From positions 968,313-1,032,312 of the forward strand of contig CAJNDT010005445.1 of assembly GCA_905221615.1 (NCBI GenBank): DNA of 64,000 nt. The letters are read 5' to 3'. Positions within the stretch are counted from its first letter, which is position 1. Every line of letters begins with the position of its first letter. Under the pieces are notes generated by a model. It ran no database searches, was not told where the DNA came from, and saw only the letters and a program-made list of their open reading frames with translations. Positions 1 through 64,000 of the stretch are shown here, in pieces. The position numbers and the translations under genes were made by a program. The DNA comes from Symbiodinium sp. CCMP2592. Lineage: Eukaryota > Sar > Dinophyceae > Suessiales > Symbiodiniaceae.

Positions 1-1490
1 ACGCGCAGCGTCGCAACGTGGCCGATGTCCGGAGATTGCAACTCAAGGAGCAACGCTCACCTGAGGACGCTGGGTTTGCAGTTTGGAGCTTTCGCGATGT
101 GCGTTTTCAGGCCCAATTTTAGGGTTGAGAGGGTAGGGTTTCGGGTTTTGGATTGTTGCCGCTCTTTGTTGAGCCGTTTAGGGCTTTCTGCGTAAAGCCC
201 CTCGGAGCCCTCCACAACAAAAGAAAACACAACCCTCCGCTGACCGACACTATCTCGGTCAAGGCTCTCTAATTGACCCTGAGTCAAGGAGAATAGCAAG
301 GCAAGAAAGGCCTAACCCTAAACCCCTCAAGCCCTAAACCTAAATGGTCGACTCTCAGATGCCGGTCATCTTAGAATTCTGGGGTTTTGGGGTTCAGGCT
401 TTTGCGGTTTAGGGCTCTCAATAGCGTTCATGGATACCTGAACCGCTACCAAGAGGACTTCGCCTGGAATCCTCTCTTACGACTAAACTCAGAAGCTCGC
501 GGTAGCCGCGCCAAGCCGCCTCAGCTTCTGGCAGGGGGTCTGGAGGTTGCAGACTGTGAGGTCAGGGTTTGGGGTTGGAATCTAATTGCGGGCTTCGAGT
601 TTGGAGATCTTGAGCTTAGAGGTGCAGGATCAAGCTTGTGGGTGTAGTTCGTGTCTTGGGATGGCTTGCAGGGCTCCTGCAAACAACAGCACAAGAAGCA
701 CCCCTGCACTACCACAATACTTGCGCATCCGCTGCATAGTGCCAGTCTTCTCTACCGGAAAAGCAGCTACTGCAGCAGTAGATTGATGGCCGACTCTAGT
801 AGACGGCCGAAAACGACAAAAACGCGTGTGCAGAAGTACCTCCAGACGAATCAGAACCAAAACATTTTTGAAAGCTTGGCATTGAAGACGTTGCTTGCCC
901 GCTAGTGGTCTTCATCTGACAAACAAATCAGTCCTAAACCCTGTCGGAGTGTTAGGCTCCCAGGGCTTTAGAGCTGAGTGATCTGAGATTTGAGGGTGGT
1001 CTTAGGGTTTTATATAGGGCTTGGAGTCGTAGGGTTCAGGATGTAGGGTTTCAGGGCTTCGGGTCTTAGGACCCATACATAATCCAAACGTCCCGCCTGT
1101 ACGGAGAGTGCTGCCGATGCCTGCCAGGAGCATCCTAGGCCTAAGTTCCTTCGGGTGTCAGCCAGGGACTTGGATAGTGTTGCCAATGCAGAAGCACCCT
1201 GCTTCCAAATCAGGGCAATGATGCGCTGGAATCAGAAGTTCTGTAGACTTGCGGACTATGAACACCAAACCCCCCAAAAAAATCAAGAACCCTTAGCCCT
1301 AAACCCCGCAACCCTATACCCTAAACCCCCAAAACCCTAAAACCTATAAGCCCAGAAGCCTAAACCGACTATATGAGGCTGGACCATCGTCCCTCAACCC
1401 CTGCCTGCTTCACGAAGCGCTCTGGCAGGAAGGGCACGGATTTGATAAGCGGTGCATCGCCACCTTCAGTGATACCCGAGGATGAGCATG
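1..1490. other. Non-coding DNA, no gene recognised
   Basis: No reading frame here has protein-like composition. The stretch is scattered with single and paired copies of telomere-type heptamers (CCCTAAA and TTTAGGG variants, for example near 121-150, 300-345, 1005-1060 and 1290-1345), often slightly mutated. Reading frames of 60-90 codons occur on both strands but overlap one another and look like chance. Confidence 0.6.
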
Positions 1491-1493
1491 GGA

Positions 1494-1598
1494 TGAGGGT
1501 TTAGGGTTTAGGGTTTTAGGGTTTAGGGTTTTAGGGTTTAGGGATTCAGGGTTTAGCGATTAGGGTTTTAGGGTTTAGGGTTGGGTTTTAAGGCTTTG
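1494..1598 (+). repeat. Interstitial telomere-like TTTAGGG array
   Basis: About 100 bases of TTTAGGG and TTTTAGGG units in G-rich orientation on the + strand, with a few substitutions (attcaggg, ttagcgat). This is the telomere unit of plants and dinoflagellates, lying inside a contig. Further units follow at 1685-1722. Confidence 0.85.
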
Positions 1599-1684
1599 GG
1601 CTGCCGGGCTGCCCTTCACACCTTAGACTTCAGGCGTTAAGGTTTAGGGTTCCAGTGGAATGAATTCGTGAACATGCTGGGTCA

Positions 1685-1722
1685 GTCGGGTTTAGGGTTT
1701 AGGGTTTAGGGCTTAGGGTTCA
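1685..1722 (+). repeat. Short TTTAGGG run
   Basis: Four to five near-perfect TTTAGGG units, same orientation as the array about 90 bases upstream. Confidence 0.8.
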
Positions 1723-1887
1723 TGGCAAAATGCGCTGAGGAGCATAGCCAGTTGAAGCGTCTAGGCCTTTATTGACATCACGGGGGCGACGGGGGGAAAA
1801 GAGGAAACACATGATGTTGCTGATGTTGCCGGCGATGATGATGCTGATGGTGTCGATGACGACGGTGGCAATTTTGACAGCCACTAG

Positions 1888-2008
1888 TATACAGTGAACC
1901 CCAGAAACTTGGAACATGGATTCAGGATGATTCAAGCTGGGATTCCCTGTGCTGTACTTTATAAAGGCATGAGGATAATGACGTTCCAACTTTCCGGCTT
2001 CTACTATA
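1888..2008. mobile_element. MITE-like element with TA ends, family 3
   Basis: About 121 bp with imperfect terminal inverted repeats. The right end (ttccaactttccggcttcta, then ctata) mirrors the left end (tatacagtgaaccccagaaa, then cttggaac). The right end recurs almost letter for letter at 21855-21882, which supports a repeated element rather than a chance hairpin. The ends fit a TA-duplicating element. Confidence 0.6.
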
Positions 2009-2019
2009 CACAGGACTCA

Positions 2020-2340
2020 GACGCCGATAAAGAAGCGATCATGACGGGTGTTATCATGATGACAACAATCATGGGGCTGCTAATGATCCGTGCTTTGCTT
2101 GCTGGTGGGAATGAGGCTGATGCTAGATCTTGAAAGTGATGAAATCCACAAAGGGATTGTCGAGCAGTTACAAAAGTGACAATAGTGATTGGAACAGCGC
2201 GACGTCTGTGATGACGATTTTCGTCACTGTGCTGGTGATTGTTGGTGTCATGATGATAGTGGTAGTAAGGAGAAGGCGTGGATGCTGACGATGACGATGA
2301 CGGCGATGATGATGCTGATGATGAGAAGATGGGGATGAGG
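2020..2340. repeat. GAT/ATC-rich trinucleotide-like tract
   Basis: Runs of gatgatgatgctgatga and gacgatgacgatgac type give acidic or serine/isoleucine-rich translations in several frames. This is simple sequence rather than coding; similar tracts occur at 1810-1870, 28370-28400 and 49540-49900. Confidence 0.6.
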
Positions 2341-2512
2341 ATTAGGAGGATAACATCCACCCATATTTGTGCCGCACTCAGCTCTGTAATTCTCTTCCAG
2401 GTTCCAGATTTCGGTGAAGCATTCCATTCCAGGCTTGATACCAGACACAACAGTCAAGAACTCGGAAGGCACTAGCTGTCATTAGCTTAATTCCTTCCCA
2501 CTTACATTAAAC

Positions 2513-2537
2513 GGGAGGGGGGGAGGCCCTCCCCCCC
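2513..2537. other. G/C hairpin
   Basis: A gggagggggg-type arm is followed at once by a ccctccccccc-type arm, giving a tight hairpin with almost no loop. It may be a remnant of the G/C-tract termini seen in the elements farther along the window. Confidence 0.4.
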
Positions 2538-2599
2538 AATAGAAACTCGGAAAGTGTTTTGATTTTCAGGGTGTATTCTTAGCTCTACGGCCACTTTTG

Positions 2600-2815
2600 A
2601 GGGGGCGTGCTCTTGTTCCTGCTCTTGCTCCCGCGCTGGCTTTTGCTCCTGCTTCTGCTGTCTCTGTTGCGCCTGCCCCTGCTCTTGCTGTTGCAACCGC
2701 TTTTGCTCCTTCTCTTGCTCTTGCTCCCGCGCTTGCTTTTGCTCTGCTCTTGCTCCTGCTCCTGCTCTGGTTCCTGCTCTTGCTCTTGCTGTTGCTCTGA
2801 CTCTGTCTGTGCTCT
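2600..2815. repeat. GCTCYTGCTCYT hexanucleotide-like repeat
   Basis: About 210 bases of tandem gctcct/gctctt units with variants. One strand reads poly-leucine or Ser-Cys, the other Glu-Gln or Lys-Ala. All frames are open only because the unit lacks stops, so the long overlapping frames here are not called as genes. Confidence 0.8.
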
Positions 2816-3823
2816 AAGGGTTTTTGGAGCCTCGAAACCCTCCCCAAAAATTCAGAACACGTTTTGAAGGGCACACTGTAGCGGTGGAGGCTGAGGTTTG
2901 GGGCTTAAGGGTAATTACGGCATTTCTGGTGGAACAGAGGCTCGTGAATGAGAATTGGGTGTTGGTGGTGCCCAGTTTGAATATTTCGATTCGATAGGTA
3001 CTACACTCAAGAGATACGGCTGATTCGTTGAGCAGAGGTATGCATATCGAGCTCAAGCCCTGGACCCTAAATCCCCCCCCATACCCCTTAGCAGGATCTA
3101 GAACGTTGGCTTCCCTTGCGCTGCCTGTGCCGAAGAAGCGGAGCAAGTAGACGATGAACCTCTCTGCCAGGCGTGGAGTCCTCAGACAGATAGACCCTCT
3201 TAGTTTGATTCTGTGTCAGGGCTTGAGCCCATCTTCTTACAAGCATATGGGCACCAAACAAACGGCCGCCGTATTTAAATCTTCGATACCACATGTCGAT
3301 GCTGCTTCAGAACATCTCCCGTGCCTGGACGGCGTGAGCAGAGCCTAGATTTCAAGCGCAGACAAAAATTTATGCAGAGGCTGTCATATGCTTCTCCGCC
3401 CATGTATAGAGCAACCAAAACTACGAAAACTTCACCTGTGACACTGTGAGGAGGATCCACAGCCTCGGACCCTCAACGCTTGGGCTTCAGCTCGCAGTAG
3501 CAACACACCAGCGGTTGCGAAAGCCACGTGGCCTCACTTCGGGCGGATGTGACACTCCGATAGAAAACAACCTCAGGCTCCTCAACCCAGGCTTTTCGTG
3601 GGGGCAGTCGGGGTTTCGGGTTTGGGTTTGGACTTCATGACTCGTCCAGGCCGGCCACAAATGCGCGCGCTAGAAGCGAGTAGACGAATTGGGATACCAC
3701 AGGCCGGGGGAGTGGTGCATTAGTCTACTCACAGAAGCATCACCGCGAAAAATAAAAGACACACTGCCATGGATGTGTACGGTTTAGCACGTGTACTAAT
3801 ATATGCATCATAAAGGCATATGA

Positions 3824-3825
<2 letters not shown>
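2816..3825. other. Non-coding DNA, nothing recognised
   Basis: Only short overlapping frames on both strands, none with recognisable motifs; no repeat was noticed. Confidence 0.5.
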
Positions 3826-3860
<35 letters not shown>

Positions 3861-4165
3861 TAAATATGTGTGTGTATATATATATATATTCATATATTCA
3901 TATATATATATATATATATATCATGCACGTTTACACACATACATACATACATACATACATGCATACATACAGGCAGACAGGCAGACAGACAGACCGACAG
4001 ACTGACAGACAGACATGCATAACTGCATGCATACATACATACATTGGCATACATCCGGTACGTGCAATGACATACATGCGGCATACGCATCCGAAGACAT
4101 ACGTATTTACTTACTTACTTACTTGCTTGCTTACTTGCTTACTCACTTACTCTCCTACATACTTG
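3826..4165. repeat. Compound microsatellite cluster
   Basis: (TA)n at 3831-3857 and about 3880-3921, then (CATA)n, (CAGA)n, a second CATA run and (CTTA)n up to about 4165. The translations are low complexity and are not genes. Confidence 0.9.
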
Positions 4166-5442
4166 ACTTGCTATTGTTTGCCCTAACCCAAAACTCTAAG
4201 CCAAGAAAGCCTTTGTAAGCTACTGTGTTGGCAAAGGTGTGGGTTGCAGGAAGATTTGGATCAGCTTCTTTGTTTCAGAAGGTTTTGGGGTTGGGGAGTC
4301 ACTCCCAATTGCCAATGCTAAGTTATCGCATGCCACCATGGCTTTCAAAGACATACCCCACAAAGAACAGGATCACGCGTACTGTTTTGTGACACAGCTT
4401 CCCCTGCTGCAAGTGATATTGGACACTCCGGCGTGCTGCTGAATAAGAGCCTTGATGCTGCAACAAGAAAACTTGAAAGCTCAAGCTCAGTCAGAAGACC
4501 CCCTGAAGCCTCAACCAAAAGATTGGAATCACCAGAAGGTGCCTGGCACCTTAGGACCCCTGCATTGCGGTAGATCTTGTTCCCTGTGGACGGATCGTAC
4601 TGGCGGCGATGTCAGGTGCTGTAGAAGGAAGTTGCATCTAGGGAGTAGGGTTGACGTCTGATGGGTTAGGCTTGATAAAGGCTTTGGGCTGCTGTTGGAA
4701 CACCAACCGAGCTGTTTCAGCACGGAGCTATACAGGCCAGACAGTATGATGAGGTTGAGGTTTCTGCCAAGTAATTAGGGCAAAAAAAAATCGTAACCAG
4801 GCTTGGGGTGTGCGGGTTTTCAATCCAGGGTGCTGTCGCATCGTTCAGCCATGTAGGCACAAGGCAGAAAACATTGCTCGGCAAAGCGTTGGATTTGGGC
4901 AGTTCGCACTGCAACACAGTCCAATGCAGTACGACCAATACGCCGCGTAGATGTGAGGGTGAACCACAGCAAGTCTCACAAAGTTGACAGAATGGTGAAG
5001 TACTGTATCATGAGGGTCGGAACCTTGCGTGCGAGACTGAGACCGCACCCTCGGCTGTCCTCCTTCTGCGCTCTAACCACGAATGGCCAACAAAAACCAA
5101 GACACGCGAACCCGTCGACTGGTCACAGAAAGCATTCGGTTCTGCATGTTCTGCATTGAAGTTATGGTTCAAAAGCTTAGCGGCTGCAGGATGTCGCTCC
5201 CACGCGCAAAGGCACTGCAAACCCTAGACCACTGGGTTCACTCCCAGGTGTGTCTTGTCGATTGACCTGCAAGAAGACACTAACAGTTAACGTGTGATTT
5301 GGGTGTAAGACTGCATCCTAGACAAGCCTAAACACAAAGTCCCTGGCCTCAGAACCCCTGAACAACCTAAACCTGCCAACATGCTGAAGCCGGATAAAGA
5401 CACCCTGAGTCCCGAGCCAGGTCCTCTCTACAACCCGAACGA
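4166..5442. other. Non-coding DNA, nothing recognised
   Basis: No frame longer than about 75 codons with protein-like content. CCCTAAA motifs appear singly. Confidence 0.5.
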
Positions 5443-5569
5443 ATTGGGAGTTTCCGGAAATAGGGGACCCTAATACTTATAGTACGACCGTACCCTAAAT
5501 AGTAGGATCCTTATTATACATTATCAGAACCCCTAAATACGCTACCCCTTATGTTCGGAAACTCCCAAT
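5443..5569. mobile_element. MITE-like element, GGGAGTTTCCG family, copy 1
   Basis: 127 bp with terminal inverted repeats attgggagtttcc / ggaaactcccaat. The interior holds the hallmark taggggaccctaata and taggatccttatta strings, which recur in the copies at 20303, 20463 and 58936. Non-coding, so presumably mobilised in trans. Confidence 0.75.
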
Positions 5570-5793
5570 GAACCTTCCAGCCTGAGTCCCGAAGCCCTAC
5601 ACTCCTAGGCTTTTTAACCCTAAGCTCTCATGTCCTAAACTCCTAAATAGACTGTAAACCCTGAACTCTCATATCCTAAACTGCTAAAGCTGCTAAAGCC
5701 TTCAAATACAGTTGCGACTGCAAGGATGTGCCTCGGCGACGGCCGTCCGGAAGGCCTGGACAAGCCACGAAAGGGGTTCCTATGAGGGATCTG

Positions 5794-5907
5794 TACTTGG
5801 AGGTTCATGGGTAGTTCTAAGTGGGGTTATAAGTAGGGCAACTATACTTACAACTCAGATTCGGGGACTCATAACCCTACTTATAACTACCCATGAACCC
5901 CCAAGTA
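5794..5907. mobile_element. 114-bp TA-flanked MITE, family 2, copy 1
   Basis: Inverted repeats of about 40 bp begin CTTGGAGGTTCATGGGTAGT and end with the complement, flanked on both sides by TA. A copy of exactly the same length lies at 51787-51900. TA flanks and lack of coding capacity fit a Tc1/mariner-type MITE. Confidence 0.8.
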
Positions 5908-7788
5908 ACGGGCTCTACATGGGCTTAGGGCTCAGAGTTTTGGGTTTAAGGGTCAGTCATGGACAGGAAGCTTGCGTTCAAGGCTAGGAGGTTTAGGCAG
6001 GAGCTGAGGCTTCGGTCTTCTGCATCTTACCGAATTCAGGTGTTTTGCGGCCTAGGGTTCAGCTTGCCGCGGTTCAACAGCCGGTTGTCGAGATTCGGAA
6101 CTTGTTCAAGGTGGCGAGTCCAAGAACTTCTGAAACGACCTTTCGGGGGATGGGGGCCTTCGTGCTGAAGTCGCAGAGTTGTGGGATGGAGGAAAGCTGT
6201 CTAATACCACTAACGCCATTATTGCCATCTAGCAAGGGCGCCCAAATAGTTCGGACAGTACATTAAAGTCAAGAACCAACTGTGACGAGAAATCCCTCAA
6301 CCCTTGCATCCCGTGCTAAACCCTGAACCCTGAACCCCACACCAATGCCCTGAGTGCCTGAGACCCCCCGCCCAAACCCCCACAGCCTCAAACACCAAAA
6401 GCCCCACGCTATCTAAGAAACGCTTGAGCCAGGAGACGCAAGAGCCTCAAGCTCTGTACTTAACTTAACAACGCTAAACTCCGAACTCTTGTGCTCTAAA
6501 TCTCCAATAATTAACAGCCCTACAACCCGCAAAGACTGAAAGGCCTAAAATTCCAAAAAGCCTGAAAGCCGCCCTTGCTTGCAAAAAGGCCTCGGGCTGG
6601 CGCGGACGGCTCCCTAAACGCCAGGCCTGTCTCAAAGGGTTGCTGTTGAAGGTTTAAGGCTTCTTTGAAAGGGATCTATATAAGGGTTTCTATCAGACAA
6701 GAGCTACTAGAATCTTACTAGAATAGTATTACCAAGTGTTCTTATCCATGTATAAGGCCCCGTACTTTTCTTTTGCTTGGGAGGGGAGTTACTACAAATC
6801 AAAGGTTGCTGCCAAAGGGCAGGGGCTGGGGCGAAGGAGCTTGCTATTTATTATGAGAGTAATTATGAGAAGGTGGCTGTTGACAACTGCGGGTTCTTAA
6901 TAGGATAGGTATGGGGTCTCAGGTTGCAACATGAAGACCCCCTCAACCCGGATGCCGGAAGCAACCATAACGAGGACCAGCCGGTGCAGGGCTTGCGGTG
7001 GATCTGCAAACATGTAAACAAATCTATATTTCACGACCAGCCGTGGCCTTTGCGGTCCGCTCCCACTCCACTTGACTGAAACACTTCACGGCATAGGATT
7101 TAGCGGCTAGCGTAGTTCGCAGAGGGCATCTCAGGAATTTATGGTCTTCAAAAGAAGTCATGTCGTAGGCTGGTTTGGAGTCCGGGGGCTTCTACTGAGC
7201 TCCGACTTGCAATGAGACCCTAATTCTATATATCTATAACTAGAGCTCTGCATAGCGCGCTGAGCCGTCCTGGGCTTGCAGGGTACGGGAAAACTACCAG
7301 GACCAAACGATGATTCACCGAAACCCAAGTTTTCCAAACACCAACCCACCATCGCCATCGCTTTGTGCCCTGAGTCCACAGCTCCCAATCCTAAAGTCAA
7401 TATAAGAGGGTTTTCAAGAGCTTACATCTGTTGGAGGCTTTCTTCTTGTAGGTTACTGTAGACACTAAACCCCGCATAAATAGACCCTAGACCTCGACCC
7501 CTTAGAATTCGAAGGCCCCGACGTTACCTTGCTGTTTCAGGGAGAAACGACCGGCCTCATGCAAAAAACGCATCAAGGTCGGATCCTGGCGCAGGGAAAC
7601 GGTTTAGAGTTAAGGAGGCTTAGGATTCAGGAGTTTAGGGTCAGGGTCGAAGGAATCTCGGCTTAGGGTCCAGCATAAGCAGTACAAATTAGGGAACCCT
7701 AGGGAACGAAATACCATCACGAAAGTCTTCGGGCTGGTCTATTGGTCAGGTTTTGGGGTGTCGGGGGCCTTTGGCTTTTAGGGATCAC
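5908..7788. other. Non-coding DNA left of the retrotransposon
   Basis: Scattered CCCTAAA-like motifs and short chance frames only. ATCAC at 7784-7788 is the left copy of the retrotransposon target duplication. Confidence 0.55.
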
Positions 7789-7976
7789 TGCGTGTGAGTT
7801 GAGATCCCTAAGTACAGGCAGATGCACTTGTCCGACGGAAGGCTGTTTTGGCTGAGGAAAATTTCGAAGCGTTCGATGGAAGTTCTCGGGTGATTCAGGG
7901 CATTGGTCCTTAACATTTGAGGATTACCTTTCAAGGTTTGTGTTAACTTAGTTGGTTTGTCCCTTTATTTCACGTA
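7789..7976 (+). repeat. 5' LTR
   Basis: 188 bp starting tgcgtg and ending cacgta, a short imperfect terminal inverted repeat (5 of 6 positions). It matches 19977-20164 base for base by eye. The end is TA rather than the usual CA. It is short for an LTR and presumably holds promoter and RNA-processing signals, none of which I can name. Confidence 0.95.
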
Positions 7977-7996
7977 GGTTATCAGCCGTAAGCTCT
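7977..7996 (+). promoter_or_regulatory. Candidate tRNA primer-binding site
   Basis: The bases directly after the 5' LTR read ggttatcagccgtaagct. Reverse transcription of such elements starts from a tRNA paired here. The run partly resembles the initiator-Met 3'-end complement (tggtatcagagc) with one extra T. It could instead pair with an anticodon-loop region (complement ctgataacc), as copia-type elements that use half-tRNAs do. Position supports the call; primer identity is open. Confidence 0.45.
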
Positions 7997-8062
7997 AAGC
8001 TGGGTTCTTAGTGGGACTAACGTAGTACTACTCTATTAAGGGGTGACCGGATTCTCGGAGTG

Positions 8063-9448
8063 ATGGACCCGATGACTCGCAAGCGTCGAGGAGCTGTGAC
8101 TGGAGAATCTGAGGACACCAGTATTTCTCGTGAGAGTGCGTATCAAGCAGCCTTGAGTCAGGTAGAGGCCGGAGGGGTCTCTAGTACAGGGGGCAGTGGT
8201 CTCCCTGTAAGTGGCGTCAGACAGGGTGAGGCTTCGCCTGGAACGTTGGAATCAGGAGAAGCAATGGGTGGGGAAGGTTTGACCTATCCTACGCCCAACC
8301 CGTTTTACAGTGATCATGCCAAGGCGGAAATTGAGTTGCTTCGTAGCAGGCCATCGACATTGGATGCAGAGGCACTCCGTCTAGGTGCTGAGTACAACGA
8401 GTCTGCTCTCGGTGACACAAGCTTGACGGGAGGCCTGGGTGAGCCTAATTATGCCGAGGCGTTCGGAACGCTCGGATCTTCTCGGGATGTTCCCAGGGTT
8501 GCCCGAATTGAGTCTTCGAGTGAGGCAGCAAGGGTTGCTGAAGGCCGCCCAGAGGAGCCTGTTAAGGAGCATCTGGCGAGGGCTGTACCTCTAGAAGTCG
8601 AAGCTGTGACTGAGGGTGAGAGATCCAATCCTGGTGGGAAAGGGGGACCGATTGAGGGTTCCAGTGCTGCCGTAGGGAGCGCGGTAGCCGATGACCCGGA
8701 GCTAATCCCCGCGGAGAATGATCGCCTAACTAGGGTTGAGACGCTGTTGACTCAGGTCTTAGAGGAGAATCGGTTGTTGAAGAGGCAGCTGCAAGCGGAG
8801 TCTAGTTCCAGTTGGCATAGTACTCGTACTCCGGGAGAGATTCCAGCTTCGCCGGCGTCGTTCGGTCTCGGCCGACAGTTCCCGGAGATGATGTCTTCGG
8901 CGTTGCTTGGTGTACAGGCTGTAGGACCGAGTGTTCCTCATGATTTCCCGGGCTCCTTGAGAGAATGGCCGAGTGGTGAACTGGTTACGAGTCAGGAATC
9001 GTCGCAAGCTCTAGCGAGGGCTAGGTTCCACCAGGCCCTCCCGGTTCATCCTTACGGAATCCCTACTGGTTTAGAGGGGTTTGGAGCGATGGGTATGAGT
9101 GATCGGATTGCTGCGGGGATGTGGCCGGTTTCGGGGGATTTGAGAGGGTCGGTAAACCCAAGGCCTCCTCCACTTCCGATTAAGCAGCCTGAAGGTGTGG
9201 GGTACGAGGTTTCAGAAGTTGTAGAGCCGACTCAGACGCTGAGACAGTTTGCAAGTGCAGCTTTGCAGGGAAGCCAGCCCACTGGAGATGGGAACGATGT
9301 AGGTTATCATACTCCTAGGTCGGGGTGTGGTGCTAGGGGGTTTGACGCGGAGGGGTATCCACTCTCCCCGGGTGGTTCAAGTATCAGACCTCCAGCAATC
9401 CCTCCTCCAGCTGTGGTTTCACCGCACCGCGTGTGTCGCCTCGTGTAG
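8063..9448 (+). CDS. Copia ORF1, N-terminal Gag-like region
   Basis: A 461-residue frame starting at the ATG at 8063 (the frame is open one codon upstream, a GTG). It begins MDPMTRKRRGAV. The sequence is rich in Gly, Ser, Glu and Pro and mostly looks disordered. At about residues 218-247 is a leucine-heptad segment (TRVETLLTQVLEENRLLKRQ) expected to form a coiled coil, as in Gag assembly regions. The C-terminal 100 residues are proline-rich. It ends at a TAG at 9446 and overlaps the ORF2 frame, which is open from 9346; ORF2 lies in the -1 frame. Since ORF2 begins with the rest of Gag, ORF1 is probably the amino end of the same polyprotein, joined by frameshifting or separated by a recent indel. 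No catalytic motif is visible. Confidence 0.8.
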   Translation: MDPMTRKRRGAVTGESEDTSISRESAYQAALSQVEAGGVSSTGGSGLPVSGVRQGEASPGTLESGEAMGGEGLTYPTPNPFYSDHAKAEIELLRSRPSTLDAEALRLGAEYNESALGDTSLTGGLGEPNYAEAFGTLGSSRDVPRVARIESSSEAARVAEGRPEEPVKEHLARAVPLEVEAVTEGERSNPGGKGGPIEGSSAAVGSAVADDPELIPAENDRLTRVETLLTQVLEENRLLKRQLQAESSSSWHSTRTPGEIPASPASFGLGRQFPEMMSSALLGVQAVGPSVPHDFPGSLREWPSGELVTSQESSQALARARFHQALPVHPYGIPTGLEGFGAMGMSDRIAAGMWPVSGDLRGSVNPRPPPLPIKQPEGVGYEVSEVVEPTQTLRQFASAALQGSQPTGDGNDVGYHTPRSGCGARGFDAEGYPLSPGGSSIRPPAIPPPAVVSPHRVCRLV

Positions 9449-12400
9449 GGCCGAGTGTTGCGGGTGGGCCTTCTGGTCCACCAAGAGCTCCGGGCCTTCC
9501 GGGAGATCCTTTAGGGAGAGGTTTGATTGGGGATGGTTCGGGGTTCCCTTTTGCTTCGGGTTGTTCGGGGCTGCCAGGGAGTCAGGGTGCCGTTGAAAGG
9601 CCAGAGGAGCCTGCTAAGTACATTTCGGACCTTCCTAAACTAGCCCAAACGGATCTCGCGAGTAGTGCGGTCGTATGTGGAAATTGGTTAGCTCAAGTTA
9701 GGCAAGTGCTTGTGGGGCTTTCTCCTAGCGCTAGCGTATGGTGGCAGGGAGTAGAAGGTCCGGCCACATCTGCATACCGGCGCTGGTTAGTGGCAGACCC
9801 GCTAGGGCGTCTAGGAATCGACCCGTCGTCTGTAGTCGGAGAGTTCGATAGGCACTTGTATGGGAGGGTAGAAAGTCGGTCGGTGTCTTTGCTGTTGGCA
9901 GCGGTTCCGCAGTCGATACGGGATGATGTGGTAACCAACCGTTGGTTAAGTAGTGCGTCCATTTTGTTTAGGGTGCTCTGTTTGTTTCAACCCGGAGGTT
10001 CTAGTGAACGATCACATCTCCTATCCCAATTGGTGAGTCCTGGGGTTTGTGGTTCGTTTACCGAGGCTATCAAGGGGTTGAGGAAGTGGCAACAAGGGTT
10101 GCAGCGGGCGGGGGAAATCCACGCGACTTTACCCGACGCGTCGCTTCTACTTAGGGGAATAGATGGAGCAACCTCGGCATTGTTGACGGCGCACCCCATG
10201 ATAGGATTCCGAGTGAACGCGTTTAGACATCAGCTAGCGATCGATTACAACCCGACTGTGGCTAACGTTGTGCAACTAGTTCGACTAATCCAAGCGGAGT
10301 GCGAAGCTGCAGCGATTACTTCGGAAGGGACCCCGGATAAGAGGGCTAGGACGGCCGCTGTTTCTACCCCTAAGGAGCCTCCTCCTACTAAGGCCGTTCC
10401 TCCTTCTCCACCGAGTCAAGGGGCTGGGGTTGCGGCTAGTAATGCAAAGGGTGATCCTAAAGGGTTTGGTAAAGGGAAGGCCACGGATGGGAGTGCCCAA
10501 CTCTGCTTCAAGTTCTCAGATGCAACAGGTTGCAAGTTTGGGGATGCGTGCTCGTTTAAGCATGATCGGGCAAAGGCTCGCAAAGAGGGTAGATGTCTTG
10601 CGTGTGGTCAGGCAGGTCATATTCGTCCGGATTGCAAACTCGTTGCTCCTGAGAACCGGCAAGTTTTGGCAGACTCTGGGACCACTCCTGAGGGTTCACC
10701 TAAAGCAGGATCTCCTAAGGGTAAGGGAAGGGCTGCTAAAGCGAAGGCAGCAGCTCAGGCCAAGGGGGTTTCTGAAGAACCCACTGGCAGTTCCGAAGCA
10801 GCGAAGGCTGCTTCAGCTTCGACTCCGACTGAGGGCGGACAGGAGGGTCTGATCGCAGAAGCGGCTAAGCTCCTGAAGACCGTATCTTTGAAGGCTTTGA
10901 GGCTAGGTTCTGATGTTGAGGTTGATACCTCGTGGTTGCTAAGTGCCATTGCGGGACCTTCCGATTTAGCCTACGCACTGGTAGACAGTGGAGCAACCAA
11001 TGCGCTTCGGCCAGCGTATGACGGAGAGTTGAGCCTCGGAAAGCCCATTAAGGTTGACTTAGCTAGTGGCGTAGCTGAACTGAGGGTGAACGAGTGCGGC
11101 ACTCTTCTGCATGCTGGTCCTTGCCAGGTAATTTTACCTGCGGGGTATCTGGTAGAGCTTGGTTTTACTATCTCCTGGAGGAAGAGGGGGTGTAAGATTA
11201 GGCATCCTGGTAGGGGTACCCTGGAGGTTACGGTCGTTAAGGGTTGCCCCTTGATACCTCGCGAACTCGGTCTAGAGATTCTTGAAGAGTACGAAACCTT
11301 GAAGTGTAGCCGAGGAGGTCTGAAGAAGATTGGGCCTTTGCAAGCCGAACGTGGGTTAAAGCCCGGCGAAGTCCGGTCGTGGCTTAGGGATAAGCTTCGG
11401 AGTAGGGATGGTGGCTTGTCCAGAGAAGAGCAGTTTACTTTCCTTACGGGGCTGTTTCCTAGGGTACCGTTGGGTCTTCTAGAGCAGGTTTGTGTCGCTG
11501 ATACAGGAACCGGACTTGTAGACTATCGCCATTTGCCGTGGAACAGGAGGCTGCGTCGGACAGTATCCCGGGCGAAGCCGGGGACAGTCATGATTAATTT
11601 GTCTCCTAAGCAGCCTGGTTGGAAGGGATCGGGTTGTGTGGTTTCGGTTGAGCCATCTGAAAAGGGGATAGAGTCTGATTCAGTGTTTCGGCAGCTTCTG
11701 GATTGGGCGAGTTCTGGGGCTATTGGCGGTGTGATAAGAAGCGAAGAGGACGCATCTGGGCGACCCGTAGTTTGCCACGATCAGGACTATTGGAAGGGAT
11801 TAGAGGATACAGAGGTTGGTAGCACCTTGTCACGGGGGTCAGTTCGGATCTTCAGGGCTGTTCTGTTGTTTGCGGTAGCTCAGGCGATTTCGGACGGTCG
11901 GAAGCACCGAGAGGATCTGCATGAACCAGAGGGTGACGAGGGTTTTGATCCTGAGGATGTTCCCCCTACTGGGTTACGGGATCCCGCGGAGCTAGCCAAG
12001 TGGGCACTAGAGAGGGCGGCGGTTAGACTTAAGAAGAAGGATCGGTCCGGCCGTGACACGGGAACATCAGATCCATGCTCTGTGTTCTTAGTTCTCGAAA
12101 GGCCTCGGGATCCAGCGGGTCGTTGGAGATCAGCTGAAATCCCGTGGTTTTGGGCACCGGACGAGATTGAAGGGTTTCGTGAAGCTTATGGGTTGAGTGA
12201 CGTTGTGTTTGATCAGAGCTGTCTTGGTTTGCCTGTGTTGGATACAACTTCTCTTCTTACCTCGTCCTGGCGCCTCTTTGAAGCTCTGCACGCGATCAGG
12301 GCTACCGAAGAAATGAAGACTTTCCTGCGGGGTCTTAAGGACTTGAGGCTTCTTGCTGGCGATTATGGAAGGTCGGTTTGGGGCCCTGGTCTGTGCCGCG

Positions 12401-15400
12401 TGGTGCAAGGTGCATGGGCTCAGTGGAAGACTGAGATTTCTCAGACCGCAGACATCAGTGAGCGTCGTGTCCTTGTAGCTAAGCTTTCGGAAGCCGAGGC
12501 TCAGGCTAGGCATGAGGCACAGGACCACGTTCCATATCGTAAAGGGTGCCCGGTGTGTATTGCTGGGCAAGGCCGACAAAGAGCTCACTGGCGTAGCGGA
12601 TTTCCGGACTTGCATTCTCTTAGTGTAGATATTGCAGGGCCGTTTGTTAATGGCCAGTCCTACAATGTCGAGGCTAGCGGCAGAGACAAAGGAAAGGGCT
12701 ATCGTTACATGCTGGCGTGCACTTACGCGGTCCCCCTTAAGTTTAGTCCCTCTGTAGGCGAGTTGGACGATCTGGCTGAGTATGAGCCTTCGGAATGCGA
12801 ACAGTTGATTCCTGTTGACGGCACGGAAGTGAACTCTTCGGTTGTGGCTGAATCAGGAACCGCTCAGGGTCTACTTGATGATCTCTGGGATTTACCGGAA
12901 CCGGGGGAGGAAGCTGTGAAGGCGGTGACTCACCGGGTTCGACATAAGAGGCCGGAGGATTTGGACGAGGAAGCGGAAGCAGGGCCTGCTACTGTACCTG
13001 AGAAGAGCAAACATCTAACTCTGTTTATTGGGGTGCCCCTTAGGACTAAGAAGAATAAGGAGGTGTATCCTCAGATTCAGGGTGTTATTAATAGACTTGA
13101 AGCGGCAGGCTACCCAGTCCATAGGTATCATGCGGATCGCGCAAAGGAGCTGCGATCAGACATGCTCATTCGGTGGTTAAAGGAGAGAGGAATCCATGGG
13201 TCGTGGACGGCTGGTGAAAGCCCGGCAGGCAATAGAGCGGAGTTGGCAGTACAGGGTTTGAAGGGCTGTGTTCGTAAGCTTTTGAGGGCCTCAGGGCTTT
13301 CCAAACAATTCTGGCCCTTGGCTTTGTTGCATGCGTCAACACGACTGTGGATTCAATTCAATGAACGACTTGGGATTGTGCAGCCTAACTTGTTGCCTTT
13401 TGGGATTCGCCTTATGGCACGCAAGCGCGTGCGTACGGGCTACGACGCGCAATGGGAATCTAAGACGATTGAGGGCGTCTATGTTGGGCATGCTCCGAGT
13501 ACGCCCGGAGGACATCTGGTGTTGGTACTGTCGGATGATGGCCATAAGGTGTTGCTCACGAATACCGTGTATCCGTTGCGGGCGGCTTCTGACAATCCTG
13601 TAAAACCTAAGTATCGACTCACCGGGAAGCATTCTTCGCGCTCCCCGCATTTTGTCGTTCGGGTTGTAGCTGCGCATGAAGTACCGGTTGTAATTTCCGA
13701 CCAGGATGGGGCCATGCTTGGACCCAAGCCTGGGGGGGAGTCCTCTTTAGATTCTTTAGAGTTAGGGGATTTTGATGCCTGTTTTGAAAGCGATCTTGAA
13801 GGTCTAGGTGTATCCCTGGCTCCTGAGGAATTTCCTTCTTCCCCGTTTGACGAGGTTCTCCGGGAGAGCTGTTTCGAAGGCAGCGGGTTGTTTGAACCGG
13901 TGTTGAAATGTCATGGTCCGGATGAAGTTTCGGTCCAAAGGATCCAAGTTCCGCAACTCGATGAAGAGTCTTCTTTATGGATTCGGGGGAGACGGGAGGC
14001 TGAGGATTTTTCCGATGAAACGTGCTTGGAAGTATTGACGAAGGGTCTAGGATTATTGCCAGGGGCAAGAAGGAGGATGATTAGATCCGAGGGGAAGGCT
14101 GTGTTGTTGGGTCTGTATGGTTTGGGGGGTTTCCATGGTATCTCTAGGGCAACTGGAACTTATGAGGAGGTCACACGGTACTTAAACGGGTACCTGGGTA
14201 CTTTGGTTCCGGGGCACGCCTGGGCTGCGTTGTATGTTTCGAAGGATACTAAGGTTCCCCTACACAAGGACCTGAGAAATGCCACCCAGTTCGCGACGGC
14301 CGTTAAGGCCCTTGGTAGCTTTGTCGGTGGAGGTTTGTGGATTGAAGATGAGAACGACACGGGGCCGATCTGTAAGCAGTTACCGGATGGGACTTGGCGC
14401 GCTGGAAGGGTCTATGATGTCCGAAGGGAAGCTCTTCAGTTCCAAGGGGATAAATGGCACACTTCTGAGCACTGGGAGGGAGGCTCTAGGTGGGTGATTT
14501 CGGCTTTTACCCCTAGAGATTTCGGAAGGACCTCTGAAGAGGATTGGGAAGCCCTGAGAGACCTCGGGTTTCCGGTTGACAACGTTTTGGGTGGGCTTCA
14601 GGGGGTCTCTGAAGTGTTGAAGAAGGCCGACGGAGCCGACCAGAAGGTTTGGGAGCCTTCCATTGACCAGGAGGTTCAGTGGGAAGTGGGTTTACCGCAG
14701 CCTCTACTGGAGGATGAGCATCGGCAGGCTTTCGTGGTATGGCATGAAAGGGTCGCACGGTTGAGTAGGATGTTTACCTCGGATTTGTGTGATGCTGTGG
14801 ATATCTCGGAAGATGTTGGTGGAATCGCGGATCAATTGCGGGAGGTTGAGGTGTTAGCTCAGTGGTTGGAGTGTGGCTTAGATGACTGGGTCGAGCAAGG
14901 GGATTGTTATGGAGCGCTGAGGGCTCTTAATGTGGAAATCCCGTTGAACGATGGAGCCCCTACCACTGATGTGTTTCTGCAAACTCGTACCGTTAGCCTC
15001 GTAGAAGCAAGAACTGAGTTGGGATTGTGGAAGGAGCCTGCCCTGGATGAAGTGACGAGCTTGGAAACGACCAATCAAGCTGTTGATAGGGTCAAGGCCG
15101 CCCTAGTGGATCGGTGGATTGAGCAGGGTTACACCGTAATCCAGTTACCCGGCAAGGCAGTCCTTACGAGAAAGAGTGGAACGGGAAAGCGCCGCCTGCG
15201 GGCGGTGTGTTGCGGAAACTATCTCCCTCCTGAGAAGCTAGGTTTATCAAAGGATGACGTTTATGCTTCCGGGGCTGAGGCAGTGACATTGCGGGTAGCC
15301 CTGGGTTTCGCATCGATTTTTTCATCCTGGACCGGGATAACGATAGACATCAAATCAGCTTTTCTGTATGCTCCGATAGGTACCCGATCAAAGGAGAAGG

Positions 15401-18400
15401 AGGAACGCATTATCGTTAAGCCTCCGGCGTTGTTGGTTGAGTTAGGAGTGCTCGAAGCCAGTGACCGTTGGCATGTGCGAAAGGCGTTGTATGGGTTACC
15501 CACGTCACCTAGGGACTGGGGTGATTACCGGGATAAGGAGTTTAGGATCCTTACTATCCTCTGTGAAGGGGTCACCTATGGGCTGTTTCAATCGAAGTCT
15601 GATGAGTCCTTGTGGCTGGTTCAGCCTGTAGGTGAACAAGGGAAGGGGCCGATAGCGGGGTTGTTGGTTGTGTACGTAGATGATCTAGCTTTCTTCGCCT
15701 CTGCGAGCCTGTGCCAATGCTTCATCGACCAGGTTCAGAAGAAGTGGAAAACTTCCCCTCCCAATTGGTTTGGTGACGAGCCAGTTACTTTCTGTGGTGC
15801 TGAGGTGACCCGTTCAGCCCGAGGTTACCGGCTTACTCAGGTGTCTTACTTGAAGGAGCTGCTGCAGAGGTATAATATTGAGGGTACCGCGGCATCGCCC
15901 ATAACGAAGTGGACGGAACCGCTGGAACAAGGAGTTCCCGATGCTGGATTGATCAGAGAGGCGCAGGGCATTACAGGAGCGTTATTGTGGATCAGTACCC
16001 GATCGAGACCAGACATTGCTTACGCTGTTTCGCGTATGGGACAGCAGGCGACTAAGGATCCGGAGTTGAGTATTGCTATCGGCAGGCAAGTGCTTCAGTA
16101 CCTCAGCTCCACCTTGACGTTTGGGATTGAATATTTGCATAAGTCAGGACCTTATTTTTCGGATCATGGTCAGTTGGCTGTACCTCGACAGAATAACGTT
16201 TTGGAAGTGTACTCAGATGCTTCTCACTCGCCGTGTGGCGGGCGCTCGGTACAGTGCTGCATTATTGGGTGGCGTGGGTCGCCGCTGGCGTGGGAAAGCG
16301 CCAGACAAGGGTTCACGACCCTGAGCTCCGCAGAGGCGGAGCTCGTGAGCATGATCCATTCGGTTCAATTGGGGGAATCCATCCAACCATTACTTCAGGA
16401 ACTTCTTTCGGATGACTGTGTTATTTCACTTTTAGCCGATAACGCCGCCGCTATCCGTTCTTTCGAAACGGCGCCAGCCGGCTGGCGTAACCGCCACCTG
16501 AGGATGAGGGCGCAAGCAGGCCGAGAACGAATAGAGAACAACGTTTTGAAGGTCAATCACCTCGCTGGTGTGCACCAGGCGGCGGACATTGGCACGAAGC
16601 CGCTAACCCGATCCAGGTTGCTCTACTTACTTGACCTCATCAATGTGCGAGACCAGCCAGCTTCACCAGAAACAATTAAGGCCGCGAGGGTACTGAGTCG
16701 TCTCTCTCGGGATGCTCAGGTATGTAAGGTGACGCCTGAAGCCGTAGCGGGTTTGGCGCTGTTAGTTGCTCTTCCGAAAGTTTTCGGGCAGCCTATTGGG
16801 AATGCGACGATTGGGCAGCGCTGGCTTCACTGGTGTGTTGGTGTTCTGGTGTGCGTGGTTTTAGGCCTAGGAGTCTGGTGGTTCTTCCGTAAAACAACAG
16901 GGGGCTTCGAGGAGCAGGCTGTTATAACGACTAGCGGTGATGAAAGTCGGCCGCCGAGCGTAGCCGAGGCAACTGTTGTTAACGGGGGTTGTGAGTCAGG
17001 CCCTTCCGGTTCAGAGGACCAGGATTCCGAGGCTGCTGAGGAGGGTGAGGATTGGACCCAAGCTGAAGCTAATCTTAGAGCCATTGAAGTTCGTACTGGG
17101 TTGACCTTTATTCAGCGGGCCCGTTTGCGACAACAGCTCAGTAAGGGAGGGGTTGTTGACGTGCCGGTATTTCAGCAGCGGTATGGCCCCCTCCCCAGTT
17201 GGTTGACTGGAGGGGATTCTGGGTTAACACAGGTCAGGGTTACTCAGCGGTCCGGTTTGGATACTTTGGTATCGGTTCTCACGATAGGCGGTGGGCGCTT
17301 TGTGGAATTCCTAGGGGTTCCAAGACCCGAGTGGACGCGATTAAGGTGCAGTTGCAACCGGTTGAGAGCCCATGCTGTGTTGGTGATCGCAGCGGGAATT
17401 CGGGATACAGGGCGTGAGGAAGGTATGCCGAGGGATCCCGAGTTTCGAGCTGAATTTCGGTTTGTGCAGACGGACACGGGACACCAGTGGATGCCGGTGC
17501 AGGTTCAGGGACCAGAGCTTCGGGCGGAGTTTCCACAGGGCAGTCCGACAGGTTCAAGATCCACGCTCCGAGAAGCTTTTCCGGCTCACAGCGGGTTCGA
17601 GTCTCTTGGGGAAGTCGCTATGCCGCAGCCGTCTAGTGCCGCATCAGAGGTTGCAGTGCAGCAGCAGTCTAGTGCCGCATCAGAGGTTGCAGTGCCGCAG
17701 TCTAGTGCCGCATCAGAGTTTGCAGTGCCGCAGCAGTCTAGTGCCGCATCAGAGGTTGCAGTGCCGCAGTCTAGTGCCGCATCAGAGTTTGCAGTGCAGC
17801 AGCAGTCTAGTGCCGTATCAGAGGTTGCAGTGCCGCAAGCTAGTGTAGCCCATGGGTTTACCCGATCTTTTGAGGTTCCAACGCCTGAGGTGCAGATTGG
17901 GGGGAGTTCTAGTAGCGCTGCTCCATTTGTTCCGTTAGAGAGTGGGGAACAGGAAGTCGGACTTGGAGGAAGCTCCGGAAGCCATGGATTTAATAGCCAC
18001 TGGAACCTGTCAGTCTGCTATGAGGATTCCTTTCAGTGCGGGGATGATTTCGATGAGTTCCCTTATCTTGGAAGTTGGAGCAGGGTTCACTTTCTTGTGA
18101 GGTTGTTCTCCGAAGTAGGCGTGTTGATCCTTGAGTGCTTAGGTGATGGGGCTGATGGATGGTTTCAACTTCGAACGGTGTCTAACTATCAGCTGTATGC
18201 GTTAGTTGATGCTGTGTATCAAGAACTGAAGAAGGGTCCCAGGGCACTAGAGTTTGATTGTCCTCAGTGGTTTGGTTTAGTCGATGAGTGGGTTGCCCAG
18301 GGTGGTGGTTTCGGGACTAGGGTCAGGGAGTGCCCGGCTGGACCTCTGTTTCCTTATGTTGCCTGGGCGCCTCCTTACGTCATTCACTATCTCTGGCGTT

Positions 18401-19569
18401 TGTTTTCCCAGCATGGGTTCGTACTTCTCACGTTTCTGGGAACCCAGGCTAGGGACCACGAGAGTTTGAGAGCTACTGCAAGAGCGTATCGTGTGCATGT
18501 GACGACGGCCATGATCTTGTGGTTGGAAGCCACGGGGCCGCGTCGCATAGCTGATGGTGTTGTCACGTTTGCCGCTGCAGAAGCTTATATGAACACTGGA
18601 CAGCGAGTGTATCCATTTGCGGTCGACGATAGCGATGATGAGGAAATTGATGAGCGTCCCCATAGGGTAGTTCCGGCTCCTTTGTGGGTTCCCCAGGTCC
18701 TTGATGTAGGGGTTGAGAGTTCGTCCGACGAGTCGGAGCAAACGTCGACTGCAGAACCTTCTTCGACTGAGTGTGAGCCAGTTTTTTCGGAGCCTGGGCG
18801 AGAGCGAGAAGAGTTCCCTGCCCCGGCAGCTACGCGTTACGCAGCCTTTGAAGGGTTTTTAAGGGTGTTCTATGTAGATGACTACTTTGATGTTCCCCTT
18901 CAGGGTTGGTCGGAGACCGAGGTGCAGGCCATTGTGTGGGGTATTGAGTCTGGGGATTGGGCTGATTGGAGACAGGCTCTAGAGGATCGGGGGAGTGACC
19001 GAACTGAGGTTCCTGAAGGGACGGGATATAGGAGTGACTCTTGGCGAGGGTTCTTTCAGGGGCCGCTAGGGGTTTGGGTTCGGCTAGTGATCTTTTGGGT
19101 CATGTTGGTTCAGAGTGCCCGAGCGGAACTGGTTGAGTTAACTGAAGATCCAGGCTGTGAAGGCCCCTCCTTAACTGCCCAACTGCAAATTCGCCCGAAG
19201 ACCGATGAGCTTGTGATCGCTGGTGAGTTAGGGTCCGATTGCGACGGGACATCTTTTTCGGTGCTTTGTTGCTGCTGTATTGCGATTGGAGCCTGGGAAA
19301 TCATTCGATTCTGGTTGTTGCGGTTGTGCCGTAGCAACCGGATTTTTAGGGAAGCTGAAAGCCAGACGAACTCCTTTGGGATTGTGCCGATGCCACTTGG
19401 GAATGAAGTCCCTCACCGGGCGCGCATCTTATTTTGCTTATGGCGTGCCGGTTTCAAGATTGATGCCGAAGGCTACCCGGAGAAGATTCAGGCAGAGTTC
19501 CACTCTTTGATTGGTTCGTATCTAGTTCGGATTGAAGCTGGGGATGTTTCTTCGTCGGACTCTGACTGA
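9346..19569 (+). CDS. Copia ORF2: Gag-Pol polyprotein with extra domains
   Basis: The frame is open from 9346; the first start-like codon is a GTG at 9433, so residue numbers here count from 9433 (3378 residues, stop 19567-19569). In order: Gag core about 60-290; CCCH finger C358-H377; CCHC knuckle C388-C401; protease DSGA at 518; methyltransferase-like region about 700-960; HHCC integrase zinc site H1027, H1032, C1039, C1042; integrase core D1066, D1235, E1270; oxygenase-like domain about 1554-1695; reverse transcriptase with D1972 and YVDD (D2083, D2084); RNase H D2262, E2301, D2336; then an extension of about 1040 residues with a hydrophobic segment near 2464-2486, an 11-12 residue repeat, and two hydrophobic segments near the end. 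All expected catalytic residues are present. No ATG lies near the start, so translation presumably depends on ORF1. Confidence 0.93.
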   Translation, partial: RGGVSTLPGWFKYQTSSNPSSSCGFTAPRVSPRVGPSVAGGPSGPPRAPGLPGDPLGRGLIGDGSGFPFASGCSGLPGSQGAVERPEEPAKYISDLPKLAQTDLASSAVVCGNWLAQVRQVLVGLSPSASVWWQGVEGPATSAYRRWLVADPLGRLGIDPSSVVGEFDRHLYGRVESRSVSLLLAAVPQSIRDDVVTNRWLSSASILFRVLCLFQPGGSSERSHLLSQLVSPGVCGSFTEAIKGLRKWQQGLQRAGEIHATLPDASLLLRGIDGATSALLTAHPMIGFRVNAFRHQLAIDYNPTVANVVQLVRLIQAECEAAAITSEGTPDKRARTAAVSTPKEPPPTKAVPPSPPSQGAGVAASNAKGDPKGFGKGKATDGSAQLCFKFSDATGCKFGDACSFKHDRAKARKEGRCLACGQAGHIRPDCKLVAPENRQVLADSGTTPEGSPKAGSPKGKGRAAKAKAAAQAKGVSEEPTGSSEAAKAASASTPTEGGQEGLIAEAAKLLKTVSLKALRLGSDVEVDTSWLLSAIAGPSDLAYALVDSGATNALRPAYDGELSLGKPIKVDLASGVAELRVNECGTLLHAGPCQVILPAGYLVELGFTISWRKRGCKIRHPGRGTLEVTVVKGCPLIPRELGLEILEEYETLKCSRGGLKKIGPLQAERGLKPGEVRSWLRDKLRSRDGGLSREEQFTFLTGLFPRVPLGLLEQVCVADTGTGLVDYRHLPWNRRLRRTVSRAKPGTVMINLSPKQPGWKGSGCVVSVEPSEKGIESDSVFRQLLDWASSGAIGGVIRSEEDASGRPVVCHDQDYWKGLEDTEVGSTLSRGSVRIFRAVLLFAVAQAISDGRKHREDLHEPEGDEGFDPEDVPPTGLRDPAELAKWALERAAVRLKKKDRSGRDTGTSDPCSVFLVLERPRDPAGRWRSAEIPWFWAPDEIEGFREAYGLSDVVFDQSCLGLPVLDTTSLLTSSWRLFEALHAIRATEEMKTFLRGLKDLRLLAGDYGRSVWGPGLCRVVQGAWAQWKTEISQTADISERRVLVAKLSEAEAQARHEAQDHVPYRKGCPVCIAGQGRQRAHWRSGFPDLHSLSVDIAGPFVNGQSYNVEASGRDKGKGYRYMLACTYAVPLKFSPSVGELDDLAEYEPSECEQLIPVDGTEVNSSVVAESGTAQGLLDDLWDLPEPGEEAVKAVTHRVRHKRPEDLDEEAEAGPATVPEKSKHLTLFIGVPLRTKKNKEVYPQIQGVINRLEAAGYPVHRYHADRAKELRSDMLIRWLKERGIHGSWTAGESPAGNRAELAVQGLKGCVRKLLRASGLSKQFWPLALLHASTRLWIQFNERLGIVQPNLLPFGIRLMARKRVRTGYDAQWESKTIEGVYVGHAPSTPGGHLVLVLSDDGHKVLLTNTVYPLRAASDNPVKPKYRLTGKHSSRSPHFVVRVVAAHEVPVVISDQDGAMLGPKPGGESSLDSLELGDFDACFESDLEGLGVSLAPEEFPSSPFDEVLRESCFEGSGLFEPVLKCHGPDEVSVQRIQVPQLDEESSLWIRGRREAEDFSDETCLEVLTKGLGLLPGARRRMIRSEGKAVLLGLYGLGGFHGISRATGTYEEVTRYLNGYLGTLVPGHAWAALYVSKDTKVPLHKDLRNATQFATAVKALGSFVGGGLWIEDENDTGPICKQLPDGTWRAGRVYDVRREALQFQGDKWHTSEHWEGGSRWVISAFTPRDFGRTSEEDWEALRDLGFPVDNVLGGLQGVSEVLKKADGADQKVWEPSIDQEVQWEVGLPQPLLEDEHRQAFVVWHERVARLSRMFTSDLCDAVDISEDVGGIADQLREVEVLAQWLECGLDDWVEQGDCYGALRALNVEIPLNDGAPTTDVFLQTRTVSLVEARTELGLWKEPALDEVTSLETTNQAVDRVKAALVDRWIEQGYTVIQLPGKAVLTRKSGTGKRRLRAVCCGNYLPPEKLGLSKDDVYASGAEAVTLRVALGFASIFSSWTGITIDIKSAFLYAPIGTRSKEKEERIIVKPPALLVELGVLEASDRWHVRKALYGLPTSPRDWGDYRDKEFRILTILCEGVTYGLFQSKSDESLWLVQPVGEQGKGPIAGLLVVYVDDLAFFASASLCQCFIDQVQKKWKTSPPNWFGDEPVTFCGAEVTRSARGYRLTQVSYLKELLQRYNIEGTAASPITKWTEPLEQGVPDAGLIREAQGITGALLWISTRSRPDIAYAVSRMGQQATKDPELSIAIGRQVLQYLSSTLTFGIEYLHKSGPYFSDHGQLAVPRQNNVLEVYSDASHSPCGGRSVQCCIIGWRGSPLAWESARQGFTTLSSAEAELVSMIHSVQLGESIQPLLQELLSDDCVISLLADNAAAIRSFETAPAGWRNRHLRMRAQAGRERIENNVLKVNHLAGVHQAADIGTKPLTRSRLLYLLDLINVRDQPASPETIKAARVLSRLSRDAQVCKVTPEAVAGLALLVALPKVFGQPIGNATIGQRWLHWCVGVLVCVVLGLGVWWFFRKTTGGFEEQAVITTSGDESRPPSVAEATVVNGGCESGPSGSEDQDSEAAEEGEDWTQAEANLRAIEVRTGLTFIQRARLRQQLSKGGVVDVPVFQQRYGPLPSWLTGGDSGLTQVRVTQRSGLDTLVSVLTIGGGRFVEFLGVPRPEWTRLRCSCNRLRAHAVLVIAAGIRDTGREEGMPRDPEFRAEFRFVQTDTGHQWMPVQVQGPELRAEFPQGSPTGSRSTLREAFPAHSGFESLGEVAMPQPSSAASEVAVQQQSSAASEVAVPQSSAASEFAVPQQSSAASEVAVPQSSAASEFAVQQQSSAVSEVAVPQASVAHGFTRSFEVPTPEVQIGGSSSSAAPFVPLESGEQEVGLGGSSGSHGFNSHWNLSVCYEDSFQCGDDFDEFPYLGSWSRVHFLVRLFSEVGVLILECLGDGADGWFQLRTVSNYQLYALVDAVYQELKKGPRALEFDCPQWFGLVDEWVAQGGGFGTRVRECPAGPLFPYVAWAPPYVIHYLWRLFSQHGFVLLTFLGTQARDHESLRATARAYRVHVTTAMILWLEATGPRRIADGVVTFAAAEAYMNTGQRVYPFAVDDSDDEEIDERPHRVVPAPLWVPQVLDVGVESSSDESEQTSTAEPSSTECEPVFSEPGREREEFPAPAATRYAAFEGFLRVFYVDDYFDVPLQGWSETEVQAIVWGIESGDWADWRQALEDRGSDRTEVPEGTGYRSDSWRGFFQGPLGVWVRLVIFWVMLVQSARAELVELTEDPGCEGPSLTAQLQIRPKTDELVIAGELGSDCDGTSFSVLCCCCIAIGAWEIIRFWLLRLCRSNRIFREAESQTNSFGIVPMPLGNEVPHRARILFCLWRAGFKIDAEGYPEKIQAEFHSLIGSYLVRIEAGDVSSSDSD
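9367..9373 (+). promoter_or_regulatory. Candidate -1 ribosomal slippery heptamer
   Basis: Within the ORF1/ORF2 overlap the ORF1 frame reads C CCG GGT, which fits the X XXY YYZ pattern for simultaneous -1 slippage and would carry ribosomes into the ORF2 frame. G-rich YYY triplets are unusual for eukaryotic sites, so this is only a candidate. A one-base change elsewhere in the overlap could explain the frame offset equally well. Confidence 0.3.
9613..10320 (+). other. Gag core region of ORF2
   Basis: Residues about 60-295. A helix-rich, Trp/Leu-containing segment (with VVTNRWLSSASILFRVL and LRKWQQGLQRAGEIHATLP) lies directly before the zinc fingers, the place and composition expected of a copia Gag (UBN2/retrotrans-gag type). 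The assignment is by position and general pattern; no diagnostic residue defines it. Confidence 0.6.
10504..10635 (+). other. Double zinc-finger module (CCCH plus CCHC) in Gag
   Basis: C358-x8-C-x5-C-x3-H377 is a CCCH finger of the RNA-binding type; C388-x2-C-x4-H-x4-C401 is a retroviral zinc knuckle. Copia Gag proteins normally have only the CCHC knuckle. The pair presumably binds genomic RNA during packaging. A Lys/Ala/Gly-rich linker follows, to about residue 460. Confidence 0.85.
10936..11275 (+). other. Aspartic protease domain
   Basis: LVDSGATNALRP with the catalytic Asp at residue 518 matches the D-S/T-G-A active-site motif of retroelement proteases, followed by beta-rich sequence. 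It would cut the polyprotein into its parts. It works as a dimer, so one Asp motif per chain is expected. Confidence 0.85.
11530..12315 (+). other. Cytosine-methyltransferase-like (degenerate) domain between protease and integrase
   Basis: Residues about 700-960. VMINLSP, then a segment ending GAIGGVI, later LVLERPRDP (E889) and VVFDQSCLG (D927). The spacing and motifs recall methyltransferase-like inserts that I associate with dinoflagellate retroelements, in which an E-H/R-P triplet stands where C5-methyltransferases have ENV. The SAM-binding FxGxG motif and the PC catalytic motif are not evident, so if it is homologous it is probably inactive or repurposed. Alternatives are an unrelated spacer domain. 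The assignment is from remembered family patterns. Confidence 0.4.
12511..13420 (+). other. Integrase (zinc site and DDE core) with internal insert
   Basis: HHCC site H1027-x4-H1032-x6-C1039-x2-C1042, then D1066 in LSVDIAGPF, D1235 in HADRAKELRSD and E1270 in AGNRAELAVQGL. D and E are 35 apart, as expected of the retroviral/copia integrase core. The gap between the first two Asp residues is about 169, roughly 100 more than usual; the extra is an acidic, disordered-looking insert (residues about 1105-1200). The enzyme inserts the cDNA; the 5-bp target duplication fits. Confidence 0.88.
14092..14517 (+). other. 2-oxoglutarate/Fe(II) dioxygenase-like domain between integrase and reverse transcriptase
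   Basis: Residues about 1554-1695. The signature of the double-stranded beta-helix oxygenases is visible: VPLHKDLRN gives H1611-x-D1613 as iron ligands, KWHTSEHWEGG gives the distal His (H1676, or H1680), and SRWVISAFTPR gives R1685, nine residues after H1676, the usual place for the 2-oxoglutarate-binding Arg. Between them GGGLWIED and a hydrophobic strand pattern fit the fold. The family includes AlkB, prolyl hydroxylases and the TET/JBP thymine and methylcytosine oxidases. Substrate cannot be read from sequence; DNA is an attractive guess for a retroelement. No such domain belongs to canonical copia Pol. Confidence 0.7.
15010..15800 (+). other. Reverse transcriptase (copia RVT_2 type)
   Basis: Segment IEQGYTVIQLPGKAVLTRK, then RLRAVCCGNY, TIDIKSAFLYAPI (catalytic D1972), KALYGLPTSPRDW and LLVVYVDDLAFFA (catalytic D2083, D2084). 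Each is a hallmark of copia reverse transcriptase; all three catalytic aspartates are present. Confidence 0.96.
15960..16620 (+). other. Connection and RNase H domain
   Basis: The copia connection motif (RSRPDIAYAVSRMGQ) is followed by VYSDASHSPCGGRS (D2262), TTLSSAEAELVSM (E2301), LLADNAAAIRSF (D2336) and HLAGVHQAADIGTKPLTR. These are the standard copia RNase H motifs. It degrades the RNA strand during cDNA synthesis. Confidence 0.95.
16621..19566 (+). other. C-terminal extension of Pol with hydrophobic segments (unknown function)
   Basis: About 980 residues after RNase H, where most copia elements stop. A 20-residue hydrophobic stretch (CVGVLVCVVLGLGVWWFF, near 16834-16890) is followed by an acidic linker, a repeat tract at 17611-17850, a Trp/Tyr-rich globular-looking stretch (about 17980-18960), and two more hydrophobic segments (LVIFWVMLV near 19080-19115; VLCCCCIAIGAWEIIRFWLL near 19260-19320). 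The pattern could be a membrane or envelope-like product cleaved from the polyprotein, or transduced host sequence. I recognise no family. No stop codons interrupt it, which in so young an insertion shows only that the parent copy was open. Confidence 0.6.
17611..17850 (+). repeat. In-frame 33-36 bp tandem repeat (SSAASEVAVPQ)
   Basis: Seven units of SSAASE(V/F)AV(P/Q)Q(Q) encoded by cagtctagtgccgcatcaga-type DNA, alternating 33 and 36 bases. Several units are identical at DNA level, so the array is young. It lies in the C-terminal extension of ORF2. Confidence 0.9.
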
Positions 19570-19942
19570 ATCCTCTAGAACAAGGACTTCGAACGGGTAG
19601 GCCACAGCTAGTAGCAGCTTTGAGTCAGCGGGAGAGAGGCAAGGGGTTGCAACCCTCTAGATCTGTAAGTTCTAGGCTTTTATAGCAACCAGTAGCGTTG
19701 TTGGGGTTATTAGCTCACCTCCTCCTTGCTAAAGGTTAGTGTTTGAAAAAAGGGGATGCCGTGAAAGAGCTCGTGTTCGAATTACCCTTTAAAAGGGCTC
19801 GCCAGAAAGAGTGAGTTCGGAATTGAGCTTGGCTTTTGTCCCCCTGAAGCTGAAGAGCGGACAGCAAGGTGCATGGAACAGATGGGATCTCACGAGTGGT
19901 GATTTCATAGCCGCGACGCTGTTTTCCAGAGGAAGCTTCCGA

Positions 19943-19976
19943 TCACTCTTCACTTGGAGTGAAGAGTGAGGGGGAG
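19943..19976 (+). promoter_or_regulatory. Hairpin and polypurine tract before the 3' LTR
   Basis: TCACTCTTCAC (19943-19953) pairs perfectly with GTGAAGAGTGA (19959-19969) across a 5-base loop. The purine run gaagagtgagggggag (19961-19976, one T) abuts the 3' LTR and is the expected primer site for second-strand DNA synthesis; the hairpin's right arm overlaps it. Confidence 0.65.
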
Positions 19977-20164
19977 TGCGTGTGAGTTGAGATCCCTAAG
20001 TACAGGCAGATGCACTTGTCCGACGGAAGGCTGTTTTGGCTGAGGAAAATTTCGAAGCGTTCGATGGAAGTTCTCGGGTGATTCAGGGCATTGGTCCTTA
20101 ACATTTGAGGATTACCTTTCAAGGTTTGTGTTAACTTAGTTGGTTTGTCCCTTTATTTCACGTA
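19977..20164 (+). repeat. 3' LTR
   Basis: Identical by eye to 7789-7976; followed by the right target-duplication copy ATCAC at 20165-20169. Confidence 0.95.
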
Positions 20165-20302
20165 ATCACCCCTTAGGAATACCAGTTTTCATGCTCTAAA
20201 GAGCCTGAAGGCATTTTGTCATTTTGCGCTTCAATCTCACCCCCCCGAACCCCAAAGCCCTAAGAGCTAAACCGTAGCCGTAGAGAGGGTTCTGGGTCCA
20301 TG

Positions 20303-20406
20303 TGGGAGTGTCCGAAAAAAGGAAACCCCAACATAGTACCGTAAATAGTAGGATCCTTATTACAAGAACCCCCAAATAAGGTACCCCCTATCTTCGGAAA
20401 CTCCCA
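20303..20406. mobile_element. MITE-like element, GGGAGTTTCCG family, copy 2
   Basis: Left end tgggagtgtccgaaaa, right end ttcggaaactccca; interior taggatccttatta and gtaccccct strings shared with the copy at 5443. Confidence 0.7.
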
Positions 20407-20462
20407 TGTCTGAAGTCTGAAGTTTCACGGGCCTGAAGGGTTTAAGGTTCCAGGCGACGTCT

Positions 20463-20568
20463 GTTGAGTTTTCGAAAACAGGGGACCCTAATATGGTACC
20501 CTAAATAATAGGATGCTTAGGCTTAGTAGAAGGACCCCAAAATACGGTACCCCTATTGAGTTTTCGAA
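20463..20568. mobile_element. MITE-like element, GGGAGTTTCCG family, copy 3 (variant)
   Basis: Shares aggggaccctaatatggtac and cggtacccct with the other copies, but its ends have become ttgagttttcgaa, in the same orientation at both sides. Only about 55 bp from copy 2. Confidence 0.6.
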
Positions 20569-21009
20569 TCCGGCCCTTCATACTCAGTGGTTCTGTTCTA
20601 CTTCGCTGTGGTTTTAGGCCTTTGGGGTTTCCAAGGCTCTATTTATTCAGCAACTCCGCACACAGCAAGACCTGAGCACCGAACAGAAGTATGTGCAACG
20701 GCTCCCTTACCCTCCCCGCAGCTGGAGCCATCCTACAATACCTACGAACTGAACCCTGAAGCTAGCAACAGAGCTTCAACACAACTGCAGTGATCTCAAA
20801 CGCTGGGCTCATAATGTCCTGTTCGCTACAAGCTCTGGCTATCTAGGTCGACACATCCACAAGCCTGCGAGTATCACCATGGCTGCCTTTCAGAAGTCAA
20901 GCAACCGGACAGCCCGAAACTTAAAAAGCCTATATATCTTAAACCACCATAAAGTGCATTTTGTAGAGCCCCTAAAAATCCGATATTCGGGTTCGTGATA
21001 AGAACTTAC

Positions 21010-21190
21010 GAAAAAGGCAGGCTCTGGCAGTTGACGGTAGAGCACACCCAAAAAAATCAGTCGCGCAGAGCCCCAAGTGCTCCTTCTCTGCCACGGCTGC
21101 GGCGCGCTGCGCAGCAGTCGCAGAAACACCTGGGTCATTTCCGGCACCCTCTTTAAGCACCCTAATGAAAACAACATTAGCTTTGGCATA
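21010..21190 (-). CDS. Possible isolated exon, unknown
   Basis: On the minus strand an open stretch with protein-like, alanine/glutamate-rich composition (VVFIRVLKEGAGND, then SATAAQRAAAVAEKEHLGLC). Possible splice signals (cattag|g and acccag|g) lie nearby. No neighbouring exon or known motif was found, and an overlapping frame is also open. It may be chance. Confidence 0.2.
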
Positions 21191-21770
21191 TGCCATGTAT
21201 GGAAGGCAAAATAATAGCATACAATACGGGTAGGTTATCAATCATACTGCCATAACATAACGTACACATTCTGTAACTACCAATGTGCACAGGAACGTAG
21301 GCCGGGGGCAATGAAACGAAGCATCGCCCTCGGGGGGTTCATGCAACAGCAACGCTAAACCTTTCCATATGGGTCCCTATGGTCTATAAAAGGATATTAT
21401 GACGGTCTTCCGCTTGGTCCACCTTAATGGACCCTCATGCTTGTGGCAGTGACGCCTCAAGTACTGGAAGCAACTCGGTGCTGCATTGCTACATTTTTTG
21501 TTCAGGAAACTGCACATCCCAAACCACTGCGCCAGCCTAAGCCCTAAACTCTGCGCGAGAACAGTCCCTAACAACCCCGCAAGCAAGGCGAGCCTATGCT
21601 CCTTAAGGTAGTGCAGGATTTATATCATCAACCGTAGGACTACAAAAAGGGATTAAGGGTACTATAGTGGCACGCTTAGGCAGCGGCTGAGTTCACCGTC
21701 CAGCTGCAGAGCTCCAGAAGCCACCCGAGGCTCTGCCCTGAGCTGGATGTGGGATTCTAGCTCTTACGGC

Positions 21771-21884
21771 TTAAGGGAACTCCAGAAAGTTGGAATATGG
21801 AATAATGGCAGGATCCCCTATAATTTACCTTAAAGGGATTATGATAATGATATTCCAACTTTCCGGCTTCTACTATAACATCTA
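21771..21884. mobile_element. MITE-like element, family 3, copy 2
   Basis: The right end ttccaactttccggcttcta (then ctata) matches the element at 1888-2008; the left side holds the complementary tccagaaagttggaatat. The exact left border is uncertain. Confidence 0.55.
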
Positions 21885-22039
21885 AACGTGTTGGGGTTGG
21901 GGTATCAGGGGTGTTATCCTATGGACCTTTGACATAATTAACCCGCTTCAAGTGCGGACAACCTGAACATTGGTTCGGGCTTCTGGAGAGCAAGAAGCTT
22001 CAAACAGTTGCCAATCGTGTTCCCTGATATCCACATTGG

Positions 22040-22992
22040 TTCAACGTATGTATGTATGTATGTGTGCATGTATGAATGTAGGCATTCTATGTATGTACGC
22101 TTGGTTGTTCGTGTGTGTTGCTGGGTTGCGTGTTATTTGATTGTTTGTTTGTGTGTGTGTGCTTGCTTGCTTGTCTGTGTGTTTGGTTGGTCATCGGCTT
22201 GTGTAGAAGCGTTGGTGCTTGTTGGTTTGTGGTTGTGAGCATGTGTGTGTGTGTGTGTGTGCGCGCGTTTGCTTGCTTGCTTGCTTGTTTGCTTCCTTGC
22301 GCTTTTGGTTTGTATTAGTGTGTGTGTGTGTGTGTGTGTGTTTGTTTGCTTGCTTGCTCGCTGCTTGCTTGTGTGTTGGCTTGTTTGCCGGCTTTCTGCT
22401 TGCATGTATGCATGTATGTCCGTCTGTGTTTGTTTGTTTGTACGCGTGAGTTTGCTCGCTCGCTTGCTGGCTTGTTTTCTTGTCTTTTTATTGCATTGTT
22501 GTATGGTTGTTTGGTTGTCTACCTATGCCTGTTTGTTTGCAAGTTTGTCACTCTGCTTGGTTGTTTGTTGGCGCGTTTGATTGTCTGTGTGCTTGCTTGC
22601 TTGCTTGGTTGTTTGTTTTTCCTTGTGTGTTTGTTTGTAGGGTTGTTTGCTGGTTTGCTTGCTTCCCTGTTTGCTGGTTGGTTGGTTAGCTGGTTGGTTT
22701 GTGTGTGTGTCTGCTTATCTGATGTTTTGTTTGTTTGCTTGCTTGTTTGTGCGTTTGTGTGATTGCTTGCTCGTATGTTTGTGTGGTTGTGTGATTGTTT
22801 GGGTGCTTGTGTCGTGTGTTTGTTTGTTGGTTTGCTTTCTTGTGTGTTGTCGCGTGCGCTTGTTTGATTGGCGTGTTGTTGTTGTTTTTGTCCTTACCGT
22901 GCTTTGTTGATGGTGTATTTGCTTCCTCGCAGGCTTGATTTTTTGCTCGTAGTATGTATGTACGTATGTATGCATGTATGGATGCCCATATG
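22040..22992 (+). repeat. Kilobase of degenerate TTGC/TTGT/TATG simple repeat
   Basis: Almost unbroken tetranucleotide-type sequence (ttgcttgcttgc, gtttgtttg, tgtgtgtg, gtatgtatgt). One strand translates to Cys/Leu/Val-rich strings, the other to Lys/Gln/Thr-rich strings. The long frames here are artefacts of a unit without stops. Confidence 0.9.
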
Positions 22993-22994
22993 CC

Positions 22995-23022
22995 CTATAT
23001 ATATATATATATATATATATAT
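22995..23022. repeat. (TA)n microsatellite at element A left border
   Basis: About 28 bases of TA directly abut the element terminus. Confidence 0.9.
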
Positions 23023-23100
23023 GCTTACGCCCCCCCCCATGATCCATACTATGCTTGCTTTTCGTAAGCAGTGGATCACGGGAGGTGGGCAGCTTCGGAT

Positions 23101-24003
23101 GCTAAAACACTGCCAGGCTCGAAAATCCCCCAAATTCCTGAAGCCTGAAGTGCGAAAACACTGGCAGGGATCAAAAATTCCCAAAATCCCCAAAATATGA
23201 GAGACTATGGCCCCGCACTCCGCATAGATGCCAGGATTTTGGGAATTTTGGTGATTTTTGATCCCTGCCAATGTTTTCGCATTTCAGGCTTTACAAATTT
23301 TGGGGATTTTCGAGCCTGGCGGCATTTCGTCAACGTCGGATGCTAAAACACTGCCAGGCTCGAAAATCCCCAAAATTCCTGAAGCCTGAAGTGCGAAAAC
23401 ACTGGCAGGGATCAAAAATTCCCAAAATCCCCAAAATATGAGAGACTATGGCCCCGCACTCCGCATAGATGCCAGGATTTTGGGAATTTTGGGGATTTTT
23501 GATCCCTGCCAATGTTTTCGCATTTCAGGCTTTACAAATTTTGGGGATTTTCGAGCCTGGCGGCATTTCGTCAACGTCGGATGCTAAAACACTGCCAGGC
23601 TCGAAAATCCCCAAAATTCCTGAAGCCTGAAGTGCGAAAACACTGGCAGGGATCAAAAATTCCCCAAAATCCCCAAAATATGAGAGACTATGGCCCCGCA
23701 CTCCGCATAGATGCCAGGATTTTGGGAATTTTGGGGATTTTTGATCCCTGCCAATGTTTTCGCATTTCAGGCTTTACAAATTTTGGGGATTTTCGAGCCT
23801 GGCGGTATTTCGTCAACGTCGGATGCTAAAACGTTGCCAGGCTCGAAAATCCCCAAAGTTTTGCAAAACTAAACACCCATGGCCCCATAGATGCCATGGT
23901 TTTGGGAATTTTGGGGATTTTTGAGCTCTGCCGATGTTTTCGCATTTCGGGCTTTACAAATTTTGGGGATTTTCGAGGCAGGCGGCAGTTGCTAACCTTG
24001 GAT
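23101..24003. repeat. 241-bp palindromic satellite, three units plus a partial
   Basis: Units begin gctaaaacactgccaggctc at 23101, 23342 and 23583, with a truncated, diverged fourth at 23824. Spacing is exactly 241. Each unit is itself a long inverted repeat: a left arm with aaaatccccaaaattcctga and a right arm with the complement, around a centre near gactatggccccgcactccg. Arms are roughly 95 bp. Confidence 0.9.
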
Positions 24004-24199
24004 GCTGTGTTCCTATTATGTCTTTGTTTGTCACGTGTATACACATGGCACATGCTTTTTCCAATTCCTTGAGATATTGTATCCAAGCACACCACACCCG
24101 ACGACAATCCGTAAAGTGAAACATTTGCAGTAGATATACAACATATACTTTGACATGCTATGTACTGAGGACTCATGCACCAGGCGTGCGGCACATGAG

Positions 24200-25240
24200 T
24201 TACGTAATGGTTTTGTGGAAGTATCGATATTAGGATGAGTATTGTGATTAATATTAGTACTAGTGTTCGCTGTAAGTATACATGTCAATATTAGTAAATA
24301 TGAATTAGTGTTAGTGCTCATGCTCGTGTTAGAGTTAGCGCTAGTGCCAGTGTCAATGTCAGTAATACAGCACCACTGCTAGTATCAGTGTCAGTCTTAA
24401 TGCTGGGTTTAATCGCAGCTTATATTCGCAGAAGTGCTAGTATAGTAACAATATTAGAACTAGTTTTGATATCGAAGTATTTTGATAGTTTCGTATAGTA
24501 GCAGACTCGTATATCAATACATTAATGTATTCGAACAGTAACATATTTGTATTTTTGTATACTAGTATTTTTGATATGTTAGTACAACTGGTGCACGAGT
24601 ACACTAGTATATTGGTGTATTAGTTTACTAGTATGTGTACTGTATTCATGTATTGTCGAGTCATATTTACAAGTATATCAGTATGTTGGCATGTTAGTCT
24701 ACTAATTTGTCATGTCGGTATACGTGCATATTGCAGTAGTCGTATATTAGTATACTCGCATATTAGTATAGTATATTCATACAACAACGAGAAGTATACT
24801 GTTACATTGGTATATGGGTATATGCTTATGCCAAGACATTAGTACATGAATGCACTAATGTATATATCTGTATCTTAAGATAGTGGTATGTATTTTTTAT
24901 GTACATTAGTATATGCAGGTGTCTATTAGTAAAGAGATTAGTATTCATATCAATACGAATATACTATTGGTATTCGTAAGAGTATTAATGTTGATATTGG
25001 AATTAGGACTACTCATAGTCGTACTAGCCATAATGTAAGTGTTCATGCTGGTAATAGTACTGGCATTCTTGAGTATTCAACAGATGATCAATATCCGTAT
25101 CAGTGTTGTTGATAGCATTACTGTTAACACCACAAGAGTTTATGTATTCGCACTAGTAGGAGTATCAATACTATTGCAAATATTGATGTTAGTATAAATA
25201 TTATTGTGATAAGTATTAGTTGTAGTGTTAGCGTTCGTGC
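24200..25240 (+). repeat. Degenerate ATTAGTA/GTATTAG low-complexity core of element A
   Basis: About 1 kb built from tattagta, gtatattag and agtgttagtg variants without strict period. Matches 55855-56860 in B and, inverted, about 36890-38340 in C. Non-coding. Confidence 0.7.
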
Positions 25241-25654
25241 TATAATATTATGAACACACTTGAAGTATGCACCACGCTTTCCAGGCAATCAGGCAATGAC
25301 CAGGAAGATTCGAAGCTGCCAGTTTGAGTATTGGCATCGGCACCAAAACATGTGGACAGTGACAGGCAACATGTTGAAGTTTTTGCACAACCACCGGTGA
25401 TGCCTCCTGAAACATGGAGTGCCAGGTTTTGGACGGAAGAGCGGAGCCCGAAAGTGAAATCAGAATCCGTTTCGGGCTTCGTAGGGATATAACATGTGAG
25501 AACAAATTATAAAATGTAGAGTTAAGTAGATGTCAGGTGCAGAAAATACCGCAAATACCGATGATTTTGTATGTAGGTGAAGTCATGTAGAAATCGAAGC
25601 ATGAGCAGCAGCAGGTAGAAAAAAGCATGGTATGGATCATGGGGGGGTGTGACC

Positions 25655-25719
25655 ATATATATATAATATCATAAAACATAACATAATATAATACAATATA
25701 GATACACAAATTCTATATG

Positions 25720-25762
<43 letters not shown>

Positions 25763-26468
25763 CTGTCAGTGCATGTGTCTGCCAGTCTGTGCGAGTGTAT
25801 TTAGATGTGTGTTTATATTGCTTGCGTTGTGCCCTATGTATGTTATGTGATATGCACACGAAACAAGCTGTATATTCTATATATTCTGCAGTTTACGTAC
25901 ACTGCTTTGTCAACTTTGTATGTTTGTAGATAAGGCCTGCGATGTGAAACACGTCAGATGTGTGCATTAATTATGTATGTATGTATGTACGTATGTACGT
26001 ATATATATATATATATACGTATATACACATGTATACAAACACATTATGCCTGTTCTGCTTAGTAAGTCTGCGCGCCTAATGTATGTGTAGATGGAAAAAC
26101 CGATCGATCGACAGATGGAGGGCTCGATCGATAATACTGAAACACAAATGGATGTTCATAGGCATGTCTATGCACAAGCTAATCTTAGCTCAGCTCGCCC
26201 CAATCAACCTTCGAGAAGAACTGGGAAGCGGGATCCTTCCTGCCAGGTCTTCTGGCTTTGATCTGAACAGATAATGATAGTTAACATTATTTGATATTAT
26301 TTATATATATATATATATATATATACATATACATATTCTATTATAATTAAGGTATATGTACATCTCTGTTTTTTAGTCAAACTGTCCGAAGCCAAATCCT
26401 CCGGCCGACCCTCAACCCAGAAAGCCTCAGGTCTCAACCCAAGGCCTTATCCCTTGAGTTGGAGGGTG
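25655..26468. other. Microsatellites and non-coding DNA
   Basis: (TA)n(TG)n near 25718-25762, (ATGT)n/(TA)n near 25972-26020 and (TA)n near 26300-26325. No gene recognised. Confidence 0.6.
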
Positions 26469-26508
26469 TAGGGTTTAGGGTTTAGGGTTTAGGGTTTAGG
26501 GTTTAGGG
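26469..26508 (+). repeat. Perfect interstitial telomere repeat (TTTAGGG)
   Basis: Forty bases of perfect TTTAGGG repeats, nearly six units, the cleanest telomere-type array in the window. Confidence 0.92.
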
Positions 26509-29100
26509 CTTGAATCTACACCTTAACCCTGAACAACCGACCTTTTTTTGGGGTTCCTTATTCTGATTTCCTTTTGCGAGTCCTTAAACATGTAGGTTCG
26601 TCCGGGTTATTGCAGGACCTAGCCCCCAAGCCCAAACTACTTAATTGAAGACCTCTTGCGGGATGACTTCACGTGCTGTGACTCTGGGATCCGCCGACCC
26701 CTCCACGAGATCCTGCATCAGAGCGTGGACTTCGATGTCCTGCGGGGCGTTTGGGGCTTGGGCTCGGATTTTGGGCTTGGGTTTCACTCTTCGAGGAGCT
26801 TTGAGTGTTTATGGTTTGTTCAGGGTTTGAGGTCTGGGGCTTGAGATCTAGGGAGATGAACTTGAGTCAGCACCTGGAGTCTCAAGCTTTCCTATCTTCT
26901 CGATCATATGAGCCTTGCAAATCACAGCCAGAAGGGTCCCATGTACCTATAGTAGAGTGTAGGGTTTCCATATTATTAGGAAATATTATATCATGCCCTT
27001 GGGACGTATCCCTTATAACAGTACGTAGGGCCCTTTGGGCAGGAACGGTACTTATGGGTCTGCGTAACTCGCGATTGATGTTTCTCCCCCTTCGCCGTCT
27101 GTCCGTCCTGTCTGTCTATGGACCTCCTCCTTTCCGAGACCAGGCCGTTTCCTGTTATAGGTCCATCTGCCTATCTGTCTGTCTCTCCGGCGCTTCTATC
27201 GTCTCCCCGTTCCATGCACACCACCCGGGACTCCGAATTTAACTGATCAGACCTCCCTTGGCTGACACCAGGTCGCCTTTGGTCTTGGTTCCAGTGTCCT
27301 CTTCATCCACGTCGGTCTTACCCCCATGCACCGGACGCTTAATGCCGAGGGCCTCGCAAGAGGAATCTGGGCTTTTGCATGAGGTCTAAATTTTTGACTG
27401 GGAGGTGGCTGCAAGATTATTGTAATTTTAAAAAAGTCTTTAGGGACTACCCGACAACAAAGTATTCAGGCCCCTTACCGGGAGGCACAGCTTTGAGCTG
27501 AGTCTGGTTGGCCCAAGGGGTATTCGAGAGAGAGGTAGCGGGTAGCTGAAGGCAGTAGACTTACTATCGTAGGGTACTGTCAACGACTCCACTGAGTTCA
27601 ATATGTTCAAGCATTGCATTCCTCTCGCCCTCGAGACCGAAATGATCATGCAGTTGCAACGATACAAGTTGTTCCATCCAACTTATCTTAAACCCTAAAC
27701 CCTATTGAGGGTGCGATCACGTCATCATCAGGACATGTGGCTGCCCCGACCCTTCTGGTTTGAAAACTCAGGAGGGCTTCAAGCCGCGAGTTGAACTGAA
27801 ACAAAACCTGAGGCCAAAGACCCGAAGCGCCCCAACCCTACCCTAAATCCTAAAGCCTAAAACCCTGAACTATGCCCTAAAACCTCAAAAAACGCCCTAC
27901 AACCGAGACCTAAATCTTTTTGGGGCTGTTGCCCCAGATTCCATGGCCAAACAGAACCATCGTTACGCGCCCAACCTCCAGGTTACTGTGTGTACACATT
28001 GCCTCGGCTTCTGCCTCCATGCCAGGCATCATCAAACAACACCTCAGCTGAACTGGTTGTTGCTTTGTTTTATGCTTTCAGGGGCTCTGGTAAGGTTAAG
28101 GGATCTAGAGTTGGGGAGGCCAAAAGTCCTTCTGCAAACAGCATTTATATCTTCGGGACCTCACAGTATATACTACATGTGGTACCCCGTCGGGAGTTTA
28201 GATGACGACAGATTTAGGGTTGAGGGTTCCTGCCGCTCTGCGGCAGTAGGGTTCAGCAGCTCGTGACGGTTTAACAGGTTAACGCTGAGAGACAAAATTA
28301 AGAACGCTGTGATGATAATTTCGGGTGCTGGTGCCAGGGACTGATGTGATAAACAAACTTTAAAATTACTGCTGATGATGACGATGATGGTAGCGTGAAG
28401 GATGCGGAGGACAATGCAAATGAGAAAGCTTTCATGAACCAGGCCCCCCCCAAAAAGGCGGGCAAGGTGCCAACCGCTAGCCAAACAAAGGCTCGGAAGT
28501 ACGGAACGGCGATGGTCAATCAGGGTTTAGTTGGAAGGTAGCATTTCGGGTTTACAGGTGACAGGGGCCGAGGGTTTCGGGTGCAGGGGAGCTGTCGCCT
28601 TGTCAGTGCCGAGGGACTACAGCCCCCAGACCGAAAATCCTCACTCGTCACACAGGGCTTTAGAAAAGCACATGAGAAAAACGTTGGGTAGGGATATCCC
28701 ATATGTACCCCCTTATACTGAAGCGCAGAGAAAGCAAGGTGCCAAAGAACAGCGGAAATCAGTGATGTTCAAAGACCCGGTGGCTCTACAAGAATTTTCA
28801 GACAGTTGGAGATACTTGGCCTCATGCCCGGAAACAAACTCTTCCAAAGAACGATGGTTAAGGGCTTAAGTTTAGAACTTAAGGTGGCTAACCCTGAACC
28901 CCATCTCTTAGCCTTAAGGTGTGCAGGGTTTACAGGGTCTACAGTCTACAGCTAATCAAGACGTTTGACAACAACTGCCAGGAGCATGGCAGCATGCGAA
29001 CGTTCGGTGAGCCGAGCTGTACATCAACCACCTGAATATCTGGACTGTCGAGGAGTGCGCTAGTGACTAGTGGGCATGTCCTTGTGTATGCGCGGCTGTG
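26509..29100. other. Non-coding DNA, nothing recognised
   Basis: CCCTAAA motifs singly (27690-27705, 27835-27905), a small GATGAT tract near 28370. No frame with convincing protein content. Confidence 0.5.
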
Positions 29101-29101
29101 T

Positions 29102-29496
29102 GTGTATATATATATATATATATACAAAAAGTTTATTGATTTACTTATTCATTCATCGAGAGAGTGAGAAACAAACCAGCACTGCAAAGACAGAACGACA
29201 GACAAAAATGAAAAGCATGCAGATGGATAGAACGACAGAAGCAAAGACAAAAACAGCGACAAAACGACAAATCAAGAACGAAATAAAGAGACAGAAGGAG
29301 AAAGTCACATGTGCAGGCATGCGTATCCGCATACAACATAGAGCTTCTATATATATATATACACACATACATATGGACATACATATAGATAAACATATAG
29401 ATATACATATACATATACGTATACACACATATATGTATATATATATATATATATATACATATACATACACATATACGTATACACACATATATATAC
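29102..29496. repeat. TA and ACATAT-type microsatellite cluster
   Basis: (TA)n near 29105-29123, then from 29348 tatatata, cacatacata and atagatatacatat repeats to 29493. Between them is an A-rich stretch (gacagacaaaaatgaaaagc). Frames through it are Lys/Tyr/Ile-rich artefacts. Confidence 0.8.
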
Positions 29497-29659
29497 CTGG
29501 AGAACCCTTTGTGCTATAAATTCTTGCACGTGCAAGTTTGTTGCTCGCTTCGTTTCGGGATTGTATTTTGGTGCGTTTCCGGGAAGAAACGCTCGATAAC
29601 CCAATAAACGCTCGTAAAGAACGAATGCTCTGATATCCCAGCTGATGTTCATGATGTAT

Positions 29660-32600
29660 GGCATCGAGATCAAAGCTGAAAGAGCCGCGCTCTCAGTTGT
29701 TTTTTTGCCTCCTCTGCAGCGCTCTGCCGCTTGCTTCTCGAGCTGCACTTTGTAAGCCCCGAGCATTTTCTGCATCGATCTATAGGCAACACTCAATGCA
29801 TGAGTCCCACTTCGCCGGGCAAGCCGCGCTGCCCGGCCAATAAAGTCCTCATCGGACCAGCATGCTTGGTCTTAGTTGCCCATATGAAACACCGCACATT
29901 CCTTTCCCACACAGCGTTATGCCAACTCATTACGTGCACATCATATTGCAGCGATGTGGCTGAGCGGATTGAGTGCTTTGCGGCCACGTGCTGCCGCTTG
30001 TAGAATCGGTATGCTTGGTTTGTTACAGCGTGCATTAAGATCTATAGCAGATTAGGGGCTAGCACTGAATTTGCCAGCAAGCCACGTGAAATGAGCCTGC
30101 ATGTGCAGTTTCGGCCGCATACGGAATAGTTTCCAGGTCGTCGTCTCAAGGCAGCGTCGGGCGAGGACAACGTATCCAGCCTGAGATTGCTTGGGATAAT
30201 ATTTTTCGGATTGGGCCATTACCGTACCACAGAATCATAACGAGCCAGGATGCACACATCTCGTCTCCAGCTTCTACAATTAGCTTGCTGGTCGCAGGTT
30301 CCAACCAGAGCCCTTCATAGTGAAGCAGCCGAAAGTATCTGTTAGCACAGCCAACAGCATACTTCAACATTTGCAAGAGGTCTTCAGAGCATTCCTTAGT
30401 TTAGGGCAGGGTTTGGAATTTGGGGCATTTTATAATCAATTAAGATATATTGACTACCAGCCTAGGTTATGCTATTTTAAAGCAGGCATGGGCTCACACC
30501 TTGACAAAAGGTTCTCCAGCCATGAAGTCAGAATGGCTGTGTCAGCACCTCTGCCACCTGTAGCCGAAGGAAAACTCGAAGACCTTAATTGCAGATCATG
30601 GATATCGAAGCACAACCGACCAATTAATACATAGCTTATAAACCATTATTGATGGTAGGGCAAAATCCTATATTAATTCGAATATCACAGGATCTTGCCC
30701 ATCTTGAAGGCACTTGGTGAGAATCCTCGAATATGAGTGGCAACACAGCACCACTTGATGAAGTCAGCATATGCTTTGTTGAGGCGAGCTTTCAAAGACC
30801 GCCCACGAAATATTCCCAGTCGGCATACCAGCACAACTCCTGAAGCAGCAAAATCCCGGCCACACCTCCAGCAGCACACATGACATAAATTAAGCGATAT
30901 CATACCATTCAACGACTTAATTAATGCTTCTCAGTGACCCGATGTGCCACGTGTGGGCCGGATCGACCAAAGCACGCTGCGGAGCTCCCAGCCCAGGCAC
31001 GGCGAACAGGGGCGATGGATTCACTTTGAACGGCGTCGGGCCCTCACCAGCAGAGCGCCAGGGTGCATCCATTGCGAGGTTGAACCACTCCTGAAATGAT
31101 CAGTTTGGATTTGTTGGAGGGCTTGTGCATCAGGACATGTTGATCCATAGTACTAGCTGATCGAAGCCCAGAAACCTCACTGCTGCATAGATGGCACTTG
31201 CGTGCACATTGCCAGCCAGTTTTCAAAGCCATCGCCTCATGCAAAACACTGCATGCTTGCATACTGCATGATCGTATGGGCAAGCAATCACATCAACATA
31301 GCCGGGTTCCCACCTTCCTCAGGTATACCCAGTCACCTTTCACTCCCACCAAACAAAAGTAGAAGGTGGTAGGCCCCAGAGGAGAGTCGACCTCAGCTAA
31401 TGGTTGACTAGTGTTGATCCCAGCCCATGCGATTTATTTTTTTGTGATCAACCCTAGGCCCACGGTATAACATGAAATTATAATTGTACTTAAGTTTGTA
31501 ACCTAGCAGCAGTAATACCTTTGTTGTACAAATCAGAAAGGTCTGCAGCGAAAGCCTCATTAAGCTTATCCAGAGTTTCATCTTTCCAGTATAGTTCAGC
31601 CGGCACGACAGTGTAGAGGAATCGAGTACAGTAGCTGTGCCTGTGCCAGGCACAATGGGATACATACGATACGATCATAGCAGATTATTCCGTAGAGCTT
31701 AGTTTGGGGTTTATATATACATTTAGAATTTACAGCTAGTCGATTTGTCGGGTTAGGGGTTTACAATGCAAAACTATACGGCTCATGCTGGATTGAGTGG
31801 CCCACTGCTGTTCTTGAACGACGTACCTTTGAAGGATATGCATGGCTGGATACCTTCCACCATTATGGGAAGCTTGTACTTCCCCCTTCCTTCGTCACCG
31901 TGTATGTATAGCGGAACTGTGTGAGTCAAAGGCGGGGTATTGGGCTCGTTCATGATATGTGAAGGGTCAAACTCATTGTGCAACTTCCAAAACTCTGAAA
32001 GCATGGCTTGCCACTTTGCTGTATCCTCGATACCGATTCCACCTAAGACCAGGTAGCTCTGCTCTCGCAGCAGATACTTCATCCAACTGCTTGGATAGAT
32101 CACCGGGTAGGCAATCTCCACCTTCTTGAGAGTCGGGCGTCTCCGTCGAACTGGAACATTCACAAAGTTGATGCTCACTGGTACCGTCATATTCTCACGA
32201 TGTATGAGCCGATGAAGGTTTCGACACGTGTTCGAATTTGTACGTCCAGCAGCTGAAAGCTTGTAGAGCAGGTCCAGTTGTCCTAGAGATCATATGATAT
32301 AATGGATCGAAAGACTGAGCTCAAGCCACTTAAGGCCAAAATATTATTGCAGCTTGGTGTCGTATGCCACCCCCAATCTTGCACATCAGTGTTGCAGTAG
32401 CCGCTGTCCCTTTGGCAGATTCTGCCTGATCAAATCACGACATGGTGGTGCAAACCCTGCTGGCTAGTACAGCTTAGGAACTCCATTGAAGTATTTTGAC
32501 ATGATTTCAGCCGCAGCTTCTTGATCGAGGTCATGATCTTCTTGCTGCCGGGAAGAGCGAGGACCTCAATTCCAGAATACATGACTTTATCGTTCGATTG

Positions 32601-32796
32601 GTGTACATCGTATTAAGTTTTGAGTCAAGATTCCATCCACCAAGAGATTCAGGGTTGCATCATTGACACCTCCAGAACCTGGCATGCAGGAATAGCGCTT
32701 TTCCCAGTATGATTCGATCAGCATGGACAAGCCAGAACTTCCAAAGCAGTGAGTGGCAACCCTCTCGATTTTTTGCTCTCGTGGCCCAGAACTCAT
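29660..32796 (-). CDS. Many-exon gene of the dinoflagellate HGDEGRG-type family (gene 3), apparently uninterrupted
   Basis: Inferred exons, 5' to 3' on the minus strand: 32796-32605 (start ATG 32796, MSSGPREQKIERV); about 32545-32475; 32285-31795; 31655-31520; 31235-31185; 31035-30957; 30880-30695; 30570-30495; 30385-30250; 30125-30055; 29865-29660. Landmarks in order: LDLLYKLSAAGRTN, SWMKYLLREQSYLVLGGIG, PLYIHGDEGRGKYKLPIMV, RFLYTVVPAELYWKDETL, LKTGWQCARKCHLCSSE, PLFAVPGLGAPQRALVDPAH then TWHIG, CGRDFAASGVV, GGRGADTAILTSWLENLL, ANRYFRLLHYEGLWLEPA, RPKLHMQAHF, SDEDFIGRAARLARRSG. I recognise this order from a large dinoflagellate family of unknown function, perhaps a transposase relative. No internal stop was noticed. 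Boundaries are approximate. Confidence 0.6.
31795..32285 (-). other. Core exon of gene 3 with the HGDEGRG motif
   Basis: The longest exon of the gene, about 160 codons. It runs from LDLLYKLSAAGRTNSNTCRN through YPVIYPSSWMKYLL and a Trp-rich segment to PLYIHGDEGRGKYKLPIMV, ending near NSSG. The acidic GDEG in a hydrophobic strand could be a metal-binding position of an RNase-H-like nuclease fold, but that is speculation. Confidence 0.65.
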
Positions 32797-33045
32797 AATG
32801 CATGCATGCAATTTGCCCGCATGACCATTCATGGTATGCTAGGGGAACTATCGGAATTGTGCTTGTGCATGTGTATTCACACACGAAGCAGCATCGGTTG
32901 GAACCTGCATGTGGCAAGGCCTGCACTATACTCCTAGAGTACGATAGCATAACCCCACTGCACTATATATGGTAACAGCCTCTCGATGCATGCATATTAT
33001 ATGCAGGCATGCCGCCACTGCTCTGGCCATCCAAACAAAACTCAG

Positions 33046-33180
33046 GAGCGCTTCCTCTTGGGGGCACTCTTTGCAGAAGCAGGCGAGCCCTTCCTCTTCC
33101 CACCAGACTTCAAAGCCTTGGGGCTGGGAGTGGTACCTTTTTTCTTCGGTGGCGCCTTTGCATGGGACCTGGCAAACATG
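33046..33180 (-). CDS. Lysine-rich C-terminal exon of gene 2
   Basis: Reads AKAPPKKKGTTPSPKALKSG, then GKRKGSPASAKSAPKRKRS and a TGA at about 33046. The basic tail resembles a nuclear-localisation or DNA-binding tail. It most likely ends the gene lying upstream; gene 3 starts about 250 bases farther on. Confidence 0.5.
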
Positions 33181-33419
33181 ACATTCCATAATCAGCACAT
33201 GCAGTGCACATGCCAGCAGACAAATGAAGGCTTTGGATTCGATACATGCCTCGCTCGCACCACCATTGCATTGATAGCCAAATCTAGCCGGGTGCATTGG
33301 GCATAGCAGGCCAGGAGCTTTTGCTTCGTGTCCCTCAGTGTACACATGGCTGCCAAACCGTTACAGCAATATGCCTGCATGATGACTCCTGTACTGTATG
33401 ATCATGATTGAATATAATT

Positions 33420-34140
33420 CGATCCAAGCATCCGGGAGGGTGGCGTGCCAGCATCAAGAACCGCATCCTCCTGAAACTTCAGAAGAGATCTGTTGAACCG
33501 ATCGAGCTCCTCAACTTTGGGCTTCAGCTCTGTAGCCAACCTGGGATTCAGTCAAATTAAGAATTTAAGCATGGCTGCATCATTGGCACATGTGTGGGCT
33601 ATTCAGTAGAGAAGCTCGATAGCCCTCTTGGTTCCATTGTCATGCAGCTTGTCCTGCCAGGCACAATAGATGGTACAGTTTGGGTCGATACTAGCATATG
33701 CATGATAAGCTCCTTCAGGTCATTCCCCTTGTCCACCTTCTTGCCAGTCATCTCGATATACACAGCCAGAACACCTTGGAATCGCAGCTGATGATTGCTA
33801 CTGTGCAAGCTACACTAGGACATCACCTCCTATATAATCTAGCCAAGTTACTGAATACATCCTGGTTGGCTTGCAGCACAGGGAGACATTTCTCTTTAGC
33901 CGAGCAGGCGGTTGAAGCCACAGCAGCTCGCGCATGATCAACATCGGTTCTGCTTGAAGCATTGGTCCTGAGCAGTACTATAATATTCTAAATTTTAAAG
34001 TCATATTTGACAAACCAAGCATAGCCCAGCATTTAATTTACTCTGTGGCTCTGCAAGGCGGAGTTCTCCGTCACCGTGTTCATCAGCAAGCTACCACTGG
34101 GATCCTGATCGAAGAGGCCATGGGGCTTGTAGGTACTTGT
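33420..34140 (-). CDS. Exon group of gene 2 (unknown function)
   Basis: Consecutive open stretches on the minus strand: about 34140-34040 (STYKPHGLFDQDPSGSLLMN, then TVTENSALQSHR); 33940-33830 (STACSAKEKCLPVLQANQDV, then FSNLARLY); 33795-33700 (GVLAVYIEMTGKKVDKGND); 33660-33600 (DKLHDNGTKRAIELL); 33540-33430 (ELKPKVEELDRFNRSLLKFQ then EDAVLDAG). Composition is protein-like, helical and charged. No domain recognised; borders approximate. Confidence 0.45.
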
Positions 34141-34849
34141 TAGCTGGGGGCTATAGGGAAATTATCCGGAGTATAAGATATATGTTAATATATTTGACTA
34201 TATATAATTATTACAACGTCCTGGGTTTGGGGGGGTTTGCATTCGGGGTTATACAGATAATAGCTGCTTTGTGACTCAGGAGGGTTTGGCTCTTAAGGTT
34301 TAGGGCTTTCGAAAGGCTGGGGCACATGGTTGCAGCTGATATTGGGTCTTTGGATTCAGGGAACAAACAGACCTAAACCGATCTAGCTTATACATCGCCA
34401 ACATAACTTCAGCCGGGGGGGTTGGGACTGCTTACAGTTTGGGGCCTGTAGTCGGATTCCGGCCATGTGGGGAATCGGGGAGAGATTAGCTTGGGCTTTA
34501 AGTGTTAAGGCTAAGGGCACAAAATATTTTCAAGTCCCATTATCTGAGCAAGCTGATGAATTGCACGATCGAAACCTCACCTGAGCCCTCACACCAACCT
34601 CGCCTCAACCCTCACACCAGCACATAATGATCGATCTATTAATGCATGCACCATAGGCCTGAAACATGCATGCCCACGTAGTGCCTGCTTATGCACCCCT
34701 AGAAACTATAAGCTAGACCCTTATAGTTGCTGCCAAACCCTAGTAGTTAATTAACACAGCCATATAACTCCGAAGCCTCAACATTCCGAACAATCAATAC
34801 ATCCCCGGAACCAGAGACCCGGAAGCCCATCTATAGATAGCCCAAACAT

Positions 34850-35450
34850 CAGAACCCCAACCTAGCCCTCACTCCAACACCTACACTACAACCGGCCTCG
34901 CACGTGAAGTTGCCAGTTTGCTTGGCAGACTGGAGCTCGGAATTCCTGAATAGGAAATCCTCCTTAGTGGGAATTTTGTATTCTTCAGCTCCATGAACCT
35001 CATTGGTTCTCACCAATCCTCTCGCCGTAGCCCAGCGCTTGGAGTTGTCAATCATTGTCCTTAGATCATTCAAGTGATGGAGGTCAATCTCACCACATGT
35101 AGCAAACCATCATAATAGATAATATATGAGTCATGTAGCTGTGTGAACCCCATGGCAGCCATGGAGATTTCAGTCTCCCATCCTCCCTTCTTATCATTCT
35201 GTGCAAGCTGTTGGGATATCTTCTGCAGCTCCACTTCAACAGCCTTGAAGGATCCATGCTGCAAGAGCAGCTCTCGAAGTCGTTCCCCTCAGATTGCAGC
35301 TCACTCTGCAAATCTAGTTGCACATGCTCCAAGACCTATACAACATTTTTGCATTATGTGAAAGCGTCGTTCGTTGGTGTCCTTGAACATTCGCATTGCT
35401 TCCTCTGAGCACTTGAGCTCGCCCTTCTTGTTGGGTTAGAAGTATCGGTT
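34850..35450 (-). CDS. Exon group of gene 2 with an in-frame stop
   Basis: About 35450-35340 reads MNRYF, then TAA, then PNKKGELKCSEEAMRMFKDT; 35264-35090 reads FKAVEVELQKISQQLAQNDK then MAAMGFTQLHDSYIIYYDGL; 35090-34880 continues in a different frame as LHHLNDLRTMIDNSKRWATA then EEYKIPTKEDFLFRNSELQS. RYF...G-E-L-K-C is a pattern I associate with dinoflagellate-expanded proteins. The TAA and the frame change suggest decay, though a small intron could explain the frame change. Confidence 0.45.
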
Positions 35451-35559
35451 CATCCTGAGCTTGCACGCACACACACACAGAGATCAGCTAGCACACCTAT
35501 ACTGCCTAGCATGCACGAGCACCATGCATGGCACACTTTATACCGATCCTCACACATGC

Positions 35560-35935
35560 AATGCACAGTCTAGCATCCTCCAGTATGTGCCATCCTGGTA
35601 CATCGAGACGGTGCTTGAAGAAGACGGGGCCGGGGAAGGTGGCACGGCTTGGGCTGGATTGGGCTGTGTTGGGGTGGCACTGGGCTCCCGCACTGTGGGA
35701 GTGAGCGGGGCAGTCCTTGCCCTGCGGGGTCCCTTGGCACCCTTGCCTCTAGCTGGTGTAGCAACCACACGAGGCTGGCTTGGTGCGGCTGGCTTGGCCT
35801 GTGTTTGACCATGGTGTGGTAGCCCTGGCACAAAAGCACCGCTGATCACAGCCTCATGAACAGCTCCACTTCCACCGGGTGATCCTGTGATGTGGTGCTC
35901 TAGCACAGAAGTTTCCGAGAGTGGGCCAGGGGAAA
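35560..35935 (-). CDS. Proline/alanine-rich exon of gene 2
   Basis: Minus-strand open stretch starting near SGPLSETSVLEHHITGSPGG, through AKPAAPSQPRVVATPARGKG, to STVSMYQDGTYWRM. Low-complexity linker composition; no stops. Placed in the gene because it shares strand and lies between other exons. Confidence 0.4.
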
Positions 35936-36019
35936 AGCACACACAGAGACATGCACACATACACACACACACCGTGCATGTTATATGTGTGCATGCACAC
36001 AGCAGAAATTTTAAAGTTT

Positions 36020-36116
36020 ATGCATTCATACATATATATATATATATATATATACATATATATGTATATAGTGTGTGTGTGTGTGGGTGGGTGCACATGT
36101 GATATATATGTATATA

Positions 36117-36153
<37 letters not shown>

Positions 36154-36233
36154 TGCACATCATCACACACTCGAACGATCTGTAATTATATATGTATATA
36201 CATGCAGGTTTATATATATGTATATATATATAT
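36020..36233. repeat. (TA)n and (TG)n microsatellites beside element C
   Basis: TA runs at about 36030-36070 and 36118-36150, TG near 36070-36087, and TA directly at the element C border. Confidence 0.85.
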
Positions 36234-38474
36234 GGTCACCCCCCCCCCCCCCCATGACAGACCATGCCCTTTCGACTCAGTCGTAGTGCATGGTCTGTGA
36301 TCGGGGGGAGGGGGCACTCAGCTTTCAAAGCCTCAATTCCAAAATTTCCAAAATTCTCTCCCCTAACTTTCCGGATTTCCAAAATTTCCAAAATTTCCAA
36401 AATTTCCGAAATTTCCAAAATTTCCAAAAAGTCCGCCCTTATGTTTTGGAAAAATCCTGTCGACTAGGTCGGGAAATTTTGGAAATTTTGGAAATTTCGG
36501 AAATTTTGGAAATTTTGGAAATTTTGGAAATTTTGGAAATTTTGGAAATTTTGGAAATTTTGGAAATTTTGGAAATTTTGGAAATGCGGAAAGTTAGGGG
36601 AGAGAATTTTGGAAATTTTGGAAATGCTGGAATCTGTTCTATATATGACTCAAGTAAGATTACTGTGTAGTGCTTACTATGTAGTGTATCAGCACAACCC
36701 TCATCCATACACGTGTGCTCTGTAATTCCTTTCTTGGTAGGACACCCGCGCGCCTTGTCGTGCTAGTCTCCGCATCGGACCAGATTACTTGCAAAGGCAA
36801 GGGCTGTCAATACTCATGCCCATATTTACACGAATATCTCTCTATCTATCTGTGTATCTATATATACATATATGTATTGATACTCCTACATATAGTATTG
36901 CCATTGAACATACTGACATTGATCATTTGTTGAATGCTCAAGCTAATACCAGCATTACTACTAATATTACACTTCTATAAAGCTTAGTACGAATATGCAT
37001 AACACAAATACTAAGATTGATTAGTATTGCTCTTAGTACTCCTACGCATATCAATAACCATATTCATATTGATAATAATGTATAATAATACCAATACTAA
37101 CACACACCTGTATGTACTAATGTACATAAACATGCATACCACCATATTAAAATACAAATCCTTTAACTCACTCATGAATTCAACTGTTAGAATTTCACGT
37201 GGTCAAGAGTAATAACAATACAAACATTCTTTCGAATGTATATCATCAATAATATGCTAGTACTAACGCTAACACTACTGCTAATACTTAACACAAAATC
37301 TATACTAACATCAATATTTACATAGCTATTTATACTCCTACGAATACGAATACGTAAACCCTTGTGCGTTAACAGTAGTGCTATCACCAACACTAATACG
37401 GACTTTGATAATCTGCTGCATATTCAAGAATGCCACTAGTATTGCCAGCATGAACATTCATATTATGGCTATTACGAGTATAAATAGTCCTACTTCTACT
37501 AGTATTGACATTAATACTCCTACGAATACCAATAGTATATTCATATTGATATGAAAACTAATACCATTACTAATAGACACCTGCATATACTCATGTACAT
37601 AAAATACGTACCACTATCTTAAGATACAGATATATACATCAGTGCATTCATGTATTAATGCTTTGGCATAGGCATATACCCATATACCAATGTATCAATA
37701 TACTTCTCGTTGTTGTATGAATATACTATACGAATATGTGACTATAATCATATACGGCTACTGCACTATGCAAGAATACCGACATGACAAGTTCGTATAC
37801 TAATATGCCAACATACTGATATACTTATACATGATTAGATAAAACAGTAATATAGTACACATATTCGTACACTAATATGCTAACGTACGAATATACTGGT
37901 ATGTCAATATACTAGTAAGCTAATACAGCAGTATAGTAGTGTAGTCATGCACCAGTTGTACTAACATGTAAAATATACTAGTATACAAGTATGCAAATAT
38001 TTTGCTGTCCGAATACATTGATGTATTGATATACTAATCTGCTAATATACGAGACTATCAATATACTAACATATCAAAACTAACTAGTTCTAATATTGAT
38101 ACTAATACTAGCACTTCTGCGAATATAAGCTGCTGTTAAACCCAGCATTAAGACTGATACTGATACTACTCGTAGCAGTGGTGCTGTATTACTGACATTG
38201 ACACTGGCACTAGCGCTAACTCTAACACGAACATGAGCACTAACACTAATTTATAGTTGGCAATATTGATACGTATACTTACAGCAAGCAATAGTACTAA
38301 TATTAATAACAATACTCACCCTAATACCGATACTACCACAAGACTATTACGTAACTCATGTGCCGCACGTCTGGTGCTATACTATATACCTCATGTAACG
38401 GTTTTGCTTCACAGAATATCGTTGTGCACGGTGCTTTTTAGACCCGTGGTCTGTCACCGGGGGGGGGGGTGAGC
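36234..38474 (-). mobile_element. Element C, inverted relative of elements A and B
   Basis: The left end ggtcacccccccc plus catgacagaccatgc and the right end gacccgtggtctgtcaccgg then a G tract and tgagc mirror each other, bordered by TA microsatellite. The interior from about 36890 to 38370 is the reverse complement of the A/B core (for example the atactactcgtagcagtggt and tggtgctgtattactgacat runs near 38160). In place of the 241-bp satellite it carries a GGAAATTTT palindrome. It lies between exons of gene 2, so probably in an intron. Confidence 0.65.
36330..36640. repeat. Large palindrome of CCAAAATTT / GGAAATTTT units
   Basis: A left arm of tandem tttccaaaa units (36337-36430) and a right arm of tandem ggaaatttt units (36470-36630), each with a matching aactttccggat or gcggaaagtt segment and ctctcccctaac / ttaggggagag segment. 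The unit is 9-10 bases. The arms could fold into a hairpin over 100 bp long. Confidence 0.9.
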
Positions 38475-38547
38475 ATATATATATATATATATATATATCG
38501 ACACATGCACACACACACACACACACATGCACGATACCTTAATCTAC

Positions 38548-38806
38548 AGCGTCCTTGCTGGGGTTCAGTACCATCGAAGGCGGCCATATCCTGCTGGAGC
38601 TGCATGATTTGAGCAGTCGCTTCCTTAGTTGCATGTGTTAAACCGGGACACCTTTCAGCCACGAGCAACTATGGCTGATAATATCGCATCTGAGTCTCAG
38701 CAATCCTGGCATCCAGATCATCAGTAGTGGTCGTTTGGTGCTGATTAGCCACCATTGCCAGGCCAAGGTCAAGGGACTGACAGGTCACACTCCTCTTCAC
38801 AGCCAT
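38548..38806 (-). CDS. Possible first exon(s) of gene 2, with an in-frame stop
   Basis: The ATG at 38806 starts MAVKRSVTCQSLDLGLAMVA, with a helical continuation DDLDARIAETQMRYYQP. A TAG follows, then the same frame continues LLVAERCPGLTHATKEATAQ and IMQLQQDMAAF. The coherent sequence on both sides suggests a nonsense mutation, though an intron end (tatcag) lies close by. Element C begins 74 bases downstream. Confidence 0.4.
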
Positions 38807-39208
38807 GCTGTCACCAAGCTTTGTGCCTATATGCGAGCAATCGGTCTGCTTTGTGCTGCAAAGTCACGATTTGTGCAGATTGTGCTGAACTGAAACGAGC
38901 AATTGTTCAATTTTTCCGGTTTGCGCCCGTTGCTTGTTTTTGCGCCCGTTTGGCGGCTTTTTGCGCCCGCTCTGCGGGTAGAACTGCCCGCACTTTTTGG
39001 TTTCAAGAGGATCAACAGCTTTTTTATGTTTTAGTAGAATTATATGGAATTATGCTTCGAACTATTGCTTCATGCTCACCAGAACAGCACTGCTACACTA
39101 GTCAGTTGCCATTGTGTGCAGCCAGCAGATCATCCCGAAGAGGGTCATCAGCAAGAACCTTAGGGAACAGAGGGAAACAATTCGTTGAACGGAATGAGCC
39201 CATCATGT

Positions 39209-39523
39209 CTAGCATGCAACCACAAACTGCTTGATGCAAGGTACCGTCGCTCTCAGCTCATCATTGAATGCATCCATTGTACTTTGCCATGAGTCAGGAA
39301 CATGAAGATGCTTGTTACTGTACAAGTACGACCATACTTGCACCATCTCTGCTTCGGCCCACGTGTCTCCTAACTCGAGACCACAGAAGAGATCTTTGTC
39401 CGTGGCTCGCCCAGAGATGGGAAGCTTCTGCCTCAAGCACAGCCGAGGTGAGGAAGATGCCTTCTCCTCTTCCCAGAGGCTGAACAGCTTTTTGCCAAAG
39501 CTCTTGGTGTAGGCCCTAGGCAC
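39209..39523 (-). CDS. Exon of gene 1, C-terminal side
   Basis: About 104 codons: AYTKSFGKKLFSLWEEEKAS, ISGRATDKDLFCGLELGDTW, MVQVWSYLYSNKHLHVPDSW. Protein-like, Trp-rich. I associate this type of segment with sequence following the methyltransferase-like part in dinoflagellate proteins. It may be the last exon, as a stop follows at about 39209. Confidence 0.45.
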   Translation of the reverse strand: MPRAYTKSFGKKLFSLWEEEKASSSPRLCLRQKLPISGRATDKDLFCGLELGDTWAEAEMVQVWSYLYSNKHLHVPDSWQSTMDAFNDELRATVPCIKQFVVAC

Positions 39524-39916
39524 AGGGTTTTCTGGATAACAGTTTTAAACAGTTTACGGGGGATGCTGGGTGAGGTCATTAGATCAGAGGACTTGCAGAA
39601 AGTGTGATAGCAGGCATTGCTCGACATATTAAGGACCAGGCCCACTCTGTTGCAATTGCTTCTTGTTGCCCACAAACTTCTTGACCCCGCCGGCCTGTTC
39701 GCAGCGACCTTAAGTTCATGAACGATGATAGTTTTGCACACTTGAGGCTTCAAGGACAGCTGGCTCAACTGGCTGTGGGGTTTGTTGGGACCGGGAGGCA
39801 CACATGCATGTGGAATATACCATGACTGTGTTGGGTAAGGTCCGAGCGTACAGTATTGAACGATGTCTTGGCCCGCATATCACCACGTGTCATCTGGCCA
39901 GCTTCCTCCTGCAGGA

Positions 39917-39918
<2 letters not shown>

Positions 39919-39950
<32 letters not shown>
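39919..39950. repeat. (TA)n microsatellite
   Basis: About 32 bases of TA. Confidence 0.9.
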
Positions 39951-39952
<2 letters not shown>

Positions 39953-40331
39953 TTGTGCCAATGCAGACCCAACCCACTAACCCCAAGCCTGAAGGCCCTG
40001 GGCGATGATGGTCGAGTTGGACCAGACACAGGTCCGCTTCGGAGTCGGGGAGCCAAAGCATTGCTGCCAGAAGTGGCATTTGTAAACCTGGGCTACACTG
40101 AGGTTTGGGTGCAGCTTGAGGAATACGATTGGCCCGACCTATCGGTTATTCTAGCTAGAACCCGGCCTATCTAAAGATCCTCGGGGGTTTAGGGTTTTTA
40201 GGGCTTAGGGGTTCAGGGGTTTTCTGGATCATGGATCGAGTATTAATTAGTACTATCTAATACTAGACCATTAAAGTATTTAGGCGCTTAAGTGATATAT
40301 ATATATATACATCATAATCATAAATTAAAAT

Positions 40332-40420
40332 TACATACATCGTAGTTTACGAGACACCGTTATTTATACTATATATATAGTATATAAATAACGGTGTCTC
40401 GTAAACTACGATGTATGTAT
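40332..40420. other. Near-perfect 89-bp palindrome
   Basis: Arms of about 41 bp (tacatacatcgtagtttacg continuing to ccgttatttata, and its complement) meet in a TA-rich centre with a 2-base asymmetry. It could be a very small MITE or a foldback element. Confidence 0.75.
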
Positions 40421-40787
40421 CTAGGCTTAAAGCCTGCAACCGAAGGCCTAAACCCTGACCCTAAACCCAATTTGCTTCGAGGGGGTGTCTGGCTCTGGAG
40501 GCAATGCCACTGTGTTCTTGATCCTGGGTGATAATATTATTACGATGAGGCTAGGGTTCTGTTTTAGGGTCCGCTATTATATAGTACTTGTAATTAAACC
40601 ATGCATGCACAGAAACTTCATGTGCATGCATAGTACACATGAATTACTGGGTCCAGCGTATAAGTGCATGTGAAAGCATATACATACATGCGTGCATGCA
40701 GCTGTATAATGAGCACAGCATGCGTGTGCATGCAGGACCATTAATAATATAGTACATGTTACACATAGTGCTGGGCATGCATGCATA

Positions 40788-40909
40788 TAATGGTACCGAT
40801 CGGTGTATAATATATATATATATATAGTTATATAATTAATAATATATTAGTTATAATTAATATATTATTAATTATATAACTATATATTATACACCGATCG
40901 GTACCATTA
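40788..40909. other. 122-bp AT-rich palindrome
   Basis: The left arm taatggtaccgatcggtgta and the right arm tacaccgatcggtaccatta are exact complements; inner TA/ATTA-rich sequence continues the pairing to near the centre. It ends 13 bases before the next inverted-repeat element. Confidence 0.8.
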
Positions 40910-40922
40910 CTGCAGTATATAT

Positions 40923-41237
40923 GTGCCAGCATCCGCCGACCCCCCCCCCCTCCCCCCCCCATGGTAATCCCCCTCCCCCCCCCTGTGGTTCCTGTGGTTC
41001 CCCCCCCCCCTGTGGTTCCTCTTGGTTTTCCCCCTCCCTTTTGTGGTTCTTCTGGTTCCTGTCTCCCCCCTCCCCCCCTGTGGTTCCTGTGGTTCCTCCG
41101 CGTGGTTGCTGCTGCTTTGTTGTTGCTGCTGTTCTTCTTCTTGTTCTTGTTCTTGTTCTTGTTGTGTGGTCGCCCGGGTCGGGGGGGGGGGATACCATTG
41201 GGGGGGGGGGGGGGTCGAGAACGCGGAGCGCGGGCAC
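40923..41237. mobile_element. 315-bp G/C-tract inverted-repeat element
   Basis: The left end gtgccagcatccgccgaccc plus a C tract mirrors the right end (G tract, then gtcgagaacgcggagcgcgg gcac). Both sides are flanked by atatat. The interior is ctgtggttcc repeats and gttcttcttcttgttc simple sequence. The right terminus gcggagcgcg is shared with element D (54695-54712), so this is a small member of the same terminus group. Confidence 0.55.
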
Positions 41238-41379
41238 ATATATACGGGCATATACATATGCACACCTTGCATCTATAGTTAGCCTGCACCTCCAGATCAT
41301 TAATGAGCCCAGCATATCCCTTCTGAAAGCCCCCAAAGTCCAGCCCTGACTGGGCTAGCATGCGCTGTAAGGCCAGTCC

Positions 41380-42200
41380 TACTGAAGGCCCCACCCACAC
41401 TCTAGAGGATATGCCTGAACCATATGATTTCCGACCCATGCAAAAAGACCCTTGATCCCTGAACCACTGAAGGCTTTGTGGCCCTTCCACCGGGGCCCTC
41501 CAGGCTGCAAATGCACTTGGCAGGCCAGGACCTGTTGCTGCGACCTTCTGGTTTCAAGGTGGGTATAATCCTGACGAGGCACATAGCATATCTTGTTTGC
41601 AAACCAAGAGAACCGACGATTGAAAGGCAGGACTTGCTCGCTCCCAGTCGGTTGTTCCACGATAAATACCCCATGCACTGCCAAGACTAGTAGCATCAGC
41701 AGCACCAGCCTGCCAGACATTGTCGCAAAGCATATTACGTTGTGCATGCAGACAAGCCACATGCAGATAGCATGCCTGGCAATGGTCATATTGCCAGCAT
41801 GGACAAAGCCCGTAGAAGCACGGCCATCAGGATTGATTGGGGACCTGTCCGAAGTCCCCCGGCTCACTAAGGACCAGCTTGCACAGGGCAGGGCCAAAAC
41901 ATTCATAGAGTTCGGAATCTCCCGCATCACACACGCCATCGCCAGCCTTGGAGAATACAGCCAACAATTGAACGACTAGCTGGTATATGCATGCATGCTG
42001 CTCTACAAGCTGAGCCCTGAACGCATATCCTCCTGAAGAAAGGAAGTTCATGGAACGGCCCGTAGGATCATAGATGCAGTCATATGACACATATGATATG
42101 CCTTCCTCACGGAAGGCTTGGCTCACCTTTGCTTCACCAGCGAACAGTTCAAACAGCTCGACTCCCATCATCAAGTCGATGTTGCTCGTCCACATCAGTA
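41380..42200 (-). CDS. Cytosine-methyltransferase-like exon set of gene 1
   Basis: Three inferred exons on the minus strand. 42195-42010: MGVELFELFAGEAKVSQAFR, YVSYDCIYDPTGR. 41954-41775: MREIPNSMNVLALPCASWSL, VSRGTSDRSPINPDG, GNMTIAR. From about 41695: LVLLMLLVLAVHGVFIVEQP, RRFSWFANK, later FAWVGNHMVQAYPL near 41440. ELFAG resembles motif I (SAM binding) of C5-methyltransferases, PCASW the PC catalytic motif IV, and VEQP the ENV motif VI. The second intron runs from gcatgc to ctggcag, a GC-AG type. The active Cys is kept, but surrounding residues depart from real enzymes, so activity is doubtful. Similar proteins are abundant in dinoflagellates, by my recollection. Confidence 0.55.
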
Positions 42201-42394
42201 GCAGGACCTCGGACAACAAAAGCATCTAGCACTTGACCTGCATCATACTCCATGCGTGTATCTCGATAGCTAGGTCACATGAGTCTTGCAGCTGCGAGGC
42301 ACACCCGATAAGCACCTCCCAGGGATGATGAATTATAATTTAAATATACACAACGAATGATAGCATGCTTGCATGTATTGGGCATGGAAATCAT

Positions 42395-42995
42395 GCAACC
42401 CAAAGCACCTTCGGGGCCTGCATTTGCACCAAGTTTGCAACCAGCGATTCCCATCTTTGGGAAGGCATTTCCAGTGAGGCTATTTGCACAACATATGCAT
42501 GCAGCTAGAGCCTGCAGCTAGCATGCATTGGCAAATTTATAAAGATGCATGCACATGGAGCACTGACAACATGCACATTCCAATAGCGACATGCCAGCAT
42601 CTCGTGAAAAAGCTCTGCAGGCCCACCGCTCCGACTTCGGCATGTGCCCAGAAGACCTGCGTCACGAGGCAAGATTAATTGGTGCTCGTTCGGGCGCTGC
42701 TGCACAGGTGCATGCATCACACTCTCAAGCTGTTTGCTCGCACAGACACAGCACACTCAGATCGATCGTTAAATCGTTGAAAGCCCCACCGACACCCAGT
42801 GTGGATCCTAAGGGTGACAGCAGCAATCAAGAGCATACAGTACTCCCAGCAGGCGTTTTTGCTGCTAGGTTTCGGCAAACCTCTTCCAGGAACATCTAAT
42901 TGCCACATTCCATACTGTATGCGGGCCCCAGCCCCCACTCTGCAAAACTGCTCAGGCACACGTGCACATGTGCTGGACGATCTACTCCGCTTCAC
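42395..42995 (-). CDS. Probable small exons of gene 1 (unknown)
   Basis: Three short open stretches: about 42945-42800 (ARIQYGMWQLDVPGRGLPKP), 42700-42570 (EHQLILPRDAGLLGTCRSRS, then PAELFHEMLACRYWN) and 42482-42395 (EMPSQRWESLVANLVQMQAP). Each is protein-like, bounded by plausible AG/GT signals. They lie between the lysine-rich and methyltransferase-like exons. Individually weak. Confidence 0.3.
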
Positions 42996-43101
42996 GGTAA
43001 GCCTGATTTTGCAAGAGTAGCAGCAGGGATGAGATCATGTATTATGCATGTATATTGCACACCAGCTCTAGTGGCTCTAGCAGCACATTCTGCATGCAGC
43101 T

Positions 43102-43935
43102 AAGTAACAGCCTTCCCGATCTCAGAGGCTTCTTCCACTGTCATTCCTGCTGCCATCGCTTCCTTCTTCGCTCGGTGATATGCAACAGACTTTCGGCTTT
43201 TGAGAGCCTTGTCCGCCGCCTCCGAATCATCCCTTGAACCAGCCTTCCCTTTGGCCTTAGCCTTAGCCTTCATCTTGGCCTTTGCTTTTGCTTTTGCTTT
43301 GCTTTTTGCAGCACCTTTTGGGGTGGGGTTTGTCTTTGCTTGGGGCTCCTCCTTCTGGGAGCTCTTGGCTGCAGGGCGCTTCATACATGGCTGTGGCTCC
43401 TCATCGGCTTCATCATCCTCTTGCGCCTCTTCCTCTTGCTCCTCTTCACCATCGATATCTTCTGACTCCTCCTGATCATTTCCTTCCTCCTCCTCTTCCT
43501 CATCATCAGACTTCCTAGCCTTAGCCTTAGCCTTAGCCTTCCCCTTTGGCTTGGGTGGCTGTTGCTTATCAGGCCGCAAGGTAGGGCTCAGATCCTTCAT
43601 GCATTCTGGCTTGTCAGGCAAGGGCTTCAGGGAATCTGCAGCTGCTGTTGCGGGCAAAAGTTCAGGGCATGCTTGGGTTGGCTTAGGGGCCTCAGGGGGC
43701 TTGATGATAATTTCCTCGGGCTTGTTTGCAGCCTGGCGATTCGTGCGGCAGGCCCGGCTTCGAGGTCGCTTGGATCTACGGGAAGGGCCGATTGCACATG
43801 GGCCCGGGCCCAAGACAGGCATTGGATCCAGCATAGCGGCCTGTTCAGGAGCAGCTGTATCCTTGGGGTGCCCTGGTGGGCTTTTCGGAGCCCCACAGGC
43901 AGCATCGAAGCTAAGTTTCCTTGCCACACCACCAT
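43102..43935 (-). CDS. Lysine-rich exon of gene 1
   Basis: About 277 codons open. It begins VARKLSFDAACGAPKSPPGH, then a KPKGKAKAKAKARKS basic block, a long Glu/Asp tract, CMKRPAAKSSQKEEP, a second KAKAKAKMKAKAKAKGK block, and ends KSRKSVAYHRAKKEAMAAGM then TVEEASEIGKA. Alternating basic and acidic blocks resemble nuclear chromatin-associated linkers; MKRPAA and the KSVAYHRAKKEA ending are patterns I know from dinoflagellate proteins. No catalytic domain. Confidence 0.6.
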
Positions 43936-43997
43936 TCTCAAACGAGGGTTGTGCATCATGAGGCCAATCTTGCGTCTCCAGATTGTCAGTCAGGGCA

Positions 43998-44516
43998 CCT
44001 CATGCATCGATAAAACATGCAGGATAAAGTCTTCGGGGCCCCATGCATGAAGCACATATGAATTGATTGCAACCATGACACAGGGAGCAGAGGTAGGAAC
44101 ACCCTCCACTTTCTGCTGTTCATAAAGCCTTTCACTCTTCCTTTGGGCAAGCTGCTCACGAAGCTTCTGCAATCTCTCCTGGGCGATCTAGTGATCATGT
44201 AAGCAAGACCGCTTGCAAGCTAGCTTTTGCAACACCAACTGCAGGCATGTAGCCAGTTCAAGACGCTTGTTTGCAAGTTCTGGGTTGCAGTCGCTTGCAC
44301 CTAAGGCCTCGATGGTGCCAATGCTTCCACAGGCCTGGCACTTGAACTGGTCACCAAAGATAGCCACCACATGCACTCTGGGCTTCTGGTGCTCGATGAT
44401 ACCTGGGCAAGGGCAGGGATTTTCAATAGCAGGATATGCTAGCATAAGATGCAGATGAAATGCCTTTGGGAAGTGAGCCCTGACTTGTTGCGGGAGACAC
44501 CTCCCCAGGACCTGCA
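43998..44516 (-). CDS. Zinc-ribbon-like exons of gene 1
   Basis: 44514-44193 reads VLGRCLPQQVRAHFPKAFHL, then CPCPG, FGDQFKCQACGSIGTIEALG and a Cys-rich end (LACKRSC); the CPCP and CQAC pairs could hold zinc. 44187-43998 reads LQKLREQLAQRKSERLYEQQ, a short coiled coil, then VMVAINSYVLHAWGPEDFIL. Typical splice-like junctions bound both. Confidence 0.45.
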
Positions 44517-44579
44517 CAAGAGCCATGCATATGTGCTACACGTATAACTCATGCATGGCATGCATATATGTCACGCCTT

Positions 44580-44733
44580 GATGCTCTTGCACGACTCTCT
44601 TGTGCACTGGGACGGGCAACCTTTTGTGCATTCCCTTCAGCTCTAAACCCGGAGACTCCTGTGTAGCCTCTGGGCTTGTCTTTCGGCTGTCTACTGGCTC
44701 CTGCTTAGCCTCAGTGCTTGTCTTTCCGCTGTC
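44580..44733 (-). CDS. Gene 1 exon 3, part beyond the insertion
   Basis: Reads VDSGKTSTEAKQEPVDSRKT, then SPEATQESPGLELKGMHKRL. It continues the KTSTEAKQEPVD repeat seen on the other side of the transposon in the same frame once the insertion and one TA are discounted. Ends at a likely splice site near 44578. Confidence 0.55.
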
Positions 44734-45109
44734 TACCAGATAGATTTTTATAACATATCTAAAATAGAACCAACTTACGATCTGGTTGTATCTTAGATAT
44801 CTCAGGTTTTAAGTTAGGTTTTTGATTATAAGTTAGATAAGTTGTAGGCCAAGATGTATTTTACTTGGTGGCAACATATGTACTCCTGTGGTAGATAAGC
44901 GGAACTTGCGGCGAACTTGCCGCGAACTTAGGAAGAAGTTAAAGTGAACTTAGGAATCAACGTTTTTCATAGTTTTTCGTTTCTATGTTTCTTTCGATCG
45001 AAAACGCTCGAAGCAGCAGCTTGTGGCTCGACGTCGCGCATACCGGAGGCGAGGGGCCCTATATAGGCGCGGTCCAGGCTCTGGCCCGTCTCCCTCCGGG
45101 CGGCGGCGG

Positions 45110-45330
45110 CCGCAGCGACTCGAGCGCTGCAAGAGTGCCGCTGCTGCCCATGTGCGCTCCCCTGATGCACGCACCGGTGCCGCTGCTGTGTGGCCCCTCA
45201 AGAAATAAAACTGCACGCAGCGGTGCCGCTGCTGTGCACTCCCCTGACGGGTTGAAGCTATATAGATGCAGCGGCCCGAAGCGGTGAGCATGCATCATCG
45301 CTCTGCGCCGTGCGCTCCCCTGCGTGCAGG
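45110..45330 (+). repeat. GC-rich diverged repeats inside the Tc1-like element
   Basis: Three to four units of gtgccgctgctg followed by tgtgcgctcccctg variants. Base composition is far more GC-rich than the surroundings, as if of separate origin. Confidence 0.5.
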
Positions 45331-45872
45331 GTCTGCAGCTGCGCGCGCTGCGACGCTTGCCATCCGCCGTGCCGGCCGGCCTGCATGGACGAGACCTGCG
45401 TCTGCCGGTGCCCACAAAAAAGAGGGTTGTCCGCTGCAGGCTCTTCAACGTCGTCCAAAGCTTAAACCCTAAATCCTCAAGCTTAAACCCGAAGCCCGAA
45501 AATCCCACACATTTAACCCACGAAACCCTAAAGCCTGACTAAAACCTTCTCTGTCTCTCTGTGTATATATTTGCTTACTTGGAAGCAAACCTGTAAGCGG
45601 AAGCCTCAGAAACACAGCCTCTGCAAATCCGAAACCGCATGAGCTGCTGAAATTTTCCTTGGATTCGCAGAAAAGAGAAATGTAGGGAGAATGTAGGATA
45701 ATGTAGGACGGGATTTAGAAACTACACTATAGACGATGTAGGCAGAATGTAGGATAGTCTTGTAACAAAGTAACGCCCCGTTGCCTGTAGTCAAAGCTGA
45801 TGTAGGCGAATGTAGGATGGATGTAAGATGATTGTAGGATGACCGTCGGCTGGATCCGCGAAATTTTGGATT

Positions 45873-46496
45873 ATGCCAGCTCGAGCTTCTAGGGCCCTTC
45901 GCCGCTCCTTGCTGCTGTGCGTCGCTGCCATGGCGGTGTCTGGAGCAGGAGCTGCTGCTGTGCCCTGCATGAGCTGCAGACAGGAGCTTGCGGACGACAA
46001 GAAGGGCCGCGGCGAAGGTGACAAGTTTGAAAGCTAGTCATGCCTTTCGCTTCGCATGCTGGTCTACAGGAACTTGGGTGTCGGGGCCCTCGACGAGCTC
46101 ACGCCAGAGCAGAAGCAAGACTTCTTTGCGCACTCCGGCCAAGAACGGAGCCCAAGGCGGTCGCTACAAGTGGCTCTGTGTGCGCAGATGCGACAGAGAT
46201 TGCAAGATGATACCCTCTTCGTCGTTAAAGAACTTCGTTTGGTGAGACTCAGTGTCAAAGCCGGCGATGTTCTGCTTTTCGACACTGTGGGAGGGGTCGT
46301 GACGCAATGTCTGGATGGAAGGCTGGCAGGGCCGTGGTTCTTAGCCAAACGGCTCAGGGACAAAATCTCTCAAGACTTTGGTTCGCTTCGGACGGCGACA
46401 GATGAAGATGCCTTGCTGCAGCCTTTGGTGAACCACGGTCTCCTACTCCCCGCTTTCTTGCAATTTGTTGGAGACAAGGTCCTGTGCCCGCACTGA
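45873..46496 (+). CDS. Candidate spliced gene carried by the Tc1-like element
   Basis: The ATG at 45873 gives MPARASRALRRSLLLCVAAM, AVSGAGAAAVPCMSC: a basic start then a hydrophobic stretch, like a signal or plastid-targeting peptide, with a CxxC. A TAG at 46035 closes it, but discounting a 45-base GT-AG interval (46025-46069) joins it in frame to LGVGALDELTPEQKQDFFAH and on through DDTLFVVKELRLVRLSVKAG to a TGA at 46496, 192 residues in all. I recognise no family. The frame runs opposite to the interrupted gene. The alternative is two unrelated frames. Confidence 0.4.
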
Positions 46497-46760
46497 AGAA
46501 AAATGAAGAGCCAGCTGCAATACGTTTCTTTCAACCCCACAAACCCTGCAACCCTTCACTGTTAATTTTGTGGTTCACACAAATACTCACTACGGAAAAA
46601 TATGGAAATCAAGCAAAGTCAAACTACTTGAGGGGAACTTAGGATGAACTTAAGGTTGGACTTCTTCAACTTAAGAAGGACTTGTGTAAGTTCACTTTAA
46701 GTGCATTCTATGGTAGATAAGCCAGTTACATGTACAACAAGTAAAAAAATCTATCTGGTA

Positions 46761-47375
46761 CTGGCTCCTGCTTAGCCTCAGTGCTTGTCTTTTGGCCGTC
46801 TACTGGCTGCTTAGCCTCAGCGCTTGTCGTTTGGCTGTCTACTGGCTGCGGCTTAGCCTGATCAGTGCTTGTCTGTTGGCTTCGGATAGCCTCCTGGGCA
46901 TCGTTTCGTGGCTCCTTGCTGCATGGTTTGTGCTCCTCTGCAAGCTCCCGCATTTGCTCATCTGTTGGCCGTGGGATGTCCTCTGCTGCAGCCACCTGCC
47001 CTTGCTTCCGCTGCTGCTGCTGCTGCTGAAGCTTTACATCATTGTTGTCAACATCCATCCTGCGAGTCTTGGCAGGTCGCTCAGCCACCTCCATCAGGGG
47101 CACTGTGCTCGTAGTAGTATCTAGCGGGCGCTCAATCATCAAAGGCTCGAGATCAGCATCACCACCTTCACCCATGGGTTCCACTAGCATATCCTCTTCG
47201 AAAGGCTCTTCCTCCTCACCTTCCTCGGGATCATCACATGAGTCATCCTCATCATCCCCTGCACATCCTTCAGGAATCGGTATGCCGACCGTCTCCATCA
47301 TCCGGCGGATGATTGCAGATCGAGGACGGTGAGGCCGTGAGCTGACACGGTTGAAAAGGGACATCAGCCTTTTGA
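46761..47375 (-). CDS. Gene 1 exon 3, acidic/Gln-rich part before the insertion
   Basis: From LKRLMSLFNRVSSRPHRPRS and IIRRMMETVGIPIPEG, through an Asp/Glu-rich run, RMDVDNNDVKL, a poly-Gln run, EDIPRPTDEQMRELAEEHKP, to repeated VDSQTTSAEAKQPVDGQKTS. Low-complexity regulatory-type sequence. Interrupted at the TA at 46759 by the 2-kb element. Confidence 0.6.
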
Positions 47376-47504
47376 GCTGCCAGGCAATTGCCCCTGCTTG
47401 CGGTCCTTATAGTTCGAATCGGACACATGCATGCACATTATCATTACCTGCCACGATGCATGCACACACTGATACCGATTCCACCACAGAACAGGCAGCT
47501 ACAG

Positions 47505-47722
47505 TATTTTCAACAAGATGCCACTGCATGCTATTTGCACCACATCGTTGTAGAGGGAAGCCACATGGAATTCCAAGGTGTCCACTCCCACTCGCGCTCC
47601 CAAGTGCATGATGGCAGGTACAAGCAACCTTTCATTCAACTCCAGGGCCGTCCGGTCCACCGTACCATTGGGCGTTGTTTTGACCTCGGTCATGAGCACA
47701 GCAAACAATTTTAAGCTCAAGC
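47505..47722 (-). CDS. Gene 1 exon 2
   Basis: Reads KLFAVLMTEVKTTPNGTVDR, TALELNERLLVPAIMHLGAR, DTLEFHVASLYNDVVQIAC. Protein-like with alternating hydrophobic residues; no family recognised. Confidence 0.5.
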
Positions 47723-47754
47723 ATGCATGTACTATACTAGTGCAGTCTCGTGAC

Positions 47755-47859
47755 AAGTTTGCCTGCAGCAACACGACGGCGAATTTCCGGATCTTTCTCC
47801 CACGCCTTTGCAAGGGCTGTACCACGATCCTCCAGATCCATGGCTTCCCCCGACGCCAT
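47755..47859 (-). CDS. Gene 1 exon 1 (start)
   Basis: The ATG at 47859 reads MASGEAMDLEDRGTALAKAW, EKDPEIRRRVAAGKL. Upstream is AT-rich with no exon seen, so it is taken as the start of the minus-strand gene. Confidence 0.5.
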
Positions 47860-47965
47860 AATTTAAAACCCCCAACAGCCCTACCGTATAATTACGCATG
47901 TGGGACACCATTATCGGCACATGTGCACACATGCTGAGCTGAGAGATTGAACCAGGCATGCACAC

Positions 47966-48549
47966 AAGTATGTTGCTGCATGCCTCATGAACGTGCTTCT
48001 GCAGGCATCGAGCAGCACAGAACTGGCACGGGAGGGCTGACCTGTGCCCTCAGCTCCATGGAATCAAAGACGCCGCCGGGCTTTGATGGTACGTTTGCTG
48101 CAACTCATGCACTATAGATGACAGCTGGCCTTCTTGCACATTAAGCCACATCAGACCTGCAAGCCAAGGCATCGGTGGCACCTACGGTGTGATGCTCATG
48201 ATGCTGGCTCCCGCCTCCACCATCGTTCGCAGATATCAGAGGGGGCATCATGCACCACAGGGCGTGCATAGAATTGGTACATGCTAGCTATTATCTTAAA
48301 TGCGGATTGATGATACAGGCCAAAGTCTTAAGTTCATCATGATGCTGGATGCTGTGCAGCGTCATGGCATCGATACTGTCATCGCAGTAGTGCACATGCA
48401 CAGAAAGCGCCCGCTTGAACGCTGAAGCAAGGAAACGCTCGAAAAGACAAGAAGCGCACGAATTGCACAATCCTATCCTATCCGTCAAATAAAACCGCAC
48501 AATCGCACAACGATCAAACGAGCAGGAATAAACGCTCGAAGGAAGCAAC

Positions 48550-48550
<1 letters not shown>
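47966..48550. other. Non-coding DNA upstream of gene 1
   Basis: No coding frame recognised. Contains two aaacgctcga strings (48435, 48531) that recur at 29590 and 45000, perhaps a small dispersed repeat. Confidence 0.4.

Positions 48551-48552
<2 letters not shown>

Positions 48553-48582
<30 letters not shown>
48553..48582. repeat. (TA)n microsatellite
   Basis: About 30 bases of TA, followed by TG-rich sequence. Confidence 0.9.
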
Positions 48583-48583
<1 letters not shown>

Positions 48584-48609
48584 GTATCTGTGTGTGTGCG
48601 TGTGTATAC

Positions 48610-49540
48610 GTATGTAGATGTTTTGGTAGACGTTCTGTCTAGGGTCCAGGTTATTCGCCAAAAAACGGGTCTTAAAGGCATCAGGAACCCGGAAAGTGAA
48701 CTATGCCGAGCCAGGATATGAGCCCAGCTCTCAAACTCGAGCTACCCAAGAAATCGAGTGGTCCGTTCTAACAGGGTTTACGTAGGGTTCAGGGGTCTAC
48801 ACGTGCAAGGGCGTACTGGTTGAACGAACTGGTTAAACGGTTGAAGGCTGAAGGTTTTGGAGTGTTGGGGTTTTGATTGGCAGTTCAAGAGGTAAGGTTC
48901 TGCAGACGGTTTGAGGGTTGACGAGTTTCGACGAGCTCAGTATCACAGCTCCCTGCTGATGAAAATGCAGTCAGCGACGAGGCTGTCAGCCTCGACCCAA
49001 AACCCTGAGACACCGAAGCTGCATTCCGCGAAGGCATGATGTCTACAATCGAAACCGTGTATCTATACAACAGTAAATATGGACATCCCCTACACCTTTA
49101 CGCCGTGTCGTTCTACAGCCCTGAACGCGAAAATCTCAAATCCCTATAATAAACCTGTCCATCATTCCCGAAAGGAACCAAGACCGGCCTGACACGCAAC
49201 CAACTTTGCAAGAGATTGGGAGTCTCGCTGCTCCTGACAGAGTGAAGCTACTAAATGTGAGCTTTGAGCTTCAGAGACTTACCTGCGGGATGGAGGACCT
49301 GAGGGCCACTAGTGACAGCTAGTTGAAGCCTTGCTACGGGGTCCTGTATCAGCGCCCCTTCAGCTTCTGAGAGGTACACGTCCGCAGGGGACAGAATGAG
49401 CTTAAGGGCTTTCGCGCGCGGAAAGAAGCGAACCTTGGGCGTGGGATTCGGGAACGACAGTGGCGAGAATGATTGCAGATTGGGGCTTGTCTGTGCTTCC
49501 GGTTGATGAAGACTGAAGTAACGAGGTATGCGAAGCCCAT
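48610..49540. other. Non-coding DNA, nothing recognised
   Basis: Only short overlapping frames. Confidence 0.5.
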
Positions 49541-49905
49541 CATCAACATCATCACTCTCATGACCGTCGTCGACACAATCATCGTCATCAGCATCATGAT
49601 CGGAGTCATCAACATCATCACCACCATGATCAATCGCCCCCCGTCGTCATCATCATCGTCATCATCGTTATCATTCTCATCATCTTCACCTCCATGAGTA
49701 CTAAAAACACTTCCACTTCAACATTATGATTCCGATCGATCTGATCCCATATTGCAAACTCAGCATCTTCACCATCTGCATAGTCTTCATCTTCGTCACC
49801 CACCATCATCGGCCACATCAACATCATCATCATCAGCAGCACCGCCATCACCAACCCCGTTCACCAAACCCGTCTTCGTCATCATCGAAACCTCACCACC
49901 ACCAT
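49540..49905. repeat. CATCAT/CATCGT trinucleotide-like tract
   Basis: Runs of catcatcatc, catcaacatc and cgtcatcatc; Ile/Ser/His-rich or Met/Val-rich in translation. Low complexity, not called coding. Confidence 0.75.
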
Positions 49906-50214
49906 CGTCATGACAGTGTTATGAGCTTTGATCATTTGAAGGGGGCACCTGAGACAGCTAAGTGCTGCCGGCAGCCGCCGCTAGACCCCTGCGGCCCGCC
50001 CTTGCACACCTCAAGAAGTCTCTCGCCAAAGCGGATGCACATTGGCATCGCCTGGCAACGTGGGTTCTGGGGTGTGTGCGGGCTTTGGAGTTTAGGGTTA
50101 AGATGCAGGACCTGCGGGAACTCAAGACTTCTGGCAAAGCTTCAGGGTTTCAAGCCATCAGGCGAACTCCAAGCCAGTTTGGCATTGCCGTCATGTACTA
50201 CATCGTTGAAATCT

Positions 50215-50700
50215 CTCAACGAATCTACCTACCTACAGACCTATCCATCCATCTGTCTATGTGTCTAATCATGTACGTGTCTATCTGCTTTTCTATCGAT
50301 CTATCGAACTATCTATCCATCCATCTATCGGCCACTCTATCTATCTATCTATCTATCTATCTACCTGCACATCAACAATCTATCTGTCAACGTGTCTGTG
50401 TGTGCGTTTATTCAGGAAATATCTAGCTACCTATCCATGTATCATTTATCTACATTGTTGTTTGGTTGCGCATAGTCGGCGTGTACTGTGTACACACTGT
50501 TTTGCGTGCATACATACCTGCATGTATACATACACACATACACCTACACACCTACACATGCCTACCTACCCTATCTACCTAGCTACCTACCCGCCTGCCT
50601 ACTTACCTAGTTACTTATCCAGCCACCCACCTAGCTAGCTACCTGCCTGCCTATACCTACCTTCCTACCTACCTGCCTACACACGCAACTAGGTCACCAG
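50215..50700. repeat. CTAT/CTAC microsatellite cluster
   Basis: (CTAT)n best at 50333-50362, with ctacctac, catacata and cctgcctg runs around it. Open frames are artefacts of the unit. Confidence 0.88.
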
Positions 50701-50984
50701 GATTTTGGTGGTTCCGTGGCACATGTATGCCCTTATTTCCTAAGTACAAGCTTAGTCGTGAAAACTCATGGTTTTGCAGAACCCCGAAAACCATTGCGCC
50801 TGCTAAACAAACTGGTGTTTTTTAATGTTGATGAATGGTCTTAATGCAACTTAGCACGAAGAACGACAGCACAAACAGGCCCGTGCACTATGTTGTGGGA
50901 AGAAGCAACAATGCCGTAAATTCCAGCACGATTGTGATACATCCGTGACGTCGCCGAATGCTAGTCGCAGAGGCTAAGAGGCAA

Positions 50985-51390
50985 ACATGCTGTAAATAGC
51001 AGTGCTTTGGGCATGTTCAAAGACGACATGAACGCTTGCGACAGAGCGCCCTGTTCCCAGAAGCGTCAAACATACTTGTGCACTATGTTGTGCAAGAGGC
51101 AAGAATGCTGCAAAATGCCGGGGTGTTTGGCATGTTCACACAAGAGATGAAGGCTTGTGACAGAGCGCCTTGTCCAGAAACGTCAAGCGAAATTTGCATT
51201 ATCTCATGAAAAAGCCTGGAATGCTGCAAATAGCAGCGTCTTCGGCTGGTCAACAAAAGACATGAACGCTTGTGCCAACGTGTCGTGTTCCAGAAACGTC
51301 AAGCATTCTTTTTGCATTATATGTTGTGCAAAGCGCGAGAACGCTGTAAATGCCAAAGCTTTTGGACAACGGACGTTAGCATCCCCCCCA
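50985..51390 (+). repeat. Diverged ~117-bp tandem repeat, three to four units
   Basis: Units are marked by catgaacgcttgcgacagag (51027), gatgaaggcttgtgacagag (51146) and catgaacgcttgtgccaacg (51261), each followed by tgttccagaaacgtcaa and a tgcattat...aatgctgcaaat segment. 117 is a multiple of three, and the last 230 bases stay open in one frame, but no protein family is evident. Confidence 0.7.
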
Positions 51391-51529
51391 ATCCCCCGGC
51401 CACCCCCCCAAAAAAAAAGGAAAACCAACCGCGCGACCCCAAAACAAGCAGGTCAACACAAGGGTCCTGGTGCGCGGGCCACCACCTACCTACCTACATA
51501 GTTACATACGCACGTACGGCCCTACATAC

Positions 51530-51602
51530 ACAAACATACATACATACATACATGCATACATACATACATAGATACACATACATACATACATACATACATG
51601 CA
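51530..51602. repeat. (CATA)n microsatellite
   Basis: catacatacatacatgcata type run. Confidence 0.9.
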
Positions 51603-51786
51603 CAGCCCTCTATACTGTAGACTATACGCAATACCAGTTGAGTTGGACTCTAACGCGGCTTTCACCCGTCCACCCGCTAACCCCTGCGCCTGTGACAGCC
51701 GAAGATGCTCCGAGACTGTTCGACGGATGGCCACTACTGGGTCCTTTGTTCACAAGTAACGGACTGTTGGTCAGGGTCCTCGAACG

Positions 51787-51900
51787 TACTTGGAGGTTCA
51801 TGGGTAGTTATAAGTAGGGTTATAAGTCCCCTAATATGAGTTATAAGTATAGTTATCCTACTTATAACCCCACTTATAACTACCCATGAACCTCCAAGTA
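51787..51900. mobile_element. 114-bp TA-flanked MITE, family 2, copy 2
   Basis: Same length and ends as 5794-5907; the arms pair over about 40 bp, and TA stands outside CTTGGAGG and CCTCCAAG. Confidence 0.82.
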
Positions 51901-52985
51901 ATGTGAATGTTCGGTTGTAGGCCATAAGCCTTGCTGGCTTAGTGCGCTGTCGGAGCTAATGGTAGGGGTCCAGGCAACACTACTACCTTCTAAACCGATT
52001 TTAAATGCTCAAACAAAGACAATAATGATGATGATAATGACCATGATGATAATGGCAAAACGGTTATGTTACCCTCAATCCCTAAGTCACTGGCCGTGCT
52101 TGCCACTTTCGCAACACCTCACGTCGATCCGGTAGTGCTACTTTCTTGCACAATCAGTACAGTGTTAATTTTATACTATGATTGGCTTGTTCAAGTATGA
52201 TATAACGAATTTTTCAAGTAGAAGTAATTAGTATTGTGTTTTGGCCCCAAACCGACAAATCCTAAACACCAATCCCCAAGCCCAGAAATCTCCCAGGCAC
52301 TGGGCACCCCCGGAAGCAGAGGTTTTGATCCTAAACCTCCCAAACCCACCGACCCATGGCACCGCCATTCCTCAGGCTCCCACACAGTCTCCCTTAAAAG
52401 ATCCCTCAATGGAGCCCTAGAAAAACCCTTACACAAACCCTCGAAGAATCCCGAAAAGGAACCCTTATCGGTGCTGAGACTCCTATTCATGGCTTGACAG
52501 CTTCTCCAACATCAGGGCTGAGGAACCGAGCTTTAAAGGTGGAGTTTCCGGTTTAGGGCGACTGTTGGCGGTTTGGGGTGTTGAGCCTGAGTTGGAGCTC
52601 ATATTCCAAGGGTGTTGTCTTTTCCGGTCAGGCATGATTCGAGGCTGGATGATGGATGAAGTGAACTTTGCTCCTTTGCCTGCAATCTGCAAACTACGCT
52701 CTATTCGGAAAGGCCTCCTATCCTGAGCTCTCTGGCCACTCTGAACCTTGAAACGGTTTAGGGTTTCGGGTTTAGGGTAAACCCTACAAGCCATACCCTA
52801 AACCCTAAACCCTAAGCCATAGACCCCTAAACCCTAAGCCATACACTCCTACACCCTGGTCCTCGCCGTTCTTCAAGCGTACTTCAGGAAAGTAGCCATC
52901 CTCCTTGGCTTTCCTGCCACGTAATCGCAGGGTCTAACTACATACTTAGAGTAGGGCCACGGGATATCTTACCGCACAACGAAAA
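51901..52985. other. Non-coding DNA, nothing recognised
   Basis: A short GATGAT tract near 52025-52055 and CCCTAAA motifs at 52790-52855. No convincing frame. Confidence 0.5.
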
Positions 52986-53012
52986 AACATATATATATAT
53001 ATATATATATAT

Positions 53013-53966
53013 GGTCAGGCGTCTGGCGTTCCCAGCCCCCCCCCCCCCCAATGGTATGGTCTGACAGGGGTGGGGGGGGGGGGGGGGGATTAACCCGCTT
53101 TACAACCAGAATCCCTACTTTACAACCAGAATCCCCACTTTACAACCACAGACAGTTTTCCGTGTGAGAATCCCCACTTTACAACTGCCGATCGTGAGAA
53201 CGCCCACTTTGCAACCCGTCTACCCATGATTAAGACTTATTGGGATTTCATGAGTTTTTTTACAACAAACCTACCTAGATTCCTAATAGTTTGTTGGTTC
53301 TTTGACCCCCTAAAGTGTTTTACGTGGCCTTCATGCGACCGTGGCCCCAAACTACTAAGATCTCGAACATCCCTAAAATTGCTTCGTCGCATGATATCTT
53401 TGATCTTTGTCGTCTGTGGGTGCTTCTGTGCGCCTGGCTGGAGGCAAAGCAGTAGTTGAGGGCTGCTCCGGATTATATGCACCCGAACCCTTGTTTGGAA
53501 TATGCACCCGAACCCTACACCTTAAACCCTAAGCCCTAAACCCTTGTAAAGCCACTAGGTTTAGAATATGCACCCGAACCCTACGCCTTAAACCCTAAGC
53601 CCTAAACCCTGGTAAAGCCACTAGGTTTAGAATATGCACCCGAACCCTATACGCCTTAAACCCGAAGCCCTAAACCCTTGTAAAGCCACTAGGTTTAGAA
53701 TATGCAGGTTTAGAATCTGCACCCGAACCAAATGCATACCTGCGCTCTGGTGAGAAAAGAATCCGTTTCTAAAACTCATGTTTTCTTTCTGCTTTCCGCA
53801 ATACAAACACACTCGGTCCGAGTTTGCCTGCAGGGAGTGAGTTGGATACAGCTTGACGGCCGCAAGTGCGTAAAGTGCAAACCACTATGCAACAACACGC
53901 TCGCTGAGGTGAGCATCTGAACAGTATATCATCGATACCAAACCCTCACGCGTCTAAATAAATAAA

Positions 53967-54002
<36 letters not shown>

Positions 54003-54710
54003 CACATATCTATCGTGGTTTCGGGTTAAGAACGCCCACATTGCAACCAACATCACTTTCCAACCTGCATGGCTGCCGTAGAGGATGATGCTAGAAATTC
54101 TAGGCTTTGACGTTATCAGTTAATAGGGTTGTTAAGAAGCTTTCCCAACCGGTTGCAAAGTGGGGATTCCGGAAAGGCTCATGGGTTGTAAAGTGGGGGT
54201 TCTGGTTGTAAAGTGGGGATTCTGGTTGTAAAGCGGGGTACACGCGGGGGGGGGGGGGGGGGCCTGGCGTGTGCGGAAAGGGGGTTGGCCGTTGGAGCTG
54301 CCACTGGATGGTGGGGTGGTGCTGGCGGCCAGGGCTCACGCGCAAGCCCTTCGCAAGCAAGCCGTAAACCCTATGACGCAGCGCGTGCCCCTGTTTTGAG
54401 CAACCTTAACTTGTACTTAAAACGCTACACCCAACCCTAAACCCCACCTAACTGCAGGCTCTAAGCCTAAAGCAGAGCATACACCGCAAATCCTCCCTAA
54501 GCCCTTGTCGACTCGAAGCCTTATACCTTGTAACCGTAAACCCAAAACTCAAAAGCTTAAGCTAAACCCGAAACCCCAAAACCCCACAACCACCCCACAG
54601 GAGGAAAAGGAACCCCACACCCCACACCACAGGGGAGGGGGGGGCCCCACCCTATATCCGGACCATTGACCTTTGGGGGGGGAGGGGGGGGGGGTCTGCG
54701 GAGCGCGTGA

Positions 54711-54712
<2 letters not shown>
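53013..54712. mobile_element. Element D, 1.7 kb with C/G-tract termini and internal inverted repeats
   Basis: Left end ggtcaggcgtctggcgttcc plus a C tract; right end G tract plus tctgcggagcgcgtgacc; both beside TA microsatellite. The inner block actttacaaccagaatcccc (53098-53150) recurs inverted at 54150-54235. Holds a 66-bp tandem repeat. No transposase seen. Its right TA tract (54713-54772) is also the left border of element B. Confidence 0.55.
53499..53705 (+). repeat. 66-bp tandem repeat, three units, with CCCTAAA motifs
   Basis: tatgcacccgaaccct recurs at 53501, 53567 and 53633; each unit contains ttaaaccctaagccctaaac and gtaaagccactaggtttaga. Confidence 0.88.

Positions 54713-54772
<60 letters not shown>
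54713..54772. repeat. (TA)n microsatellite between elements D and B
   Basis: Sixty bases of uninterrupted TA, the longest in the window. Confidence 0.95.
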
Positions 54773-54774
<2 letters not shown>

Positions 54775-57267
54775 TTACGCCCCCCCCCATGATCCATACT
54801 ATGCTTGCTTTTGGTAAGCAGTGGATCATGGGAGGTGGGCAGCTTCGGATGCTGAAACACTGCCAGGCTCGAAAATCCCCAAAATTCCTGAAGCCTGAAG
54901 TGCGAAAACACTGGCAGGGATCAAAAATCACCAAAATCACCAAAATGTGAGAAACTATGGCCCCGCACGCCGCATAGTTGCCAGGATTTTGGGAATTTTG
55001 GTGATTTTTGATCCCTGCCAGTGTTTTCGCATTTCAGCCTTTACAAATTTTGGGGATTTTCGAGCCTGGCGGCATTTCGTCAACGTCGGATGCTAAAACA
55101 CTGCCAGGCTCGAAAATCCCCAAAATTCCTGAAGCCTGAAGTGCGAAAACACTGGCAGGGATCAAAAATCCCCAAAATCCCCAAAATGTGAGAGACTATG
55201 GCCCCGCACGCCGCATAGATGCCAGGATTTTGGGAATTTTGGTGATTTTTGATCCCTGCCAGTGTTTTCGCATTTCAGGCTTTACAAATTTTGGGGATTT
55301 TCGAGCCTGCTCGAAAATCCCCAAAGTTTTGCAAAACTAAACACCCATGGCCCCATAGATGCCACGATTTTGGGAATTTTGGTGATTTTTGATCCCTGCC
55401 GATGTTTTCGCATTTCAGGCTTTACAAATTTTGGTGATTTTCGAGCCAGGCGGCATTTGCTAACCTTGGATGCTGTGTTCCTATTATGTCTTTGTTTGTC
55501 ACGTGTATACACATGGCATATGCTTTGTTTTAATGCCATGCCAAGATGCGGTATGTTCCACGACATATCCGTTGCAGTTCTCTCCCGAGTGAAAGTCATC
55601 GTTTGTTTTCCTCTTTTCCAGCATGATCCGCGACGGGGGTGACATATCCTTGCAAGATGCTCTCGATGCCACCAATTCTCTGAGATATTGTATCAAAGCA
55701 CACCACACCCGACGACAATCTGTAAAGTAAAACATTTGCAGCAGATATACAACATATACTTTGAAATGCCATGTACTGAGGACGCATGCGCCCGACGCGC
55801 GGCACATGAGTTACGTGATAGTTTTGTGGAAGTATCGGTATTGGGATGAGTACTGTTCTTAATAATATTAGTACTAGTGTTTGCTGTAATAGTAGTAAAC
55901 ATAAATTAGTGTCAGTGCTCATGCTCATGCTCGTGTTAGAGTTAGCGCTAGTGCCAGTGTCAATGTCAGTAATACAGCACCACTGCTAGTATCAGTGTCA
56001 GTCTTAATGTTGCGTTTAACCGCAGCTTATATTCGCAGAAGTGCTAGTATTAGTATCAATACTAGAACTAGTTTTGATATGTTAGTATATTGATAGTTTC
56101 GTATAGTAGCAGACTAGTATATCAATATATTATTAATGCATTCGAACAGTAACATATTTGTATACTTGTATAATTGTATATTTGATATGTTAGTACAACT
56201 GGTGCACGAGTACACTAGTATATTGGTGTATTAGTTTACTAGTATGTGTGCTATACTCATGTATTGTCTAGTCATATTTACAAGTATGTCAGTATGTTGG
56301 CATATTAGTCTACTAATTTGTCATGTCGGTATACTTGCATGTTGCAGTAGTCGTATATTAGTATACTCGCATATTAGTATAGTATATTCATACGTTAACG
56401 GGAAGTACATTATTACATTGGTATATGGGTATATGTTTATGCCAAAACATTAGTACATGAATGCACTAATGTATATATCTGTATCTTAAGATAATGGTAT
56501 GTATTTTAATGTACATTAGTATATGCAGGTGTCTATTAGTAAAAAGATTAGTATTCATATCAATACGAATATACCATTGGTATTCGTAGGAGTTTTAATG
56601 TTGATATTAGAACTAAGACTATTCATAGTTGTATTGGCCATAATATACTGTAAGTGTTCATGCTGGTAATAGTACTGGCATTCATGAATATTCAACAGAT
56701 GATCAATATCCGTATCAGTGTTGGTGATAGCATTATTGTTAACACCACAAGAGATTATGTATTCGTACTCGTAGGAGTATCAATACTATTGCAAATATTG
56801 ATGTTAGTATCAATATTGTGATAAGTATTAGTAGTAGTATTAGCGTTAGTACTATAATATTATGAACACACTTGAAGTATGTGTCACGCTTTCCAGGCAA
56901 TCAGGCAATGACCAGGAAGATTCGAAGCTGCCAGTTTGAGTATTGGCATCGGCACCAAAACATGGCAACAGCGACAGGCAACATGTTGAAGTTTTTGCAC
57001 AACCACCGGTGATGCCTTCTGAAACATGGAGTGCCAGGTTTTGGATGGAAGAGCGGAGCCCGAAAGTGAAATCAGAATCCGTTTCGGGTTTCGTGGGGAT
57101 ATAACATGTGAGAACAAATTACAACATGTAGAGCTAAGTAGATGCTAGGTGCAGAAAATACCGCAAATGCCGATGATTTTGTATGTAGGTAAAGTCATGT
57201 AGAAATCGAAGCATGAGCAGCAGGAGGTAGAAAAAACCATGGTATGGATCATGGGGGGGGCGTGACC
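54773..57267 (+). mobile_element. Terminal-inverted-repeat element B, near-copy of element A
   Basis: Same ends, order and orientation as 23023-25654, with the same C tract and catgatccatac terminus. Two full 241-bp satellite units rather than three, and about 140 bp (roughly 55525-55670) not found in A. Otherwise aligned throughout with scattered substitutions. Confidence 0.78.
54851..55455. repeat. 241-bp palindromic satellite in element B, two units plus a partial
   Basis: Units start at 54851 and 55092 (spacing 241); a truncated third begins near 55308. Confidence 0.88.
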
Positions 57268-57408
57268 ACATATATATATATATATACATGTATAGAATAG
57301 TTAACAAGGAACCCACAAGGGATGATATTGGCATTAATTTAAGCCTCAAGCCTAAACAGGCCCGAAGGCTGCAAACTTACTCTTCGCTAGCCAGTCCATA
57401 AATCAGCC

Positions 57409-57523
57409 CTACCTATAGTATCCATTGAGTTCCTTTTTTTGGTTAACCAGATTTATGGTTAGGACCCTATGATAGAGATTTTGGTTAACCAAAAAACGGA
57501 ACTGCAATGGAGACTATAGGTAG
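57409..57523. mobile_element. MITE-like inverted repeat, 115 bp
   Basis: Left ctacctatagtatccattga and right caatggagactataggtag are complementary with few mismatches, and ggttaacc occurs inside both arms. Single copy in this window. Confidence 0.65.
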
Positions 57524-58935
57524 AGTTTGCCGTGCTGGGATTTGGGGCGTAAGGTTTGCGACTCAAGTTTCCGACCCCTGGCACCCCATGATGTAGGCTT
57601 TTAGTGTTTCCGGGAATGGCTAGGAAAGGCTTGCAACGGGCTGGCGACTTCGACATGGCAATCGGCGCAGTTCAACATTGAAGTGTTTTCAGTGCCTTCT
57701 GGAAAACCAGCAGGACGCTGCAAGCACACCAGCAACCAGAAAAGACTGCAGAAACAAGCAGGCAGCGAGATCAAAGCAACAATAGAACAGCAAGAAACCT
57801 AAGTGCATTGGCGTACACCAGTCCAGTAGCGATTAGACTCTATCCGAGTGATAGACCAGCGTCGGGAGACCAAGACATGTCTATGTCGTCACAAGGGAGA
57901 AGTGAACGTGTTTACACGTGCAGCTAGACGTATTGTGTGCTTGCAGTGTCTTGTTATGCGTTGGGGTCCGTGCTCTCTGTTGTGGTTTGTCGTGAGTTGT
58001 TTGTTTGTGCAGTGGAAAACTCACTCTACATTGACTCTACCTGTGATATAGACTACGATAAACAAAGTGCTACACACGCAGGAGGCGCAAGGCACTAGGG
58101 AGAGTGCGGCAAAGGAAACGCTCTCCATTGTGTGCGTGTGTTGCTGTTTACTGTTCTGCTGGAATTGCCAGCCGTACATGCTATGATCGTTTGTCACAGC
58201 ATCGTAATTCAAGCTGTATCATTTCCGTTGAACCTCGCTGTCCGCAACTACATCGGAGGAGGTTTGGCAGTAGCCAAGCAGGAGGTGCTTGATGCCACGC
58301 ATCGCAGGGGCATTGGATGTTTACGGCTGCTACAAAACATCGCTTCTCTAAACAAAGGTTCCAGTAAGTAGGTACGTGTGTGCACGTCTCCTGTGCGTGC
58401 GCATGAGCTCGTGATCTGTGTGTGTGCTAGCACCTGCTGGTTGCAGCTGTCTGCTTAGTTCCATCATCTTCCTGAGATGTTTGAAATTAGGGGCCTCATT
58501 AACTAGATTAGGGTTTCGGGGTATATTATACTTTGATTACTTTTAGAATAAGGAACCATCCAAATAGTGTTGGTAGGAAACGCAAAAGCCCCCATTTATG
58601 TTCTCAACAAGTCTGTTGATAGCAAGGTTGGCACAGCTAGCCTCCCAATGTCAGCAGAATGCCACCTCTGTGTTCACAGCGTATGGTGGCAGCACCGAGC
58701 TATGGAATCTCCAGCAACTTGCGGCGCGGAGTTGTCTCTCAGCATCAATGCATCAGCTGTTTTGCAGCTCATAAACCCCAGAATCCTAAATCCTAACCCT
58801 CCTACACTCTGAACCTCAACAGCTTGACACTTGTAACAATGACAAAACACGCGGCATGAATGAACGAAACTTGCCCTCAACGGGTCTCAGCCTCGTCGGA
58901 CCTTGCAAGGACCATTCGCTCTTCTGGCCTTCGAT
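57524..58935. other. Non-coding DNA, no supported gene
   Basis: A plus-strand frame at 58132-58371 (begins MRVLLFTVLLELPAVHAMIV) is open and starts hydrophobic, but overlaps other open frames and lacks neighbours. It is not called. Confidence 0.4.
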
Positions 58936-59041
58936 TTGGAAGCTTCCGAAAATAGGGGACCCTAATATCGTACCCGAAATGGTAGGATCCTTATTATGAG
59001 GACCCCCAAAACAAGGCACCCCAAATTTTCGGAAAACCCCA
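58936..59041. mobile_element. MITE-like element, GGGAGTTTCCG family, copy 4
   Basis: gaagcttccgaaaatagggg plus accctaatatcgtaccc, taggatccttattatgagga, ending attttcggaaaacccc. Matches the interior of the copies at 5443 and 20303. Confidence 0.68.
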
Positions 59042-60580
59042 TTTACGTCTATGGCTACCCGTTTAGTGGAGAGTTTAGGGTTTGCCGGCTTGCACGTGCC
59101 AGCATTCACGAGCGTGCCGCCCTCCCACCCCACTGGCAATCCTATAGTGGAGTGACACGTCATGCTTCAATTCGGATACCTCTGGCAGGAAGGAGTGACC
59201 GGGAACGCAGAACGCCGACACATACAGGACCGAAAGCGAGGAAGGACCAATAGGGTTTAGGATCTACTGTGCGGATTTGGATTTGTGGTTTGGGTTTACA
59301 GACCTGATCACGCGTCTAAGTCAAAGGTCTAATTGTTCGAGCCTTTGGTGAGTTTAGGTCGGAGTCTATAGTGCTTCATGTCAGTCCTAGCTGCAGGAAG
59401 CTAGACGAATAATGATAAACAGTTTGCTGGTCATGGCAACAAAGCATCATCCCTTTTCTTTTCAAACCTGGCAAAAGAGATGAATGCCACCTTCAAGAGG
59501 AAGTCTCAAACCCTGTCTACAGTCTACAGGGGACTGCACGTGTGCGGTTAATTACCGCGCACATCGATGCATGTTCTATAGTGCCAGCGGGCTTGCCGCA
59601 TGGTGATTTGCTTGGGTGCGAAGCCGACGACCAGGGACTAGGTTCTGAGACGACGTGTTTGGCCGCTGCAGACTCCAGCGAAAACGAAAGGTACTGTTAC
59701 TGTGCAATGAACCGCTCCACGAACGCGAACGATTGAATAGAGCCAACACGCTCTATAACTATATCATTGCCACCGATCTGACAAGTAGCCGCAATATGAG
59801 GGTAGTAGCAGCAGCGGATCGACTAGAGCAACTGACATATAGCGAAGGAGCATGCGTGTGTGAGCTATTGCACGGTCATTGCGTGTTCATGTACATCTGG
59901 GTTCATATATGTACTTGTGGCTCGAAAACCAAGATCCACATCGCAGACTCAATGCAATGATGGAACAGAGTCATTGCTCCACATAGACAGAGAATTGGTC
60001 AAGCGAATGCACACCCAGTAAACCCTCAGCGCTTGATCTGACACACCACAGCTCCTCCAACGCCGGATTTCCCTGCTTCTCCGAATTCTTCCAAACAGTA
60101 ACGCTGCATCGTCGCCGAAAAAGCCACGATGCTCGACTGAACTCAAGGTAAGCTCTGAATGCTCATACTCATGTCCCCTTGTAACGCCTCTATCTATATC
60201 TGGCTAGATTATCTATGTATCTATATATATATATATGCATGTACGAGACACATTTCTCAACTCTAACATGCCCCAAAACCCTACGTGTAGGCTCATGTCT
60301 AATTACTTACTGCAGGCCCCTACATTGAATCTCAAACCCTCCCAGACCGGCTCGGCACTGCAAACTCTGAGGTTGAGCACCATCCGGTCCCGGCGTCTGT
60401 TCCGATGCGACGAGGAAGTTCCCCTGCGCATCTGACACATTTGACGTGTGCCGATGATGATGAACCCCTAAACCCCTAAACCCTAAACAGCTGCTGCCTC
60501 TGGCTTCTGGCCAGAAGCTCGGTTTATTCTATGAAGCGACGAGTGCATCTCGGTCCAAGGCGAGCACATCTTCAAGTTGA
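59042..60580. other. Non-coding DNA, nothing recognised
   Basis: Short frames only; a small TA run near 60218-60236; CCCTAAA motifs near 60470-60487. Confidence 0.5.
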
Positions 60581-60581
60581 G

Positions 60582-61712
60582 CAATCATTGTTGAGCAAAA
60601 GTTGCGCGGCAACTCCTGAGGAATCCGACATCCGTTTCCGCGCGGCGGGGCCCTTCAAGGGCTTTTCTGGCGCAGGAAGCGGAAATGCGAAGTGAGAAGG
60701 CTCATTGCAAGTGGTTAAAAGATTTCCGGCAACCGAATAATTGGCCAAAATGGCTTGGTTGCCAAGCTACTGTCTTCAGGCGTCTACGGTCTTTTCAGGA
60801 GCCCGTGCACCGTAACACCGCCAATGATCAAGCAAGACATCTAGTTTGCATATTTCTGAACAGCAAATCTGAAGCTTGCCGTGTAAGCATTCCTGATATG
60901 CACCTACTAGTATTTGTAGCTTCTGCGTCGCAGATTCCAGACCGACGTGCACGTACAACAGCCATGTTGACGATAAGGACCGTTGCTTCGGCTGCAGCTG
61001 CTGACTTCTGGCTGTTTTCGCTCCGGTTGATTCTACGAAGCCACCCCGGACCCCTGCTTGAGGTCACCCTGCACGCTGCACCCTGAAACAGGGCCTAGGC
61101 CCAACCCGGACAACTCTCCGCTTATAGTTGCATGGAATCTGCAGAAATCAACCCAGGAAGCGAGCGATCTGCCAGTTGAGCAGCCCTGTTGGACAAAGGT
61201 TGCTTGGAAACTCCACTGCCGAATCCGATATCCGTTCCCGCTGGCCCGGACCCTCAACCACAGGCTTTCTTGTGCAGGAAGCAGAAATCCAGCACAATGA
61301 GAAAGCACATTGGCAAGTCTTCTAAAAAGTTTACGGGAACGGAATAGTTGGCCAACTTGGGTTGGTTTCCACGATACTGTCTTCAGGTGTCTATTTAATT
61401 TGAGGTTTTCGTGCTTCTTATCACTTCCGATTCTGGAGCAAGCCGCCCAAGGCTGCATCGCAACTCTTGTGAAGAATCCGGTATGTGTTTCTGATGGCCC
61501 GGGCAATCAACCACAAGATTCTTGGCGCCAGTGGCGGGAACTGGGTGAAATGAGATGGCTCATGTGCAAGTCTTCAAAAAGTTTCCGGGAACGGAAAAGT
61601 TTGCCAACCTGGCTTGGTTTCCACAGCAATTAATGTCTTCAGGTGTCTATTTTAGTTGAGGTTTCCATTCTTCTTAACACCTCCGACTATAAAACAAGCC
61701 GCCCATTCTGCA
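60582..61712 (+). repeat. Three diverged copies of a ~250-bp repeat
   Basis: Copies at about 60582-60800, 61176-61452 and 61452-61712. Shared landmarks are gaatccgatatccgtt, a gcaggaagcagaaat segment, ttccgggaacggaa, ttggccaacttgg and ctgtcttcaggtgtct. The last two are directly adjacent, about 255 bases apart. Open frames occur in each copy, but the copies differ by indels, so coding is unlikely. Confidence 0.65.
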
Positions 61713-63165
61713 TACGTTATGGGGCACAAGATTAGCAGAGTTGTTGCCTCTCCGTGATGAGAACTATATGCGAAAACACAGCCGGTTGTATTACCATCTA
61801 CAAACAATATGTATATGCGTATACCTAGACTCGCATGAAAATTAATGTTGAAATTCATATTCATATTAAGCACATATTGCATTCTTTCATATCATGCTAT
61901 ATATACTGTTTCATATCATGCTATATTTACTAGTGCATATTAATTGTCTATTATACTTTGGCAACTCTACATTAGTGGGTTTTCGAATAACTTGCAGCAT
62001 ACTATATTATATTACACTGGAGCACGTTGTATGACACTACATTAATTCAGGTATTAAAGCACCTTGTTTTCAACAATATTATAATATGCTGCTACATGTT
62101 GAAAAAGCCTGTCTAAGCTTGATAAGACATGATAAGCTGTATAGTATAGTTCATTGTGTAATATCTTGTACACTGTGTTTAAATCATGCATTGCATTATG
62201 CTAATGTTCATACAGTTCTTGTAGATGTATATGTACTATCTTAAGCTATGTCACATGGCACGAAAACTATGTTCTGGTATCGTATGCTGAACTGTTGAAC
62301 GTTTTGCTACAGTAAGCTTCATCATGTAAGGCTATAACGCGCTGCTCTGCCATGCTTTATCATTCCGTTGCATACATAATGTCATGTTATCTCACACTAC
62401 ACTGCATCGATTCATTGTTTTATAATATGCTATACTAAACCATACTACATGATGGTATCTCATGACATGATGTATTGCAGTGGGTTATACTATGTTGTAT
62501 GTTACTACATTGTCCTACACTATTACACACTCTGTTGCATCACGCGTTACGAAACTATGCCATATCTTGGTCTACGATATGTCAGTGTTTCGAGCTCTAC
62601 TGTTCATCCATCAGTACATGCTAGTTTGTACTCCAGCACAGCATAGTTTATCATGGTCTGCCATATTATACACATCATGTTTTGTTCTGTTGTGCTTAGT
62701 TTACTGGATTAGGCTCTGCTTTATTGAACCAGGCCAGTTTATTTACTTTAGCTTACATTCGGTTATGTTTCTGTGTACATATACACACGGCTGGGAAAGT
62801 GAGGTTATATTGCAGGACATGGCATCATATCAATAGCGTGGTATACTGCGGTACAGAATAACGTACTCTGTTGTTGTTGTTGTTGTCGTTTGTTGTTGTT
62901 GTTGTATTCTGTTGTGCTTTACTGACTGTATTCTGTAATGCAACATTCCTGTATACTCTGCTGAATTCCATGATGTCGTAATTGTGCTACTTTAAAGTAA
63001 ATGACACTTCCAAAAAAAATTAGTCTACACTGTATGACAATTTCTATATTAGATTCTGTTGTACATTTCTATTAACAAAGAAAGCGTTGCAGCATATTGT
63101 GCAGGGATGTGCGTCACATGGAATTTGTGGGCCAACAAAATTTCCCTCACTTCATGAAGAAGACA
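61713..63165. other. AT-rich non-coding DNA
   Basis: Irregular catgctatat, tatgctgta and tgttgttgttg strings, with (TTG)n at 62869-62910. No gene recognised. Confidence 0.55.
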
Positions 63166-63340
63166 TACATATGTATACATATGTATATATATATATATGT
63201 ATGTATACACACATACATACATATACATACGCATATCTCTGAGTGCGTACATGCGACAGGGGTACATACGCACATATAGCATCCTTATATATATATATAT
63301 ATATATATACATGCATACATACATACATACTGTATACACG
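63166..63340. repeat. ATAC/TA microsatellite cluster
   Basis: catacatatg, (TA)n near 63187-63200 and 63285-63309, then (CATA)n. Confidence 0.88.
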
Positions 63341-63400
63341 CATGCATACAAGAACCAGCGCTTGTCTTTTGAAGAAAATGTAGCTACTTGTAGTTGGATT

Positions 63401-63655
63401 TCAAGGGTTCTCTCCAGTGACACAAGTCGCTGAGATTGGGTGTCGTCGGATGAAGGGGTAAGACTCCTTTGCTGGTCCTTCTTTCAACAAGCCTTTTTTT
63501 GCCAGGGATACCGCCAAGTCTAGAACGGTGCGGAGCGGTCCGCTTTTTGTGACAACAGCAGCTTGGTACTTGTCTGAAATGGTCCACATGAGATTTTAAA
63601 GAGAGTCGTCGAATCTCGCGATAATTTCAACAAGTACCGAGATGTGCTTCAGTAT
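63401..63655 (-). pseudogene. Possible decayed exon, unknown family
   Basis: The minus strand reads LKHISVLVEIIARFDDSL, a TAA, then NLMWTISDKYQAAVVTKSGP, LRTVLDLAVSLAKKGLLKEG and ESYPFIRRHPISATCVTGEN in one frame. The helical, protein-like content on both sides of the stop suggests an old exon with one nonsense change, or an exon beginning after the stop at ATG 63589. No family identified. Confidence 0.3.
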
Positions 63656-64000
63656 GCATGCTGCCGCAGTGAACCACCCTTTCGCTGTTTAGCTTCTAGA
63701 TCCACGGATGACTCTGGCCGCATTCGTCTGCATCTGCATGTTGGCACGAGACAGAATACAACACGACATGAACCATCTGGCAAACAAAGATGTAAGTCTC
63801 CAAGATCAAGCGGGTAGTTTCCGGGACCCCTTGCGGCAAGCCCGGCTGTGGCTAACCCAAGCCGAGCTGGACACATATTCCCAGTGGTGAAGTTGAGAGG
63901 TTGTCTCATGGCTGCCAACAATATACCATACTGACTATGGCTATGTAGAGACCATAAAGGGATACCATTATGCTATAGCTTGCAACCTGCATAGCCAGGC

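Follow-up and report, generated by a model that had tools for sequence, protein, structure and literature searches.

A Copia retrotransposon of Symbiodinium with a predicted TET/JBP-like 2-oxoglutarate/Fe(II) oxygenase domain in its polyprotein

The window (the whole stretch of 64,000 nucleotides of Symbiodinium sp. CCMP2592 DNA that was analysed) contains a Copia retrotransposon whose polyprotein, judged from sequence comparison and a structural model, probably carries a catalytically competent-looking TET/JBP-type 2-oxoglutarate (2OG)/Fe(II) dioxygenase between integrase (IN) and reverse transcriptase (RT), with base oxidation as its putative activity. TET/JBP-type oxygenases are a known class of mobile-element cargo, and what is new is the carrier, the place within Pol and the host group; the literature searched (open-access PMC) yielded no dinoflagellate retroelement with a TET/JBP or 2OG domain. 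The Copia carriers are numerous, the copy in the window is freshly inserted, and the finding points to mobile elements that may supply a DNA-base-modifying enzyme of their own.

A recently inserted Copia element

The element is a single LTR retrotransposon of 12,376 bp that spans window positions 7789–20164 (Table 1). The two 188-bp LTRs are identical, from which we conclude that it inserted recently; together with the ATCAC duplication and the position of integrase upstream of RVT_2, they place it among Ty1/Copia elements. Within the pol-type ORF we take LVDSGATNAL to represent the aspartic protease, the motifs around D1066, D1235 and E1270 to represent integrase, and SDASHSP and SSAEAEL to represent RNase H.

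Several other stretches of pol are less readily placed. A zf-CCCH_DUS3L-like CCCH stretch (window 10498–10572; E 0.012, under the cut-off) lies just 5' of the CCHC-like knuckle. The region after RNase H (window 16800–19569, about 900 residues) has no assigned Pfam family and includes hydrophobic stretches at aa 2465–2485 and aa 3276–3296, possibly membrane segments, and pol also contains an in-frame tandem array of 33/36-base units (window 17589–17845) that encodes SSAASE-VAVPQ-type repeats.

Table 1. Features of the retrotransposon, in window coordinates.
Feature	Position	Strand	Basis or remark
Target-site duplication ATCAC, left copy	7784..7788	.	flanks 5' LTR
5' LTR, 188 bp, TGCGTG...CACGTA	7789..7976	+	identical to 3' LTR
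462-aa ORF upstream of pol	8060..9448	+	no Pfam family above cut-off
pol-type ORF, 3378 aa	9433..19569	+	no internal stops
CCHC zinc-knuckle-like motif CLACGQAGHIRPDC	10594..10635	+	sequence reading; Pfam zf-CCHC E 0.2, below cut-off
Aspartic protease-like motif LVDSGATNAL	10978..11007	+	sequence reading
Integrase region: HxxxxxxCxxC part, D1066, D1235, E1270	12526..13242	+	sequence reading; conserved in relatives
TET/JBP-like 2OG-Fe(II) oxygenase domain (predicted), aa ~1511-1715	13963..14577	+	AlphaFold2 model, PDB comparison, conservation, profile link to Tet_JBP
H1611-K-D1613, predicted Fe(II) ligands	14263..14271	+	57/57 rows
N1616 of HxDxxN	14278..14280	+	56/57 rows; aligns with N of TET2 HRDLHN
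H1676, predicted third Fe(II) ligand	14458..14460	+	57/57 rows
R1686, predicted 2-oxoglutarate carboxylate ligand	14488..14490	+	57/57 rows
Reverse transcriptase RVT_2, aa 1939-2153; YVDD at 15673	15247..15891	+	Pfam PF07727 32.1 bits, cut-off 31.6
RNase H-like motifs SDASHSP, SSAEAEL	16213..16344	+	sequence reading
Purine-rich tract stretch, directly before 3' LTR	19951..19976	+	sequence
3' LTR, 188 bp	19977..20164	+	identical to 5' LTR
Target-site duplication ATCAC, right copy	20165..20169	.	flanks 3' LTR

Predicted fold of the domain

A first-pass annotation of this DNA had proposed a 2OG/Fe(II) oxygenase-like domain in the polyprotein, naming AlkB and TET/JBP as members of the family, and the proposal is borne out by an AlphaFold2 model that matches solved 2OG oxygenases and by conservation of the H/D/H/R residues. 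When the predicted structure was inspected for a double-stranded beta-helix, a 2OG-type fold was found, with an NgTET1-DNA structure as the best PDB match and AlkB next (Z scores of 10.2 and 9.5 respectively); a gap of less than 1 Z is a tie by the rule of the comparison tool, and identity to NgTET1 is 13% over the aligned part. TET2 entries are absent among the 50 entries listed by VIA-align, which excludes nothing. In 49 of those 50 listed matches the title is that of a nucleic-acid oxygenase (TET, AlkB/ALKBH or FTO), and this, together with a sequence link specific to Tet_JBP (see below), argues against a protein hydroxylase resembling prolyl hydroxylases and acting on the capsid or a host protein, an explanation that we consider very improbable.

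The fold alone is also consistent with an AlkB-type demethylase, which would remove N-methyl groups from RNA or single-stranded DNA and could shield the element's transcript or cDNA against damage or m6A/m1A marks. The score of AlkB falls just 0.7 Z short of that of NgTET1, and the Fe(II) triad HxD...H and 2OG fold that are common to tests for TET/JBP and AlkB membership are both present in the prediction, as is the 2OG-binding Arg/Lys downstream of the distal His that is looked for in TET/JBP proteins. There is also a precedent among LTR elements, in that the AlkB 2-ODD of orchid Gypsy elements has m6A RNA demethylase activity in vitro (PMC9289625).

Active site and conservation

The domain was originally placed at 14092–14517 (aa 1554–1695); the location holds, and the confident part of the model is longer (aa ~1511–1715). 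H1611-x-D1613 and GGGLWIED (1632–1639) are present in the 3378-aa ORF as first described. Either H1676 or H1680 had been suggested as the distal histidine, and only the former is retained, as H1680 is ruled out as a metal ligand by its presence in just 11 of 57 aligned rows; the downstream arginine is there, although its correct number is 1686 and not 1685.

These 57 rows comprise seven proteins (that of the window and six relatives) and 50 of 131 scored genomic matches, namely the top 30 by score and 20 picked for spread, with the window present twice; 39 rows remain once those at least 90% alike are removed. The 131 matches are part of 4720 first-look candidates in the 1.098-Gb assembly, and because rows were recruited by homology, badly decayed domains are under-sampled. 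All four H/D/H/R residues are kept in every row. Across aa 1530–1714, 14 of 185 columns are invariant, and among 30 His, Asp and Arg residues exactly four are invariant, these being the predicted metal and 2OG ligands, and on that basis a chance motif was rejected. Chance or an assembly artefact has, in our estimation, almost no probability, given an invariant site combined with a predicted fold, 131 scored matches at separate places in the assembly, and relatives in other records including Symbiodinium. N1616 has a single exception among the 57 rows (L030, with Y), and this Asn is kept in all 13 of a set of more distant domains, three of which, as read from the alignment, have K at the R1686 position.

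Ten protein relatives of the window domain were matched, three of them from Symbiodinium; four matches (P0009–P0012) were left out of the 57-row count. The P0012 match keeps HRD..N, the WH motif and the arginine. In the annotated Symbiodinium proteins P0009 and P0010 the matched stretches are incomplete for the domain and lack ligand positions, through either gene-model error or decay. Five shorter relatives came from a search with A2, a set of 20 domains from the elements; by reading, P0013–P0016 hold parts of the same domain, and P0017 begins at the domain end and continues into RT. Among viral contigs there were 11 pattern matches for the domain and none was confirmed, and no phage with a sibling domain was found.

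Relationship to TET/JBP and AlkB sequences

The window domain has no direct match to Pfam, NCBIfam or PDB sequence models. A PDB sequence search with A2 gave two matches, both unrelated, and no family labelled a 2OG oxygenase came up in PHROGs and NCBIfam, many PHROGs being nameless. Tet_JBP was the sole 2OG family to appear in A2, in two of its 20 members (E 0.019 and 0.044); both are divergent rows (L048 and L050), so that for the window lineage proper the count is 0 of 16. With the Tet_JBP model as query, the genome yielded 148 matches at E <= 10 (best E 2.2e-4), none of which reached the cut-off, and these led to further element classes. A second set, A4, consists of 13 sibling domains and shares four rows with A2 (L047–L050, found with the window domain); 11 of the 13 match Tet_JBP, the best at 4.1e-7, again under the cut-off. 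At E <= 10 the A4 profile matched only TET2 (E 4.5e-4) and CcTet (0.72–0.76) among PDB sequences, and four of 12 sibling proteins (P0018, P0019, P0021 and P0026) carry precomputed PF12851 assignments.

The window lineage can be linked to these siblings by profile alignment. A5, the window lineage without L047–L050, aligned to A4 with 100% probability (E 2.3e-48, 198 columns) and to a bridge set of 10 rows (P0018-type proteins, including the four PF12851 carriers, plus L051 and L056) with 98.3% probability (E 2.2e-14, 177 columns), and controls for the bridge gave at most 0.6% in 20 column shuffles and 0.2% with a reversed alignment. A joint profile of A5 and the bridge set matched TET2 (E 0.0086), CcTet (1.1) and, at E 0.54 and 2.3, two proteins that are unrelated.

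The residues around the active site bear on the same question. HxDxxN of the element domain aligns with HRDLHN of TET2, where the Asn is a putative base contact, although this Asn is not universal in TET/JBP proteins, since CcTet is without it. The signature of the AlkB family is the pair of arginines in RxxxxxR, which is absent in all 57 rows, the R+6 column being F in 50 and Y in seven; AlkB membership was rejected on this ground. No AlkB families are present among the Pfam families listed for A2 (20 members) and A4 (13 members), whereas Tet_JBP appears in both. The sequence evidence thus favours TET/JBP over AlkB, and an AlkB-type demethylase seems unlikely.

Inheritance and selection

The domain had been reported between integrase and reverse transcriptase, and it occupies that place, in a single frame, in 23 of the 30 loci of greater length (L001–L030) and in all three more distant Copia loci (L063–L065); the remaining seven longer loci keep the order of IN, domain and RT and have all three on one strand, but not in a single frame. 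Distances among 18 lineages are correlated between domain and RT (r 0.913), domain and IN (r 0.916), and IN and RT (r 0.847). Internal stops are lacking in 127 of the 131 genomic matches. The domain copies form groups of near-identical members and lineages that are well separated, and in the domain tree the 16 rows of the window lineage cluster with support of 99/99, with deeper forks weak.

The close copies are uninformative about selection because they have few differences, with pN >= pS in some pairs (e.g. L011/L014), and a single pair falls in the dS range 0.05–1.0 (dN/dS 0.47). The closest divergent pairs have pN of 0.17–0.30 and pS of 0.70–0.83; of 1225 pairs in total, 1198 have pN >= 0.2, and each of these has the larger value for pS. 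Purifying selection, the layout of the loci and co-inheritance with IN and RT together show that the domain has long belonged to these Copia lineages and is kept in them by selection.

Chromoviruses carry a chromodomain at the integrase C terminus, and the domain described here might likewise be kept there as a non-catalytic module for DNA binding or targeting. Its position directly after integrase in one frame (23/30 and 3/3 loci) and its strong co-inheritance with IN would fit such a role, but a fold used only for binding does not need all four of the metal and 2OG ligands, which are precisely invariant, and we regard this explanation as improbable, more so than an AlkB-type demethylase.

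Proposed function

The protease encoded by a Copia element processes its polyprotein, IN and RT function in the particle and the preintegration complex, and the reaction carried out by TET/JBP enzymes is oxidation of the methyl group of thymine or 5mC. If the domain is a TET/JBP-type oxygenase, it may stay joined to integrase or RT after protease processing and so travel in the particle alongside the cDNA. It would then oxidise a base methyl group, converting thymine to 5-hydroxymethyluracil (5hmU) or 5mC to 5hmC, with the element's own DNA or cDNA or the insertion site as putative substrate, and through this oxidation the new copy could escape silencing by the host or have it redirected.

In the dinoflagellate species assayed, 12–68% of thymines are reported to be replaced by 5hmU, and the available text of that paper does not identify the 5hmU writer as a TET, a JBP or any oxygenase (PMC11071213). 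The map for Breviolum given there has most repeats enriched in 5hmU, Maverick most strongly and not Copia, and accessibility most depleted at Copia and Maverick; the authors propose that the modulation of repeats may be the main role of 5hmU (PMC11071213). These maps, although from another species, fit oxidation by element-borne enzymes, but the lead of Maverick over Copia counts against it, and host marking of repeats could also explain them. That TET/JBP-type enzymes of retroelements are a main source of 5hmU, of oxidised 5mC or of both in dinoflagellate DNA is a proposal we hold to be doubtful; if true, an unusual base would be written at least in part by mobile elements, each Copia copy bringing the enzyme with its integration machinery. 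With an element-borne candidate enzyme, the origin and role of 5hmU become directly testable.

Comparison with other mobile elements

The domain differs from NgTET1, TET2, CcTet and JBP in that it sits inside a retroelement polyprotein and below Pfam Tet_JBP detection. In fungi, TET/JBP genes are carried by DNA transposons and Helitrons; as far as the available text of the study goes, none was found in a retrotransposon (PMC12730594). The likeness to the fungal case is a mobile element with a TET/JBP-type oxygenase and several families of this kind within a single genome; the difference is that here a Copia element carries it as an in-frame domain flanked by IN and RT. Orchid Ty3/Gypsy elements are likewise LTR retrotransposons with a 2OG/Fe(II) oxygenase, but theirs belongs to the AlkB family and is an additional ORF in 25-kb Gypsy elements of plants, and in the screen described in the portion of the paper available all 15 of 15 extra domains were in Gypsy-type and none in Copia-type elements (PMC9289625). 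DNMT-carrying retrotransposons of Symbiodinium are comparable as dinoflagellate retroelements with a DNA-modifying enzyme; theirs is a cytosine methyltransferase, abundant Copia elements there are described as without any DNMT domain, and the words TET, oxygenase and hydroxymethyl are absent from the main text (PMC5890265).

Related domains in other loci

The Tet_JBP-like domain also occurs in other settings. Loci L051–L062 (genome G000) contain ORFs of ~826–1,285 aa, many of them near-identical, in which a Tet_JBP-like domain is present (for L051 the Pfam E is 3.5e-6, under the cut-off). In L051, L055, L056 and L058 the domain is followed by 'EVFSGTA...APPCGTASR', which resembles C5-methyltransferase motifs; no Pfam methyltransferase was detected in L051 or L056. 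By reading, L068 has a TET/JBP-like domain upstream of a GAG_pre-integrase/integrase-like stretch and L070 has one after a protease-like stretch, and from these layouts the domain seems to take different places within polyproteins. L066, L067 and L069 are ORFs of 271–355 aa with the same kind of domain, and may be host genes or fragments of other elements.
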